Part shown: positions 1 to 64,000 of the stretch, in pieces
How the letters are laid out: each line of letters opens with the position of its first letter
How positions within the stretch are numbered: position 1 is the first letter of the stretch
Source of the DNA: Candidatus Altimarinota bacterium
GTDB taxonomy: Bacteria; Patescibacteriota; Gracilibacteria; UBA4473
Assembly (NCBI GenBank): GCA_020631075.1
Contig: JAHDHX010000005.1
Coordinates: 1 to 64,000, forward strand
DNA length: 64,000 nt
Reading direction: 5' to 3'
The notes under the pieces: model-generated
Databases searched by the model: none
What the model was told of the DNA's origin: nothing
Seen by the model: the letters and a program-made list of their open reading frames with translations, nothing else
Position numbers and translations under genes: made by a program

Positions 1-56
1 CTTAAGTCGTAACAAGGTATCCGTACGGGAATGTGCGGATGGATTATCGCCTTTTA
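1..56 (+). rRNA. rrs: 16S ribosomal RNA, 3' end (partial; 5' part is outside the window)
   Basis: AAGTCGTAACAAGGTATCCGTACGGGAATGTGCGGATGGATTATCGCCTTTT matches the universal 16S 3' end; helix 45 CCGTACG-GGAA-TGTGCGG is intact. Confidence 0.93.
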
Positions 57-208
57 CAGAGGCTAATGGGTATCGGAGCAAACCAATTTTTTTTACCGCT
101 CCTAAGACGTATATGAGAGTTTTACGTAAACTCTGGTCTCTCATATGCTAAATTCCCAGGGTCGAATTATACGTTCGAAGTGTCAGAGATTTTTTTGTAC
201 CTGAAAAT

Positions 209-257
209 AAAGTAAGAACCTCCTTTAGGAGGTTCTTATGGTTGATTTTTTAAAATA
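209..257 (+). terminator. Rho-independent-like hairpin downstream of 16S
   Basis: TAAGAACCTCC-TTT-AGGAGGTTCTTA perfect inverted repeat followed by a T-rich run. Confidence 0.6.
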
Positions 258-275
258 AAAAAATACAAATAGGAC

Positions 276-740
276 ATGGGAAATAATAATTTTGAAACAA
301 ATTTCTACATATCAAAAGAAGAAAAATCTGCACTTATTGCCAAACATGGCAAAGTTCCAATGTTATACGATTTTTATAATAAAAATCATGACAGACTACC
401 GCCACTTACCTCTGTATTTGCAAAAAAATGCAATAATCTCTCAGAGCTATCGATAGAAAACCGATACAAAATATTTGAAATAATTATGGCACTTCCTTCT
501 AAGGAAGGAATGCATCGATACCTTATCAATCTCCCAAAACAACCCACCGACATAAGAGAAGAAATGAAAGACATCTTACTTGGAAAAGAATACTACAATG
601 AAGAATTCGTAGAAATAAGCACTCGCATTGTCAGTGGAACTATAGAAAACATCCTCAAAGCCTTTGCCAAACATGGCATTACCTTTGAGCTCAACCAAGA
701 ATTTCAAGAAGCCAGTCAAACACTTCAGCTTACAGCTTAA
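276..740 (+). CDS. hypothetical protein (AT-rich orphan)
   Basis: 154-aa ORF, AT-rich relative to neighbours; no family recognised. Confidence 0.7.
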   Translation: MGNNNFETNFYISKEEKSALIAKHGKVPMLYDFYNKNHDRLPPLTSVFAKKCNNLSELSIENRYKIFEIIMALPSKEGMHRYLINLPKQPTDIREEMKDILLGKEYYNEEFVEISTRIVSGTIENILKAFAKHGITFELNQEFQEASQTLQLTA

Positions 741-743
741 AAG

Positions 744-1652
744 CTAATCCAACCCCATCACCCACTCCAGCAACGCCATCCGTGCTGGCACCGCATTGGC
801 CGACTGCGTGAAGTAATGCGCCTGCGGCAATGCATCAACCTCAGGGGTAATTTCGGTTATACGCGGCAACGGGTGCAGCAAGATCGCCTCAGGCTTCATC
901 TGCTGCACTAATTCAGGCGTCCAGATATATTTATCCCGCAACGCGAGGTATTCCGTCCGCTCCGCAAACCGCTCCGCCTGCACCCGCGTCGCATACACCA
1001 CGTCCAGACTCCCCAGCACACTGGGGGTCAGTTCTTCCAGCACCGTGTCTTGCGGCTGGCGATATTCCTCAGGCATCGCCAGCGACGGCGGCGCCACCAG
1101 CACCTGCTCCACCTGCCCAAACCGCCGCAGCACGGTCGACAGGCTATGCACCGTCCGCCCATATTTCAGATCCCCCACCATCCCCATCCGCAGCGGTCGG
1201 TCCAGCCCCCCAAAGTGCTTATACATCGTGTACACATCCACCAGGCTCTGCGTCGGGTGCTGCGACGGCCCGTCCCCCGCGTTGACCACCGGCACCCGCA
1301 CCTGCTTCGCCGCTGCGGCCGTCGCGCCGGGTTCTGGCTGGCGCATCACTATCACATCCGCATACGCCTCCACCATTTTCAGCGTGTCACTCAGCGTCTC
1401 ACCTTTTTTCAGCGAAGTATTATCAATCCCCACCTGCGTCAGCACCTGCCCCCCCAGTCGCAGCATGGCACTTTCATGGCTCAGGCGTGTGCGCGTCGAC
1501 GGTTCATAAAACAACGCCGCCATAATCTTCCCCCGCGCTATTTCCAGCCGCTCCCCCGCCGCCAGCGCGTCGGCAAATTGCTCCGCCCGCTGGCAGAGGT
1601 CTACCACCAGCCCCGCCGTCAGATCCGAAGCACCCAGGATGTGTCGCACCAT
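744..1652 (-). CDS. pyrB: aspartate carbamoyltransferase catalytic subunit
   Basis: ILGASDLT, FYEPSTRTRLSHESAMLRLGG, HPTQSLVDVYT, HPLPRITEI motifs. Confidence 0.95.
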   Translation of the reverse strand: MVRHILGASDLTAGLVVDLCQRAEQFADALAAGERLEIARGKIMAALFYEPSTRTRLSHESAMLRLGGQVLTQVGIDNTSLKKGETLSDTLKMVEAYADVIVMRQPEPGATAAAAKQVRVPVVNAGDGPSQHPTQSLVDVYTMYKHFGGLDRPLRMGMVGDLKYGRTVHSLSTVLRRFGQVEQVLVAPPSLAMPEEYRQPQDTVLEELTPSVLGSLDVVYATRVQAERFAERTEYLALRDKYIWTPELVQQMKPEAILLHPLPRITEITPEVDALPQAHYFTQSANAVPARMALLEWVMGLD

Positions 1653-1898
1653 CTGTATACTGTGCTAGGCAAACAAAACACAGACACTATAAGAAGCACT
1701 GATAAATTTCGCCAATCATAAAAAGAGGGATTTGGGGATGATTTTTTACGACAGGTTCTCACGGGGTCTCTCGACCCCGTGACGGTTCTGGAGTGAAAAA
1801 GCACCTCAAAGATCCTTTTTTGATGGCGACCAATTCGCAAATGTTTTACCGTTCCTTTCAATTTATCAGTGTTTCCTATAGCACAGTTTGCCCAGCCA

Positions 1899-3701
1899 TC
1901 ACTTCTTCATCATGGCAAAAAACGCATTCTGCGGGATCGTCACCTTCCCAAACTGCTTCAAGCGCTTCTTCCCCTTCTTTTGTTTATTGAGGAGTTTGTT
2001 TTTCCGCGTCACGTCTCCCCCATACAGCTTCGCGGTCACGTCCTTGCGCATCGCGCTAATGGTCTCCCGCGCCACGATCTTCCCCCCGATCGCCGCCTGG
2101 ATGGCAATCGCAAACTGCGCCCGCGGGATGATCTCTTTTAGCTTTTTGCACCACTCCAACCCGATTTTATGCGCGTCAGGTTTGAAAACTATCTGCGACA
2201 GAGCGTCCACACGGTCTCCCGCCACTAAGATATCCATCCGCGCCAAGTTCCCCTCCCGCAACCCTAACGGCTCATATGACATCGACGCATACCCCGAGCT
2301 AATCGACTTCAGATCATCATAGAAATCCGTCACGATCGAAGCCAGCGGTATTTCAAAGGTCAGCTCCGCTCTTTCCGCCCCCGTGTACTGAATGTTTTTC
2401 GACAGCCCCCGCCGCTCCGTGCACAGCGTCATCACCCCCCCGATCATCTCCGTCGGGCACATCACTCCTATCTTCATCCACGGCTCCTCCATCACCTTCC
2501 ACAGGCTACGGTCAGGCAGCTCCGAGGGGTTGGCCACCGTCTGGCGCTCTCCGCTGTTGAGGAGGATATCATAACTCACCGACGGCGCCGTCACGAGGAT
2601 GTTAAGGTCAAACTCCCGCTCGATCCGCTCTTGGATGATGTCCAAGTGCAACAAGCCCAAGAACCCCACCCGAAACCCGTGCCCCAGCGCCCCCGAGTGC
2701 TCCGCCGCATACTGCAACGACGCATCATTCAGCGACAACTTTTCTAAAGCCTTGCGCAGCAACGGGAAGTCATCCCCCTCTATCGGATATATCCCCGCAT
2801 ACACAAACGGCGTCACCTCGCTGTACCCAGGCAACACCAGCTCAGGCGTCGCTTTCACAGTCGACACCGTGTCCCCCACCCGCGCATCGACCACGTTTTT
2901 CAGCCCCGTCACTATGTACCCTACCTCCCCCTCTTCCAGCGCAGGCCGCGGCGTATATTGCGGGCTCAGGCACCCCACCTCCAGCGCCTCTATCTGCGTC
3001 CCCGTCCGCATCAGTCGGTACTTTTTCCCCTTTTCTATCCGCCCCCCAAAAACCCGCACACTACACACCACCCCGCGGTATGTATCAAACGTCGAATCAA
3101 AGATCAGCGCTTTTGGCTCCCCGTCGGCAAAGACTTCCTTGTGCTGTTGAAAGATAAAATTCTCTTCTGGCGGAGGGATCTCCGCCACAATCCTATCCAG
3201 CAACTGATCGACATTCGTGCCCGCCTTGGCCGACACATGGAGGATATCTTCAGACTTAAACCCCAGCAGTTCTTCTATTTCTTGCGCTCGGCGCTCGGGC
3301 TCGGCCGCTGGCAGGTCGATTTTATTCAGCACAGGAATGATCTCTAAACCGTGCTCAAGCGCCAAATACACATTCGCCAGCGTCTGCGCCTCTATCCCCT
3401 GCGTCGCGTCCACTACAAGGATAGCCCCTTCACACGCCGCCAGACTCCGACTCACCTCATAGCTAAAGTCCACATGACCAGGTGTATCGATCAAGTTCAA
3501 CTGCACCCCCTGCCACTCCATCCGCACTGGCTGCAGTTTAATCGTAATCCCCCGCTCTTGCTCCAGCTCCATGGTGTCGAGCATCTGCCCGCGTTTCATG
3601 TCCCGCTGGGCGATCGTCCCCGTAATCTCCAGAAACCGATCCGCCAGGGTAGACTTCCCGTGGTCGATGTGCGCGATAATGCAGAAATTTCGGACAGACA
3701 T
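1899..3701 (-). CDS. lepA: elongation factor 4 (LepA GTPase)
   Basis: MSVRNFCIIAHIDHGKSTLADRFLEITG...DTPGHVDFSYEVSRSLAACEGA...NKIDLP; C-terminal KKGKKRLKQFGKV; start placed at MSVRN, so the N-terminal extension in the ORF track is rejected. Confidence 0.96.
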   Translation of the reverse strand: MSVRNFCIIAHIDHGKSTLADRFLEITGTIAQRDMKRGQMLDTMELEQERGITIKLQPVRMEWQGVQLNLIDTPGHVDFSYEVSRSLAACEGAILVVDATQGIEAQTLANVYLALEHGLEIIPVLNKIDLPAAEPERRAQEIEELLGFKSEDILHVSAKAGTNVDQLLDRIVAEIPPPEENFIFQQHKEVFADGEPKALIFDSTFDTYRGVVCSVRVFGGRIEKGKKYRLMRTGTQIEALEVGCLSPQYTPRPALEEGEVGYIVTGLKNVVDARVGDTVSTVKATPELVLPGYSEVTPFVYAGIYPIEGDDFPLLRKALEKLSLNDASLQYAAEHSGALGHGFRVGFLGLLHLDIIQERIEREFDLNILVTAPSVSYDILLNSGERQTVANPSELPDRSLWKVMEEPWMKIGVMCPTEMIGGVMTLCTERRGLSKNIQYTGAERAELTFEIPLASIVTDFYDDLKSISSGYASMSYEPLGLREGNLARMDILVAGDRVDALSQIVFKPDAHKIGLEWCKKLKEIIPRAQFAIAIQAAIGGKIVARETISAMRKDVTAKLYGGDVTRKNKLLNKQKKGKKRLKQFGKVTIPQNAFFAMMKK

Positions 3702-3785
3702 AGCAGCAAATGGGGCAAATTTTTTGGAACCGTCAGCCGCAGTTATAGTGACACTGACCAAAAAGGCGAGTACCCTCTCCACGAA

Positions 3786-4406
3786 ATGCTCCCCCTCCGT
3801 CGCCTCGGCTTCACGATCATAGAGCTGCTGGTGGTCATCACCGTCATCGGCCTTTTGGCGGGGGTCGCAGTCCCCAGTTTTCAGGGGATGATAGAGCAGA
3901 ACGCCCACTCCACCCGCGTGACCGAAGTCTACCAGAGCCTCCTCCTCGCCCGCACCCAGGCCCAGGCCTACGCCCAGTGTGACAACGCTGGCACCTACGT
4001 CCCCGCCAGTCGGTGGGAGTGGGTCTGGCTCGGCGACACCGACGCCGACTCCGCCGACGAATGGCAAATTAACTGCATCATCGACAGCTCTGGTCTTTCC
4101 ACGACCGAGCAAACCAGCACCGACACCGACAACCTCATGGCAGGCCCCACCCCCATCACTGACTTCGACACCACCACCAGCCTCTACACGACCCCCACTC
4201 CCGCCTACGACACCCTCACCGTCAGCTTCCCCGTCGGCGGTCAGGGGCTCAACCTCATCGCCAGCGAATCCATCACCCCCACCACCACCCACACCTCACG
4301 CACCTGCCTCGACCTGTCTTCCACCACCGCTGACCAAACTGTCACCCTCGAGGTCATCGCCGCCAGCGGCCAGATCACCCTCACCTACGACCAAACCTGC
4401 TTGTAA
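3786..4406 (+). CDS. prepilin-type N-terminal methylation domain protein (GspH/FimT-like)
   Basis: MLPLRRLGFTIIELLVVITVIGLLAGVAVP class III signal peptide. Confidence 0.85.
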   Translation: MLPLRRLGFTIIELLVVITVIGLLAGVAVPSFQGMIEQNAHSTRVTEVYQSLLLARTQAQAYAQCDNAGTYVPASRWEWVWLGDTDADSADEWQINCIIDSSGLSTTEQTSTDTDNLMAGPTPITDFDTTTSLYTTPTPAYDTLTVSFPVGGQGLNLIASESITPTTTHTSRTCLDLSSTTADQTVTLEVIAASGQITLTYDQTCL

Positions 4407-4412
4407 TCCTCT

Positions 4413-5129
4413 ATGTACAGCGCTTTCCTTCGGCTGCGAACCCTGCCCCCGCGCACAAATGGTGAGACCCTCGTCGAGGTCCTCGCCGCCGTGGCCATCT
4501 TCACCATCGTCATGACAGGCGTGTTCGCCACCCTGGCCCAGAGTCTCAACCGCAGCGCCGACCTGCAGTCACGCGTCATCGCGCTCAGCCTCACGCAGGA
4601 AGCCCTCGAAGCCACCCGCCAAGCCCGCGACACCCGCTGGCTGCTGGACAGCAGCGACCCACGGGCCAGCTGGCTCCTGCGCGACACCTCCCCCAGCAAC
4701 ACCAGCTCCTTCACCAGCGGCCACTACCGCGTCCAGCTCACGACCAACCGCTGGTTTCTTCAGCGCGACACCGACGACCCAGCCATCACCGTCAACACCC
4801 CGCTTGACCTCACCGACGGCGCCGACACCTTTTACCAGCTCTACCGCACCCCCACCGGCACCTACACCCACAGCAGCACCAGCCCAAACACCCCCACCAG
4901 CTTCTACCGCAGCGTGACCGTCAACCTCCTCAACCCCTACGACCACGACTCCGACGGCACCGTTGACAACCCCTCCCTCGGGTTCTGCAACACCGCTGGT
5001 GACAGCTGTTCCGACCGCAAGCTCCAAGCCATCGCCACCACCCAGTGGCGCGAAGGCGACCGCGTCGAGTCCATCACCCTCGAAACCCAACTCTTCGACT
5101 TCTATCAGCGCACCAGCTATGACGGCTAG
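4413..5129 (+). CDS. minor pilin (PilV/GspI-like)
   Basis: NGETLVEVLAAVAIFTIVMTGVF prepilin-like N-terminus. Confidence 0.75.
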   Translation: MYSAFLRLRTLPPRTNGETLVEVLAAVAIFTIVMTGVFATLAQSLNRSADLQSRVIALSLTQEALEATRQARDTRWLLDSSDPRASWLLRDTSPSNTSSFTSGHYRVQLTTNRWFLQRDTDDPAITVNTPLDLTDGADTFYQLYRTPTGTYTHSSTSPNTPTSFYRSVTVNLLNPYDHDSDGTVDNPSLGFCNTAGDSCSDRKLQAIATTQWREGDRVESITLETQLFDFYQRTSYDG

Positions 5130-6111
5130 ATTTTCCTCGTTTTTCCGCTCTTGTTTCCGTCGCCGCGCTCGTGGTTTCACCTTGGTTGAGCTCCTCGTGG
5201 CGATCGGCATCGGCTCCGTGGTCATCATCACGGCCACAGCCGCCGTCATGCAAGTCACCCAGATCCAAAAACGCCTCCAAGTCAGCCAAAACTTCCACGA
5301 AGCCACTCGCCTTCTCGTCGAACGCCTCAGCCAAGACCTTCGTCATCAAACCATCGACTACCAGCAATATTGGCTCCAGACCCAAGACCCCAGCAACGCC
5401 AGCGGCCCCTGGGTCACCAGCGGGTGCAGCTCCCGCTCGGGTATGCCCCCCACCCCCCGCTACCTCGACTCATTCCTGTGGGACACCAACAACAACAACA
5501 CCCCCGACCGCCAGCTCGGCGGCCTCACGCTCGGCGGCACCCCCGACCCGTGCTCCCTCGCTCTCAGCAGCCCCACCCAGTCCACCCTCCACCTGACCAA
5601 CGGCACCCACACTCTCCGCACCCGCTACACATTCACCGCGCCCACCGTTGGCCCTCCCGCAACCCCGGGAACACTCAGTCGGCAGCAGTTCGCCGCCCTC
5701 GACACCAGCGGCGACGGCCAGGCCGACACCTGGGCCACTACCCTCCAGTGGGACACCGTCAACTCACTTTGTAAGGGCCAAAACCCCGCCGACAGCAGCT
5801 ATAAAACCATCCTCGACTTTCGGCATAAAACTGACGAAAGCTGGTGCCGCAGCTTCGTTGGCACCCCCACCGTCATCTCCCCCGACAGCCTGTCTCTCAC
5901 CGCGCTCAGCTTCACCCTCCACCCCGCGCGTGACCCCTACCTCAGCTACCAGCTCGACACCACCCAGCTCCAGCCCTTCGTCCAGCTTCAGCTCACCACC
6001 CAGCTGCTTGACGCCGACCAGTGGGGCTTCGACCCCACCACCCCCCCCACCCTAGACGTCCAGACCACCGTCACCTCACGGCTCTACGGCTCCCCCTACC
6101 AGCCCCAATGA
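5119..6111 (+). CDS. minor pilin (PilW/GspJ-like)
   Basis: RARGFTLVELLVAIGIGSVVIITATAAVMQ; start overlaps the previous stop; TGA stop. Confidence 0.8.
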   Translation: MTARFSSFFRSCFRRRARGFTLVELLVAIGIGSVVIITATAAVMQVTQIQKRLQVSQNFHEATRLLVERLSQDLRHQTIDYQQYWLQTQDPSNASGPWVTSGCSSRSGMPPTPRYLDSFLWDTNNNNTPDRQLGGLTLGGTPDPCSLALSSPTQSTLHLTNGTHTLRTRYTFTAPTVGPPATPGTLSRQQFAALDTSGDGQADTWATTLQWDTVNSLCKGQNPADSSYKTILDFRHKTDESWCRSFVGTPTVISPDSLSLTALSFTLHPARDPYLSYQLDTTQLQPFVQLQLTTQLLDADQWGFDPTTPPTLDVQTTVTSRLYGSPYQPQ

Positions 6112-6149
6112 TCCCCCCACACATTATGATTCCCCCCACCCACTCTCGT

Positions 6150-6179
6150 TTGACACCCCTTCCCCCCATGGTTTAGATT
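6150..6179 (+). promoter_or_regulatory. candidate promoter of gltX
   Basis: TTGACA (6150-6155), 18-nt spacer, TAGATT (6174-6179). Confidence 0.45.
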
Positions 6180-6220
6180 CCAAAACCACTCTTCACTGTC
6201 CCTTACTCCCCTTCCACCTT

Positions 6221-7744
6221 ATGCACCCCGCCCTCACCCCCCACTCGCCCGACCGCCTCACCGCGCTCACCCCCACCCCCCTCACGGGGGAAGTAGTTGT
6301 CAGGATGCCCCCCTCACCCACCGGCCACCTCCACCTCGGCACCGCCCGCACCGCCCTGTTCAACTGGCTCTTTGCTCGCCGTCATCAGGGCCAGATCATC
6401 TTTCGGTGGGAGGACACCGACCGCGAACGCAGCCAAACCGCCCACGAAGAAGAAATCCTCGACGGCCTCGCCTGGCTGGGGATGGACTTCCGCACCCAGT
6501 CAGACGCCTTCTACCGCCAGACAGAGTCCGACGACTTCCACCGCGAATGGATTCGCAAACTCTGGGCCGAAGACAAAATTTTCCCCTGTTTCGAGACCCC
6601 CGAAGCCATCGACTCCCTCCGCCAAGCCGCCCACAGCGCTCGGACGAATTTTGTCTTTTGGTCCCCCTGGCGCAGCACCCCCCGCCCAGAGCTCGAGTCA
6701 AAAATCAACCAAGGCCAAGCCTTCGTCTGGCGCATCCGCACCCCAAAAGGGGAGACACTCACGTTTACTGACGCCATCAGGGGTGAGATCAGCACCCCCT
6801 CCGACACTTTAGGTGACTTCGCCATCGCGCGGTCAGACGGCAGCGTCCTCTATATGCTCGCCAATGTCCTCGACGACAGCTTTCAGGGCGTCACGCACGT
6901 CATCCGGGGCGAGGACCATGTGTCCAACACCCCCAAACAAGTCCTCCTCTACCGCACCATCGACCGCCCTCTGCCGGTCATCGCGCACATCCCGCTGGTG
7001 CTCGACTCGCACAAGAAAAAACTCTCCAAACGAAGAGTCGAACCAGGCGTCGCCGTCTTGATCCAAGACTTTCAGGATTATGGCTTCTGCCCCGAAGCCG
7101 TCGTCAACGGCCTCGCCCTCATCGGCTGGAACCCCAAATCCGAGCAAGAGCTCTTCACCCTGTCCGAACTCTGCCAAGCCTTTGATTTAGGCGGGGTTCA
7201 AGCCGCCTCCGCGCAATACGACTACGACAAAATGCTCTGGCTCAACCGCCAGTGGCTCAGCACCCGTCTCTCGCCCGAGCGCCTCACCGCTGACTACGCC
7301 CAGTGGGAATCCCCCCAAACCCTGCACCAGCACCCGCATTTCACCCGCGCCCTGCCCATCATGGCGCAGAAGTGCAAGACCTACGCGGAAATGGGGACCG
7401 AGTTCCCTTACTTTTTCAGCGACATCACCGTCACCATTGACGGCCTCACCGTCCCGAAAAAAGCCATCCATCCCCCCGAAGCCATCACCATCTTGACCGC
7501 CTGCCACCAGACACTCGCCAATCTACCCGACGACCAGTTCACCCCCGCAGGCATCAAAGCCGCCATCATCCCTGTCATCCAGCACCTCGGGCTTAAAAAC
7601 GGCCAATTCTTACCCCCCTTTCGGTATTCCCTCAGCGGCACCACCCCCTCCGCAGGCCCGTTTGACACGGCGGCCGTCATCGGCCGTGAGCAAGCCCTCA
7701 CCCGCCTGCAAAATGCCCTTGCCGTGCTGCAGCCCCACGCCTAG
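6221..7744 (+). CDS. gltX: glutamyl-tRNA synthetase
   Basis: VVRMPPSPTGHLHLGTARTALFNWLFARR; WEDTDRERS; KKLSKRR. Confidence 0.94.
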   Translation: MHPALTPHSPDRLTALTPTPLTGEVVVRMPPSPTGHLHLGTARTALFNWLFARRHQGQIIFRWEDTDRERSQTAHEEEILDGLAWLGMDFRTQSDAFYRQTESDDFHREWIRKLWAEDKIFPCFETPEAIDSLRQAAHSARTNFVFWSPWRSTPRPELESKINQGQAFVWRIRTPKGETLTFTDAIRGEISTPSDTLGDFAIARSDGSVLYMLANVLDDSFQGVTHVIRGEDHVSNTPKQVLLYRTIDRPLPVIAHIPLVLDSHKKKLSKRRVEPGVAVLIQDFQDYGFCPEAVVNGLALIGWNPKSEQELFTLSELCQAFDLGGVQAASAQYDYDKMLWLNRQWLSTRLSPERLTADYAQWESPQTLHQHPHFTRALPIMAQKCKTYAEMGTEFPYFFSDITVTIDGLTVPKKAIHPPEAITILTACHQTLANLPDDQFTPAGIKAAIIPVIQHLGLKNGQFLPPFRYSLSGTTPSAGPFDTAAVIGREQALTRLQNALAVLQPHA

Positions 7745-7789
7745 TTTACACTCCGACAACACACATACCCCCTCACTCCACATTACTTT

Positions 7790-8368
7790 ATGAAAGCCCT
7801 CAGTTCCCTCACCCTCAGCCTCTGCGCCCTGTTCTTTTCTGCTTGTTCTCACACTTCATCCCCCACCATCCCCATGACCGCCCTTTCCAACCCCGACAAC
7901 CCCACCGCCACCCTTCACACCACCATGGGTGACATCACCGTCGAGCTCTACGCCGACCAGACACCCCGCATGGCCGAAAATTTCATCAACATCGCCCAAG
8001 ACGACCTCTACGACGGCACCCCCTTCCACCGCGTCATTAAGGGATTCATGATCCAAACAGGCGACTACGAAAACAAAAACGGCACTGGCGGTCAGGCCCA
8101 CGGTGGCGGGATGATCGACGACGAATTCGCCGACGGCCTCACGCACCAGATCGGCGCCCTGTCTATGGCCCACCGCGGGCCCAACACCAACGGCTCCCAG
8201 TTCTTCATCGTCACGGGTCAGGCCAGCCACTTAAACGGCATGCACTCCGTGTTTGGTCAGGTCGTCGACGGGCTCGACATCGTCAAAGCCATCGAATCCG
8301 CCCCCACAGGCGCCATGGACAAACCCCTCGAAGACATCCTCATCGAAAAAATCACCATCCAAAAGTAA
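7790..8368 (+). CDS. cyclophilin-type peptidyl-prolyl cis-trans isomerase, lipoprotein
   Basis: lipobox-like LFFSACSH; GTPFHRVIKGFMIQTGDYENKNGTGG; NGSQFFIVTG. Confidence 0.93.
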   Translation: MKALSSLTLSLCALFFSACSHTSSPTIPMTALSNPDNPTATLHTTMGDITVELYADQTPRMAENFINIAQDDLYDGTPFHRVIKGFMIQTGDYENKNGTGGQAHGGGMIDDEFADGLTHQIGALSMAHRGPNTNGSQFFIVTGQASHLNGMHSVFGQVVDGLDIVKAIESAPTGAMDKPLEDILIEKITIQK

Positions 8369-8396
8369 CCGAAAATAATTCAGATTCTACCCAAAA

Positions 8397-8424
8397 ACCC
8401 CGCTCTCACAGCGGGGTTTTTTTA
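8397..8424 (+). terminator. Rho-independent terminator
   Basis: CCCCGCTctcacAGCGGGG followed by TTTTTTT. Confidence 0.85.
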
Positions 8425-8456
8425 TAAATTTTTGTAACAAAACCACGTCTTCGCCG

Positions 8457-9743
8457 TTGCACCTAATGTTTATGAATCCAGACAACCTCCTCCAACGTCT
8501 CTACCAAGCCGGGCACCCCAGCCCAGCGCGTGACCGCGCAGCCGTCGAAACCAAGGAGCGAATCTGGGCCACCACCGCCACCGCCTTCACCCAGTCCCAC
8601 ACCTCCCCGCTGGCTTCACTGTGGGGTCGGGCCCGCACTTGGCTGGGGGCTGGGGCCGCGCTCTGCGGTGTCTTCTTGGCCTACACCAGTCTGGTGCCCA
8701 CTGGGCCCGCCAGCGCTACCCTGGCCGCCAACGGCCAGCCCGTCATCATCTACCGCGACGGCCAGCCTTTCACCGTCGACCGTGACATCACCCTGCAACA
8801 GGGCGACATTATAGAGATCGGCCAAGGCGTCGGCTTCGCCACCATCAGCCTCCCCGACGGCGGCCACAGTCGCGTCGCGTCCGACAGCCTCGTTCGCCTC
8901 TCTGAGTCAGGCGAGCTCCTCGTCTCCGAAGGCTCAGTCGAGATGACCTTCACCCAGTCAGGCGGCCAGATCAGCACCCCGCTGAGCCTCGTCACCTCCG
9001 ACCACGAAGCCACCGTCCGCATCAAAGCCGACAAATCAGGCGACATCACCGTCTCCGCCCCTCACCAGCCCGTCACTTTGACAGACCAGCGCGACACCGC
9101 CATGACCCTTTTTGGTGGCAACGCCATCACCCTACGGTCAGACGCCTCACTCAGCCAGACTCAGCAGATCCCCTCAGAGCCGATCGCATTGACCGACGCC
9201 GCCCGCCTCGCGCTCGACCACAAGCTCGACATGACCCAATACCACGCCCTGTCATCCCTCTCCAACGCTCTGGCAGGCGACCAGATCAAACACCAAAAAA
9301 ACTTCACCACCGCCGAAAACCACTTCACCGCCCTCGGACAGATCCTCTTTTCTGAGCAAGCCCTGCGAGCCTACCTCCCGCAGCTCGGCCAAGGCGCCAG
9401 CCGCGACCAGACCTGGCAGCTCATCGGCGCAGTCATAGACGACCCCGCCATCCGCGACCGCGTCGAAGCCGTCTACCTCCTCCTCGGTCAGGTGCAACTC
9501 ACCGCCAGCCAAGGCCCCGACAGCGACTACGCCCCCTCCAGCACCACCCCCGCCGAGATGTACCTCCTCCTCGAGCGCCTCTTCCGCACCCAGCCCGACC
9601 GCCAACCCACCAAAGACCGCCTGCAAGCCCCCTACGTCACCCAGCTCGAGTCCCTCTCGCCCGAGCAACGCACCGCTGCCTTCTCCCACCTCCCCGCTGA
9701 CCAGCTGCAGTCCTACTCCCAGCTCTTCCCCTCTACCGAGTAA
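8457..9743 (+). CDS. FecR-domain-containing membrane protein
   Basis: single TM then FecR-like LQQGDIIEIGQGVGFATISLPDGGHSRVASDSLVRLSE. Confidence 0.6.
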   Translation: MHLMFMNPDNLLQRLYQAGHPSPARDRAAVETKERIWATTATAFTQSHTSPLASLWGRARTWLGAGAALCGVFLAYTSLVPTGPASATLAANGQPVIIYRDGQPFTVDRDITLQQGDIIEIGQGVGFATISLPDGGHSRVASDSLVRLSESGELLVSEGSVEMTFTQSGGQISTPLSLVTSDHEATVRIKADKSGDITVSAPHQPVTLTDQRDTAMTLFGGNAITLRSDASLSQTQQIPSEPIALTDAARLALDHKLDMTQYHALSSLSNALAGDQIKHQKNFTTAENHFTALGQILFSEQALRAYLPQLGQGASRDQTWQLIGAVIDDPAIRDRVEAVYLLLGQVQLTASQGPDSDYAPSSTTPAEMYLLLERLFRTQPDRQPTKDRLQAPYVTQLESLSPEQRTAAFSHLPADQLQSYSQLFPSTE

Positions 9744-9781
9744 CCCACCCCCGAGCCTCCCCCAGCACTCCCCACCTGTGG

Positions 9782-9787
9782 TATACT
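9782..9787 (+). promoter_or_regulatory. extended -10 box 8 nt before an ATG (leaderless-type start)
   Basis: TGG-TATACT then cctctgtg-ATG (9796). Confidence 0.5.
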
Positions 9788-9795
9788 CCTCTGTG

Positions 9796-10476
9796 ATGCT
9801 CCTTCTCTTGCAGTCACTCGGCCTTTCTCTGCTGCTTGCCCTGTGGGTGGCTTTTCCGTGGCACGGTGGCGGGTTACTGTTTTCAGTCACCAGCGCCAGC
9901 CTCGCCGTCAGCCTCATCACGCTCGCCAGTCACCTCATTGCTCACCGCCAGTCTTTGCCTCTCGTCCTTCTGGACAAACTCACCCTCTGGCTCGGCGGCA
10001 CCGCTCTACTCGCGAGCGCCCTCGTGGCCGACCTCCGTCCCTACGTCCTCGGCCAGAGCCTCATCTTCCTCAGCGGCTGGCTATCTCTCCTCGCTTCGCT
10101 ACTCGGCTGGTCGCCCCGCACCCTGCAGCGCCTCGCCACAGCCATGGCCCCCCTCAGCCTTGGCACCATCTTGCTACTCGCCTGGGCCTACCCCCTGTCT
10201 GTCAGCCAACTGCTGCAGTTCAGCGGCTTCGGCACCTTGGCCGTCCTCTTTCTGTCGACCCACCTCCCCCCGCGGCGCTACGCCGCTCTGGCTACTTTGG
10301 GGGGGCTGCTGCTCACCTTGGGGTCTACAGGCGTCTTGCACCAGTCACCCACCCCCTGGGCCGTGTCTGACACCACCGTGCTCACGTGGGCTTTCCTCGT
10401 ACTCAATGCCCTCTTTTGCCTCAGCAGCCTGCGTGATTTCTTCACAACCCCAAAAAAGACCTCCCAGAGCATTTAG
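9796..10476 (+). CDS. polytopic membrane protein
   Basis: multiple hydrophobic segments; no family recognised. Confidence 0.7.
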   Translation: MLLLLQSLGLSLLLALWVAFPWHGGGLLFSVTSASLAVSLITLASHLIAHRQSLPLVLLDKLTLWLGGTALLASALVADLRPYVLGQSLIFLSGWLSLLASLLGWSPRTLQRLATAMAPLSLGTILLLAWAYPLSVSQLLQFSGFGTLAVLFLSTHLPPRRYAALATLGGLLLTLGSTGVLHQSPTPWAVSDTTVLTWAFLVLNALFCLSSLRDFFTTPKKTSQSI

Positions 10477-10501
10477 GCCGATCACTCACCCCTAAAAAGA
10501 G

Positions 10502-10641
10502 TGGAGCCACCTGACCAAGATCGAACGGGTAACCTACGGGTTACAAATCCATTGCTCGCGTCTAAAAACCATGGAGCCACCTGACCATGATCGAACGGGT
10601 AACCTACGGGTTACAAATCCATTGCTCGCGTCTAAAAACCA
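10502..10641 (-). repeat. two tandem 70-bp units derived from the 3' half of tRNA-Thr (pseudo-tRNA array)
   Basis: units 10502-10571 and 10572-10641 differ at one position; both retain the acceptor 3' strand and anticodon arm of the adjacent tRNA but lack the 5' half. Confidence 0.85.
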
Positions 10642-10717
10642 TGGAGCCACCTACCGGGATCGAACCGGTGACCTACGGGTTACAAATCCGTTGCTCTACC
10701 AGCTGAGCTAAGGTGGC
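10642..10717 (-). tRNA. tRNA-Thr(UGU), CCA encoded
   Basis: GCCACCTTAGCTCAGCTGGTAGAGCAACGGATTTGTAACCCGTAGGTCACCGGTTCGATCCCGGTAGGTGGCTCCA. Confidence 0.95.
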
Positions 10718-10834
10718 GCCAATGTTTTTAGAGCGAAGCCAAACTAGCTTGCCCCTACACTCAGGGCAAGTTTTCTCGCGGTTTTTGGTCAGAGCAGTAC
10801 TCTCTCTGGCGAAACTCCTGAGCCCTCCCCCACC

Positions 10835-11920
<1,086 letters not shown>

Positions 11921-11945
11921 ACCACAAAAATTCCTCATCCTCCAC

Positions 11946-11985
11946 AATTCCCTCTCCAGCAATCTGCCGAGAGGGAATTTTTTTT
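11946..11985 (+). terminator. Rho-independent terminator of ychF
   Basis: AATTCCCTCTC-cagcaatctgcc-GAGAGGGAATT + T run. Confidence 0.85.
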
Positions 11986-12018
11986 AATCAAGATTTTTTC
12001 ATGCACTCTACTTTCACC

Positions 12019-12618
12019 CTACATCATCTTCTTGAGCACACTCATCCCCATCCCCAGCAGATCATCTTTGAAGTCACCATCACCGTCGGAGTCCAGCATC
12101 GCCATCAGCGGGTCGATGGTGCCCTTCGGGCCGATTTCTTCTTTCGCTTCCGTCGCCCCTGACTGCAGCTGGCTCAGCAGCCCCTGCGCGTCGAGCCCTT
12201 GGTCAGCCGTTTCTTTCCCCAGCACCCCCATAAAGATCGGCGCCACCGTCGCCAGCAAGTCTTTCGCTTGGCCCGCGTCCAGTTCCGAATCCGCCGCCAG
12301 CGACTGCGCCACACTGTCCGTACGGTTCCCCAGCAGGTGCCCCACTATTTTTGACCCTTTCAGCGCCTCAGGGTTGCTCATCACTTGGTCCAGGTTCCCC
12401 ATCACCGACCCATCATGCCCCCCCGAGCTCAGCGCATTCATCAGGCTACTCAGACCCCCTGACGTTGAGGCATTTTTGGCCGTCGCCCCCGTGAAAAGCC
12501 CCACCACTTTCTGCACCAGCCCCGAAGCCGACGCCTCACTCAGGCCATACTTACTCGCCACCATTGTCCCCACCTTCCCCACCAGATACATCGTCACCAT
12601 TCGGGTAAAAAACGCCAT
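12019..12618 (-). CDS. DUF937-like protein with C-terminal acidic DSDGDGD Ca-binding-like motif
   Basis: MAFFTRMVTMYLVGKVGTMVASKYG...GSKIVGHLLG...LDSDGDGDFKDDLLGMG. Confidence 0.6.
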   Translation of the reverse strand: MAFFTRMVTMYLVGKVGTMVASKYGLSEASASGLVQKVVGLFTGATAKNASTSGGLSSLMNALSSGGHDGSVMGNLDQVMSNPEALKGSKIVGHLLGNRTDSVAQSLAADSELDAGQAKDLLATVAPIFMGVLGKETADQGLDAQGLLSQLQSGATEAKEEIGPKGTIDPLMAMLDSDGDGDFKDDLLGMGMSVLKKMM

Positions 12619-12654
12619 CGTCGTGTAGTTATACAAAAAAAATACACCCCCACT

Positions 12655-13443
12655 TTAGGCCCCCCCACCCCCCCGCGCAAGCTCCAGCAACACTGGGCAA
12701 TGGTCTGACCCCATCTGCTCGGTCAGGTACTGCATATCCACTACTTGCCCCAGCAGTCCTTCATCCACAAACATATAATCAATCCGCCACCCCACATTGC
12801 GTTCCCTTGCCCGCGTCATCACGTGCCACCACGAGTACACCACACGGTCGCCTTCCCGCCGCCGCCACACATCCGCCCACCCTTCGGTTATGCACTGGCT
12901 CACCCACGCCCGCTCTTGCGGCAAAAATCCAATCGATTTTTGGTTTTCCTTCGGCCGCGCCAGGTCTACTTCTTCATGCGCCGCATTCACGTCCCCGCAC
13001 CATATCACCTGCCGGCCGGCCTTCCGCAATTCATTTACATATTGCAAAAATTGACCATAAAATTGCAATTTCCCCTCCCACGCCGCGTCTGACTTCCCCC
13101 CATTGGGGAAATACCCCCCCAACAGCGAATAGTCCCCCACATCACAGCGGATCATCCGCCCCTCAGGGTCAGCCACCATCGGCAACCCGTTGACTACTTG
13201 TGCTGGCTCCCCCCAGTCTTTTCGCACCCACACCCCCACCCCGCTGTACCCCTTTTTCTCCGCACTGTGCCACCATTGGTGATAGTCAGCATATTTTTCA
13301 GCCAAAAACTCCAGCTGCTCTGGCTGCGCCTTGGTTTCCTGCCAGAAGCACACCTCTGGCCGATATGTTTGCAGGAATTCTGCCAGCGCCCCCTTGCGCT
13401 CCACCGCTCTGATCCCATTTACGTTCCAGCTACTCACTCGCAT
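12655..13443 (-). CDS. xth: exodeoxyribonuclease III
   Basis: MRVSSWNVNGIRAVERKG; CFWQETKAQ; WCGDVNAAHEEVDLARPK; GSDHCPV. Confidence 0.95.
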   Translation of the reverse strand: MRVSSWNVNGIRAVERKGALAEFLQTYRPEVCFWQETKAQPEQLEFLAEKYADYHQWWHSAEKKGYSGVGVWVRKDWGEPAQVVNGLPMVADPEGRMIRCDVGDYSLLGGYFPNGGKSDAAWEGKLQFYGQFLQYVNELRKAGRQVIWCGDVNAAHEEVDLARPKENQKSIGFLPQERAWVSQCITEGWADVWRRREGDRVVYSWWHVMTRARERNVGWRIDYMFVDEGLLGQVVDMQYLTEQMGSDHCPVLLELARGGGGA

Positions 13444-14488
13444 TTATTTCTATTAAATAATGTTCCAACACAGCCAACAAAAAATCCACATCCTCTGGCC
13501 GATGGTCTCGGTGAAAACTCACCCGAATCGGATACTGCCACTCTCGCTCCACTCCCGTCGTGGCCACTATACGGCTCGGCGTCATCACGCTGGAGTTACA
13601 CGCCGACCCCGTCGACACACATATCCCCTCTTTATCACTCAGCCTCCGCATCAGTTCCGCCCCCCGCACCCCCTCCCAGCTCACCGAGGTTATCCCCGGC
13701 ACCCGCGGCTGGTCACCGTGGTGCACACGGTGCTCTCGCGCCAGTCGCCCCAGCCCCGCTTCCAGCCGCCCCGTCAACTCGGCTAATTTCCCTCCCACCC
13801 CTTCCCCCAGTTCTTCTAGCGCCACCACCACCCCCCCCAGCTGCTCGAGGCTCTTCGTGTGGCTATCTTTCGCCAGCACCGGCCAGATTTCTGGCTGCTT
13901 CATTACCGTCAGTCCCACCCCCTTCGGCCCATGCCATTTGTGGGCCGACAGCGTCACTATGTCCGCCACCCCCAGCGCAAAGGGCACCTTGCCATAGCTC
14001 TGCACCCAGTCACTGACGATCACCGCCTCTGGGCATCGTCGGCGTATGTCTTCTAAAGGCAACCGTACCCCCGTTTCATTGTTACTATGCATACAAAAAA
14101 CCACCCCCGCTTCACACGGCAACGTCGTCAGGTCAAAAGGATCAAACGTCTGCTCCTCCGCTATTTCATCCGCGACCGAGCTATGCTCAAGGTTACTCCC
14201 CCACACCCCCCCCACGCCAAATTTCCGCTGCATCACCTGCAACACCCGCTGGTTAGCGTGCGTCCCTCCCCAGTTCGGCAGCACCTGCCCCACCGTCACG
14301 CCCAGGGCCGCCGCCGCCCGCTCCAGCAGCTGCGCATACACTTTGCCCGCCGCGTGTCCCGCCTCATGCAGCGAATTATTATTCCCCCACGGCCACACCT
14401 CCCCCAGCACCGCCCGCACTCCTTCGCTCAGCGGCGTGCTAGCCGCCGCGTCATAGTACAACCGCGGGTCGATCTTCCTCTGCTTCAT
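13430..14488 (-). CDS. cysteine desulfurase / class V aminotransferase (NifS-like)
   Basis: YYDAAASTPLSEGV; CMHSNNETGVRLP; LSAHKWHGPKGVG; STGSACNSS. Confidence 0.9.
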   Translation of the reverse strand: MKQRKIDPRLYYDAAASTPLSEGVRAVLGEVWPWGNNNSLHEAGHAAGKVYAQLLERAAAALGVTVGQVLPNWGGTHANQRVLQVMQRKFGVGGVWGSNLEHSSVADEIAEEQTFDPFDLTTLPCEAGVVFCMHSNNETGVRLPLEDIRRRCPEAVIVSDWVQSYGKVPFALGVADIVTLSAHKWHGPKGVGLTVMKQPEIWPVLAKDSHTKSLEQLGGVVVALEELGEGVGGKLAELTGRLEAGLGRLAREHRVHHGDQPRVPGITSVSWEGVRGAELMRRLSDKEGICVSTGSACNSSVMTPSRIVATTGVEREWQYPIRVSFHRDHRPEDVDFLLAVLEHYLIEINASE

Positions 14489-14502
14489 GGTTCACCCCCA
14501 GT

Positions 14503-15402
14503 CTACTCGGGCTTCGTCGCCAGCGCGACCACGTTTCGCCCTTTCACCGTCTGCACCGTGTTGACTTCCAGTCCCGCTTCGCGCAGCCGCTTGCGCAGGT
14601 CACTCTCCGTCACCCAAGCATAGTACCGCGGCTCTTTGTCCTGCCCATAAGGGATTTCCCACACCCGCCACCGCCCCCGCAGCCAGTTCCGCCAGCGGTA
14701 CTTCGTCGGCAGCACCCACGTGGTTATAAATATCTTCCCCCCCCGCTTCGTCACCCGCGCCACCTCGCGCAGGTGCGCCCGCTGGTCCGCCACCGTCAGC
14801 AAATGGTGAAACGAAGCAATCGCGGTCACTACCTCAAAATTTTCATCCCCAAACGGCAGCTTTTCCCGCATATCCCCCTGAAAGAAATGATCCTGCGGGT
14901 ACCGCTTCCGCGCTATGTGCAAGAGCTCCGCCACTTGGTCAAACCCATGGTAAAACCCAGGCCGCAGCATTTCTCGGGTAAAGTACCCCCGCAGTCGGCC
15001 ATTCCCACAGCCTATATCCAGCAACCGCGACATCGGCGTCACATACGGCCGCAAGATTTCAAACTCAGGCCACGGTCGGTTCCGCGTGCGTGAGAAATCT
15101 TCCGCCACCTTCGCGTAGCTCCGTCGGTTGGAAGAATACTGCCCCTCAAGGTAATTGCGCGACTCCACCAGCACCAACCACACCGTGCACAGCGCCAGCA
15201 ACCCCGTCGTGAGCATGATCCACAGCGACACCATGTCAGACGCCAACACTGGCGCATACCCCAGCCACGGCTCCAGCACACGCCCCCCGTCAAAGCGCGT
15301 CCACGCCCACGCCACCACCCCACCCAAAACCAGACTCCCCCCCAGCGCGCGTATGATCATTCCACAGATAAGAAAACGTTTAGACAAAAATTTCAAAACC
15401 AT
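14503..15402 (-). CDS. class I SAM-dependent methyltransferase with N-terminal TM helices
   Basis: SRLLDIGCGNGRLRGYF; two N-terminal hydrophobic segments. Confidence 0.8.
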   Translation of the reverse strand: MVLKFLSKRFLICGMIIRALGGSLVLGGVVAWAWTRFDGGRVLEPWLGYAPVLASDMVSLWIMLTTGLLALCTVWLVLVESRNYLEGQYSSNRRSYAKVAEDFSRTRNRPWPEFEILRPYVTPMSRLLDIGCGNGRLRGYFTREMLRPGFYHGFDQVAELLHIARKRYPQDHFFQGDMREKLPFGDENFEVVTAIASFHHLLTVADQRAHLREVARVTKRGGKIFITTWVLPTKYRWRNWLRGRWRVWEIPYGQDKEPRYYAWVTESDLRKRLREAGLEVNTVQTVKGRNVVALATKPE

Positions 15403-16129
15403 CCGTCGTCACCACCCCACAGTGCTCCCACTGGCAAGCATCACGACCGTCCACCGTCACCACCGTCCATTTATCAGCCAACGTTTTTACCTTCGGCTTC
15501 CCGCGGGCCACTATCGGCTCCACCGCCAGGGTCATCCCCGCCAGCAGCTTGGTTCCCGTGCCGGGGTTCCCATAGTTAAATATATGCGGATCTTCGTGCA
15601 GCTCCTGCCCCAGCCCATGTCCGGTAAATTCCTTACAAATACTGTACCCCCCCTGTCGCACCACTTGGCTGATCACCCCCCCCACGTCCCCCACCCGCAC
15701 CCCATGGCGGATAGCCCCACACCCCGCCTGCAGCGCCGCATACACCACCTGTTGAAATTTCTCGCGCCCAGGGTTGGCGGTCGGCCCCCCCACCACGAGT
15801 GAGAAGGCCGCATCCGCGTGCCACCCATCCAGCAACACCCCACAGTCAATCGACACCAGGTCACCCTGCTCCAGCGGCACATCATGGGGGATCCCATGCA
15901 CCACTTCTTCATTGCGCATCGTGCACAGCGTCGCGGGGAAGCCCGCAAAACCCTTAAAGCTCGGCACTGCCCCTGCCAAACGGATGATATCCTCCGCCAC
16001 CGCGTCCATCTCGGTAAATTTCGCCCCCGCCACACAGAGCGGTTTCAGGGCCCCCTGCACCTGTCGCAGGATCCGCGCACTCGCCCGCATCTTCTCTATT
16101 TCCGCTGGTGTTTTTATCCGCCCCCCCAT
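15380..16129 (-). CDS. map: type I methionine aminopeptidase
   Basis: IKTPAEIEKMRASARI; CTMRNEEVVHGIP; SIDCGVLLDGWHADAA; FTGHGLGQELHEDPHI. Confidence 0.96.
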   Translation of the reverse strand: MGGRIKTPAEIEKMRASARILRQVQGALKPLCVAGAKFTEMDAVAEDIIRLAGAVPSFKGFAGFPATLCTMRNEEVVHGIPHDVPLEQGDLVSIDCGVLLDGWHADAAFSLVVGGPTANPGREKFQQVVYAALQAGCGAIRHGVRVGDVGGVISQVVRQGGYSICKEFTGHGLGQELHEDPHIFNYGNPGTGTKLLAGMTLAVEPIVARGKPKVKTLADKWTVVTVDGRDACQWEHCGVVTTDGFEIFV

Positions 16130-16131
16130 GG

Positions 16132-16767
16132 CTATAACCCCAGAGCCGTCACCAGCTCCGCGGTAATGATGTCTATATCTTGCTCCCCATCGACCGTCAC
16201 CGTGCACCCTCGCTCTCGCCATATTTCCACGATCGGCGCCGTGTGCTGCGCGAAGTTATCCAACCGCTTCTGGATCGACTCAGGTTTGTCATCAGGCCGC
16301 TGATAAAAATCATACGAAGGGCAATACGGACACACATCCCCCTCATTTTTCAGCAAAAACCCCTTCCCACAGTTATTGCACTTCCGCCGTTGCAGCAGTC
16401 GGCGCATCGCCTCTTCATCACTGAGGGTAATTTCCACCGCAGTGAATGTCCGCCCCACTTTGGCCAGTTCCGCCTCCAGCGACTCACGCTGCACCTCCGA
16501 CCGGGGTATCCCGTCAAATATCACCCGCGTCTCGTCCCCCACCCCCTGCAAGAAGTTCGCCACGATCTGCATCACCAGTTCATTACTCACCAGGTCACCT
16601 CGTTCAGTCACCGCTTTGACTTCCCGCCCCAGCTCCGTGTCACTGGCCGCCAGTTTCCGCAGCTCACCCCCCGTTTCAAATATCTCAAAGCCATATTTCT
16701 CGCCCAATATTTTCCCCTGCGTCCCTTTCCCCGACCCCTGTTTCCCGATCAAGATCAAATCCGTCAT
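16132..16767 (-). CDS. adk: adenylate kinase
   Basis: MTDLILIGKQGSGKGTQGKIL; DGIPRSEVQ; zinc-type lid CNNCGKGF...CPYC. Confidence 0.93.
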   Translation of the reverse strand: MTDLILIGKQGSGKGTQGKILGEKYGFEIFETGGELRKLAASDTELGREVKAVTERGDLVSNELVMQIVANFLQGVGDETRVIFDGIPRSEVQRESLEAELAKVGRTFTAVEITLSDEEAMRRLLQRRKCNNCGKGFLLKNEGDVCPYCPSYDFYQRPDDKPESIQKRLDNFAQHTAPIVEIWRERGCTVTVDGEQDIDIITAELVTALGL

Positions 16768-16833
16768 GTCTGCACAGTTATCAAAAAAATAATCACCCCC
16801 TTCCCCACCTTTTTCCAGTCCAAACATACGCCA

Positions 16834-17274
16834 CTAAAACTCTTTTTCCAACACTTTTTTAAAAGATTGTATATCCCCAAATTGACGATACACACTCGCA
16901 AACCGAATGTACGCCACCTCATCGATCGTTCGTAGCATCCTGAGTAAGTCTTCCCCCACCTGTTGGCTGGTCACCACCCCCGTGCGGCTCCACTTTTCTT
17001 CCAGTTCATATATTTTTTCGCGTATCCGATCCACCGGCACCTCCCGCTTCCCACACGCTATCAGCAGGCTCCGCATCAGCTTGTCTCTATCATACGGCTC
17101 ACTCGCGCCATTGCTTTTTTGCACCACCAGGTTGGTCGTCTGCATCCGCTCAAAGGTCGTAAACCGAAACGAGCACGACTCACACTCTCGGCGTCGGCGC
17201 GTGGCGGTCCCCCCGTCGGTTATCCGCGAGTCCACCACCTTCGACTGCTCATGCCCACACACCAGACAACGCAT
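16834..17274 (-). CDS. nrdR: transcriptional repressor NrdR
   Basis: MRCLVCGHEQSKVVDSRITDGGTATRRRRECESCSFRFTTFER. Confidence 0.96.
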   Translation of the reverse strand: MRCLVCGHEQSKVVDSRITDGGTATRRRRECESCSFRFTTFERMQTTNLVVQKSNGASEPYDRDKLMRSLLIACGKREVPVDRIREKIYELEEKWSRTGVVTSQQVGEDLLRMLRTIDEVAYIRFASVYRQFGDIQSFKKVLEKEF

Positions 17275-17382
17275 ATTGATCGCTCCGCTAAGAATTACCA
17301 AAACCCTACCGTTCACTTGTCTGTGAGAAATTACAACATTCCCCGCCCCCCCGCGAACCAAAATCTACAAAAACCCTCCCTA

Positions 17383-17573
17383 GGGAGTGTTTACAAATTG
17401 GTTTGAGGAGAAAAAAGAGAGATTTTTGAGCGAAAAATGGGCGCGTATTTGCAGCCTTGATGGATCAAGGCAAAAATACGCAACCATTTTGCAGCCAAAA
17501 AGATTCTTTTTTCACTCAAATCTCTCCTCATATTTCAGGATCAATCTCCTTTTTCCAATTTGTGAACACTCCC
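17383..17573. mobile_element. MITE-like foldback element, copy 1
   Basis: 191 bp; TIR GGGAGTGTTTACAAATTGG / GGGAGTGTTCACAAATTGG; flanking TA on both sides; central palindrome GCCTTGAT-GG-ATCAAGGC. Confidence 0.75.
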
Positions 17574-18040
17574 TAACGCTTCATCGCCCGCGCCGCCTCA
17601 CGGTCTATCGTGCGCTCTTTCAGCTTCTGGCGTTTTTCATACTGCCGCTTCCCCCGCACCAGCCCGATCGTGCACTTCAGGTACCTCCCCACCACCAGCA
17701 CGTTAAGGAGTGCCACCGTCACCCCCGTTTCCTTGGTTTTGACCAGCAATTTACGCAGCTCTTTTTTGGTAAGGAGCAACTTCCGCGCCCCCCCCTCATT
17801 CATGTCCGTCTGGGCGTGTGGGTAGCTGTATATTTGGCAATTCTCCAGCCACGCCCCCTCTTCCCGCACCTTCACCCACGCCGCGCGAATGTTCGCCCGC
17901 TTCTCACGGAGTGACTTCACCTCCCACCCCCGCAGCACCATCCCCGCCCGATACTCCTGCAAGATCGTGTAATCATGCCGCACCCGACGATTTTCGAGCA
18001 AGACAATTGGGGTCGTTTTCTTGGTGGGTGCAGTGTTCAT
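17573..18040 (-). CDS. smpB: SsrA-binding protein
   Basis: ENRRVRHDYTILQEYRAGMVLRGWEVKSLREKRANI; C-terminal KRQYEKRQKLKERTIDREAARAMKR. Confidence 0.96.
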   Translation of the reverse strand: MNTAPTKKTTPIVLLENRRVRHDYTILQEYRAGMVLRGWEVKSLREKRANIRAAWVKVREEGAWLENCQIYSYPHAQTDMNEGGARKLLLTKKELRKLLVKTKETGVTVALLNVLVVGRYLKCTIGLVRGKRQYEKRQKLKERTIDREAARAMKR

Positions 18041-19776
18041 TGTGCACCGTTTATGCCCGATTTTTCCCCCCTCGCCAAGCTCGACCGCAGCTCCGCCGCC
18101 GCTAGTAGTCTTTTCCGCTGGTCAGCCTCACGGCGCAGCAGCGTCAGCACCGTCTTATACGCCCCTTCCAGCTGCTCCGCACTCGGCAGCGTCTCCCCCC
18201 ATTGGTTTTGCTGGTGCAGCACCAGCGCATTGACCCGCACTCCCTCCACTTCATTCATCTCTCCCCCTTGCAGCACCCGCCGCAGCAGGCTTTCTACCCC
18301 CTCATCAGTCAACAGTGGCTCCAGCTCCCCCCAGTCCACCACCCCTCGCACGGTTTCATACCCCGCCACCAGCCCCAGCAACTTCTCCTCCAGCCCATAC
18401 AGCGGCCCCTTTGTTTCTGGCACATACTTCTCCTTTCGTTGGCGTTGGTGCTTGTCTTTATACCGCGCAAACTCCTGCTCCAGCACCCCCTTCGGTCGGT
18501 TCAGCTGCTTGGCCATCGCCGTCAGATAGTGGTCATGCTCCAGCGGTCGCGGTGACCGTGACAAAAAATAAAAATACGCCTCCAAAAATTTCTGCTCCCC
18601 CTCCAGACTCCCATCCAGCAATTTTTGCCCAAACCGCACCCGAAAAAACTCCAACGCTGGCTCCCGTCCTTCTATGAGTTTCACGACCGCCCCAGGGTCA
18701 GTCTGCGCCAGCTCATCAATGTCTTTCCCCCCCGCCACCTGCACGATGTAAGGCGATAAATCTGCCCCCAGCAACATCTCCGTCGCCCGCAGTGTCGCCT
18801 TTTTGCCGGCCGCGTCCGTGTCGAAAGCCACCACCACCCGCTTCGTCCGCCGTTTGATGTGCCTGAGGTGGTCTTCCGTCAGCGCCGTTCCGCAGGTCGC
18901 CACCGCTTGGGGCACCCCCGCCCGATGGGCCGAGATCACATCAAAGTTCCCCTCCACCAGCACAATGTAATCCGCCGCCGCCACCTGCGCCCGCGCTTGG
19001 TCCAGGCCAAACAGCGTCGCCGATTTATGATACACCGCGTTCTCGGGCGAGTTTATATACTTGGCCACCTTGCCGTTCTTCCCCGTCGGCGTCCGCCCGA
19101 TGTCCCGCCCACTGAAGGCAATAATGTGCCCATTCCGCGGCTCACATATGGGTATCATCACCCGCCCCGTAAACCGATCCACCATCCGCCGATCCCCAAA
19201 CTGCCGCTCATACGCCACCCCCGAAGCCCCGATCTGCTCATGCGTGTACCCCCGTTCCAGCAGATACTTCGTCAGCCCATCTCGCGCCTCCCCCGCATAC
19301 CCCAGCCGCCATTGTTTGACCGTCTCCGCGTCAAACCCCCGCCCGTCGCGCAGGTACTCCTTGGCCACCGCACACCGCTCCAGCTCTTGTGTGAAGTACA
19401 CACACGCCGCCTCATGCAGGTCATAGATCGTCTTACGCTCCACCTTCGGCCCACTCCCCCCCTCTCCGCGCTCTTGGCCCCAGTTGTCGGGCAGGGCCAC
19501 ATTTTGCGTGTCAGCCAGCGTCTCCACCGCCTCCCGAAACGACACATTCTCCACCCGCTCCAAAAAAGAAATCACATCTCCCCCCTCCCCCAGACCAAAA
19601 TCATACCAAAACTGCTTCTCCTGCGACACACTAAAACTCGGCGTCCGCTCATTACGAAACGGACTCCGACACACCCAGTTTTTACCCCGTTTTTTCAGGT
19701 CAGACGCATACCGACGGACAACATCCACGATGTCCGTCCGATCTTTCAGGTCCATCAGCCAGCGATCATTACGCAT
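18037..19776 (-). CDS. dnaG: DNA primase
   Basis: RTDIVDVVRRY; zinc-finger-like CRSPFRNERTPSFSV; TOPRIM VLVEGNFDVISAHRAG, AFDTDAAGKKA. Confidence 0.95.
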   Translation of the reverse strand: MRNDRWLMDLKDRTDIVDVVRRYASDLKKRGKNWVCRSPFRNERTPSFSVSQEKQFWYDFGLGEGGDVISFLERVENVSFREAVETLADTQNVALPDNWGQERGEGGSGPKVERKTIYDLHEAACVYFTQELERCAVAKEYLRDGRGFDAETVKQWRLGYAGEARDGLTKYLLERGYTHEQIGASGVAYERQFGDRRMVDRFTGRVMIPICEPRNGHIIAFSGRDIGRTPTGKNGKVAKYINSPENAVYHKSATLFGLDQARAQVAAADYIVLVEGNFDVISAHRAGVPQAVATCGTALTEDHLRHIKRRTKRVVVAFDTDAAGKKATLRATEMLLGADLSPYIVQVAGGKDIDELAQTDPGAVVKLIEGREPALEFFRVRFGQKLLDGSLEGEQKFLEAYFYFLSRSPRPLEHDHYLTAMAKQLNRPKGVLEQEFARYKDKHQRQRKEKYVPETKGPLYGLEEKLLGLVAGYETVRGVVDWGELEPLLTDEGVESLLRRVLQGGEMNEVEGVRVNALVLHQQNQWGETLPSAEQLEGAYKTVLTLLRREADQRKRLLAAAELRSSLARGEKSGINGAQ

Positions 19777-19899
19777 TTCACCTCCATCTCTACCACACTC
19801 CCCCCCCCAGCTCAAATCCCCCCCACTTGTCAAACCCCCTCCCACCTCCTATTACTATTGCTGCTCTTTCCGCACCTCCCCCCCCAGCCAAGCTCACCG

Positions 19900-20330
19900 G
19901 CTGGGTCACCACGATCATGGCTCGCCCCCCACGGGCGCGAGAGGAAAGTCCGAGCTGGATGAATCCGCCCGAGGACGGCTCACAGCCGCTCCGTGGTCAG
20001 CGAAAGCCGATCATCGACGGGAAAGTGGCACAGAAAATATACGTCCCTCTTCGTCTTCGGACTAAAAGGGCTCCGGTGAAAAAGCGCAGCGAATGATGTC
20101 GGCGCTCCTGCGTGGCGCGAGCCCGCAGTCTAGAAGCCAAACCCCCTCGCCAGAGAAGTCGGTGGCGGTCTCGTCTGGCACTCCCTGTGCGATTCCAGGG
20201 CCAGACACCACAGACCTCCGACTGAGAGACACCAGTCAGGGCAACCACTGGGATATTACGTTAGAGAAATCATGATCCGGACGCTCGCTCTGCGAGCCCC
20301 GTACAGAACTCGGCTTACGGTGACCCGCCC
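19900..20330 (+). ncRNA. rnpB: RNase P RNA (bacterial type A-like)
   Basis: GAGAGGAAAGTCCGAGCT and TACAGAACTCGGCTTACGG hallmarks; P1 pairing GGGTCACC/GGTGACCC. Confidence 0.93.
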
Positions 20331-20347
20331 CGTGAGATAGTTACAAA

Positions 20348-21148
20348 CTATTTCTTAGCAATAGCAATCATATCCTCCGAATCTTCACTATACGACGCAC
20401 CATCCCAATCACCATAAAAATCAACGCTACCAAAGCCAGCTTTTAGACACCAATCAGACCACTCTTTTTGAGAAAAAACCCTAACTGAATACTTCTTAAC
20501 AACATTATTTATAATCCAAGCTCCATCTATACGCTTTTTTTCTGGATCATACCTATCTATCACTCTCAATATATTCCCCCTAGTGGTATTTCTTTCTTCA
20601 TCAAACTTGTACTTCCCTTCTATTACACGAGGAATATTAACATCAGTATGCATCAAAAATTCGCCTCCCTTCTCTAAAAGATCATAAAAATTTTTCAAAC
20701 TCTTAAAATTGTCTTCATCTGATTCAAAAAAACCAAATGAATAGAACATATTAATTGCCTTAGTAAATTTTTCAGAATCATCTTCTGGTTGATAATCCAA
20801 CATACTCCCTACTTTAAATCGATCACTCAAACCTGCTTCAGAGCTAGCATTTATAGCCTTTGATAAATGTACCTCATTTATATCAACCCCGAGAACATCA
20901 TACCCTTTTTCTAGAAGCTTAAGTGAGTGCCTTCCATACCCACAAGGAAGATCAATTATGCGGTCTTCTTTTACAAGTTTTAATAAATTTTCAAGACCAG
21001 CTACTTCAACGCTTGTTCTTTCTTCTAAATTTTGATCTAATTCCAAGTATCCTTCTTGAGAATCATCACCTTCCATGTAGTGTTCACCAAAAAAATTATA
21101 ATCTGGCTTCCACCAGTCTTTCGGTATGTTCTTTAAATAATCTTTCAT
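20348..21148 (-). CDS. class I SAM-dependent methyltransferase (AT-rich)
   Basis: DRIIDLPCGYGRHSLKLLEKGYDVLGVDIN. Confidence 0.85.
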   Translation of the reverse strand: MKDYLKNIPKDWWKPDYNFFGEHYMEGDDSQEGYLELDQNLEERTSVEVAGLENLLKLVKEDRIIDLPCGYGRHSLKLLEKGYDVLGVDINEVHLSKAINASSEAGLSDRFKVGSMLDYQPEDDSEKFTKAINMFYSFGFFESDEDNFKSLKNFYDLLEKGGEFLMHTDVNIPRVIEGKYKFDEERNTTRGNILRVIDRYDPEKKRIDGAWIINNVVKKYSVRVFSQKEWSDWCLKAGFGSVDFYGDWDGASYSEDSEDMIAIAKK

Positions 21149-21189
21149 CTAGATTTTTATAATTATAAATTTAAAATAATCAAGAAAAA

Positions 21190-22137
21190 ATGACCCCTAC
21201 CTATCACATCCTCGGCTCCACTGGTCTGCTGGGCTCCGCCTGGGTTCGCTTTTTCCAGCAGCACGGCCTGCCCTTTGTGGCCCACACCCGCCACACTTGG
21301 CCCCTCACCCAGCCCCAGCACTGGCCCACGGTCACGGCCGCCGACACGCTGCTCCACTGCGCCGCCTACACCCGGGTTGACGCCGCCCAGTCCCACCCCA
21401 CCACCTGCTTCGCGGTCAACACCCACCCGCTCCCACACCTACTCGCCCTCCCCAGTCGGCTCATCCACTTCTCGACTGACTACGTCTTCCACAGCCCCGA
21501 CCCCACCCAGCCCCTGACCGAGTCCACCCCCCGCGCTCCGCTCAGCCAGCTCGGGGTCTACGCCCAGTCCAAAGCCCGCGCCGAAACCCACCTCGAAGCC
21601 GCTCCCCACGACCGCTGGTGTAATGTCCGCCTCGGCTGGCTGCTCGCCCCCTTGTCCAACCCCCACCCCACCTTTTTTCACAAACTCGCCCAACGCACCC
21701 ATTCTCAAAAACTTTTACACATCGTCGACGACCAGTTCGGCCGCCCCACTTTCGTCACTGACCTCATCACTTGGGTCTGGCAGCACCTTCTCGCCCCCGT
21801 TCACCCCTACCCGCTTCCCCCCTCCCTCCCCCCTGTGCATATCCCCCCCCCACCTCATTCCACCCCCGCGCCCCTCTCGGGCCACTTTCACGCCGTCCCA
21901 CAGGGCCCACTCACCACGTGGTTCCACCTGGCCCAACAGTTCCAGTCCCTGCTCCAGTCCCCCCCCACCCCGCTCCCTGACTCCCTCCGCCCCCTTTCCC
22001 ACATTCCCCTCTACCCCGTTTCCACAACCCACTTCGCCGCCCCGGCTCCCCGCCCTCGGGCCGCCAACCTCGTCAGCACCCGTCTGTTAGGCCATCTCCC
22101 CCCCTGGCCCGACCGCCTCTCTGCCCTCCTCGCATAG
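21190..22137 (+). CDS. dTDP-4-dehydrorhamnose reductase-like NAD(P)-dependent protein
   Basis: YHILGSTGLLGSAWV; HCAAYTRVDAAQ; FSTDYVF; GVYAQSKARAE. Confidence 0.85.
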   Translation: MTPTYHILGSTGLLGSAWVRFFQQHGLPFVAHTRHTWPLTQPQHWPTVTAADTLLHCAAYTRVDAAQSHPTTCFAVNTHPLPHLLALPSRLIHFSTDYVFHSPDPTQPLTESTPRAPLSQLGVYAQSKARAETHLEAAPHDRWCNVRLGWLLAPLSNPHPTFFHKLAQRTHSQKLLHIVDDQFGRPTFVTDLITWVWQHLLAPVHPYPLPPSLPPVHIPPPPHSTPAPLSGHFHAVPQGPLTTWFHLAQQFQSLLQSPPTPLPDSLRPLSHIPLYPVSTTHFAAPAPRPRAANLVSTRLLGHLPPWPDRLSALLA

Positions 22138-22544
22138 CCCCACCCCTTTTCGTGCATATCCCCCCGCCCCCTCCTTCCGACTGTCAACCAATTTACTTTC
22201 CCACACCCCTCCTAACCGTTTCCCCCCCTAACTCACATTTTTCTCACCCCCTTCTACTGCGGCTACTGCGACCTTTTGTGCATATTTCCTGCATATCTTT
22301 CCCCTTCCCCATGGTCGTAAGGGGTCTCTCACCTTTCCCACATCCTACTACTACGTACTACTTATTTTTTAAATTTTCAGACATCCATTCACAGACAGGC
22401 AAAACTCAAACCTGCAAAACCCCATCTCTCCTTTTCCCCTTTGTCTCTTTTCTTTCAATTTTTGCCCTCTTCCTGTTTTTTCCCTTTTCCTTTTTCCCCG
22501 CTCTTCGCTAGCCCTTCCGCCCCCTACGCGCTACATTCCGCTTG

Positions 22545-25500
22545 ATGTTCCTCCCCTTCGACCCCGCCGTCTCCACCCCCGAGCGTGAGCAAGCCCGCGC
22601 CGCCCACTGGCGCACCCAGTCCACCTTCCACCGCTCCGTCCGCTCTCGCCACCCCCACTCCCCCTTCCACTTCTTTGACGGCCCGCCCTTCGCCACTGGT
22701 CTCCCACACTACGGCCACATCCTCGCTGGCACCATCAAAGACGTCATCCCCCGCTTCCGCACCATGCAGGGCTACCGCGTCGACCGCCAGTTCGGCTGGG
22801 ACTGCCACGGCGTCCCCGTCGAGTACCAAGTCGAAAAAGAACACCAGATCGGCGGCAAACCAGGCATCGAAGCCCTCGGCATCGACACCTTCAACGAACT
22901 CTGCCGCGACATCGTCCTCCGCTGCGCCAGCGACTGGCGCGCCACCGTCGACCGCATGGGTCGCTTCATCGACACCCACGACGACTACAAAACCATGCAA
23001 CCCCAATTCATGGAATCCGTCTGGTGGGTCTTTGGCCAGCTCTGGGCCAAGGGCCTCATCTACGAAGGCTACAAAGTCGTCGCTTACAGCCCCACGCTCG
23101 GCTCCCCCCTGTCCAACTTCGAAGCCAACCTCAACTACGCCGACATCGACGACCCCGCCGTCACGGTCTCCTTCCCCTTCCCCGACGGCACCCACGCCCT
23201 CGCCTGGACCACCACCCCCTGGACCCTCCCCGCCAATGTCGGCCTCGGCTTCGGGCGCGACCTCCCCTACGCCCTGGTTGACCACGACGGCACCCACTAC
23301 TGGGTCGCCCAGGCCGCGGTCGAACGCCTCTTTGGCCCCGACGCCACTATCCTCCGCACCCAGCTCGGTCACCAGTTCCTCGGCCAGCGCTATACCCCCC
23401 TCTTTGACTTCTATGACGACGGCACCGAGCAACGCTTTATCTGCATCCACGACGACGGCGACTACGTCTCCACCGACGCCGGCACGGGTATCGTCCACTT
23501 TGCCCCCACCTTCGGGGCCGAAGACGACGACATCTGCCGCCCCCACAACCTCTACGGCGTCATGCCCATCGACGAGTCTGGTTACTTCAACTCTGACATC
23601 CCCCCCCTCAGCGGGCAGTACTTCCGCCACGACCCCAAAGTCGACGGCTCAAAAGACAATAACGCCAACGCCTGGGTGATTAACACCCTCAAAACCTCAG
23701 GCCGCCTCTTTCGGCGTGAGCAAATCCGCCACAGCTACCCACACTGCTGGCGGACTGACGCCGCCTTGATGTACCGCGCCATCAACACCTGGTACGTCGA
23801 CATCCAAACCCTTAAACCCACCCTGCTCGAGCAAGCCCAAAATATCAACTGGGTCCCCTCCCACCTCAAAGACGGCCGCTTCGGCAAAGGCCTCGAAGGC
23901 GCCCCCGACTGGGCCATCAGCCGCAACCGCTACTGGGGCACCCCCATCCCCATCTGGCGCTGCGACCAGACAGGCCATATCGAGGTCATCACCTCCATCG
24001 CCCAGCTCGAGTCCCGCTGCGGCCAAACCGTCACCGACCTCCACCGCCACTTCATCGACCACCTCACCTGGCCCAGCCCCAGCGGGGGCACCATGCGCCG
24101 CATCCCCGAGGTACTCGACTGCTGGTTTGAGTCAGGCTCCATGCCCTACGCCTCCCAGCACTACCCCTTCCGCTGCCTACAGGGCCTCAAAAACCGCTAC
24201 GTCCTCATCCGCCACGGCCAAGCGACTAATAACACCCAACGCGTCGAAGCCTCCTCCCCCACCACCCAGGCCCAGCACCCGTTGACCGAGCTCGGGTTCG
24301 AGCAAGCCCAGACATTGGTTGACCAGGGATTTACCGCCGACATCATCGTCAGCTCCCCCTACCTCCGCACGCACCAGACCGCCACCGTGCTCAGCCAAGA
24401 CGGCCGCATCCCGCTCACCACCGACGACCGTCTGGTTGAGATTGATTCTGGCCAGCTCGACGGCCAGTCCTACGACGTCGTCAAGGCCCACATCGCCCAG
24501 CACTCCATCGTCAGCCAGCCCTTCCCCGACGGCGAATCCATCCAGCAGTGCCAGCGCCGTGTCACGGCCGTCATCCACGACCTCGAATCCCAGCACGAAG
24601 GCAAAACCATCGCCATCGTCTCCCACGCCACCCCCCTACATTGTATTATTGATTGGTACAACGACACCCCCACCAAGTGGTGGGGCAGCGACCTCATTGA
24701 CAATTGTACCCCCATTGACCTCCGCCAAAACCCCTACCGCGACTTCCCCGCCGCCGACTTCATCGCCGAAGGCCTCGACCAAACTCGCTGCTGGTTCTAC
24801 AACCTCCACGTCCTCGGCTGCGCCCTCTTCGGCAAAAACATCTACAAAAACGTCATCACCAACGGCATCGTCTTGGCGGCCGACGGGGCCAAGATGTCCA
24901 AATCCAAACAAAACTACCCCGACCCCAACGACATCTTCGCCCAATACGGCGCCGACGCCGTGCGACTCTACCTCCTCAGTTCCCCCGTCGTCCGTGGTGA
25001 GAATTTCCGCTTCGCCGAGTCAGGCGTACAGGAAGTCTTAAAATCCATCCTCCTCCCGCTGCAAAACGCCTACAAATTCTTCAGCACCTACGCCAATATC
25101 GACGGCTGGTCCCCCCACTCGCTTACCGTCGTGCGCCACGGCGAGGCCCAGCACAACGTCGCTGGCATCTACAGCGGACTGACAGACACCCCGCACGAGC
25201 TCACCGACGAGGGCATCGCCCAGGTCAAAGCCACCGCGCAGCAGCTCCGTACCCCCGACCTCATCATCGCCTCCCCGCTGGTGCGCACCCGACAGACCGC
25301 CCAGCTTCTGGCGGATGAGCTAAAATACAGCGGCGAAATCATCTTTGACGACCGCCTCCGCGAAGCCGACTTCGGCGACCTCGAAGGCCAACCCTATATG
25401 CAGTACCGCGAACGCCTCGCCCACCCCACGGCCGAGCGCCCCGAGTCCATCGCTGCTCGCACCGCCGACTTCTACCACAGCCTGGCCGTTGACTACCCCG

Positions 25501-26699
25501 ACCGTGACATCCTCGTCGTTGGCCACGGCGACACCGTCCGCGGGGTCAAGGTCGCCCACTACCGCTTGTACGACTTCTACCGCGTATCTCTCACCGCCAC
25601 GGGCCAGCACACCGTGCTCTACCCCGCTCCACCCGCCTCGGCCAACCCCCTCGACCAGTGGATCCTCTCCGCGCTCGAGTCCCTCACCTTGCACGTCACC
25701 ACCCAGCTGGAGTCTTACCAGCTCGACACCGCCCTCAAACCCCTCGCCGCCTTCATCGACGACCTGACTAACTGGTACATCCGCCGCTCCCGCCGTCGGT
25801 TCTGGGCCCACGGACTCAACCCCGACAAAGTCTCCGCCTACCAGACCCTCCACCACGTGCTTTACCGCCTCACGCACCTGCTGGCGCCATTTGCACCCTT
25901 CTTGTCGGACGACCTCTTTCTCCGTCTCGGCGGGCACGACTCCGTCCACCTGCAGATGTTCCCCGTCGCCGACCAGTCACGGGTCAACCCCTTGCTTGAA
26001 CAGCGCGTCTCCCTCATGCGGGAGGTCGTCGGCCTCGCCGCAGGCATCCGTGCCCGCGCGGGCGTGCGCTTGCGCCAGCCACTCCCATTGTTGCAGTTCG
26101 CCCTCACCCAGCCGCTTGACCTCGACCTCGACGTCATCGCCGCCGAAGCCAACGTCAAAGACATCCAAGTCCTCGACTCAGTCGACGGCCTCGCGACCGA
26201 GATCGTCAAAGTCAACGCCAAAAAAGTCGGCAAAAAGTTCGGCAAAAAAACCCAAACCCTCATTCAGGCTGGCAAGTCAGGCGACTTCACCCGCCACCCC
26301 GACGGCACGCTCACCATTGCGGGCGAAACCATCATGCCCGATGAGTACGACCGCGCCTTTCTCACCGCTGAAGGGGTCGAAGCCGCCTCCACCCACCGCC
26401 TCATCGTCCTGCTTGACACCACCCTCACCCCCGCGCTCGAGCGTGAAGGCCTCGCGCGTGACTTCATCCGCACCGTGCAGGACCTCCGCAAGTCCAGCCA
26501 CTTCGCCGTCGAGGACCACATCACTCTCCACTGCCACACCACCGACGACACCCTCACCCAGATGTTATCTGAGCAGTCCGCCCTCATCCAGTCCGAAACC
26601 CTCGCCGACCAGCTCACCATCCTCAGTGATCCCCCCGCAGACGCCCACACCGTCACTTTGGCCGAGGGAATTATTTCATTGTCGGTTTCTCAGGTTTAA
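22545..26699 (+). CDS. ileS: isoleucyl-tRNA synthetase with two inserted histidine-phosphatase domains
   Basis: FFDGPPFATGLPHYGHILAGTIKDVIPRF; CP1 editing TTPWTLPAN/GTGIVHFAPTFGAEDDD; CWFESGSMPYASQHYPF; DGAKMSKSKQNYPDP; inserts with RHG motifs. Confidence 0.96.
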   Translation: MFLPFDPAVSTPEREQARAAHWRTQSTFHRSVRSRHPHSPFHFFDGPPFATGLPHYGHILAGTIKDVIPRFRTMQGYRVDRQFGWDCHGVPVEYQVEKEHQIGGKPGIEALGIDTFNELCRDIVLRCASDWRATVDRMGRFIDTHDDYKTMQPQFMESVWWVFGQLWAKGLIYEGYKVVAYSPTLGSPLSNFEANLNYADIDDPAVTVSFPFPDGTHALAWTTTPWTLPANVGLGFGRDLPYALVDHDGTHYWVAQAAVERLFGPDATILRTQLGHQFLGQRYTPLFDFYDDGTEQRFICIHDDGDYVSTDAGTGIVHFAPTFGAEDDDICRPHNLYGVMPIDESGYFNSDIPPLSGQYFRHDPKVDGSKDNNANAWVINTLKTSGRLFRREQIRHSYPHCWRTDAALMYRAINTWYVDIQTLKPTLLEQAQNINWVPSHLKDGRFGKGLEGAPDWAISRNRYWGTPIPIWRCDQTGHIEVITSIAQLESRCGQTVTDLHRHFIDHLTWPSPSGGTMRRIPEVLDCWFESGSMPYASQHYPFRCLQGLKNRYVLIRHGQATNNTQRVEASSPTTQAQHPLTELGFEQAQTLVDQGFTADIIVSSPYLRTHQTATVLSQDGRIPLTTDDRLVEIDSGQLDGQSYDVVKAHIAQHSIVSQPFPDGESIQQCQRRVTAVIHDLESQHEGKTIAIVSHATPLHCIIDWYNDTPTKWWGSDLIDNCTPIDLRQNPYRDFPAADFIAEGLDQTRCWFYNLHVLGCALFGKNIYKNVITNGIVLAADGAKMSKSKQNYPDPNDIFAQYGADAVRLYLLSSPVVRGENFRFAESGVQEVLKSILLPLQNAYKFFSTYANIDGWSPHSLTVVRHGEAQHNVAGIYSGLTDTPHELTDEGIAQVKATAQQLRTPDLIIASPLVRTRQTAQLLADELKYSGEIIFDDRLREADFGDLEGQPYMQYRERLAHPTAERPESIAARTADFYHSLAVDYPDRDILVVGHGDTVRGVKVAHYRLYDFYRVSLTATGQHTVLYPAPPASANPLDQWILSALESLTLHVTTQLESYQLDTALKPLAAFIDDLTNWYIRRSRRRFWAHGLNPDKVSAYQTLHHVLYRLTHLLAPFAPFLSDDLFLRLGGHDSVHLQMFPVADQSRVNPLLEQRVSLMREVVGLAAGIRARAGVRLRQPLPLLQFALTQPLDLDLDVIAAEANVKDIQVLDSVDGLATEIVKVNAKKVGKKFGKKTQTLIQAGKSGDFTRHPDGTLTIAGETIMPDEYDRAFLTAEGVEAASTHRLIVLLDTTLTPALEREGLARDFIRTVQDLRKSSHFAVEDHITLHCHTTDDTLTQMLSEQSALIQSETLADQLTILSDPPADAHTVTLAEGIISLSVSQV
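24177..24735 (+). other. inserted histidine phosphatase domain 1 (within ileS)
   Basis: VLIRHGQATNN; SSPYLRTHQTA; LVEIDSGQLDGQSY; IVSHATPLH, located between HYPF and DFPAADFIAEG of IleRS. Confidence 0.9.
25110..25645 (+). other. inserted histidine phosphatase domain 2 (within ileS)
   Basis: TVVRHGEAQHN; ASPLVRTRQTA; LREADFGDLEGQPY; VVGHGDTVRG, located between FFSTYANIDGW and NPLDQWILSAL. Confidence 0.92.
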
Positions 26700-26745
26700 T
26701 CTACAAAATACTTTTAATTTAAACAGCAATGCAATAGGATAAATA

Positions 26746-27672
26746 TTGAAAAATATTTTCCAAATCATGTCACCAAAAGAAACGAATCAACCCATTACCC
26801 TAGATCAAATCGCTGAGAATCCACCTCAGATAGAGGTTGAAATTCGCAATATGGAAACCTTGTGGTACTTCATGCAAAACGTAGAAAAATATCACACAAA
26901 AGATTGTCTTCATTCTGGATATTTCAACTCGAACACTGGCGAATATCCCTCAATTTTTAGTGAAAATGATCTAATTAAAGAATACTACTTCTATAAACAA
27001 AATTCACTTGAAAGTAGTGATCAAAACAAATGGAAAGTAGTAATCCCAGTTAAGCTTAGTGAAAAGAAAAAAGTTGCTGGATTTCGTGAATTTGAAGGTA
27101 AAATTTCTTTGGAACTATATAACACACCACAAAGTACATCACTTCAAGATACAATAGAGCTACTACATAAATTATTTCCTAAAGACGAAGGATTTGAATT
27201 ACAACTTGATGATGGATATCCTGATTATCTTGATTATTTCAGTGTACACAAAGAGATTCAAGACAAATCTAGAATTAAGGAAAAAAGGAATATTATTAAA
27301 GATAATATGATAGCAAATAAATTAATAAAAAAAGGTGAAGACACAGAAAAAAAACTAAATGAATTAATGTATACATATAAACTGAGAGATAATTTTGAAA
27401 ACGTTGGTACAATAGACCTTTTTACTCCGTCTCTTTCATTCGTTATGCAAGAAGGCTGTCCCGAATCTCTTACGAAAAAATTTGAAGAAATAATACAGAA
27501 CTTAAGTTTACTATTATCCCTTGCTCGGGCCAACTTCCCTGAAGTCGCTATCCCTATTCCACAAAAAATAATCATTGACCCTCTTCAGCATTTGGGAAGA
27601 AAAGAACAGCAGTTTATCCGCGACTGGGTAAAAGCTGACACCGAAAAAGTACTTGTCAATACTGAGAAGTAG
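26746..27672 (+). CDS. hypothetical protein (AT-rich orphan)
   Basis: 308-aa ORF with strong AT compositional shift; exact start uncertain (TTG, or ATG at 26767). Confidence 0.7.
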   Translation: MKNIFQIMSPKETNQPITLDQIAENPPQIEVEIRNMETLWYFMQNVEKYHTKDCLHSGYFNSNTGEYPSIFSENDLIKEYYFYKQNSLESSDQNKWKVVIPVKLSEKKKVAGFREFEGKISLELYNTPQSTSLQDTIELLHKLFPKDEGFELQLDDGYPDYLDYFSVHKEIQDKSRIKEKRNIIKDNMIANKLIKKGEDTEKKLNELMYTYKLRDNFENVGTIDLFTPSLSFVMQEGCPESLTKKFEEIIQNLSLLLSLARANFPEVAIPIPQKIIIDPLQHLGRKEQQFIRDWVKADTEKVLVNTEK

Positions 27673-27829
27673 CTTTTCCCACCACGTCAAACAATACACC
27701 GACATAATTTGACGAAATCATTTGCATTCATAAGCTCCACCAGCTAAAGGCACCCCTGTGCCACGGCACCGCCGCTCTCGAGCGCGCGCGTGTCGGCCCT
27801 CCCTGCGTTTTTCACCTCACATTCCCCCC

Positions 27830-30800
27830 ATGGTTGATGTTAAGCACCTCCACAAGCTGAAGGACTTCAATTCGATTGCCCTATCCGTCGCTTCCCCGGA
27901 GGATATTTTGCAGTGGTCGAGTGGTGAAGTCACCAAACCCGAAACGATCAACTACCGCACCCAGAAGCCCGAACCCGAAGGCTTATTTTGCCAACGAATT
28001 TTCGGCCCAGTCAAAAACTGGGAATGCGCTTGTGGGAAGTACAAACGCATCCGCTACAAGGGCATCGTCTGTGAGAAGTGCGGCGTCGAAGTCACCCGCA
28101 CCATCGTCCGCCGTGAGCGCATGGGCCACATTAAGCTCGCCGTCCCCGTCGTGCACACCTGGTTCTTGCGGTCCACCCCGTCCAAGATCGGCCTACTCCT
28201 CGACCTCCCCGTCAAGAAGCTCGAACAAGTCGTCTACTTCGCCTCCTACATCGTCGTCGACGTCCACGACCAGTCAAAAGAAGACGAGATCACCAAACTC
28301 GAAACCGAATACGAAAAAGTCCTCGCCAAACTAAAAGAAGACAGCGCCGCACAGCTCAAAGAAGCCAAAACCGCCCATAAGAAAGGCAACCTCAAAGAAA
28401 AAGAACTCATCGCGCTGGAGGAAGAACTCGCCCAAGCCGCCGAGCAAGTCACCATCAATTTCAAAACCGCCAAAGAAGAGCTCAAAGGCTTAATCGTGGG
28501 GGCAGTATTGACCGAAACCCAATACCGCGAAGTGTCCATGAAATTCGGCCACGTCTTCCGCGCGGGCATCGGCGCCGAAGCCATCCGCGAGATTATTAAG
28601 AAGCTCGACCTCGAAAAATTCATCGTCCACCTCGAGCAGGAGTACAAGAAATCCTCAGGCCAAAAACAGAAAAAACTCATCAAACGGCTTAAGCTTGCTG
28701 GCTCACTGCAACGCTCTGGCATCCAACCCGAATGGATGATCCTGACCGTCATCCCCGTCCTCCCGCCAGATTTACGCCCCATGGTGCAGCTCGACGGTGG
28801 CCGTTTCGCCACCTCAGACCTCAATGACCTCTACCGCCGCGTCATCAACCGCAACACCCGCCTCAAAAAACTCATCCAGCTCGGCGCACCGGAGATCATT
28901 TGCCGGAATGAAAAACGTATGCTACAGGAGTCAGTCGACATCCTCGTCTCCAACTCCGTCCGTAATTCACGCGCTGGCATGAATTACGTCCAGAAGCGCA
29001 AACTGAAATCTCTGTCAGACATGCTCAAAGGGAAGCAGGGCCGCTTCCGACAAAACCTCCTCGGGAAGCGTGTCGACTACTCAGGTCGTTCCGTCATCGT
29101 GGTCGGCCCCACCCTGCGCTTGCACCAGTGTGGCCTCCCGAAATACATCATGATGGAGCTCTTCAAGCCCTTCGTCATCGCCAAACTCATCGAGTTTGAG
29201 CTCGCCTACAACGTTAAATCAGGCGAAAAACTGATCAAAGACGGTGAAAAAATCGTCTGGGATATTTTAGATGAAGTCATCCAAAACCGCTACGTCTTGC
29301 TTAATCGCGCCCCCACCCTGCACCGCCTCGGCATCCAAGCCTTCCAGCCCGTGCTCGTTGAGGGCAAAGCGATCCAGCTGCATCCGCTGGTGTGTGCCGC
29401 GTTTAATGCCGACTTCGACGGTGACCAGATGGCCGTGCATCTCCCCCTGTCAGACAAAGCCCAAGCCGAAGCCCGCGAGATCATGGTCTCCGCCCGCAAC
29501 CTGCTCAAACCCTCCTCGGGTGAGCCCGTCATCAACCCTTCCCAGGACATGGTGCTCGGCTGCTACTTCTTGACCCGCATCACCGAAGGCACCAAAGGCG
29601 ACGGCCTCACCTTCCCCAGCCGCGAGTCCGCCATGAAGGCCTACGAATCCGAACGCGTCCACCTGCAGGCCCCCGTCAAGGTACGCCTCAACGGCAAGAT
29701 CCACGACACGTCCGTCGGCCGCTTAATCTTCAACGCCATCCTGCCCGAAGACTACCCCTACCAAAACCAGCAATTCGGCAAAAAAGACCTCTCACGGCTC
29801 CTGTCGACGGTCTTCGTCAGCTACGGCACCGAAGTCACCGCTGGCCTCGCCGACGCCATTAAGGACACTGGCTTCACCTACGCCACCCGTTCAGGCATCT
29901 CCATTTCGGTCTACGACATCCACACCCCAGACACCAAGTCCAGCGTAATCGAAAAAGCCAACGACATCATCGACAACATTAACGCCCTCTACCGCCGCGG
30001 GTTAATGACCGACGACGAACGCTACGCCCAGACCATCCGCATCTGGTCACGCATTAAGTCCGAACTGACCAACGAAATGATCGGCTGCTACACCGACGAA
30101 AACGACATCTTTTATCAGATTGACTCAGGCGCGCGGGGAAACTGGGGCCAAATCGCCCAGATGGGCGCCATGAAGGGCCTCGTAGCCTCTCCGTCAGGTA
30201 AAACCATCGAGCTCCCCATCCGTTCCAATTTGAAAGAAGGCTTCACCATCTTGGAGTACTTCATCGCCACCCACGGTGGTCGGAAAGGGAAGTCCGACAC
30301 CGCGCTTAAGACGGCCGAAGCGGGCTACCTCACCCGTCGTTTGGTTGACTCCGTGCAGGACGTCGTCGTGCGGGAGGACGACTGCGGCACCGAAATCTTC
30401 AAAACCGTTACCAAGGAAAAATCCGACCAACTCGGAATGGACTTCCACGCTCGTCTTTACGGCCGCACCTTGGCCGCGGACATCACCGTCAAGAAAAAAA
30501 CCATCCTCAAAGCTGGCATCATTCTGGAGGAAAAAGCCATCGAAACCATTAAGGAGCACCAAGTCGAGTCCGTCGACGTTCGCTCCGTCATGTACTGCAC
30601 CACCCTCGGCGGCGTCTGCCAGAAGTGCTACGGCTACGACCTAGGGAATAACAGCGTCATCGACATCGGCACCCCCGTGGGGATTATCGCCGCCCAATCC
30701 ATCGGCGAGCCAGGCACCCAGCTCACCATGCGGACCTTCCACATGGGGGGCATCGCCACCGAAGGCGCGTCCATCACGCAGGGTCTCGCTCGGGTTGAGG

Positions 30801-31702
30801 AACTCTTCGAAGCCCGCACCCCCAGCGCCCCTTCCGTCTTGTCAGAGATCAGCGGTAATCTAGTCATTAAGAAAGGCCGCGACGAAACCAAGCTGATCGT
30901 CACCGCCAAGCAAGCCGAAGACGACGTCCACCACGTCGGGGCCGAGTTCGAGCCCGCCGTCAAGGTCGGCGACACCGTGCGTGAGAAGCAAATCATCGCC
31001 CGCGCCATCGAAGGCCGCCGCACGATCAAGACTCGCTCCGCAGGCAAAGTCACCGAAGTCACGCCCGAGCACATCACCGTGCACCAGTCAGAGGCCGCCG
31101 AGCGCACCTACATCGTCAGCAGCCGCACCACCCTGTTGGTGAAAGACGGCACCTACGTTGAGAAAGGCACCGCCCTCACCTTTGGCCACCTTGACCTCCG
31201 CCAGCTGATGGAACTCACCTCCGTTGAGCGCGTCCAAGAGTACATCCTCTACGAAGTCCAAGGCATCTACGCCTCGCAAGGGCAAGATATTAACGAAAAA
31301 CACATCGAGATCATCGCCCGCCAAATGGCGTCCAAAGTCCGCATCCTCGACCCAGGCACCAGCAACTGGCTCCCGGGCGAAGTCAAAGACTACGTTGAGT
31401 ACCTCCGCCAAAACCAAAAACTGGCCAAAAACAAGAAAAACAAACCCGTCATTATCGAGCGGCTTCTGTTGGGTCTCACCCGCATCTCCCTCTGGACAGA
31501 CAGCTGGCTCTCCGCCGCCTCGTTCCAGGAAACCATCCGTGTTCTGGTCGAAGCCGCCACCACCAAGCGCGTCGACCACCTCGACGGACTCAAGGAAAAC
31601 GTCATCATCGGTCGCCTCATCCCCGCTGGGACAGGCTTTGACAAGCACGAAGAACGCCGCGCCCGCCTGGCCGACCTCCGCGCAAAAGGCAAAATAAATT
31701 AG
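27830..31702 (+). CDS. rpoC: DNA-directed RNA polymerase subunit beta'
   Basis: [57 protein letters not shown]; start at [10 protein letters not shown]. Confidence 0.98.
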
Positions 31703-31736
31703 ACAAATCCCCCCAAACCCCTTAAGAAACCTCCCG

Positions 31737-32153
31737 ATGCCAACTATAAACCAACTCGTTCGCAAATCCCGCAAAAAGAAAACGCGGAAAGCCAAGGCAC
31801 CCGCCTTGCTTAAAAATTACAACTCGTTGAAAAACAAGTTCACCTATCTTGCTTGTCCACAGCGTCGTGGCGTGTGTACCAAGGTCACGACTACCACACC
31901 CAAGAAGCCAAACTCCGCCCTGCGGAAGATCGCTCGTGTCCGCCTGACCAACGGCCAAGAAGTCAACGCCTACATCATGGGTGAAGGCCACAACCTGCAA
32001 GAGCACAGCGTCGTGCTCCTTCGCGGTGGCAAGGTCCGAGACCTGGTCGGAGTGCGTTACCACATCGTCCGTGGCTCGCTCGACACCCAGGGCGTCACCG
32101 ACCGTAAGCAAGGCCGCTCCCGCTACGGCACTAAGCGCCCCAAAAAGAAGTAA
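31737..32153 (+). CDS. rpsL: 30S ribosomal protein S12
   Basis: [56 protein letters not shown]. Confidence 0.98.
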
Positions 32154-32177
32154 TTTTTCTAACTCTCCCCCCGTCAC

Positions 32178-32894
32178 ATGACCGAGGAAACAAAAGCAGC
32201 GGCCGCAGAAGCCGCCTCTGAAAATTCTGCCCCCACCCCCACAGACACCGCCGAAGCCAAACCCGCCGCGAAAGCAGACAAAGCGGAAACAGCTGAGAAA
32301 AGTGATACAGCTGCTGAAAAATCCGAGAAGACCGATAAAGCTGAGAAAAAACCAGCCAAGAAGCCAGCCAGTAAAACAGGCAAGAAAGACGGCAAACCCA
32401 GCGGCAAGCCAGACGCCAAAAAAGGCGGCGGCAAGACCATCAAGAAGGTCAAATACGTCAACCCGTTTAGCTACGACGACGAGCTCCAAATCAAACTCGT
32501 CAACTGCATCATGAAAAACGGCAAAAAGGCCCTCGCCCAAAAAATTCTCCGCATGACCTTTGACGAAATGAACCGCAAAGGTGACCCAGACGTAGCCAAG
32601 AGCTTCGAGCTCGCCATCCAAAACACCACCCCCACTATGGAGGTCAAACCCAAACGGATCGGTGGTGGTGTGTACCAGATTCCTATGGAAGTCAAACCCA
32701 AGCGCCAACGCAGCCTCTGCATCCGCTGGATCCTCGAAGGCGCCCGCAAGCGCAAAGGCATCCCTATGTACAAACGCCTCGCGCAGGAGCTCATGGACGC
32801 CTCACAAGACCTCGGCTACGCCGCCAATAAGAAAAAAGAAGCCCACCGGATGGCCCAAGCCAATAAAGCCTTTGCCCACCTCGCCCGCTACTAG
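32178..32894 (+). CDS. rpsG: 30S ribosomal protein S7 with ~85-aa Lys/Ala/Glu-rich N-terminal extension
   Basis: core ELQIKLVNCIMKNGKKALAQKIL...RIGGGVYQIPMEVKPKRQRSL. Confidence 0.95.
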   Translation: MTEETKAAAAEAASENSAPTPTDTAEAKPAAKADKAETAEKSDTAAEKSEKTDKAEKKPAKKPASKTGKKDGKPSGKPDAKKGGGKTIKKVKYVNPFSYDDELQIKLVNCIMKNGKKALAQKILRMTFDEMNRKGDPDVAKSFELAIQNTTPTMEVKPKRIGGGVYQIPMEVKPKRQRSLCIRWILEGARKRKGIPMYKRLAQELMDASQDLGYAANKKKEAHRMAQANKAFAHLARY

Positions 32895-32948
32895 GCTGCT
32901 AGCGTTCAGGTTTCACAGCCACTGCGACCTTCATTTAGCAATAAACCC

Positions 32949-32980
32949 AATAAAAAAGCCCCCCACGGGGCTTTTTTATT
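32949..32980. terminator. bidirectional Rho-independent terminator
   Basis: AATAAAAAAGCCCC-ccac-GGGGCTTTTTTATT. Confidence 0.9.
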
Positions 32981-33030
32981 GCGGAAGTTTTTCTACCCAC
33001 CTCTCTCTCCCACTCCCCACAACCAGCCCA

Positions 33031-33873
33031 CTACAGCACGATCTTCATCTTCCCCAAGCTCCCCTGTGGCGCATACTCACTTTTCAGCGCTCGCCACATT
33101 TCATCCACCAGTGCCTCATCCCCCGACTCCGCTCGGTCATACGCGTCCACGGGGCAGACAAATTTCACAGGCGGGTGCGTCACCGCTCGGCTGACTATCT
33201 CCGCCGCTTGTTCTAGGTGGATGTCATAAATGTGCGCATTGCTAATACTCACCGTCAGCACCCCCACCCCCACATTGAGCTTCTGCGCCAGCAAGTGCGC
33301 CAGCACCGCAAACCCCGCTACATCGTGCGGGTTCCCCAGCATCATGTCATTACTGCGTATCACGAGGTGCAAACACAGCCGCCCCCCCATCACCTGCACC
33401 GTGAAACAAAACGGACACGGCACATTCTTTTTGTGGGTGCCATTGGCCAGTCCGTCATCCGCAGGGTCCCACATCAGCACCACCCCATGGCGCGAGCTCG
33501 GGTCTCGACGCAGCAGTTGCACCAGCCCCGAGATTTGGTCCCGCCCAAAGTGCTTCCGCCAGCGGTACCCATAGGCCGACTCCACACAATTGTTTTGCTC
33601 CGCAAACTCATCCCAGATCTTCGTAAACCGCTGCAAAAACGCCAGATTCTTATTCCCCATCAAAAACCACACCTGCTCCGCCAAAAACACCTTCATCGGG
33701 ATCTTTCTCAGCGTCAGCAACGGAAAACCCTGCGCAAGGTTAAAACGCATCGTCATCCCTGGCAGAGACTTGCACATATGCCCTGTCCGCTGGTTTACTT
33801 CCTCTATCCCGTGTTCCAGCAGCTGTTGGAGTATCATCTGATACTGACGGTCATACGCATTGGTTTGATTCAT
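33031..33873 (-). CDS. thymidylate synthase family protein, predicted dCMP-specific (dCMP (hydroxy)methylase-like)
   Basis: EQVWFLMGNKNLAFL; AYGYRWRKHF; NVPCPFCFTVQV; RSNDMMLGNPHDVAGFAVLAHLLAQ (Asn to Asp at the dUMP-binding Asn); NAHIYDIH. Confidence 0.85.
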   Translation of the reverse strand: MNQTNAYDRQYQMILQQLLEHGIEEVNQRTGHMCKSLPGMTMRFNLAQGFPLLTLRKIPMKVFLAEQVWFLMGNKNLAFLQRFTKIWDEFAEQNNCVESAYGYRWRKHFGRDQISGLVQLLRRDPSSRHGVVLMWDPADDGLANGTHKKNVPCPFCFTVQVMGGRLCLHLVIRSNDMMLGNPHDVAGFAVLAHLLAQKLNVGVGVLTVSISNAHIYDIHLEQAAEIVSRAVTHPPVKFVCPVDAYDRAESGDEALVDEMWRALKSEYAPQGSLGKMKIVL

Positions 33874-33934
33874 GTTTGAGTGGCCGAGTGTATCCCCTAC
33901 ACTTATCTTGTACCATGACTCAGAGTCCTTGACA

Positions 33935-34480
33935 ATGCCCCCCCTCTTTACTGGTGACGAAATCATCAGCGACATCATCGACCTGCTCCCCGAAGCCATC
34001 GAAATCCTCTCCAGCCACGGTCTGGGGTGCGCCACCTGTCATATCAATGTCGCCGAGACCCTCCGCCAGGGCGCCCAGCTCCACGGCTTCACCGACGTTG
34101 ACCTAGCAGAGATCCTCACCGACCTCAACCAAGCCGCCACCGAGTTCGGGCTCGACCCGGCCCGCGCCCAGCGGCCCGACCCAGTGCTCACCCCCCGCGC
34201 GGCCGAGCGCATCCGCCACTTTCAGGCCGAAGACAACCTGCAAGGCCACGGGTTCAAGATCGAAGTCGAAGCCCTCACCGACGGCGAAGTCACCTACTTT
34301 CTCGACTTCCTCCCCGCCCCTGAGCCAGACGACCGCACCATCCCCAGCCAAGGCATCGACCTCTACCTGTCGCCCTACTCGCACACCCAGCTCCGTGGCT
34401 ACCAGATCGATTTCTCTGACGAGCCCACCACCTACGGCTTCACCATCACCCCCGTGTCCGCTTCGTCCCCCACTCCCTAG
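33935..34480 (+). CDS. DUF1858 domain fused to a HesB/IscA-like domain lacking Fe-S cysteines
   Basis: LPEAIEILSSHGLGCATCHINVAETLRQGAQLHGF + LTPRAAERIRHF...EVTYFLDFL...GIDLYLSPYSHTQLRGYQIDF. Confidence 0.7.
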   Translation: MPPLFTGDEIISDIIDLLPEAIEILSSHGLGCATCHINVAETLRQGAQLHGFTDVDLAEILTDLNQAATEFGLDPARAQRPDPVLTPRAAERIRHFQAEDNLQGHGFKIEVEALTDGEVTYFLDFLPAPEPDDRTIPSQGIDLYLSPYSHTQLRGYQIDFSDEPTTYGFTITPVSASSPTP

Positions 34481-34668
34481 GGAGTGTTCACAGATTCGGT
34501 CTCGAAACAAAAATAGGAGATTTTTTGTGAGGGTAGTGCGAGGTTTGTAAAAGGTACCTTCGTACCTTTTGCAGTTCTCAAGCGCCCCCTCGCGAAAAAG
34601 ATTCATTTTTGTTCGAGATTTCTTTTTTCAATTTATCACTTCACTTTCACCGTTCTGTTAACACTCCC
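34480..34668. mobile_element. MITE-like foldback element, copy 2
   Basis: 189 bp; TIR GGGAGTGTTCACAGA / GGGAGTGTTAACAGA; flanking TA on both sides; central AAAGGTAC-cttc-GTACCTTT. Confidence 0.75.
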
Positions 34669-34691
34669 TAGACGCCCCTTCTCACCCCCCC

Positions 34692-34697
34692 TACACT
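34692..34697 (+). promoter_or_regulatory. -10-like box 7 nt before an ATG (leaderless-type start)
   Basis: TACACT-ccccaca-ATG(34705). Confidence 0.4.
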
Positions 34698-34704
34698 CCC
34701 CACA

Positions 34705-35928
34705 ATGAAAACCATCGTCCTCGCCTCAGGCACCAGCAGCCGCATGGCCCCCCTCACAGACAAGATGTCCATCCCCTTCTTGGGCCAGACAATCTTCGCC
34801 CACCTACTGGGCAAAGCCCACCAAGGCGGCGCCAGCCACTTCCTTGTCGTGGGCAACCCCGACAATGAGGCCGACCTCCGCACCCAGCTCGACGCCCTGC
34901 CCTATTCCTACGACTTCACGCTCCAGACCGACCACCACAACGGCCAAGCAGGCGGCGTCCTCGCAGGCCTCTCATTGCTCACCACCGACGAGCCCGTCCT
35001 CATCATGTCAGGCGCCAACGACTACGTCACCGCCGCCGCCTACGCCGAAGTCATCCAAACCATTACCCAAGGGGCCGACGGCGCTCTTCTGGCCAAGCGC
35101 ATGACCGACTACTTCCCGGGTGGCTACCTGTCACTGCACGCAGGCACCCAGCAGGTGCAGTCAATCATCGAAAAGCCCCCCAAAGGCCAGCAACCCTCCG
35201 ACTTGGTCAATATCGTCTGCCACGCCTTCGCCAGCAGCCAGCAGCTGCAGCAGGCCCTCACCGCCGCCGCCAGCTCCGCCGACGACCACTACGAGGTCGC
35301 CCTTCAGCACCTGTGTGACACCACCACCGTGCAGGCCGTCCCCTACGCTGACCACTGGCAACCACTGAAGTACCCCTGGCACGTCCTCGACATGACCCAC
35401 CTCATGCTCAGCCAGCTCCCCGACGGCCAGACCATCGACCCCACCGCCACCGTGGCCGAAACCGCTCGCCTGCGGGGCCAGGTCGTCATCGCCCCTGGGG
35501 CCAAAGTCTTCGACTACGCCACCATCGTCGGCCCCGCCTACATCGGCGCGGAGGCCATCGTCGGCAACGGCGCCCTCGTGCGGGCGTCCATCATCGGCGC
35601 ACGGTCAGTCGTCGGGTATAATACCGAAATCGCCCGCTCCCACCTCGCCCCCGACGTCACCACCCATCTGGCCTACGTCGGCGACAGCGTGGTGGCCAGC
35701 GGCGTCAACTTTGGCGCCTACAGCACCACCGCCAACCTGCGGCTCGACCACGCCCCCGTCAAATTCACCGTCAAAGGCCAACGGCTCAGCACTGGCCGCC
35801 AGAAGTTCGGTGCCATCGTCGGCACAGGCGCCCAGATCGGCGTCCACGCCTGCCTCATGCCAGGCACTCGGGTTGAGGCTGGCCAGCTCGTGCCCCCCAG
35901 CAGCGTGTTTCCACCTCCTCGTTCTTAA
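34705..35928 (+). CDS. sugar-phosphate nucleotidyltransferase with left-handed beta-helix C-terminus
   Basis: MKTIVLASGTSSRMAPLTDKMSIPFLGQT; C-terminal VVIAPGAKVFDYATIVGPAYIGAEAIVGNGALVR repeats. Confidence 0.85.
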   Translation: MKTIVLASGTSSRMAPLTDKMSIPFLGQTIFAHLLGKAHQGGASHFLVVGNPDNEADLRTQLDALPYSYDFTLQTDHHNGQAGGVLAGLSLLTTDEPVLIMSGANDYVTAAAYAEVIQTITQGADGALLAKRMTDYFPGGYLSLHAGTQQVQSIIEKPPKGQQPSDLVNIVCHAFASSQQLQQALTAAASSADDHYEVALQHLCDTTTVQAVPYADHWQPLKYPWHVLDMTHLMLSQLPDGQTIDPTATVAETARLRGQVVIAPGAKVFDYATIVGPAYIGAEAIVGNGALVRASIIGARSVVGYNTEIARSHLAPDVTTHLAYVGDSVVASGVNFGAYSTTANLRLDHAPVKFTVKGQRLSTGRQKFGAIVGTGAQIGVHACLMPGTRVEAGQLVPPSSVFPPPRS

Positions 35929-35938
35929 GTTTTTTCTA

Positions 35939-37576
35939 ATGCCCACCGAGCAAATTTGTACCGTTACTGGTGAACCCTTTATTGTCTCTGATTTAGAGCA
36001 GTCTTTACGAAAAACTTTTGACCAACCAGGTCTTCCATCGACGACTCCGGCCATTCGCTTCAGACACCTAGGAGCATTTTGGCAGCACTGGAATCTTCAC
36101 CAGCGACAGTGTGATAAGACAAACCAGAACTTGATTTCCGTTTTTAGGTCAGATTGCCCTTACCCCGTGTACCAGCGTGACACCTGGTTAAACCACGATG
36201 ACACGGTTGGTGCCGTACCCAATTTTCATCAGTCAGTGTTTGCTCAGCTTTGGGAGTTTTTCCCTCAAAATCCGCTGCCACACCGCACAGGCAATGGCAA
36301 CGAAAATTGCGAGTACACGGATGACACTTGGTATTCAAAAGATTGCTACCTATGTCACAGCGTATACAAGAGTCAAGATTTACGATATTCTTATCGTTCT
36401 ATTGCTACTGATTCTTGTTTTTCAGTTTTTAGTATTAATTGTGAATTGTGTTACGATGTTACAAATTGCTACCAGTGTTATGAGGTTCGATATGCACTCA
36501 ATGCACAGAATTGCCACAACAGTGCATTTTTGTATGACTGTCGCAACTGTTCTGACTGTATGTTTTGTTTTAATTTAAGAAATGCTCAGTACTGTTTTGG
36601 CAATCAGCAATTGACAAAACAAGAGTATGAACAGCGAAAGTTAGAATGGAACCTCGCGTCAAGAAAGGTATATGACAAAGCCCAAAAATTTTTTCGTCGG
36701 ATGATGAAAAATATTGCTTGGCACCGTGCTCAAGACATAACCAAAAGTGAGGATTGTGTTGGGAGTTACATTGAAACAAGTAAAAACTGCTCGTACATAT
36801 TCTTCAGTCAAAAGAGTCAAGACTGTGTGAACATTGCGAGAGGGTATAATAACAAAGATTGTCTAGACGCACTCGCACCTTGTGAAGGAAAGCTTTCTTT
36901 TGCAACGGTGCTGTGCATGTTTCAGAGCTATGACACTGCCCTGAGTGCGCTGTGTACAGAGTGTCAGCATATTCGCTACTGCGCACACTGTTTTCAGTGT
37001 ACACACTGTTTCGGGTGCTGTGGATTGGTGGGAAAGCGCTACCACATTTTCAATCAGCCATACGCTGAAAAAGAATACCACGCCCTGAAGAAAACCCTGA
37101 TTGAGTACATGAAATCAACGGGTGAATGGGGACAATTTTTTCCAGGCCATTTTGCGCCGCAGCCGTACGACGAGAGTTGGAGCGGTTTTTATTGGCCGTT
37201 ATCTGACGCTGAGCAGGCTGCACAATGCTTTCGTACGGCACAGCCGATGACGCGTCAGCAGCATGATTATCACGACTCTGACACCATTCCAGATGTTCCA
37301 CAAGCCATCGATCACCAGCGTATTTACTGGGACGAAACGGCTGCCCGCCCCTTTCGCATAAGTTCAGCTGATCTTACGTTTTCTCAAAAGATTAACGTAC
37401 CATTACCACACCAGTACTACATGCGACGGATCCAGGAAAACTTTGCGTGGATGCCGTTTAACGGCGTACTTCGGCAGACGACGTGTGCAAAATCAGGTGT
37501 ACCCATCCAGACCAGCTGGCCAGCGGAATATGACGGTCGAATATTATCTGAGGAAGAGTACCTTAAAATACTGTAA
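35939..37576 (+). CDS. large Cys-rich repeat protein
   Basis: dense repeating aromatic/Cys motifs (NCEYTDDTWYSKDCYLCHSVYKSQDLRYSY...CRNCSDCMFCFNLRNAQYCFG...). Confidence 0.75.
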   Translation: MPTEQICTVTGEPFIVSDLEQSLRKTFDQPGLPSTTPAIRFRHLGAFWQHWNLHQRQCDKTNQNLISVFRSDCPYPVYQRDTWLNHDDTVGAVPNFHQSVFAQLWEFFPQNPLPHRTGNGNENCEYTDDTWYSKDCYLCHSVYKSQDLRYSYRSIATDSCFSVFSINCELCYDVTNCYQCYEVRYALNAQNCHNSAFLYDCRNCSDCMFCFNLRNAQYCFGNQQLTKQEYEQRKLEWNLASRKVYDKAQKFFRRMMKNIAWHRAQDITKSEDCVGSYIETSKNCSYIFFSQKSQDCVNIARGYNNKDCLDALAPCEGKLSFATVLCMFQSYDTALSALCTECQHIRYCAHCFQCTHCFGCCGLVGKRYHIFNQPYAEKEYHALKKTLIEYMKSTGEWGQFFPGHFAPQPYDESWSGFYWPLSDAEQAAQCFRTAQPMTRQQHDYHDSDTIPDVPQAIDHQRIYWDETAARPFRISSADLTFSQKINVPLPHQYYMRRIQENFAWMPFNGVLRQTTCAKSGVPIQTSWPAEYDGRILSEEEYLKIL

Positions 37577-37622
37577 GCCTCAAAAAAACCGCAGAGTGAC
37601 ACGCCAAAAATCCCGCCACATA

Positions 37623-37742
37623 TCCGAACGAGTTGACCCACGTGTGACAATTGCAGACTCGTGAGGAGAGATGAGCGGTGACGGAGCAGTGCGCATTTTG
37701 GGCGATTAGCCCAAAAAAGCCACAGCGGAGTGACCTAGCGAA
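37623..37742 (+). repeat. repeated structured element, copy A (possible ncRNA; transcribed strand unknown)
   Basis: long similarity to 42235-42357; hairpins ACGAGT...ACTCGT and TTTTGGGC-gatta-GCCCAAAA. Confidence 0.65.
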
Positions 37743-37744
37743 TC

Positions 37745-37819
37745 TGGTGGGTGGGGTGGGATTCGAACCCACGGCCAATTGGTTAAAAGCCAACTGCTCT
37801 ACCCCTGAGCTACCCACCC
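37745..37819 (-). tRNA. tRNA-Lys(UUU), CCA encoded
   Basis: GGGTGGGTAGCTCAGGGGTAGAGCAGTTGGCTTTTAACCAATTGGCCGTGGGTTCGAATCCCACCCCACCCACCA. Confidence 0.95.
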
Positions 37820-37883
37820 ACGTGGGCGCAGCTTACTCGCTGCGGTGACAGTGTGCGTTCAGGCAAGAGTTTGGAACAGTATG

Positions 37884-37960
37884 TGGTGGAGCTAAAGGGA
37901 CTCGAACCCTTAACCCCCTGCTTGCAAAGCAGGTGCTCTAGCCAATTGAGCTATAGCCCC
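37884..37960 (-). tRNA. tRNA-Ala(UGC), CCA encoded
   Basis: GGGGCTATAGCTCAATTGGCTAGAGCACCTGCTTTGCAAGCAGG...GGGTTCGAGTCCCTTTAGCTCCACCA. Confidence 0.95.
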
Positions 37961-38036
37961 GAAACCGTTTCTGTTCAGAAAAACCCGAGAAAATACGAAC
38001 CACCTCACATTCATTTTGAAAATTCTTGCCCACTTC

Positions 38037-38294
38037 TTATCCCCCCGCACGGAAAAACCCACTAATCGCCTGACTACTCGCCAGTCCATCAAATCCCCCC
38101 ACCAGATAGACAAAACTCAGCACCGTCAGCAGCAGCCCCACCAGCTTAATGAACGGGTACGTGCCCCCCACCCCGAGGTACCGCTCCGCCAGCTCGATTG
38201 ACCCGATGGTTTGCACTATCTGCCCGGCATAAACCACCATGAGGATTCCCCCGACGATCAGACACAAGCAGATAAACACAAGCATGAGCCGCAA
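38037..38294 (-). CDS. small membrane protein
   Basis: 85-aa ORF with two hydrophobic segments. Confidence 0.5.
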   Translation of the reverse strand: MRLMLVFICLCLIVGGILMVVYAGQIVQTIGSIELAERYLGVGGTYPFIKLVGLLLTVLSFVYLVGGFDGLASSQAISGFFRAGG

Positions 38295-38479
38295 GATTTA
38301 CAAAGAAATTTTCTAAAGCATTCACAGTATTTTACACCATTCTTCTAATGATTCACAGCCCCAAGAGGGCCATTTTCTCTTCCTTTCACACCGTCACCGC
38401 AAAGAGCAAACGCACACGCGACCATAGACCTCCCCCCCCTTTTGTCAAAAGAAACTTCACCCCGCCCCCCCTCCCGAGG

Positions 38480-38485
38480 TATAAT
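38480..38485 (+). promoter_or_regulatory. perfect -10 box 6 nt before an ATG (leaderless-type start)
   Basis: TTCACC (38457-38462), 17-nt spacer, TATAAT, then acccag-ATG(38492). Confidence 0.6.
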
Positions 38486-38491
38486 ACCCAG

Positions 38492-40162
38492 ATGCCCTTC
38501 TCTCTGCGCTCCCGCTTGCTTGGTGCTCTCAGCTGCCTGTTGGTGGTGGGCGGGGTGTGGGGCGGTGGGGCCAGCGCCCAGCTCACCTTCCGCGAGATCG
38601 AAGTCAACACCAGACAGATCACCCAGCAGATCAACGGCCTCAAGGCCGACATGCAGCGCTCCCGACACTACGACTACCGCGTCAACTACCTCAACGTCAT
38701 TTCCGAGCGCTCCACCGCTCAGTGTCAGCAACTCTGGGCCGTCCAGCGCCAAATCATTGAGCGGCTCACTGACCAGTCCGCCAACCGCGACCCACGGGTA
38801 AATGTTGCCCGCGAAAGGCTCAACACCCTCATGGGCAACCAAGCCATCACCGATTTCACTCGCCCCCTCACCGCTCAGCAAATCCTCCAGCTGCAAGAAA
38901 CAATCAGCAACGGTGTCTACCGCGTCGACCAGTTCATCGACCTCTACGACCGCGACCAGCTCAGAGACATCTCCGAGCAAGCCAACTCCGCCACCACCAT
39001 CTCCGTCGACAACGTCCGCATCACCCCCGACGGCTTCTCCACCTTCGGTGTCTGCCCCCAGACCACCACCACCGACATGGTTAATGACCCCACTTGTCGC
39101 GGTCTATTGACCAGCCCCCTGTCCGACTCCCAAACCGAAAAACTAGCCAATAACGACTACCACGTCATCCGCACCTGCACCGCCAGCGCTTCGTTGACCA
39201 CCACTGGCCGCCAGATTTTGGACCTCCTCTTCCCCCCCGACCAAAAAACCCTCATCTCCGTCCGGCCCGAAGACCGCACCCCCACCGACCGCACCGACCA
39301 GCAATATTCCCCCGAAAACACCGTCCTTCCGCTCGGTGACACAGGGTGGGACACCATCCTCACCGACAACATCATCATCCGCCGCATCGTCGGGTCCCAG
39401 ACCCAAGACCTCCTCACCCGACAAGGCATCTTCATCCCCTCCCTGATTGACTCCATTAATGTCATCGTCGGCGCCTTCGGCATCCTCTTTTTGCTGATCA
39501 CCGCCATCCAGATGACCCTCAACCAGGGCGACCCCGAGAAGCAAAAACAATACCGCCTCAACCTCGTCTGGATTTTCGTTGGCCTCGGGGTCGTGTCCGT
39601 GGCCGAGTTCGCCGCCTTTGACATCCTCAACCCAGAGAAAAACCCCTTCCGCTCCAGCACCTCCATCGTCTACCTACGGCTGCTGGCTCTGCGGGTGCTG
39701 GGCTTCATCCGCTACATCGCCATCGCCGCTATCTTGATCATGGGCCTCATCACGGGCTACCAGCTCATCACCACCCCCGACGAAGAAAACGCCCTCAAAC
39801 AAGAATTCCTCTTCCTCCAGTCAGTCGCCTACGGCGCCGTGTTCATCGTCGGGGCGGAGGTCTTTGTGGCCATCTTGTCTATGACGGGCCTCGACCCGTC
39901 TGACAACCCCACCGCCATCGCAAATGCAGGCGATCGGCTGGTGGCGGGCGCCGCCACCCAGATCGCAGGCTTCATTCGGCTTATCTTGTCCCTCGCCATC
40001 ACTATTGGTGTGGTGGTGCTCATCTGGGCCGCGCTCTACTACCTCACATCCTTGGGCCGTGACGAATCCATGAACAAAGCCAAATCCCTCATCATCTCCA
40101 CCGTCATCGGCCTCATCGTGGCCGTGTCCAGCTACACACTCGTCACCTACTTCGTCGTCTGA
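38492..40162 (+). CDS. secreted/polytopic membrane protein with VirB2/TrbC-pilin-like C-terminal TM pairs
   Basis: signal peptide LLGALSCLLVVGGVWGGGASAQ; C-terminal TM segments ending NKAKSLIISTVIGLIVAVSSYTLVTYFVV. Confidence 0.6.
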   Translation: MPFSLRSRLLGALSCLLVVGGVWGGGASAQLTFREIEVNTRQITQQINGLKADMQRSRHYDYRVNYLNVISERSTAQCQQLWAVQRQIIERLTDQSANRDPRVNVARERLNTLMGNQAITDFTRPLTAQQILQLQETISNGVYRVDQFIDLYDRDQLRDISEQANSATTISVDNVRITPDGFSTFGVCPQTTTTDMVNDPTCRGLLTSPLSDSQTEKLANNDYHVIRTCTASASLTTTGRQILDLLFPPDQKTLISVRPEDRTPTDRTDQQYSPENTVLPLGDTGWDTILTDNIIIRRIVGSQTQDLLTRQGIFIPSLIDSINVIVGAFGILFLLITAIQMTLNQGDPEKQKQYRLNLVWIFVGLGVVSVAEFAAFDILNPEKNPFRSSTSIVYLRLLALRVLGFIRYIAIAAILIMGLITGYQLITTPDEENALKQEFLFLQSVAYGAVFIVGAEVFVAILSMTGLDPSDNPTAIANAGDRLVAGAATQIAGFIRLILSLAITIGVVVLIWAALYYLTSLGRDESMNKAKSLIISTVIGLIVAVSSYTLVTYFVV

Positions 40163-41373
40163 TGCTCTCACCCTGCCCCCCGTCACACTTTCTTCGCCGC
40201 ATCGCTCACGCGCTTGGGGGCCTGTGCGGGCTTTTCCTAGTGGCCACCGCCACCGCGCAGGTGCTCCCCTCCGACACGTCCGACCTCTACCCCCACGACT
40301 ACACCGACAGCGAGCTCGGCCAAGAAACAGACGACTTCTTCCAGCTGCCCGACTTCACCGTCTCGCGCTCGGGCACACCCCGCATCCCGCAGGGCGACCA
40401 AGCTCTCGCCGACGCCTTCACCGCCCTGATGCAAGACAAAGGCTACCAAGACGACCAAACCATCTACGCCATCTACCAAGCCTACGACCTCGACGGCAGC
40501 CAGAGCCTCAGCATCACCGAGAAACGCGCCATCCTCACCACCGAATACGCCGCCCTGCGCGACCTCACAGGCGACAAAGGTTCTTTCCAGATCCGCTACA
40601 TCCTCGAAAAACTCTTTTCCATTATCAAGTGGGCCATGATCCCCGTCGTGCTCATCTTTGTGGCGGTCGCAGGGCTGGAGCTCTTCTTCAACACCTCCGA
40701 CGAAGAACTCTACGGCAAAAAAATCCGCCAGCTCCTCGGCATCGGTGAAGGCTTTTTCATCTTCGCCGTGGCCGTCATTTTGGTTGACACCATTGCCTTC
40801 GGGCAACGGGGCGAAATCCTCCGCCCCTACCTCGGCGGGGCCGCCTCCACTGACTGGTTCGGGCAAAACCTCACCATCCAGACCCTCGCCGCCTTTAATC
40901 TCCTCTCAACCCTCGTCATCATTGTCGCCGTCCTGATGTTGATCATCGCCGCCATCCAGCTCATGCTCCGCGGTGAGGACGAAGCTAGCCGCGGCAAACT
41001 CGTCAGCCGCATCACCGCGTCGGTCGTCGGCATCGTCACGGTTTCGCTCACCCAGTCCCTCGCCTGGGCTCTGTCCAGCCGCGGGTTCAATGCGCAAGAC
41101 AACACCGGCACCGGCCAGCTCATCCGCTCATTCGGCGACGCCGAAACCTTCCGCCTCCTGCAAATCCTCTCTGGCTGGACCAATTTCATCCTTGGTTTTA
41201 TGGGCGTGCTCGCCGTCATCTCGCTCATCTACGGCGGTTTCCGCCTCATCGCCTTCTTCGGGGACGAAACCGCCACCACCGAAGCCAAAAACATCGTCAT
41301 CTCCGCCGTCATCGCCCTCATGTTGGTGCTATCTGCTTACACCATCGTCAACTACTTTGCCTTAGCTGTATAA
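40162..41373 (+). CDS. paralogous membrane protein with an EF-hand-like motif and VirB2/TrbC-like C-terminus
   Basis: YDLDGSQSLSITE; C-terminal TEAKNIVISAVIALMLVLSAYTIVNYFALAV parallels the upstream gene. Confidence 0.6.
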   Translation: MLSPCPPSHFLRRIAHALGGLCGLFLVATATAQVLPSDTSDLYPHDYTDSELGQETDDFFQLPDFTVSRSGTPRIPQGDQALADAFTALMQDKGYQDDQTIYAIYQAYDLDGSQSLSITEKRAILTTEYAALRDLTGDKGSFQIRYILEKLFSIIKWAMIPVVLIFVAVAGLELFFNTSDEELYGKKIRQLLGIGEGFFIFAVAVILVDTIAFGQRGEILRPYLGGAASTDWFGQNLTIQTLAAFNLLSTLVIIVAVLMLIIAAIQLMLRGEDEASRGKLVSRITASVVGIVTVSLTQSLAWALSSRGFNAQDNTGTGQLIRSFGDAETFRLLQILSGWTNFILGFMGVLAVISLIYGGFRLIAFFGDETATTEAKNIVISAVIALMLVLSAYTIVNYFALAV

Positions 41374-41393
41374 ATGTGTATTAAATAGTCTTG

Positions 41394-41822
41394 ATGAACC
41401 TTGATGAAAACAACCTTCCAGACAATGAAGAAAACCAAGAAGCCGTAGAGCTCAATAAACTAGAGTCTCGTATTTACGAGGAACTTCTCCACTTTCATAA
41501 ATGGCGAAGTCCTTTGGAAATTTCACGAGAATATAGAGATAAATTCAATCGACCGCTTCCATTTATGAAAGTGTACACCGTAATGGATAGACTTGAAAAA
41601 GACAGTCTCGTTGACAGGATGAATTATAAAGGCGTAGACCATGAAGACCTTTCACCAATAGAAAATCCTTATCTTTTTCAAGAAAGTAATCTTGATAGAG
41701 CGCGAGTTTTCTACAAAAAAAGTGAAAACGGCCCTCCAGTAAAAAAGAAAGCAGGTCTCAGAGAAATTGTTTCTAAAATTTTGAACCAAATTCAAAATAA
41801 TTTAGACCCAGAAATAGCGTAG
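41394..41822 (+). CDS. putative winged-helix (PadR-like) protein, AT-rich
   Basis: IYEELLHFHKWRSPLEISREYRDKFNRPLPFMKVYTVMDRLEKDSLVDR. Confidence 0.5.
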   Translation: MNLDENNLPDNEENQEAVELNKLESRIYEELLHFHKWRSPLEISREYRDKFNRPLPFMKVYTVMDRLEKDSLVDRMNYKGVDHEDLSPIENPYLFQESNLDRARVFYKKSENGPPVKKKAGLREIVSKILNQIQNNLDPEIA

Positions 41823-42234
41823 GAAGTTTGTTGGAATAATACTGCAATAAATCGCCACTCCGCACTCTCCTCCTCTATTTTTCGCAGATTTCAAAGAGCA
41901 CCCATCGCCCTACCCCATCATCCACCTTTTCCCCAAACTGATTTTCACTTTCTCGTCCATGCAGACCGTAATCCTACTTTTCTATACCCAATTTTTTTCC
42001 AACCCCTGCATTTTTTCCTGACACCACACATTTCCCCATCCCCCAGCGGCATCTCCCCACTCCCCACCCCACATTCCCCCAAAACTGTCCCACAGTGGTT
42101 CGCTGCGCGAGTCCACCAAGCCATCCTCCACCATCCAGAAAAACACTCTCCACCCAGCACAAAAGCGAATGCGAAAGGGTGCGCAGATGGAGCGAAGCGG
42201 AATCAAGCCCCCTGCAGCATTCAAGATGTCTGAA

Positions 42235-42357
42235 CATCCGAGCGAGTCGCTCTGTGTGTGATAATTTCAGACTCGTGAGGAAAGGTGAGTGATGAGGGAG
42301 CAGCGCGCCGTTTGGGCGACCAAGCCCAAACCAGCCGCAGCGGACTCATCCAACGAA
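42235..42357 (+). repeat. repeated structured element, copy B (possible ncRNA; transcribed strand unknown)
   Basis: similar to 37623-37742; GCGAGT...ACTCGT and GTTTGGGC-gaccaa-GCCCAAAC hairpins. Confidence 0.65.
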
Positions 42358-42626
42358 CCACGGTTCGCTGTCACTCGACTTCTCCCCCCACGCAAAAGTC
42401 CACCGACTCACTCGATTTCCGCCCCTTTTTCTGTGTTTTTCCCACCACAAAATCCCCCCACTTGCTCGACACCATCCCCCAGCTGTGCTATCACTCAGAG
42501 CGTTATTTGCTCCCCGCGGGAGCCGCTCTGCCCCACGGGGCCACACGGGCAACTGGGGCACGGTGCCATTCGGCAGCACCCCAGCACCTCCCTCCACAGA
42601 GCCCTCCGCGCCACCTCCCCCTCCCC

Positions 42627-43679
42627 ATGTCTGTGTACCGTCGTTTCACCGACGCCTTGCTCCAGTGGTACTCCCAGCACCAGCGTGACCTCCCCTGGCG
42701 CCACACCCGCGACCCCTACGCCATCTGGGTGTCCGAGATCATGCTGCAGCAGACACAAGTCTCCCGCGTGGCCGCTTCCTATTACCCCAATTTTCTCGAA
42801 AAGTTCCCCACTGTCCAGTCACTGGCAGCTGCCAGCTGGGACACCGTCTACCCCTACTGGAAGGGCTTGGGATACTACCAGCGTGGCAAAAACCTCCTCA
42901 AAGCCGCTAAAATGGTCTGTGACCAGTTCGACGGCCAGGTTCCGCTTGAGCGAGACCTCCTTCGTCTGCTCCCAGGCATCGGCGACTACACCTCCGCCGC
43001 CATCATCTCTTTCGCCACCGACGCCCGCCTCCCCGCCATAGACACGAATATCTCCCGCCTCATCAGGGGCCTCTGGCCACGACGCTCCGTCTCCAAGGTC
43101 GCATACGGACTCATCAGGCAGGCCCGCTCTGGCCGCGACTGGAATTCCGCCATGATGGACCTCGCTACCCACCTCCGCACCCACCGCAGCGTGGAGGGAG
43201 GCTTGGCCGAGTTCTTCCCCCCCAAGGTAGTACAAAGGATCTACCCCCCCCGCCCCAAACCCAAGCCCAAACCCAAACGGAAGTACACGCGCAAGATCGA
43301 GGTCGGCGTGGCCTGCATTTATGAGCACGGTCGCTACCTCATCCAGACCCGACCCGAAGGCAAAACCTTCACAGGTCGGTGGGAGTTCCCAGGCGGCAAA
43401 CGCGAAAAAGGCGAAGATTTCCGCGCCTGCGTCAAACGCGAGATCATGGAAGAAATCGGCGTGGAGGTCTCTGTCCGCCCCCATTTCTACGAAGAGATCT
43501 GTCACTTTGGCGCCACCCAGCTCGTCTTGCGATTCCACCGGTGCCAGATCCAAGCCGGCACCCCCCAGCCGCTCGAGGGCCAAGAGCTTGACTGGGTTCC
43601 CCCCAGCCAGTTCGGCAGCGTCCACTTCCTCGACACCAACCGCAACGCGCTCGCCCGCCTCCAGCAAATGCGCGTTTGA
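42627..43679 (+). CDS. mutY: A/G-specific adenine glycosylase fused to a Nudix hydrolase
   Basis: WVSEIMLQQTQVSRV; LLPGIGDYTSAAI; PAIDTNISRLI; Nudix box GGKREKGEDFRACVKREIMEEIGVEV; no FeS cysteines. Confidence 0.92.
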   Translation: MSVYRRFTDALLQWYSQHQRDLPWRHTRDPYAIWVSEIMLQQTQVSRVAASYYPNFLEKFPTVQSLAAASWDTVYPYWKGLGYYQRGKNLLKAAKMVCDQFDGQVPLERDLLRLLPGIGDYTSAAIISFATDARLPAIDTNISRLIRGLWPRRSVSKVAYGLIRQARSGRDWNSAMMDLATHLRTHRSVEGGLAEFFPPKVVQRIYPPRPKPKPKPKRKYTRKIEVGVACIYEHGRYLIQTRPEGKTFTGRWEFPGGKREKGEDFRACVKREIMEEIGVEVSVRPHFYEEICHFGATQLVLRFHRCQIQAGTPQPLEGQELDWVPPSQFGSVHFLDTNRNALARLQQMRV

Positions 43680-43700
43680 CAGCTCACCGCCCCGCGCCCC

Positions 43701-44117
43701 CTACAGCGAAGCCTTAATCGCCGCCAACGCAGCGTCATCTTCCGCTTCTTCGGTGGCCTCTTCCGCGTGCGACAGGGCCGTCATCTCGTCTTTATACTCC
43801 GCCACTATCTCCCCCATCCGCCACTGGGCGTGGGCGACCGCGTGCCCGGCTATCGACCGCGCAGGGTCATGCTCCTGCACGTCCAGCCACTCACTCACCT
43901 GGGCCAGCTCCGCCGCCGCCGCTTGGGCCCCCCGCTCGGCATAGTGCCCCGCTTCCGCGATCAGCTCCCCCAGCATCGCCTGCGCACGGTCAGACCCGAT
44001 ACCCTCCGTGCGCATCACGCGCAGCGTGGCCAGCTTTCGCTCCTCACTGACGGTCGGTTGCGCCATCACCCATTGCAGGGTCTCGCGCAGGCTCGGTTGT
44101 GTGGTCATGTCCATCAT
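43701..44117 (-). CDS. hypothetical protein
   Basis: 138-aa ORF between mutY and a large orphan gene. Confidence 0.6.
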   Translation of the reverse strand: MMDMTTQPSLRETLQWVMAQPTVSEERKLATLRVMRTEGIGSDRAQAMLGELIAEAGHYAERGAQAAAAELAQVSEWLDVQEHDPARSIAGHAVAHAQWRMGEIVAEYKDEMTALSHAEEATEEAEDDAALAAIKASL

Positions 44118-44130
44118 CTTTGGATGTTAT

Positions 44131-46755
44131 TTATAAATCAAACGCCACCTTCTTCGGCTCCACCAGCTTCGCCACCGTCCCCGCTGCTACGCTTTCGGGC
44201 TCGTCTTTGTTTTTCAGTCGGTGCCCCCGCAGCTTCCCGAGCCCAGCATCAAAAGTCACCCGCTCCGCCACGCCATTTTTATCGAGGAGGATTAACTGCT
44301 CATTTTCCACCTTTTTGTATATGGTAAACACCTCCCCATCGATCTTTATCTGCGCAAACTCTGGCAGCTTCATCACCGCGTTTTTCAGCGTGTTTATGAC
44401 ATTTTTCTTGATTTCATCCTGCTGCTCCCTTTTTTGTGTGTCGAGCGTTTGGCTGACCTTGTTGGCGTGGTCTAGCACTTTCCAGTTATTACTTTTCGGC
44501 TTTCCCCATTGTAAGTAATCTACATCATCGACATTCATGAGCAGATAACGATCTTTGAGGGTATTAAGACACTCAGGAAAACTACTTATTCGGGCAGCTT
44601 TTTCTATTTTTGCCGTTAATTTATTATCTTTTTTTGTATAGGAATCTTTATTTTTGTTGCTCTTATCATCAAGGTAATTCTTTTCTAGTTCCCGTACAAT
44701 GTCATGATCAGCCTTAAGGGGCATTATCGCACTCAGATAATTTTCTAGATTCGTCAGTTTTATGCGTATGTTTTTAAGCGGCTCTTTCCATTCATCGACA
44801 GCTTTATTATCGGCCGCTAGTTTTGATGAAATTTTCGTTATCTTACTTTCAATTCTAACAATTGAGTCTTTGTGTGTAGAGATAGTCTTTTGTAAATCCT
44901 CTGCCACACATGAGCTTCCAGATACAGACGAATCTTCAAGGAGTTTATTTTTATCTCGTAGTGCGACTTGATGCAGACGAAGTGTTTCTTTGCTCTTTCC
45001 ATATTCCGTCTTGAATTCCTCTTGAATGTCCTCCACCGCAGGGCTCAATTTTATCTCTTTTTCTGCCTCCCCAAGGATGCCCTCTAAGTACCCCAGCATC
45101 CCTTCGGCCAGCCCTTCACCGAGTGAAGCAAGTTTATTTTCTATACTGCCTCCTCGCCCATTTGTGAGGTAGTTTACCACTAACCCTAGCCCTACTTCTG
45201 GTGGCCATTTTGTATCACCAATATTTTCATGCAGGTCTTTCGCCATTATTCCCCCATAATCCTCTCGCCACAGCACATCCCCCCATGTTTCAGCACCACC
45301 GTTGGTCACTTGTGTGTGAATTTTTTTCCATAATTCCGCAGGATTTACCGTTTTGTTTGGAGTCGTGTTTTGCCTCAACGTTTCCGCTACTGCATATATT
45401 CTATTTTCTTTTTTTGACACACCCGCAACGCTATATTCAAAATCACCGTGTAGGCCATACATCACTCGCTTGGCAAAGGTATGTTGCTTTGCCTGCAACT
45501 CCCCCGCCTTCTCCATCTCCGCATGACTGTCTTGTATCGCCTCACGCCCCTCCCGCTGGTCATAGCCCAGTTTTTTTAGGATTTTTATCAAATCTTTGTC
45601 ATCAGCCCCCGCTATTACCCCTATCACATGGGCATATTTTTCAGATTCTTTGTCCATTTTTTCGTGCAGAAACGGTCGCTTCACCGTGCGCCCCCGCACC
45701 TTTTTCTTGTATGTTTCCGCAAAGATCGCCTTTCCCCCCGAATGTATCCGCTTATGAGCTAATTCCACAAACAGTTTTTTTTGCTCATCTGTCAGAGTCG
45801 CATACCGCTCTTGCACCATCGTTTGTCGCTTTTCCAGCGCCGCTTTTTGCTGTTGCAGCGGCCCCTCTATCTTCGCTATCAGGTCGTCTATCACCTTCAC
45901 CGTCGCGTTAGTTGACTGCACATATATGTCCTTTTCACTCGGTATTTCCGTATACCAATCCTCAGGAAACCACCGCCTATGTTCGGTCGTACTCGCTGAC
46001 AACATCCGCCGATTTTGCAGCTTACGCATCTGGCTCGGGGCCAGGTTCAGCGTGCTCGGCTTACGGTCTTTCCAGTTCACCAGCGAGTTGAGTGCCGCCC
46101 GTCCGCGTCCCCCCAGCAACCACACATACCGCTTGGCCGTGGTGGCCTTGGCTTGGGCCAGCTGGCTGTCGGCCTGCAGTCCACTTTTCATCTCCTTTAG
46201 GTACGCCACCAGCGTCTGCGCCCCGTCTATGTCCGCCAGCGCAATGTCTTCTTCTTTCGTCACCCCCTTCACCGCTTTGATGGCCGCCGCATACAGCTTG
46301 TCATTTTTCAGGTCTCCTCGTTCTTTCGACTCTTCCAGCATGTCTGACACCAGCGTCCGCACCGCTTTTTCCAGTTGCCGTGGGCCCTTCTCACTCTGCT
46401 CTATATCATCAAAAAACCGCATCTTCACCGCTTCAAACATCCCCCGTGTCCGCCGCCAATTTTTCAAACTCCAAAACTTCTTCTCCCCCCCATACCGCTT
46501 CAGGACTAGGTTATCCATCCCCTGGCCATATACCCGCTCCGCAAAACGATCAATCGTCATCGTGGCCAACCTTTTTGCCTCGATTACTTCGTCTTCTGGC
46601 TTTGTTTCTGGGCCTTCGCCCTCTTTTTCACTTAAGCTTTCTTCGGCTTCAGCGCGCCCTCCACTGTCTACGTCAATGTTGTCTGTCAGCGCCAGCGCAG
46701 GCCACCGCCAGCGGTCTCCTTCGCCCGCTGCCACCCAGTGTTTGAGCAATTTCAT
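44131..46755 (-). CDS. large orphan protein, 874 aa, helical/coiled-coil-rich
   Basis: long intact ORF; AT-rich centre (approx. 44500-45060); TAAAAT-agtggg-ATG start. Confidence 0.75.
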   Translation of the reverse strand: MKLLKHWVAAGEGDRWRWPALALTDNIDVDSGGRAEAEESLSEKEGEGPETKPEDEVIEAKRLATMTIDRFAERVYGQGMDNLVLKRYGGEKKFWSLKNWRRTRGMFEAVKMRFFDDIEQSEKGPRQLEKAVRTLVSDMLEESKERGDLKNDKLYAAAIKAVKGVTKEEDIALADIDGAQTLVAYLKEMKSGLQADSQLAQAKATTAKRYVWLLGGRGRAALNSLVNWKDRKPSTLNLAPSQMRKLQNRRMLSASTTEHRRWFPEDWYTEIPSEKDIYVQSTNATVKVIDDLIAKIEGPLQQQKAALEKRQTMVQERYATLTDEQKKLFVELAHKRIHSGGKAIFAETYKKKVRGRTVKRPFLHEKMDKESEKYAHVIGVIAGADDKDLIKILKKLGYDQREGREAIQDSHAEMEKAGELQAKQHTFAKRVMYGLHGDFEYSVAGVSKKENRIYAVAETLRQNTTPNKTVNPAELWKKIHTQVTNGGAETWGDVLWREDYGGIMAKDLHENIGDTKWPPEVGLGLVVNYLTNGRGGSIENKLASLGEGLAEGMLGYLEGILGEAEKEIKLSPAVEDIQEEFKTEYGKSKETLRLHQVALRDKNKLLEDSSVSGSSCVAEDLQKTISTHKDSIVRIESKITKISSKLAADNKAVDEWKEPLKNIRIKLTNLENYLSAIMPLKADHDIVRELEKNYLDDKSNKNKDSYTKKDNKLTAKIEKAARISSFPECLNTLKDRYLLMNVDDVDYLQWGKPKSNNWKVLDHANKVSQTLDTQKREQQDEIKKNVINTLKNAVMKLPEFAQIKIDGEVFTIYKKVENEQLILLDKNGVAERVTFDAGLGKLRGHRLKNKDEPESVAAGTVAKLVEPKKVAFDL

Positions 46756-46782
46756 CCCACTATTTTACCTCATTTTTGGCTC

Positions 46783-47601
46783 TCACCACAAGCCCCATTT
46801 CCAAAAATATTGCCCCGCTGACCGCACATGCCACCAAAACGTCCGCTTGCGCACCGCGTCCCATATCCCCCGACCAGACAACCGCTCTCGCCCGTGGCGC
46901 GCCACTATCTGCGGGGCATACACACGGTCTATGCCTCGCTCCGCCGCCCGACGGCACAGGTCCGTGTCCTCCAAAAACAAGAAAAACCGCTCGTCAAACC
47001 CCCCCAGCTCGTCCCACACCGTCCGCCCCATCCCCCAGAAGCTCCCCTGCGTCCACGCCACCCGCGTTTCTTGCGTCGGCATGGCGGTCCGCCCCCGCCC
47101 CAGGCGCCGCCCCAGCAACCCCCAGGGCGTCGGCCAGCGACGGACAGTCTCCAGCACGTTTCCGTCACTGTCTTGCAGCTGTGGGCTCGTTATCTGCCGC
47201 TTGTGCCAGTGTTTCCCCAGCCCTGCAAATGTGCCCTCTAGCACCTCCGTGTCTGGGTTCAGCAGGCATAGGGCACTGCCCAGCGCGTGCCGCACCCCGA
47301 GGTTATTGGCCGCCCCAAACCCGACATTTTCCGCCAGCGGGATGATATGCACTGGCAGCCCGTCCGTCACCCGTCGCATTTCGGCCAGCGCCTCACCGCC
47401 AGAGTTATTATCCACGATCACCCACTCCCACGGTTCAGCGGGCGGATGTGCCCGCAGGCTGGCCGCCAGCCGCTCCAGCACCACCTGCGAGTGGTGCGTC
47501 ACCGTCACGCAGCTGAGCACCAGTTTCTTCACACCCTCGAGTGTACAAACTCTCCGCCCTCTGTCAGACTGTTTCTGATTTTCCTTTTTGCCCCGCTTCA
47601 T
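46783..47601 (-). CDS. family 2 glycosyltransferase
   Basis: WVIVDNNSGGEAL; NVGFGAANNLGVRHA; LLNPDTEV; FLFLEDTDLCRRAAERG. Confidence 0.88.
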   Translation of the reverse strand: MKRGKKENQKQSDRGRRVCTLEGVKKLVLSCVTVTHHSQVVLERLAASLRAHPPAEPWEWVIVDNNSGGEALAEMRRVTDGLPVHIIPLAENVGFGAANNLGVRHALGSALCLLNPDTEVLEGTFAGLGKHWHKRQITSPQLQDSDGNVLETVRRWPTPWGLLGRRLGRGRTAMPTQETRVAWTQGSFWGMGRTVWDELGGFDERFFLFLEDTDLCRRAAERGIDRVYAPQIVARHGRERLSGRGIWDAVRKRTFWWHVRSAGQYFWKWGLW

Positions 47602-48538
47602 GTTGGACCACGTTTTGGTTGTCTCAGGTTCCAGTCACCAGCCCTTCGCCCGCCAGATCGCCCAGTCACTCGGGACCACACTCAGTCCCATCACGCTCAA
47701 GACCTTCTCCTGCGGTGAGCTCTACGTCCGCTACGACGCCTCCTGCCGCGGCAAGGACGTCTTCATCGTCCAGACCTGCCGCACCGGCCAGATGAATGAT
47801 GACCTCACCGAGCTCCTGCTGATGATTGACGTCGCCCGCCAGTCATTTGCCAACAAAGTCCACGTCGTGCTGCCCTATTTCGCCTACGCCCGCCAAGACA
47901 AAATCCACGCCGCGCGTGAGGGCATCTCCGCCAAGCTCTTCGCCAAGCTCCTCGTCAGCGCTGGCGCAGACCACATCATCACCGTCCAGTTTCACTCTGA
48001 CCAGACACAAGGCTTCTTTGACTGCGTGGTTGACAATGTCAACCCACGGCGGATTTTCGCCGAGTACCTCCTGCAGAAATCCCTCCCCGACCCCGTGGTC
48101 GTTTCCCCCGACGCAGGCGGCGCCAAAGACGCGAAAAAGCTAGCCGACCTCATCGGCGCACCGTTTGTGATCATGCACAAGCAACGCCCAGACCACAATG
48201 TCGCCGAAGTGACGCACATCATCGGTGACGTCGCGGGCAAGACCGCCATCATCTACGACGACATGGTCGACACCGCAGGGTCGGTCAGCGGCGCACGCGC
48301 CATCCTCACCCAGCAAGGCGCCCAGCCAGACGTCTACCTCTGCACCACCCACGCGGTGTTTTCTGGCCCCGCGCGTGAGCGTCTCGCTGCCGCCCAGTTC
48401 GCCGAGATCATCACCACCGACACCCTCCCCGTAGACACCCCCCCAGCAGGCTTTTCCGTCTTGTCGATCGCCCCCCTCATGGCCGATGTCATCCGCAATA
48501 TTGCCCGCGGACAGTCCGTGTCGAGCCTGCACTTGTAA
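47600..48538 (+). CDS. prs: ribose-phosphate pyrophosphokinase
   Basis: LVVSGSSHQPFARQIA; PYFAYARQDKIHAAREGISAKLFAKLL; VVVSPDAGGAKDA; IYDDMVDTAGSV. Confidence 0.96.
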   Translation: MLDHVLVVSGSSHQPFARQIAQSLGTTLSPITLKTFSCGELYVRYDASCRGKDVFIVQTCRTGQMNDDLTELLLMIDVARQSFANKVHVVLPYFAYARQDKIHAAREGISAKLFAKLLVSAGADHIITVQFHSDQTQGFFDCVVDNVNPRRIFAEYLLQKSLPDPVVVSPDAGGAKDAKKLADLIGAPFVIMHKQRPDHNVAEVTHIIGDVAGKTAIIYDDMVDTAGSVSGARAILTQQGAQPDVYLCTTHAVFSGPARERLAAAQFAEIITTDTLPVDTPPAGFSVLSIAPLMADVIRNIARGQSVSSLHL

Positions 48539-48555
48539 GGATTTTTGTTGCAATT

Positions 48556-49515
48556 TCACCACACCCAATCCTCCGCCGTCACATCCTCCAGATATTTTTC
48601 CAGAGCCGCGGGCGGCTCCGCGGTGAATTCCACCCATGTGCCCGTGCTGGGCTCCACCACTCGCAAGCGCACACTGTGCAGCATAATCCGCTCAGCCACG
48701 GGCCCGCCATAGAGCGTGTCACCCAGCACAGGGTGCCCAATGCTCGACAGATGCACCCTGATCTGGTGCGTGCGCCCCGTGTGCAGCTTCACCAGCAGCA
48801 GCGACCAGCCGTCCGCTTGGGCGATGGTGCGAAATGACGTCTCGGCCGCTCGGGCGGCTGGGTGCTGGCTGACAGCCATCTGGGTGCGTTTCGTGGGGTG
48901 ACGGTCAATGGGCGCCTCTATGTGCCCGCTGGTAGGGGTACGCCCTGTCACCACCGCCAGATACAACTTTTCATAGTCCTTCCACCCCGCCTGCAGGGCC
49001 GCCAGCGTGCGTTGGTTCCGCGCGATGATCAGGCACCCCGTGGTGGTTTTGTCTAACCGATGGACGATCCCCACCCGCCAATTTTCACTCTTTTTTTCGT
49101 CCGTAAACCCCGCCGCGTGCGTCGCGCCATAGCGGTGCAGCACCGCATTGAGGATCGTCTGCGCACTGCCCTCACTGGCGCTGGGGTGCACCGACACCCC
49201 GAGGGGTTTATTGATCACCAGGTAGTCATCCGTCTCCGCCAGCACATCGAGCGTGGTCGCCCACGGGGCCAGCAGGTCACCCGCCGCGGGCAACGGCACA
49301 CAACGGGCGTGCCACACTTGCCCCGCTTTGGCTTTGGTGCGTGGGGGGGCGAGGGCCTCTGGGGTCTCTGCCTGCCAAAACTCCCCGTGCTTGCCCCACT
49401 GCGAACGACTGACCGCACTCTGGGCCGCCGCCAGTGCGTCGAGCCGCTGACCCTGCTCGGCGGGGGTGATCCGCAAGGTGATAGTTTCTGCTGGGCCAGC
49501 CATATCGTCAGACAT
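48556..49515 (-). CDS. RluA-family pseudouridine synthase
   Basis: DDYLVINKPLGVSVHPSA; VGIVHRLDKTTTGCLIIAR; HTGRTHQIRVHLSSIGHPVLGD. Confidence 0.94.
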   Translation of the reverse strand: MSDDMAGPAETITLRITPAEQGQRLDALAAAQSAVSRSQWGKHGEFWQAETPEALAPPRTKAKAGQVWHARCVPLPAAGDLLAPWATTLDVLAETDDYLVINKPLGVSVHPSASEGSAQTILNAVLHRYGATHAAGFTDEKKSENWRVGIVHRLDKTTTGCLIIARNQRTLAALQAGWKDYEKLYLAVVTGRTPTSGHIEAPIDRHPTKRTQMAVSQHPAARAAETSFRTIAQADGWSLLLVKLHTGRTHQIRVHLSSIGHPVLGDTLYGGPVAERIMLHSVRLRVVEPSTGTWVEFTAEPPAALEKYLEDVTAEDWVW

Positions 49516-49585
49516 CTGTGAGAGTGAGCAAATTCACCCCCCATCATGCCACGTCTGCTGGGCCCCGACAAGGTCAGCCCGCTTG

Positions 49586-50605
49586 TCATTCGCTCGCCGC
49601 CAACAGTGGCCACTCCAGCACAAATCTCGCCCCATCGGCATGGCTTTCGTCCAGCCACACGTCGCCGCCCTGCCGCCGCATGATCGCCCGACACAGCGCC
49701 AGCCCCAGCCCTGTCCCTTCCGCGTCGTCCGCCCCCCGCACAAACGGCGCAAAGATCTGCCCCCGCACTGCGATGGGCACCCCTGGGCCAGTGTCGGTCA
49801 CCGTCAGCACCGCTCGGTTCAGGGGGGTGTCCCGCTGCAGCTTCAGGGTGATCACCCCGCCCGCTGGAGTGTATTTTTGCGCATTATGCAGCACGACCAG
49901 CACCGCTTGCTCACAGCGCAGCGGCTCCCCCCGCACCACGAGCGGCTCATTGGTGTCGATGTGTAGGTGTATTTTGTGTCTATGACCTGTCTGGCGAGCT
50001 GTTTCGCCAACCTGTTGTACAAGGTGGCCCAGCTCCAGCACTCGGGTCTGACGCAGCGGTTCGACGTGCTGCTGGTGCAGGCTCAGCGCTTGGCGCACGA
50101 GAGTCGTCAGCTGCCCCGCCAGCCGCCCCAGTGCCCGCGCTGAAGCGTCTTCTGGGTACCGTCGCTCCAGTCGTTCACAGTGGTGCTGCATCACCCCCAA
50201 CGGTTTTTGCACTTGGTGCGTGACCAGCCCCATCAGCTCACGGGCTTGCTGCAGCTGGGCTTGGCTTGCGGCCAGGCGCAGGTCTTGCCCCGCCATCCAC
50301 AGCTCGGTGTCATGGGTCGTGTGCGGCGGGTTTATTTCCACCAGCACCCCAACGGCCCCCTGGTTAGGGTCTCGCCGCACCGCTCGGCACCGCATCACTT
50401 GCCCACTCGGCAGCGCCTCCTGCACCGTGTCAGGGCTCTGCAGCGCGTCCTGCCACAGGCGCTGCCCGGCCGCCTCGTCATAGCCCAATTTTCTGAGCAC
50501 TTCGCCGAGCGACTGCCCCCCCGAGCCTCCCCCCACAGGGCGTGTCAGCCAGCCGACCACTTGGCCGTCTTTGTTGGTCATCAGGCTCGTGCAACTGTTT
50601 TGCAT
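49586..50605 (-). CDS. sensor histidine kinase
   Basis: LMGLVTHQVQKPLGVMQHHCERL; VLHNAQKYTP; DTGPGVP; GTGLGLALCRAIM. Confidence 0.88.
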   Translation of the reverse strand: MQNSCTSLMTNKDGQVVGWLTRPVGGGSGGQSLGEVLRKLGYDEAAGQRLWQDALQSPDTVQEALPSGQVMRCRAVRRDPNQGAVGVLVEINPPHTTHDTELWMAGQDLRLAASQAQLQQARELMGLVTHQVQKPLGVMQHHCERLERRYPEDASARALGRLAGQLTTLVRQALSLHQQHVEPLRQTRVLELGHLVQQVGETARQTGHRHKIHLHIDTNEPLVVRGEPLRCEQAVLVVLHNAQKYTPAGGVITLKLQRDTPLNRAVLTVTDTGPGVPIAVRGQIFAPFVRGADDAEGTGLGLALCRAIMRRQGGDVWLDESHADGARFVLEWPLLAASE

Positions 50606-50614
50606 TTCCGCTAT

Positions 50615-51301
50615 TTAGGCTTTTATTTCACTGATCATATACCCATACCCCCGCACGGTTTTGAGCAGCTTTGGTTTCGCGGGGAAGGCTTTTTCTATCT
50701 TGTGCCGCAGGGTGCGAATGTGCACGTCAATCGTGTTGCTGAGCACTGGCAGGTCACGCTCCCCCCAGACAGAGTCGATGATCGCATCCCGACTCACCAC
50801 ACTGTTTTTATGTCGCATGATCTCATGCAAGATCCCAAACTCTTTTTTCGACAGGTGCACCCGCTGACCACCCCGCTGCACCGTCATGTTGTCCAGATTC
50901 ATGATCACATCTTGGCATTTGAGCATATTCCGCCGCACGCCCCCCTCACGGCGCAGCAGGGCCTTGACCCGCGCCACCAGCTCATTGGCTTCATACGGCT
51001 TGACGAGGTAGTCATCCGCCCCGAGGTTAAGCCCCAGCACACGGTCTTCGACCCCCGCGCGTGATGACAAGATCAATATCGGCACATTGTTGTTGAGGAT
51101 CCGCAACTGGGTGATCACCTCAAACCCCGACCGCTTCGGGAGCATGAGATCTAAAATAATCAGATCATATTTTCGTTGTCGAGCTTTCTCAAAGGCCGTC
51201 ACCCCGTCGGTGGCGGTGTCGAGGGTGAAGCGTTCTTCGGCGAGAAAGCTATGGAGCCGTTCCAGCTCACTGGCGCCGTCTTCGACGAGTAAGATTTTCA
51301 T
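50615..51301 (-). CDS. OmpR-family response regulator
   Basis: MKILLVEDGASELERL; DLIILDLMLPKRSGFEV; GADDYLVKPYEANELVARVKALLRR; winged-helix C-terminus. Confidence 0.94.
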   Translation of the reverse strand: MKILLVEDGASELERLHSFLAEERFTLDTATDGVTAFEKARQRKYDLIILDLMLPKRSGFEVITQLRILNNNVPILILSSRAGVEDRVLGLNLGADDYLVKPYEANELVARVKALLRREGGVRRNMLKCQDVIMNLDNMTVQRGGQRVHLSKKEFGILHEIMRHKNSVVSRDAIIDSVWGERDLPVLSNTIDVHIRTLRHKIEKAFPAKPKLLKTVRGYGYMISEIKA

Positions 51302-51327
51302 GAAGGAGAGAGGAGAGAAAATAGAGG

Positions 51328-52533
51328 TTACGCCAGCCCACTGAACGGTTGCTGCACAATGGTTTTGAGCGCGTGCAGAGTCTCCCCGCTTTGGTCGGCC
51401 ACCAGCAAGTCGACCACTTCATCTAGATTTGAGATTTGAATCAACGCCAACAGCTTGGAAACAGCGTCCGCCCCTTTGTGCTCTACCACTTGGCGGATCG
51501 TACGCTGCTTGAGTGCTTGCAGCTTTTCATGAAGTTTTTGCTCACACGTGGCCGTTAACGCCGCAAAAGCCTCCGTCGGGGCGACCATCCCCAAGGTGAA
51601 ATTTTCAGAGAGCCCCGCGTGCTCGACCTCTGCTTTGCGCTCGGCGCGAGTCCGCAGTGCCACTGGGAACGCCTGCAAAAACGTTTCCACTTCCGCGCGC
51701 GTGGTGCCCGCACAGGGGGCGCCCAGTTCGCGCAACTGGTCGAGTTGTTCGAGCGCTTGCAGTCGCCGCAGCAAAGGCCCCGCCGCCTTATGAATGGCCT
51801 TGATTTCAGTGTAGTACGTTTCGAGCTCTTGGCAGTATTGAGCCACATACAGCTTTTTGTATTCCCGAAAAGCCGCCATCAGAGCCCCTTCCACCAGCTG
51901 GGGGTTCTGGCGCAGCGTGTCATAGCGCAAATACGATCGCACCATTTTCTGGCTTAAATGCAGGCGGTCATAAGCGGGCTGCAACGGTAATGGCAGGAGG
52001 TACCGTTGCACGGTTTCCAGCAAAAACACCCGCTGCGCAGTCAGGGCCTGTGCCCGCTGCAAGTCAGCCGCCAGCTGGGTAATAGCCTCATCAGTCATGC
52101 CTTCGGCCCGCAGCACTCCATACACCGTCGTCGCGTCGGCTTCGCCAGCAGCTATCCGCTGTCGCCAGTGGCGTATCTGTGGCAAGAGGTTGTCTTGTCC
52201 ACCCAGTTTCAGACTGACTTCACTCACTTCTTGCAATAGTTTTGCATTATGAACCATTTCCGCAATCACCAGGCAGCTCACCAGCACGTCTGTACTGGCT
52301 GGCGAGCTGGTCGTTACCATTGCGCCTTGCGCAATTGTCGTGGGTTTTACACATTGGTTTTTACTGATTTTCTGGGGAGAGGTTTGGACGTGGTATTGGA
52401 GGTCTTTGTATGTGGATAAGTGGTCAAATATCTTGATCATATCCCTTTCTAGAGGGGTTTTGCTTCGTATGTGTAAAAGTGCTTCGTAAACATTGATATC
52501 TGATTTTTTGGGGTATTGGACCATGGTTTTCAT
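51328..52533 (-). CDS. hypothetical protein, 401 aa, helical
   Basis: intact ORF; no family recognised. Confidence 0.65.
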   Translation of the reverse strand: MKTMVQYPKKSDINVYEALLHIRSKTPLERDMIKIFDHLSTYKDLQYHVQTSPQKISKNQCVKPTTIAQGAMVTTSSPASTDVLVSCLVIAEMVHNAKLLQEVSEVSLKLGGQDNLLPQIRHWRQRIAAGEADATTVYGVLRAEGMTDEAITQLAADLQRAQALTAQRVFLLETVQRYLLPLPLQPAYDRLHLSQKMVRSYLRYDTLRQNPQLVEGALMAAFREYKKLYVAQYCQELETYYTEIKAIHKAAGPLLRRLQALEQLDQLRELGAPCAGTTRAEVETFLQAFPVALRTRAERKAEVEHAGLSENFTLGMVAPTEAFAALTATCEQKLHEKLQALKQRTIRQVVEHKGADAVSKLLALIQISNLDEVVDLLVADQSGETLHALKTIVQQPFSGLA

Positions 52534-52711
52534 GTTTATGCACAGTTAAGTGTATTTATTTTTACTCTGAATTCAATTCGTCAATTTAAGATGTGCAAAA
52601 TGTGCATAACTCAAAAATGATTGTGTGGTTTGGGCTTGGTTTTTATTTTGCATAATATTTGCAAAAAAGCCGCAATTGAATCTATAAGCTGCTATTTGCT
52701 TGTGTGCATAA
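52411..52711. promoter_or_regulatory. cluster of DnaA-box-like sites (candidate oriC)
   Basis: TGTGGATAA 52411-52419; TTATGCACA 52536-52544; TGTGCAAAA 52592-52600 (weak); TGTGCATAA 52601-52609 and 52703-52711; AT-rich spacer. Confidence 0.5.
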
Positions 52712-52766
52712 CTTGGTTTTACACTGACAAGGCTCAATAGAGAAATTATTTTTACGACTTCCCCTC

Positions 52767-53285
52767 ATGACCACTCGCCTCCCCCTGCACCCGATCGAAG
52801 ATTGGGTCGAAGATAGGTTCGCCGAAAAAGGCTACCGTATGACCGCTCAGACGCGTTCCTTGGTGCGGGTGCTGGGGCAGTACCCCTCACGCCCTTTAAG
52901 CGTCGCTACGATCAAGCAAGAGATGAAACTACTGGCCTCTCGGGTCGACACCACCACGGTCTACCGTATTCTTGAGCGCCTGTACGCCGTCAAAGCCATC
53001 CATCGGGTAGATGAAGGCTTTATTTTGTGTTCCGCCCCCTACAATATCACCCAGCAGCACCACTTTTTGGTTTGTGACGAGTGCGGCGAAGTCAGTGAGA
53101 TATTTTTAGACTACCAAGCCGACATCCAGCGCCAGCTGGCGCGTGACCGTGGGTTTTTACTCCGTGACGTTGACATCACCTTTCGCGGCACCTGCGACGC
53201 GTGCGCTCGTGCCAGCAGCACTGAGCAACCCACCGAGGCCGCGCCCCGTCGGGGGTTGCTGGCCAGTATGTTCAGTTTCTTTTAG
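52767..53285 (+). CDS. Fur-family transcriptional regulator
   Basis: KGYRMTAQTRSLVRVL; VDTTTVYRILERLYAVKAIHRV; HHFLVCDECGEV; GTCDACARA. Confidence 0.9.
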   Translation: MTTRLPLHPIEDWVEDRFAEKGYRMTAQTRSLVRVLGQYPSRPLSVATIKQEMKLLASRVDTTTVYRILERLYAVKAIHRVDEGFILCSAPYNITQQHHFLVCDECGEVSEIFLDYQADIQRQLARDRGFLLRDVDITFRGTCDACARASSTEQPTEAAPRRGLLASMFSFF

Positions 53286-53312
53286 GGGGGAGAAATGCAC
53301 GCACACCCTTTG

Positions 53313-53780
53313 CTACTTTGACTCGGCTTTTTCAGCCTGCACCTGCGCAGACTGGGGCAACCACACGGTGGTTATCCCCACGCTGAGCATCACCTCCCAG
53401 CACCACGGACAGCACCACCAGTGCCCCCACAGCCACAGCTCGCCTCCTGTCAGTGCGGGGTGGCGTCGGCGTGCGTCGCGCACGGCGCGCTGTTCGGCGT
53501 GCAGGCACGGGCGGCATCCGTGGCACAGTTCATACCCCTCCCCGCTCGGTATTCCCATATGTTTGCGTTTGCATCCTTCCATTGAGTGATAGATTGACCC
53601 GTTGGCTCCCCTGCCCTTGATTTCACCGTCCACCACCCACACCGCGCCTGTGGGGTGCTGGGGGTCGAGGCTCCAGCGCGCGGCATAGGCGTGCGCCGCC
53701 CGAATGTACGGATGATCGTCAGGGGCGTAGCGAATCTCTGCCCCTGGGGGTACGCGAAGTGGGTTCAATGATGAAGTCAT
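53313..53780 (-). CDS. cytidine/deoxycytidylate deaminase family protein
   Basis: CLHAEQRAVRDA (HAE) and CCPWC zinc ligands; located beside dcd. Confidence 0.75.
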   Translation of the reverse strand: MTSSLNPLRVPPGAEIRYAPDDHPYIRAAHAYAARWSLDPQHPTGAVWVVDGEIKGRGANGSIYHSMEGCKRKHMGIPSGEGYELCHGCRPCLHAEQRAVRDARRRHPALTGGELWLWGHWWCCPWCWEVMLSVGITTVWLPQSAQVQAEKAESK

Positions 53781-53801
53781 GAGTGCACAGCCAGGAGTGA
53801 C

Positions 53802-54482
53802 TTAGACATTGTTACCCTCTAAATTATTGAGCCGATACCGTAGTTTCAGCTCTTCGAGTTGGCCCTGTTTCAGCAGTTCTATCTCTTCGGCGGCGTCTTG
53901 TTTGTTGGCCAGCTCCGCCGCGCTGGCGTCCATATATTTGGCTTGTTGCCCCCCATGGCGAGCCGCTTCGGCGGGGCTCAGGGGCGCGCCCAGCTCTTGG
54001 AAGACTATCTGACACAGTCGTTCCCCAGGATAAATCCGTATCACCTGTGACGTCGTGCGGTTACGGATGGGGATCATGAGGTGTCCTTGGTACCCCACAT
54101 CGACTATCCCCGTCAGGTCGACCGACAACCCCCGACGGTTGATAGAGCTCCGTGGGTACAGCACCGCCATCAGGTCAGGCGCATTAAGTTCGATTCGCTC
54201 CAGCGTTGACCCGATGATGGCTTCCCCGGGGGCGAGGTCAAAAAACTGTCCAGACTTAAGTGTCACCTGCTCGAAGTTGTCCCCAGGGGACTGCATCGTG
54301 TCCACGGTTACTATTTCTCGTCCCGCGTCCGTCAGGCGCCAGATCTTCGGGATGTAAAACGTTTCCCCCAGCCGCAGGTCAACCGCGTGCGGTTGGTCTT
54401 GGTATTGGTCGATCATTGGCACAAATTTCAACCCACCTTGCATGATGCGTTCGTGGATTTGGTGACGGGTTAAAATCGGCAT
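53802..54482 (-). CDS. dcd: dCTP deaminase
   Basis: MPILTRHQIHERI; YPRSSINRRGLSVDLTGIVDVGYQG. Confidence 0.92.
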   Translation of the reverse strand: MPILTRHQIHERIMQGGLKFVPMIDQYQDQPHAVDLRLGETFYIPKIWRLTDAGREIVTVDTMQSPGDNFEQVTLKSGQFFDLAPGEAIIGSTLERIELNAPDLMAVLYPRSSINRRGLSVDLTGIVDVGYQGHLMIPIRNRTTSQVIRIYPGERLCQIVFQELGAPLSPAEAARHGGQQAKYMDASAAELANKQDAAEEIELLKQGQLEELKLRYRLNNLEGNNV

Positions 54483-54507
54483 AAGAAAGAGGGGGAGTGG
54501 GGCGAAA

Positions 54508-55095
54508 TCAGGCAGACTCGCTGTGGCGTGAGTCTTGCGCTTTCACGATTTGGTAATGACAGAGCAGGGTTTGGTCGTCAAGTGCCTGGTGCTGCGTGAG
54601 CGTCAGCTCCACTGACCAGTACGCTGGCCACACCCCCAGCCCCGAGCCGAAGCAGAGCGGCGTCAGGGTGAGCTCAAGGTCGGTCAGGAGGTCAGACGCT
54701 AGCCACACGCCGTTGACCTCGGTCCCTCCTCCGACGACCAGCTCAGTCGCGCCTGCTTCGGCGCACCGTTGGGCGATCTGCGCTGGGGGCAGGGCGGTCG
54801 CCAGCAGGGCGGTTTCGCCCCACGGGGGCAGCGGGCTGGAGTCCGTCAGCAGTGTGGCGCCCGCCACGGCCTCTGGGGTGCGACTCATGATGATATTCCA
54901 CCGACGGGGCAGCGGCCGCCCGATCGTGGCATATGTCCGCCGCCCCATCACCAGCACTCCCGCGGTTTGGGTTCGCTGCATGAAGTACTTTTTATCGGCT
55001 TTACTCGTCCAGTCAGGGAAGTGGTCGCTGTCATGGGCGATCTTTCCGTCGAGGGTTTGCGCCATCAGGACGGTGATTTTCTCTAGTTTTACCAT
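54508..55095 (-). CDS. dihydrofolate reductase family protein
   Basis: ITVLMAQTLDGKIAHDSDHFPDWTSKADKKYF; VLVMGRRTYATIGRPLPRRWNIIMSR; ELVVGGGTEVNG. Confidence 0.88.
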   Translation of the reverse strand: MVKLEKITVLMAQTLDGKIAHDSDHFPDWTSKADKKYFMQRTQTAGVLVMGRRTYATIGRPLPRRWNIIMSRTPEAVAGATLLTDSSPLPPWGETALLATALPPAQIAQRCAEAGATELVVGGGTEVNGVWLASDLLTDLELTLTPLCFGSGLGVWPAYWSVELTLTQHQALDDQTLLCHYQIVKAQDSRHSESA

Positions 55096-55096
55096 T

Positions 55097-56605
55097 TTAG
55101 TGCAAAAAGGCTCTGGTGCCCGTGAAGCTCATAGCTATCCCCGCTTCGTTGGCGGCTGCGATCACTTTGTCGTCGTTTTTTGACCCACCGGGCTGCACCA
55201 CCGCGGCTATACCCGCAGCTTTGGCCAGGGCGATGTTGTCAGGGAAGGGAAAAAACGCGTCGGAAATGATCACCGCCCCTTGGGCAGCGTCACCAGCCAT
55301 ATTGAGCGCGATTTCCATCGCCTCCACGCGGGACGTGCATCCCCCCCCCTTACCCACCATCGCACCATCTTTCACTACCACGATGGCGTTTGATTTCACC
55401 ATTTTGACCATCGGCCACCCCGCCACCATGTCGGCCACTTGGTCAGGGGTGGGGTGCTGGTCTGTCACGTGGGTCAGGTCACCCTCCGTGATGGTTTTCA
55501 CGTCCAGGTCTTGCACGAGGGTCCCCCCACGGACACTTTTCACCGTCACGTCAGCGGTTTGCGCCCAGTCGGTTATTTCCAGCACGCGCACGTTTTTTTT
55601 GCCCGCCAGCACGGTCAGTGCCTCGGGGGTGTACCCAGGGGCGATCACGATCTCATTAAACCACGACACCAGTTTTTCCGCCGTCGCTTGGTCAACCGTT
55701 TGGTTGAGCGCGATAATCCCCCCAAAAGCCGACACAGGGTCACAGGCGTGCGCTTTGTCCAGGGCTTGGCGGAGGGTGTCGCCCGTGGCGGCTCCGCAGG
55801 GGGTCGCGTGTTTGATCACCGTGGCAAAGGGTACGTCAGCAGGTGCGCTGAGCGCGAGCTCCAGCGCGCCTTGGCTGTCAGAGAGGTTGTTGTACGACAG
55901 GGCTTTGCCTTGGTGCACTACCGCGCGGGTTAGGCTCGCCCCCACACTGAAAGGGTTCGTCAGCACGACGGCACTCTGGTGCGGATTTTCACCATAGCGC
56001 AGCGTGTGCAGAGGGCTGTTTTCTTTCCAGAGCTTAGCGATCAGCAAGTCATAGTGGGCGGTCATGGCGAAGGTCTTGGCGGCCAGTTCCTTGCGCAGCT
56101 CCACCGACAGGTCACCCGCTGTTTGGTACTCCGTAATGATCTGCCCGTAGTCATTCGGGTCGACCACTGGCGCACAGTACTGGTAATTTTTCGCCGCCGC
56201 GCGGATCATACTCGGCCCCCCAATGTCGATTTGCTCGACTTTCTCCGCAAAGGTCTTGCTGTCGTCGAAGTACGTCCCGTGGAAGGGGTAGAGGTTAACC
56301 ACCACGAGGTCGATGAGGGGGAGGTCATTGGCTTGCAAAAATTCTAAATGCTCGGGGTTGTCACGCAGGGCTAGCACCCCGCCAAAGACCTGCGGTGTGA
56401 GAGTTTTTATCCGTCCGTTCATCCCTTCGGGGAAGCCCGTAAAGTCCGCCACCTCCACCAGCGGGGTCACGCCCGCCTCCGCCAGCACACGGTGGGTGCC
56501 ACCAGTCGACACAATGGTGAAATCAAGCCCCGTCAGGGCACGGGCAAAGTCAACAATGCCGGATTTGTCTGACACAGACAGCAGGGCGTAGCGGGAGGAG
56601 GCCAT
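55097..56605 (-). CDS. purH: bifunctional AICAR transformylase/IMP cyclohydrolase
   Basis: YALLSVSDKSGIVDFARAL; STGGTHRVL; LRYGENPHQSA; VIKHATPCGAA. Confidence 0.97.
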   Translation of the reverse strand: MASSRYALLSVSDKSGIVDFARALTGLDFTIVSTGGTHRVLAEAGVTPLVEVADFTGFPEGMNGRIKTLTPQVFGGVLALRDNPEHLEFLQANDLPLIDLVVVNLYPFHGTYFDDSKTFAEKVEQIDIGGPSMIRAAAKNYQYCAPVVDPNDYGQIITEYQTAGDLSVELRKELAAKTFAMTAHYDLLIAKLWKENSPLHTLRYGENPHQSAVVLTNPFSVGASLTRAVVHQGKALSYNNLSDSQGALELALSAPADVPFATVIKHATPCGAATGDTLRQALDKAHACDPVSAFGGIIALNQTVDQATAEKLVSWFNEIVIAPGYTPEALTVLAGKKNVRVLEITDWAQTADVTVKSVRGGTLVQDLDVKTITEGDLTHVTDQHPTPDQVADMVAGWPMVKMVKSNAIVVVKDGAMVGKGGGCTSRVEAMEIALNMAGDAAQGAVIISDAFFPFPDNIALAKAAGIAAVVQPGGSKNDDKVIAAANEAGIAMSFTGTRAFLH

Positions 56606-56755
56606 AGGGAAAAGGGGAGCAAGAGAGCAGAAAAAATGTTTCGTGGTGAAGATACAAAAAATCACGCCCCTACGCAGCTAAACTCTCTATTTTTGCCACA
56701 GTTGCCCCTCGCGAGCTACTAGCCTAAGGTGAGCTTGTTTTTTGTCTCACACGGC

Positions 56756-57718
56756 ATGGAGTTACTCATCATCGGCCTCGGGGTGCTGGCGGCGGGGGTG
56801 GTGTATGTGGCCACACGTGGGGGCGGTATGCACACAGGGGGAAGTGCTTCCGCCGCGCAGCCCCCCACAGAGCTCCAGCCAGTGCTCCCCTTGGCCGAGC
56901 ACACCGAGCTCCAAACCCTCCGCCAGCGCACGGCGGACCTCACCGCGCGGCTCGCCACCCAAGACACCCGCCTGCAGACGGCCCTCACCCAGCTGGCACA
57001 GGCCCAGCAGTCACTCGAAGCCGAGCGCGCCCGCCTGCGGGCCGAGGCCGAAGCCGCCGCGCGGCTGGCGTATGACGAGCGCAACCGCCAGTGGAAGCAC
57101 CACGAAGACCGCGTGATCAGTCTCGTGCAGCAGCTCTGTCAGCGTTCGGCCTATCGGCGGCGGTTTTGGCACGCGCAGGCCCTGCCCGAAGGGTTTGACC
57201 CCACCCTCAAGCCCGACACCGTGGTCGAATGGTTAGGCCAGTGGCTGGTGATAGACGCCAAGCAGTCCGACAATCTCGGGCCCTACCTCCGTCGACAGGC
57301 ACGCCTCACCGCTGAAAAATACGACCACCTCACCCAGCTCGCTTCGCTGATTGTCTTCGCCGTGCCCGCGGGCAGCTTGGCCGAGCTCGCCGAACCCACC
57401 TGGGCCGAGGGCCGCTTTACCTTCTGGGTGGTCGAAGTCACCCAGCTGCCGCATCTGCTCTACTTCCTCACGCGCGAAGAGCAGGCCCTGCAGCTTGCCA
57501 CCGCTGACCCCCACGAGCGCGAAACCCTCCTCCGCGCCCTGGCCCAGTGGCAGCGATACCACGACCGCGTCCAGAGCACTCTACTCGACCTCGTCGACGC
57601 AGGGCAGCACCTGCGGGTGCAGCAGTCACCGCATCTGCCCGCGCGCCCCGCCTACGAGCCGTTATTGAAAAGCAAGACATCCAAGAGTGGCGGCAGCTTT
57701 TTCTTGGCCAACTCATAG
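56756..57718 (+). CDS. RmuC-like protein (TM + coiled coil + PD-(D/E)XK-like domain)
   Basis: N-terminal TM, long coiled coil, LKPDTVVEWLGQWLVIDAKQSDN; start could be GTG upstream. Confidence 0.65.
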   Translation: MELLIIGLGVLAAGVVYVATRGGGMHTGGSASAAQPPTELQPVLPLAEHTELQTLRQRTADLTARLATQDTRLQTALTQLAQAQQSLEAERARLRAEAEAAARLAYDERNRQWKHHEDRVISLVQQLCQRSAYRRRFWHAQALPEGFDPTLKPDTVVEWLGQWLVIDAKQSDNLGPYLRRQARLTAEKYDHLTQLASLIVFAVPAGSLAELAEPTWAEGRFTFWVVEVTQLPHLLYFLTREEQALQLATADPHERETLLRALAQWQRYHDRVQSTLLDLVDAGQHLRVQQSPHLPARPAYEPLLKSKTSKSGGSFFLANS

Positions 57719-58587
57719 GTCAGCACCTTTTCGACGTTGCCCGCCGTGCCCGTGGCGGTGATCTTCGCGATGTAGGGGGCGATTTTAGAAGTACCAGCAA
57801 TGGTGATCAAGGTATTATCATTACCAGAATTCTTTATTTTTAGTATGCAGCTTTTGCCGTCTATGTCATTAGTTATTCCTGAGCTGTAAATATCACTAGT
57901 ACTTGTCAGGAATGTTAAAAAATTCAATTGAGCCGAGTAAGTTGCTTGTCCATCAATCTGCGTGGCTGATCCATCTGAAATTCCTCCCAGTGTGTGAGTG
58001 GTGTTGCCATTCAAGTCATTCTTGTTGAAAACGTAAGTGTTATTATTACCAGCTCCGAGGCAGTATGCAGAAATTTGAAATTCATTATTATCACTTTTAA
58101 TTGAGATACTATTAGAAGCTGTAACCAATAAATTACTTGTAGCAACTTCAGTATCTTCTAGGGCATTACCTGTTTCATTGCTGTAATACAATGGAATGTA
58201 GGCAGCTTCAGAATTTTTTAGCTCAAAGGACTCAACACCCTCTCCAGTAATGCTTGAAGCCAAGTTTAAATTATCAATCGTCACCGCACTCGTCGCGTCC
58301 CAGTGGTCAGCCCCGCCGACCGTCCCGAAGGTCGTCAAAGGGGCGTTTTCGGTCCGCAGCACGGGCTCCCGCCACAGTTCCCACAGGGCTTTTTCCATCC
58401 CCGCCTCCGCGGCGTAGTACGCCTTTTCGCTCAGGTACAGATTCGAAGTATACGCCAGCTCTTCCCCCAGCAGGCGCGTCAGCCCCAGCCCCAGCGTCAT
58501 GATCATCGCCGACACCACGAAGGCAATCATGATGATGTTCCCTTCATCTTTGGTTTGCAGCCAGTTTTTGCCAAAGTGTTGCATCAT
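57652..58587 (-). CDS. PilX-like pilus assembly protein
   Basis: DEGNIIMIAFVVSAMIMTLGLGLTRLLGEEL...YYAAEAGMEKAL. Confidence 0.75.
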   Translation of the reverse strand: MMQHFGKNWLQTKDEGNIIMIAFVVSAMIMTLGLGLTRLLGEELAYTSNLYLSEKAYYAAEAGMEKALWELWREPVLRTENAPLTTFGTVGGADHWDATSAVTIDNLNLASSITGEGVESFELKNSEAAYIPLYYSNETGNALEDTEVATSNLLVTASNSISIKSDNNEFQISAYCLGAGNNNTYVFNKNDLNGNTTHTLGGISDGSATQIDGQATYSAQLNFLTFLTSTSDIYSSGITNDIDGKSCILKIKNSGNDNTLITIAGTSKIAPYIAKITATGTAGNVEKVLTYELAKKKLPPLLDVLLFNNGS

Positions 58588-59180
58588 CGGTAAAGGCGGC
58601 TAGAGACAGTCGTTTGCAGCTCCAGATTCACATCTTCATATTGGTTGCTCACGATTTCAAAATTCACACTCAGTTTTGGCTGGGCGTCTATGTCAGTGCT
58701 TTTTGGGGTGATCCAAAAAAATGGATACGGGTTACCTGTGGTAATGCAAGAATGGTCAAATTGGTCATATCCAGCAGCGTCATAGCGCAGGGTTTTGATC
58801 GAAAATCCCAAATCATCGTCTGTGCTGTGTAGTGTGCCAGTCACGCCATTGTGAGTGAGTGACAGGGTTTCTGTGATTGAGTCGTAACTAAAAGTTTTTG
58901 ATCCTGTGTCTGTGATAAATGTAACTTCATCGGTAGCGTACACATGATCACAGCCTTTATCCCCTGTTAAAGTCCCCAGCTCCAAGTCCCGCATCGCGTC
59001 CGACAGACGGATCAGCGCCGTCGAAGCCTGTTTTTGCATCTGCCGCTGGGTGTCGACTTTGTGCTCGGTCAGCAGCAGCGTCCCGAAGCTGGTCATCACC
59101 ATCGCCAGCACTATCCCACTGACGGTGATCGCCACCAGCAGTTCTATCAGCGTGAAACCAGCTTGTTGTATCTGCCTCAT
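58584..59180 (-). CDS. minor pilin (PilW/GspJ-like)
   Basis: MRQIQQAGFTLIELLVAITVSGIVLAMVM. Confidence 0.88.
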   Translation of the reverse strand: MRQIQQAGFTLIELLVAITVSGIVLAMVMTSFGTLLLTEHKVDTQRQMQKQASTALIRLSDAMRDLELGTLTGDKGCDHVYATDEVTFITDTGSKTFSYDSITETLSLTHNGVTGTLHSTDDDLGFSIKTLRYDAAGYDQFDHSCITTGNPYPFFWITPKSTDIDAQPKLSVNFEIVSNQYEDVNLELQTTVSSRLYR

Positions 59181-60130
59181 GTTTTTTTCCAGTCAGTGAG
59201 TATCTCCCCCATCGTCACACTGTTGTCCCCAGTTTTGTCTTCCCAATACACCGTGCAGGTAGCCGTCACCTGCTGCACGTCGGTTTTGACTTCACCACTC
59301 GGGGTAAACTCCGCCCCCCCGATGGTGGCTGGGTCGGGCATAAACCGCCAGATCGGGTCACTGATCGTCAACGTGGTGAAAAACTCTGTTCCGTTCTTTT
59401 CCACCATACCATTTGCCTGGCTATCATTATCTGCTGAAGCATATACTCTGTGATGACCACGAAGATCACCAAGTACCGCCTGTGTCACACCACTACTCCC
59501 ATTTAAGTGTGTTACGCGCGCCCCTAACCTACCCACTGATTGGTTATCGTCTTGAGTGTTATATGCTGCAAGGTCTAAGAGTTCAGAACTTGTGGGCGGC
59601 AGCATACAAGTTTTTGCACCAAGTGAATGATTCGGTACATTTTCAGGCTCAACATAACCATTAACTGGCCTATTATTTAGAACAAACTGTTTATAAAACC
59701 CCGTCGGAGAAGCCAGTGTCGGATCATAAGAATCTCCTTGAAAATATGTATCGGAAAATGTTGTGAGATAATCACTAATTGGAGTTGTTAGACTTGAATA
59801 AGATTGGCCACTTCCATTCCCGATTGCCCCCCCGCCAGTAATAGCCCCAACACCAGCAGGAATGGTCGTGATAGTAGAATTATAAACTTCATCTCCGTGA
59901 AAGAATGAACAATGCCACGGCTGCTCCTGCGCCCAGGCGGTGTCGCGCACGTTCCGCGTCAGCTCTATGCACTCCTGCGCGAGAAAAGTCGCCGTGACGT
60001 GGTTCTGGTTGTCAGTGATGGTGTTGATCGAGTTAACGATCAGGGTCACCGCCCCCGTCAGCGCCGCGGTAAAGATCACAATCGCCACGATTGTTTCTAT
60101 CAGCGCGAAACCAGTAGTTTTAGGGTTCAT
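59177..60130 (-). CDS. minor pilin (PilV/GspI-like)
   Basis: MNPKTTGFALIETIVAIVIFTAALTGAV. Confidence 0.85.
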   Translation of the reverse strand: MNPKTTGFALIETIVAIVIFTAALTGAVTLIVNSINTITDNQNHVTATFLAQECIELTRNVRDTAWAQEQPWHCSFFHGDEVYNSTITTIPAGVGAITGGGAIGNGSGQSYSSLTTPISDYLTTFSDTYFQGDSYDPTLASPTGFYKQFVLNNRPVNGYVEPENVPNHSLGAKTCMLPPTSSELLDLAAYNTQDDNQSVGRLGARVTHLNGSSGVTQAVLGDLRGHHRVYASADNDSQANGMVEKNGTEFFTTLTISDPIWRFMPDPATIGGAEFTPSGEVKTDVQQVTATCTVYWEDKTGDNSVTMGEILTDWKKT

Positions 60131-60753
60131 CATGATGGGCAGGCCGTGCGTTCTATCAGTCCCGACGCCTTTACCACCCGCAGGCACTGGCTTTCGTCAG
60201 TGTTGGGTGTGCTGAGTTTCAGTGTCACTGCTGGGATTGTCTTCTCGTTCATACTCCCATCATAAAACTTCACATCCGCGTGGGGGAAGTCATACATTAT
60301 GTGCACAGCTGGTGTGGCAGTCGTGTTCCAGTTAATCCCATCGTGCCAACCTTCAGCGGTAATTTCCTCATTTGGAAACGTCCCTAGTGTGTTGGTAACC
60401 TCATGCAATAGCGTTGAGGTGGCACAATGCGTTGGCTTGGTTGGGTCAGCATTGCCGGCACCATCATCAGCCGCGCAGTACACATAACCGATCGAATCTG
60501 CGTTCGTATCAAATTGTAATCCCACCTCCCACCGCTTTGACCGCGACTCCGAAAACCCCCGATACAGGTAACTATCCACCAAGTCGACGGCATCGTTGAG
60601 TTGCGTCTTGCGGAGGTACTGCAAAAACGTCGGTGCCGCCATCGCGGCCAAGATCCCCAGCACCACCAGCACCACCAAGATTTCTATCAACGTAAACCCC
60701 CCCACCCGCGGTGCGGGCTGCGGACTTCGTCGCCGACAAAACCAAAAATTCAT
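60130..60753 (-). CDS. prepilin-type protein (GspH/FimT-like)
   Basis: RVGGFTLIEILVVLVVLGILAAMAAPTFLQYLRKTQLN. Confidence 0.88.
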   Translation of the reverse strand: MNFWFCRRRSPQPAPRVGGFTLIEILVVLVVLGILAAMAAPTFLQYLRKTQLNDAVDLVDSYLYRGFSESRSKRWEVGLQFDTNADSIGYVYCAADDGAGNADPTKPTHCATSTLLHEVTNTLGTFPNEEITAEGWHDGINWNTTATPAVHIMYDFPHADVKFYDGSMNEKTIPAVTLKLSTPNTDESQCLRVVKASGLIERTACPS

Positions 60754-60771
60754 GCAATGAAGGGCGAGAGG

Positions 60772-61959
60772 TTAGCCAGCAAAGGCTTCTTGGATCTTAA
60801 AGATCGGGGTCATGATCGCCATCGCCATAAACACCACCGACGCCCCCATCAGGATGATAATCAACGGCTCAATGATCGTCGTGATGTTTTTGAGTTGCTC
60901 GTCGACCGCTTGCTCATATTGCGCCCCCGTGCGGCTCAGCACTTCGGGTATCCGCCCCGTTTTCTCCCCTATTTCTATCACCTCAGGGATGATATCATCG
61001 ATGTAGTCTGTCTCCGACTTAAAACTCTGCGCGATCGACTGCCCCATCAGCACCCGCTGCTCAATGCGGAAAATCGCGTTGGCCACCATCGCATTGGGCA
61101 TGATTTCCGCCAAGATATGCAGCGCCTTATTCACGGGTATCCCCGACTTCATCAGCGCACTGAAGTTATTAGCGATCCGCACCGTCTGGATGTTGTTGAC
61201 TATCGGGCTGATGAGTGGCATCTGCAGCAGCCATCCGGCCCACGTTTCACGCCCGGGGCCACGGCGCCAGTTGGTGAAAAGCATCCACCCACCGACCAGC
61301 AGGGTGAGCACCAGCCACCACCGCCGTTTAAGGAAGTCTGACGCGTCGACCAGCGCTTGGGTCGTGGCGGGCAGGTCAGTGTCAAACTGCTCAAACAGAC
61401 TCGTAAATTGCGGCACCACAAAGATCAGCACCACCGCCGCCGCCAAGATAATCGCCACGATCACCGTCATCGGGTACATCATCGCACTCTTCACACTCGA
61501 CTCCAGCTTGATGTTTTTTGAGATTTGGTTTGAGATCGACTCCAGCGTCTCTTCCATCTTCCCGGCGATCTCCCCACTATAAATCATCTTTTGCTCACTG
61601 TCGGTAAACACCGACGGGTACTTCCCCATCGCCGTGCTGAAGGCCCGCCCCCCCACTTGCATATCATACACGATCGTGGCCAAGATCCGACTCAGCCGCT
61701 TATTTTTCGACCGCTGCCCCAAGATTTCCACCGCCCGCGTGAAGCTAATCCCCGACTTCACCAGCATCTGCAACGAATGGAAAAATTGTCCTTTTTCCTT
61801 CGTGCTCACGCCACTGTGGTCGATCAGCCAGTCATCGATTTTTTGGCTCAGACCATCCCCCGAGCGGTCCGTCACCCCATATATCACCTCACGCTTCGGC
61901 GCGACCAGCTGCCCCTCCATCTGGCCTTTGAGGTTGGTCCACCACGATTGTTTAGCCAT
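60772..61959 (-). CDS. pilC: type IV pilus inner-membrane platform protein (type II secretion F family)
   Basis: FFHSLQMLVKSGISFTRAVEIL; FTDSEQKMIYSGEIAGKMEETLESIS; MSLKSGIPVNKAL-like MKSGIPVNKALHILAE. Confidence 0.93.
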   Translation of the reverse strand: MAKQSWWTNLKGQMEGQLVAPKREVIYGVTDRSGDGLSQKIDDWLIDHSGVSTKEKGQFFHSLQMLVKSGISFTRAVEILGQRSKNKRLSRILATIVYDMQVGGRAFSTAMGKYPSVFTDSEQKMIYSGEIAGKMEETLESISNQISKNIKLESSVKSAMMYPMTVIVAIILAAAVVLIFVVPQFTSLFEQFDTDLPATTQALVDASDFLKRRWWLVLTLLVGGWMLFTNWRRGPGRETWAGWLLQMPLISPIVNNIQTVRIANNFSALMKSGIPVNKALHILAEIMPNAMVANAIFRIEQRVLMGQSIAQSFKSETDYIDDIIPEVIEIGEKTGRIPEVLSRTGAQYEQAVDEQLKNITTIIEPLIIILMGASVVFMAMAIMTPIFKIQEAFAG

Positions 61960-62471
61960 TATTTTGCTTGGTAAAGGGCCTGCAGCGACAGCGCCAGACT
62001 CACAAACTCACTCCCGCTGTCCGCCGTCGACGAAGAGATACTGAAGTTACTCATGCTCAAAAACCGCGCATTGGTTTCGATCGCCTGCAACAGTTCAACC
62101 AGCTTTTTCTTGCTCCCCGTCACCGACACAGACGTGGTGATTTCTTCCGCCCCGAGGTCACCCACTGCCCCCTCACTGAAGCTCATCCCGTCGAAAGTAA
62201 ACCGACTTCCTTCCACCAGGCTTCGTACGTCATTCATCACCTGCACTTGGTTCATGTGCCGCGGCACCAGTTTCAGCAGGCGCTCTTTGTCTTCATTGGC
62301 TTTGGCTTCTTTCTCTTGCAGGTTTTTCAGCTGCAATTGCTTGGTTTTTTTATTCAGTTCCTCCGTGGTGATGTCTTGTTTCACCGCTTGCAGGTCATCA
62401 TATTTCGGCAGTGCCCAAAACCCCACCAGCAGGGCACTCATGACGAAGAGGACTATGGTTAAGCTTTTCAT
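61959..62471 (-). CDS. PilO-like pilus assembly protein
   Basis: single TM + coiled coil + LLKLVPRHMNQVQVMNDVRSLVEGSRFTF; position downstream of the PilN-like gene. Confidence 0.65.
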   Translation of the reverse strand: MKSLTIVLFVMSALLVGFWALPKYDDLQAVKQDITTEELNKKTKQLQLKNLQEKEAKANEDKERLLKLVPRHMNQVQVMNDVRSLVEGSRFTFDGMSFSEGAVGDLGAEEITTSVSVTGSKKKLVELLQAIETNARFLSMSNFSISSSTADSGSEFVSLALSLQALYQAK

Positions 62472-63208
62472 TGTTCGGTCGGGTTAGGAGAGGCAGTTTC
62501 TGTAGTTTCAGGCGGGCTGTCGGGTTCTTCGGGTGGTTCCACCAGCGTGAAGGTCAGCTGAAACTTTACAGGGAAGTTATCTTTGGCGGTGTTGCTCCCG
62601 CGCTTGCGCTCCTTGTCCTTGTCTCCGCTGACGGTACTCACAAAGGGGTTTTCCGTCTTCGGGTTCTCCACCAAGCTATCGATCATGTTGGTAACATTCT
62701 CATATGACTTCGCCCCCCCACTTATGCTGATCTGCTTGTTCGGGGTCGCAGAAAAACTCTGAAACTGGATCTGATTATCGTTGTAGTCCTCGATCGCCAA
62801 GACATCCGCCGCGATCACCGACCACTGCACGCGCTGCTTTTCGGCCTTTTCCATGATCTCATAGGCAATCAGCTGCTGACTGACCGCGTCCCCCGTGCGC
62901 AGCTTGTTGATCGACGTCTCTATTGCCCCTGCTTCTTTTATTATTTGCGCTTTTTCCGCTTCCGCGTTTTGCACCTCGAAGTGCAAAAAGGCCGTCCCCG
63001 CCACCGCCAAGAGAAACACCACCACCCCAAGGATCGTCCCCCCGCTGATGCTCGTGCTCGTGCGCTCATCCGCAAACAGGTCGTCAGTGCTTGACCGACG
63101 TCGGGGGCCCTGGGCGGCACTGGGCTCGGGAGCTGTGCCGTCTTGCAGTGGCTCAGCCGCCTGGGCCACGGGGGCTGGTGTGGTGGGGTCGGTCAGTGGG
63201 GTGCTCAT
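62468..63208 (-). CDS. PilN-like pilus assembly protein
   Basis: cytosolic tail, single TM GGTILGVVVFLLAVAGTAFLHF, PilN-like order. Confidence 0.55.
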   Translation of the reverse strand: MSTPLTDPTTPAPVAQAAEPLQDGTAPEPSAAQGPRRRSSTDDLFADERTSTSISGGTILGVVVFLLAVAGTAFLHFEVQNAEAEKAQIIKEAGAIETSINKLRTGDAVSQQLIAYEIMEKAEKQRVQWSVIAADVLAIEDYNDNQIQFQSFSATPNKQISISGGAKSYENVTNMIDSLVENPKTENPFVSTVSGDKDKERKRGSNTAKDNFPVKFQLTFTLVEPPEEPDSPPETTETASPNPTEQ

Positions 63209-63352
63209 GGTTTGTGTGTGTGGAAGCAATGATTGTGAGTGGCAGCGCTAAAGCGTCTCTGTTCGTCCCTACACTGAGGGGGTTTCGTTTGTGTTTATCG
63301 TTCGATTATAGCATAACACACCTGACCCTGTGAAGTCATTCCCTCCTCTTCT

Positions 63353-64000
63353 ATGACGATCTTGCTCACTGGCCCTGACTACGGCGTGGTGGCGCTGGGG
63401 CGACAGCTCTGGTTGGCGGATGCCACCACTTCACTCACGCTCGTTCACACCCCAACCCAGCCCCTCCCCACTTCGTCTCACCGCCCCAGTCAACAGTTGC
63501 TCTTCCCCGCGTTGCTCGCCCACGCGGTGTCTTTGCTTACGACAGGGCGCATAGCCATTGCCGCGGGTCGTCCTTCTTTGCCAGATTTTTCTTTAGATGA
63601 GGCATTAAAAGATAAACTAGCCACTCAGTGGCAAAAACAGCAATTAAGACTTACCAAAAGGCAAAAACGCCGCCAAAGATTTACTCCAAAACTGACCGTG
63701 ACCCCGCAGGCCCTCCCCGCGCTTGACACCTTGGCTGACGAAGGACTGGCCGACTCGGTTGAGTTCCGCCGCCTCGCCCGCAGATACCTCCGCCCCCTGC
63801 GGCACGCCCACTGTCAGCTGGTGGTCTTCCCGCAGGCGATCATGGCGACGGAGGCCCCCCGCCGCCTCTTGCAGCACATCGCTGGCACCCAGTTGCAGGT
63901 CGTCACACTGGCGGACTTGCCGCCCTCCACCCTGCTCGACCACCTGCCGCAGCTCCCCACGTCGCCCGACACACCGCGTTGTCGGGTGTTTTCTGCTGAC
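63353..64000 (+). CDS. glutamate racemase-like protein, partial (runs off the window)
   Basis: open frame from ATG 63353 to the window end (not in the ORF track); PQALPALDTLADEGLADS...RRYLRPLRHAHCQLVVFPQAI resembles the MurI C-terminal region. Confidence 0.45.
   Translation, partial: MTILLTGPDYGVVALGRQLWLADATTSLTLVHTPTQPLPTSSHRPSQQLLFPALLAHAVSLLTTGRIAIAAGRPSLPDFSLDEALKDKLATQWQKQQLRLTKRQKRRQRFTPKLTVTPQALPALDTLADEGLADSVEFRRLARRYLRPLRHAHCQLVVFPQAIMATEAPRRLLQHIAGTQLQVVTLADLPPSTLLDHLPQLPTSPDTPRCRVFSAD

Follow-up and report, generated by a model that had tools for sequence, protein, structure and literature searches.

A variant anti-Shine-Dalgarno core in a family of Gracilibacteria that appears to drift within the limits of a precursor 16S rRNA hairpin

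The 16S rRNA gene at the start of the window (the whole 64,000-nucleotide stretch of DNA analyzed) ends in a tail in which the anti-Shine-Dalgarno (aSD) core CCTCC has become TCGCC. We consider it probable, at roughly 80%, that this is the genuine 3' end of a single 16S rRNA, that Shine-Dalgarno (SD) pairing was abandoned in the ancestry of the organism, that the tail is constrained by a hairpin formed with the 3' trailer, and that initiation of translation is SD-independent. Few bacterial sequences are as conserved as the CCUCC tail, and its conservation is usually explained by pairing with mRNA alone. The features of the locus are as follows.

1–40, plus strand: 3'-terminal part of the 16S rRNA gene as far as helix 45
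21–38, plus strand: helix 45, CCGTACG-GGAA-TGTGCGG, which folds as a stem in RNA folding
41–51, plus strand: 16S tail GGATTATCGCC, with the aSD core TCGCC at 47–51, where E. coli has CCTCC (1535–1539)
49–63, plus strand: covarying hairpin GCCTTT-TAC-AGAGGC between the aSD core (G49, C50, and C51, equivalent to 1537–1539) and the 3' trailer
167–179, plus strand: trailer arm of the 16S processing stalk, TTATACGTTCGAA, the exact complement of TTCGAACGTATAA, which lies on contig C3 in the leader of the 16S gene
212–251, plus strand: strong hairpin GTAAGAACCTCC-TTTA-GGAGGTTCTTAT with a T run downstream (z −4.15, 0 of 200 shuffles)
276–740, plus strand: next downstream ORF (154 amino acids), outside the 16S unit

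Reading of positions 41–51 against the E. coli tail (GGATCACCTCC) bears out the three substitutions in the canonical tail that an earlier note on this DNA had described, namely C1533U, C1535U, and U1537G. Its description of helix 45 as intact with a changed sequence also holds, as the helix folds normally. The note had placed the feature at 1–56; the tail and helix 45 were correctly located, but the true extent is larger, with the hairpin closing at position 63 and the trailer reaching to ~179. The tail sequence occurs once in the assembly, a 1.46-Mb, 95.9%-complete Gracilibacteria-type MAG, and another contig has the remainder of the 16S gene at its end (G000:C3:11–1079, minus strand). A search of the 1.46-Mb assembly found no further 16S copy, and hence none with a normal tail. 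At the gathering threshold, Rfam reported no match for the 16S fragment in the window, presumably because the fragment is short.

Three substitutions in a normally invariant tail could indicate a pseudogene or relaxed decay of the entire 3' end. However, this is the sole 16S gene in the genome, and it retains helix 45, the leader-trailer processing stalk, and a compensated 3' hairpin, which argues against a pseudogene and extends the case that the earlier note had made against random decay of the whole 3' end; we regard decay as extremely improbable. The location of the tail at bases 1–56 of its contig and the split of the 16S gene across two contigs raise the possibility of an assembly or binning artefact, with a chimera at the contig end or a 16S fragment from a contaminant. 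This is scarcely credible, since the tail, helix 45, and trailer hairpin are common to genomes of the window genome's own family (designated f1, with f2, f3, and so on denoting other families of the class). A 16S tree places the C3 part of the gene (1085 bases at the contig end) inside the f1 clade, which is monophyletic with a support of 100. In addition, the leader on C3 is exactly complementary to the window trailer over 13 nt, a length matched by 0 of 300 shuffled leaders. The complementarity of TTCGAACGTATAA to positions 167–179 identifies the pieces on C3 and in the window as one gene with an ordinary leader-trailer stalk. Related arms of the TTCGAACGC type occur in the 16S leaders of several relatives.

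Alignment to relatives, proposed as a check in the earlier note, showed that 14 of the 17 f1 genomes with a readable tail have G at position 1537 (TCGCC, CCGCC, or CTGCC), and the change is therefore lineage-wide rather than a sequencing or assembly error. The three f1 genomes that retain CCTCC all belong to one genus. Tails also vary in other families: CACTTCC, CATCTCC, and CATTTCC in f5; CTATCTCC in f14 and f23; CCTCT in f4; CCCCT or CTTCC in f2; and TTCCC in f31. The remaining families of the class have CCTCC or TCTCC, and in other classes of the phylum CCTCC was found in every matched genome of a broad sample, in which the pattern matched only 54 of 196 genomes. Most of the named genomes that match the helix-45 region exactly are MAGs labelled Candidatus Gracilibacteria; the matches also include one Peregrinibacteria MAG as well as bacterium DOLZORAL124_38_8. 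A contig filed as Draconibacterium orientale (L044, DYSN01000238.1) has a 16S 3' end of the Gracilibacteria type and is likely to be mis-binned.

The loss of SD-aSD pairing inferred in the earlier note is supported by the mRNAs. SD-core motifs (GGAG, GAGG, or AGGA) precede 3.1% of 196 ATG starts in the window genome, as compared to 4.1% in shuffled leaders, with starts taken from a home-made gene finder that was checked on E. coli and, for ribosomal proteins only, by homology. The identical code applied to E. coli gave 57% versus 21% in shuffled leaders. No SD-like motif was found upstream of starts in the window genome, nor did an SD occur before its ribosomal-protein genes with homology-fixed starts. 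SD motifs were near the shuffled level in every class member tested, CCUCC-keepers included, although samples were small. Two genomes of other Patescibacteria families do use SD sequences (0.43 versus 0.19 and 0.17 versus 0.06 in shuffled leaders).

The specificity of the aSD might instead have been switched, with mRNAs carrying a new, AGGCGAU-like SD complementary to AUUAUCGCC. A few bacteria and archaea without CCUCC do retain strong mRNA pairing (category iii of PMC10783764). In the window genome, however, the duplex energy with its own tail was −2.17, versus −2.00 for shuffled leaders, with 12% versus 9% of leaders pairing at least as strongly as −6 kcal/mol, and G is under-represented at −13 to −5 upstream of starts. 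These values largely refute a switched specificity, which we consider highly improbable, and they indicate that no replacement SD has arisen. With duplexes of both its own and the canonical tail at the shuffled level, no CCUCC core in its sole 16S copy, and a variant common to close relatives, the genome resembles SD-scarce organisms lacking CCUCC; the stable pairing of an altered tail with many mRNAs seen in SD-abundant organisms lacking CCUCC was not found.

Families f6, f9, and f13 keep CCUCC, and their mRNAs have little or no SD where tested. A motif scan located a prfB frameshift-type site, TATCTTTGA, at the right place in these families (L194, L204, L208, and L193), in which the tail is canonical. 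In f1, prfB is a single open frame without an SD-dependent frameshift. Recoding of prfB might be what keeps the aSD in f13, f6, and f9. The distribution of tails and SD motifs suggests that SD use faded first in the class and that the aSD drifted later in some families. An alternative genetic code was considered for the window genome and rejected, as TGA is a stop codon and the genes called under table 11 are both more numerous and better. Elsewhere in the class, prfA/prfB-like or YbeY genes contain in-frame TGA codons (G028, G039, G032, and G030), which point to TGA possibly being read as sense in f10, f12, and f14.

The hairpin at 49–63 consists of the pairs G49-C63, C50-G62, C51-G61, U52-A60, U53-G59, and U54-A58. 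Pairing of the aSD core with the trailer occurs in nearly every class member outside f14 and f23 (for example, CTCCTTTCTAGGGAG, and GCCTTTTACAGAGGC in the window genome). The hairpin is absent from f14 and f23 and from one genome with canonical CCUCC (G021), and thus is not universal in the class. The changed core positions that have trailer partners, equivalent to E. coli 1536, 1537, and 1539, covary with them. At 1537, all 69 tails have a Watson-Crick pair (UA in 53, GC in 14, and CG in 2), the 1536 pair in f5 is, with a single exception, either U with A (11 tails) or C with G (8 tails), and the 1539 pair is U-A in two tails; the register in all of these counts was chosen partly by pairing. 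Compensated swaps include U-A to G-C in f1 and C-G to U-A in another family. When trailers were permuted and the register chosen anew, the stem score of 5.34 for real trailers compared to 4.76 for permuted ones, and 0 of 500 permutations scored as high. Permutation within f1 or f5 alone gave no significant covariation with this permissive score, and hence the case for covariation rests on changes between families and on the tree. At least seven changes at position 1536 and at least four at position 1537 map to the 16S tree. The partner of 1536 shifts the same way in a mean of 3.8 of 4 independent pairs and never the opposite way, although with only four such pairs on well-supported branches the sign test (p = 0.125) cannot reach significance alone. 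As partners change together, the aSD region appears to be under selection for pairing with its own trailer, and drift of the tail looks to be limited by maturation of pre-16S rRNA, not by mRNA.

This short stem lies within the longer leader-trailer processing stalk, and RNase III is present in the window genome; the hairpin is likely to function in 16S 3'-end maturation inside the stalk. To our knowledge, YbeY is nearly universal among bacteria. It was found in 0 of 20 f1 genomes and was likewise undetected in f3, f5, f7, and f10, while 14 other genomes of the class have it. YbeY is an RNase that PMC5101352 links to 16S 3'-end maturation. Loss of YbeY was considered as a cause of aSD drift and rejected, since f3 and f7 lack YbeY yet have near-canonical tails, and f2, f4, and f14 have drifted with YbeY present. 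With YbeY gone, the hairpin could alternatively survive into mature 16S rRNA and form an additional terminal helix, leaving the aSD permanently self-sequestered and the ribosome SD-blind, with all mRNAs started without rRNA-mRNA pairing. The start of the hairpin directly at the aSD core, its covariation with the core, and the pattern of missing YbeY are consistent with such a helix. On the other hand, the presence of the processing stalk and RNase III argues for removal, and YbeY-positive families of the class also have the hairpin. In addition, Gram-positive pre-16S rRNA commonly has, spanning the mature end, a comparable CCUCCUUUCU-AAGGAG stretch that is cut off. We consider a retained helix unlikely and favor a hairpin confined to the precursor.

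The hairpin at 212–251 probably terminates a 16S unit that is monocistronic, judging from its stem and T run. Its 212–240 portion includes ACCTCC-TTTA-GGAGGT, in which intact SD and anti-SD motifs pair perfectly although the genome makes use of neither; hairpins of this type number just two in ~380 kb. No 23S, 5S, or nearby tRNA gene follows the 16S gene within the 64-kb window. The 23S gene is located at G000:C22:158887–160554, ~159 kb off at the opposite contig end, and the 16S gene looks to be monocistronic and unlinked from it. The downstream ORF at 276–740 matched no Pfam family above threshold and has no homologue among the fetched loci.

Some genes of the window genome look to be leaderless, as judged from promoter placement. 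At −14 to −10 before ATG, eight −10 boxes were found where 1.2 were expected (P = 5 × 10^−5), concentrated 12–13 nt upstream of ATG. This is the placement for transcription starting at the start codon, as in leaderless-mRNA translation, and only a small share of genes have it; most relatives show a weak signal or none. Other leaders in the window genome are G-poor. The genome encodes an S1-domain protein and has no Pfam match for bS21, for which 17 of 41 relatives have weak matches.

We propose that ancestors of f1 (Gracilibacteria, Patescibacteria/CPR) gave up SD pairing, so that mRNAs would no longer have held the aSD core to CCUCC. In precursor RNA, pairing of the core with the neighboring 3' trailer would still be needed to form a small hairpin inside the leader-trailer stalk that probably helps define the 16S 3' end. 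With this pairing still required, the core would change mainly along trailer-compensated routes, such as from U1537-A to G-C in f1. Initiation would be SD-independent, on some leaderless mRNAs and on others through G-poor, pyrimidine-rich leaders, probably assisted by the S1-domain protein. A class that appears to have dropped SD pairing first, with its tail then drifting mainly along routes permitted by the pre-16S hairpin, separates two roles of the tail sequence and offers a natural experiment on the frequent persistence of CCUCC in bacteria that do not use SD. It also carries a warning for gene finders and for the curation of 16S ends, both of which will fail on such genomes if they take CCUCC for granted.

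Among known systems, SD-scarce genomes without CCUCC include those of Absconditabacteria, Peribacter riflensis, Campbellbacteria, and Wolfebacteria (2024, PMC10783764). The present case resembles category iv of that study, with no CCUCC core and no SD usage, and CPR relatives are already included there. Its main text, however, does not name f1, treats the tail as unstructured with no trailer pairing or covariation reported, and gives no report of SD loss before aSD change within a class. In the "non-anti-SD genomes" of Lim, Furuta and Kobayashi 2012 (PMC3522020), found in insect symbionts, Flavobacteria, and haemotropic mycoplasmas, loss of the aSD motif likewise accompanies loss of SD-like sequences; here the lineage is an uncultured CPR family, and SD loss extends to relatives that keep CCUCC. 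Bacteroidia are also an SD-blind lineage, in which the aSD is sequestered by bS21-bS18-bS6 (PMC9976891). Sequestration of this type was rejected for the window genome, as CCUCC is kept and hidden by protein in Bacteroidia, whereas here the core itself is changed and Pfam gave no bS21 match. Our literature search, which covered few subscription papers, found no work linking Patescibacteria by name to aSD loss, nor any on covariation of the aSD with the trailer. The joint loss of CCUCC and SD use is thus already known as such, and what is new here is the lineage, the class-wide loss of SD use, and the compensated drift of the tail.
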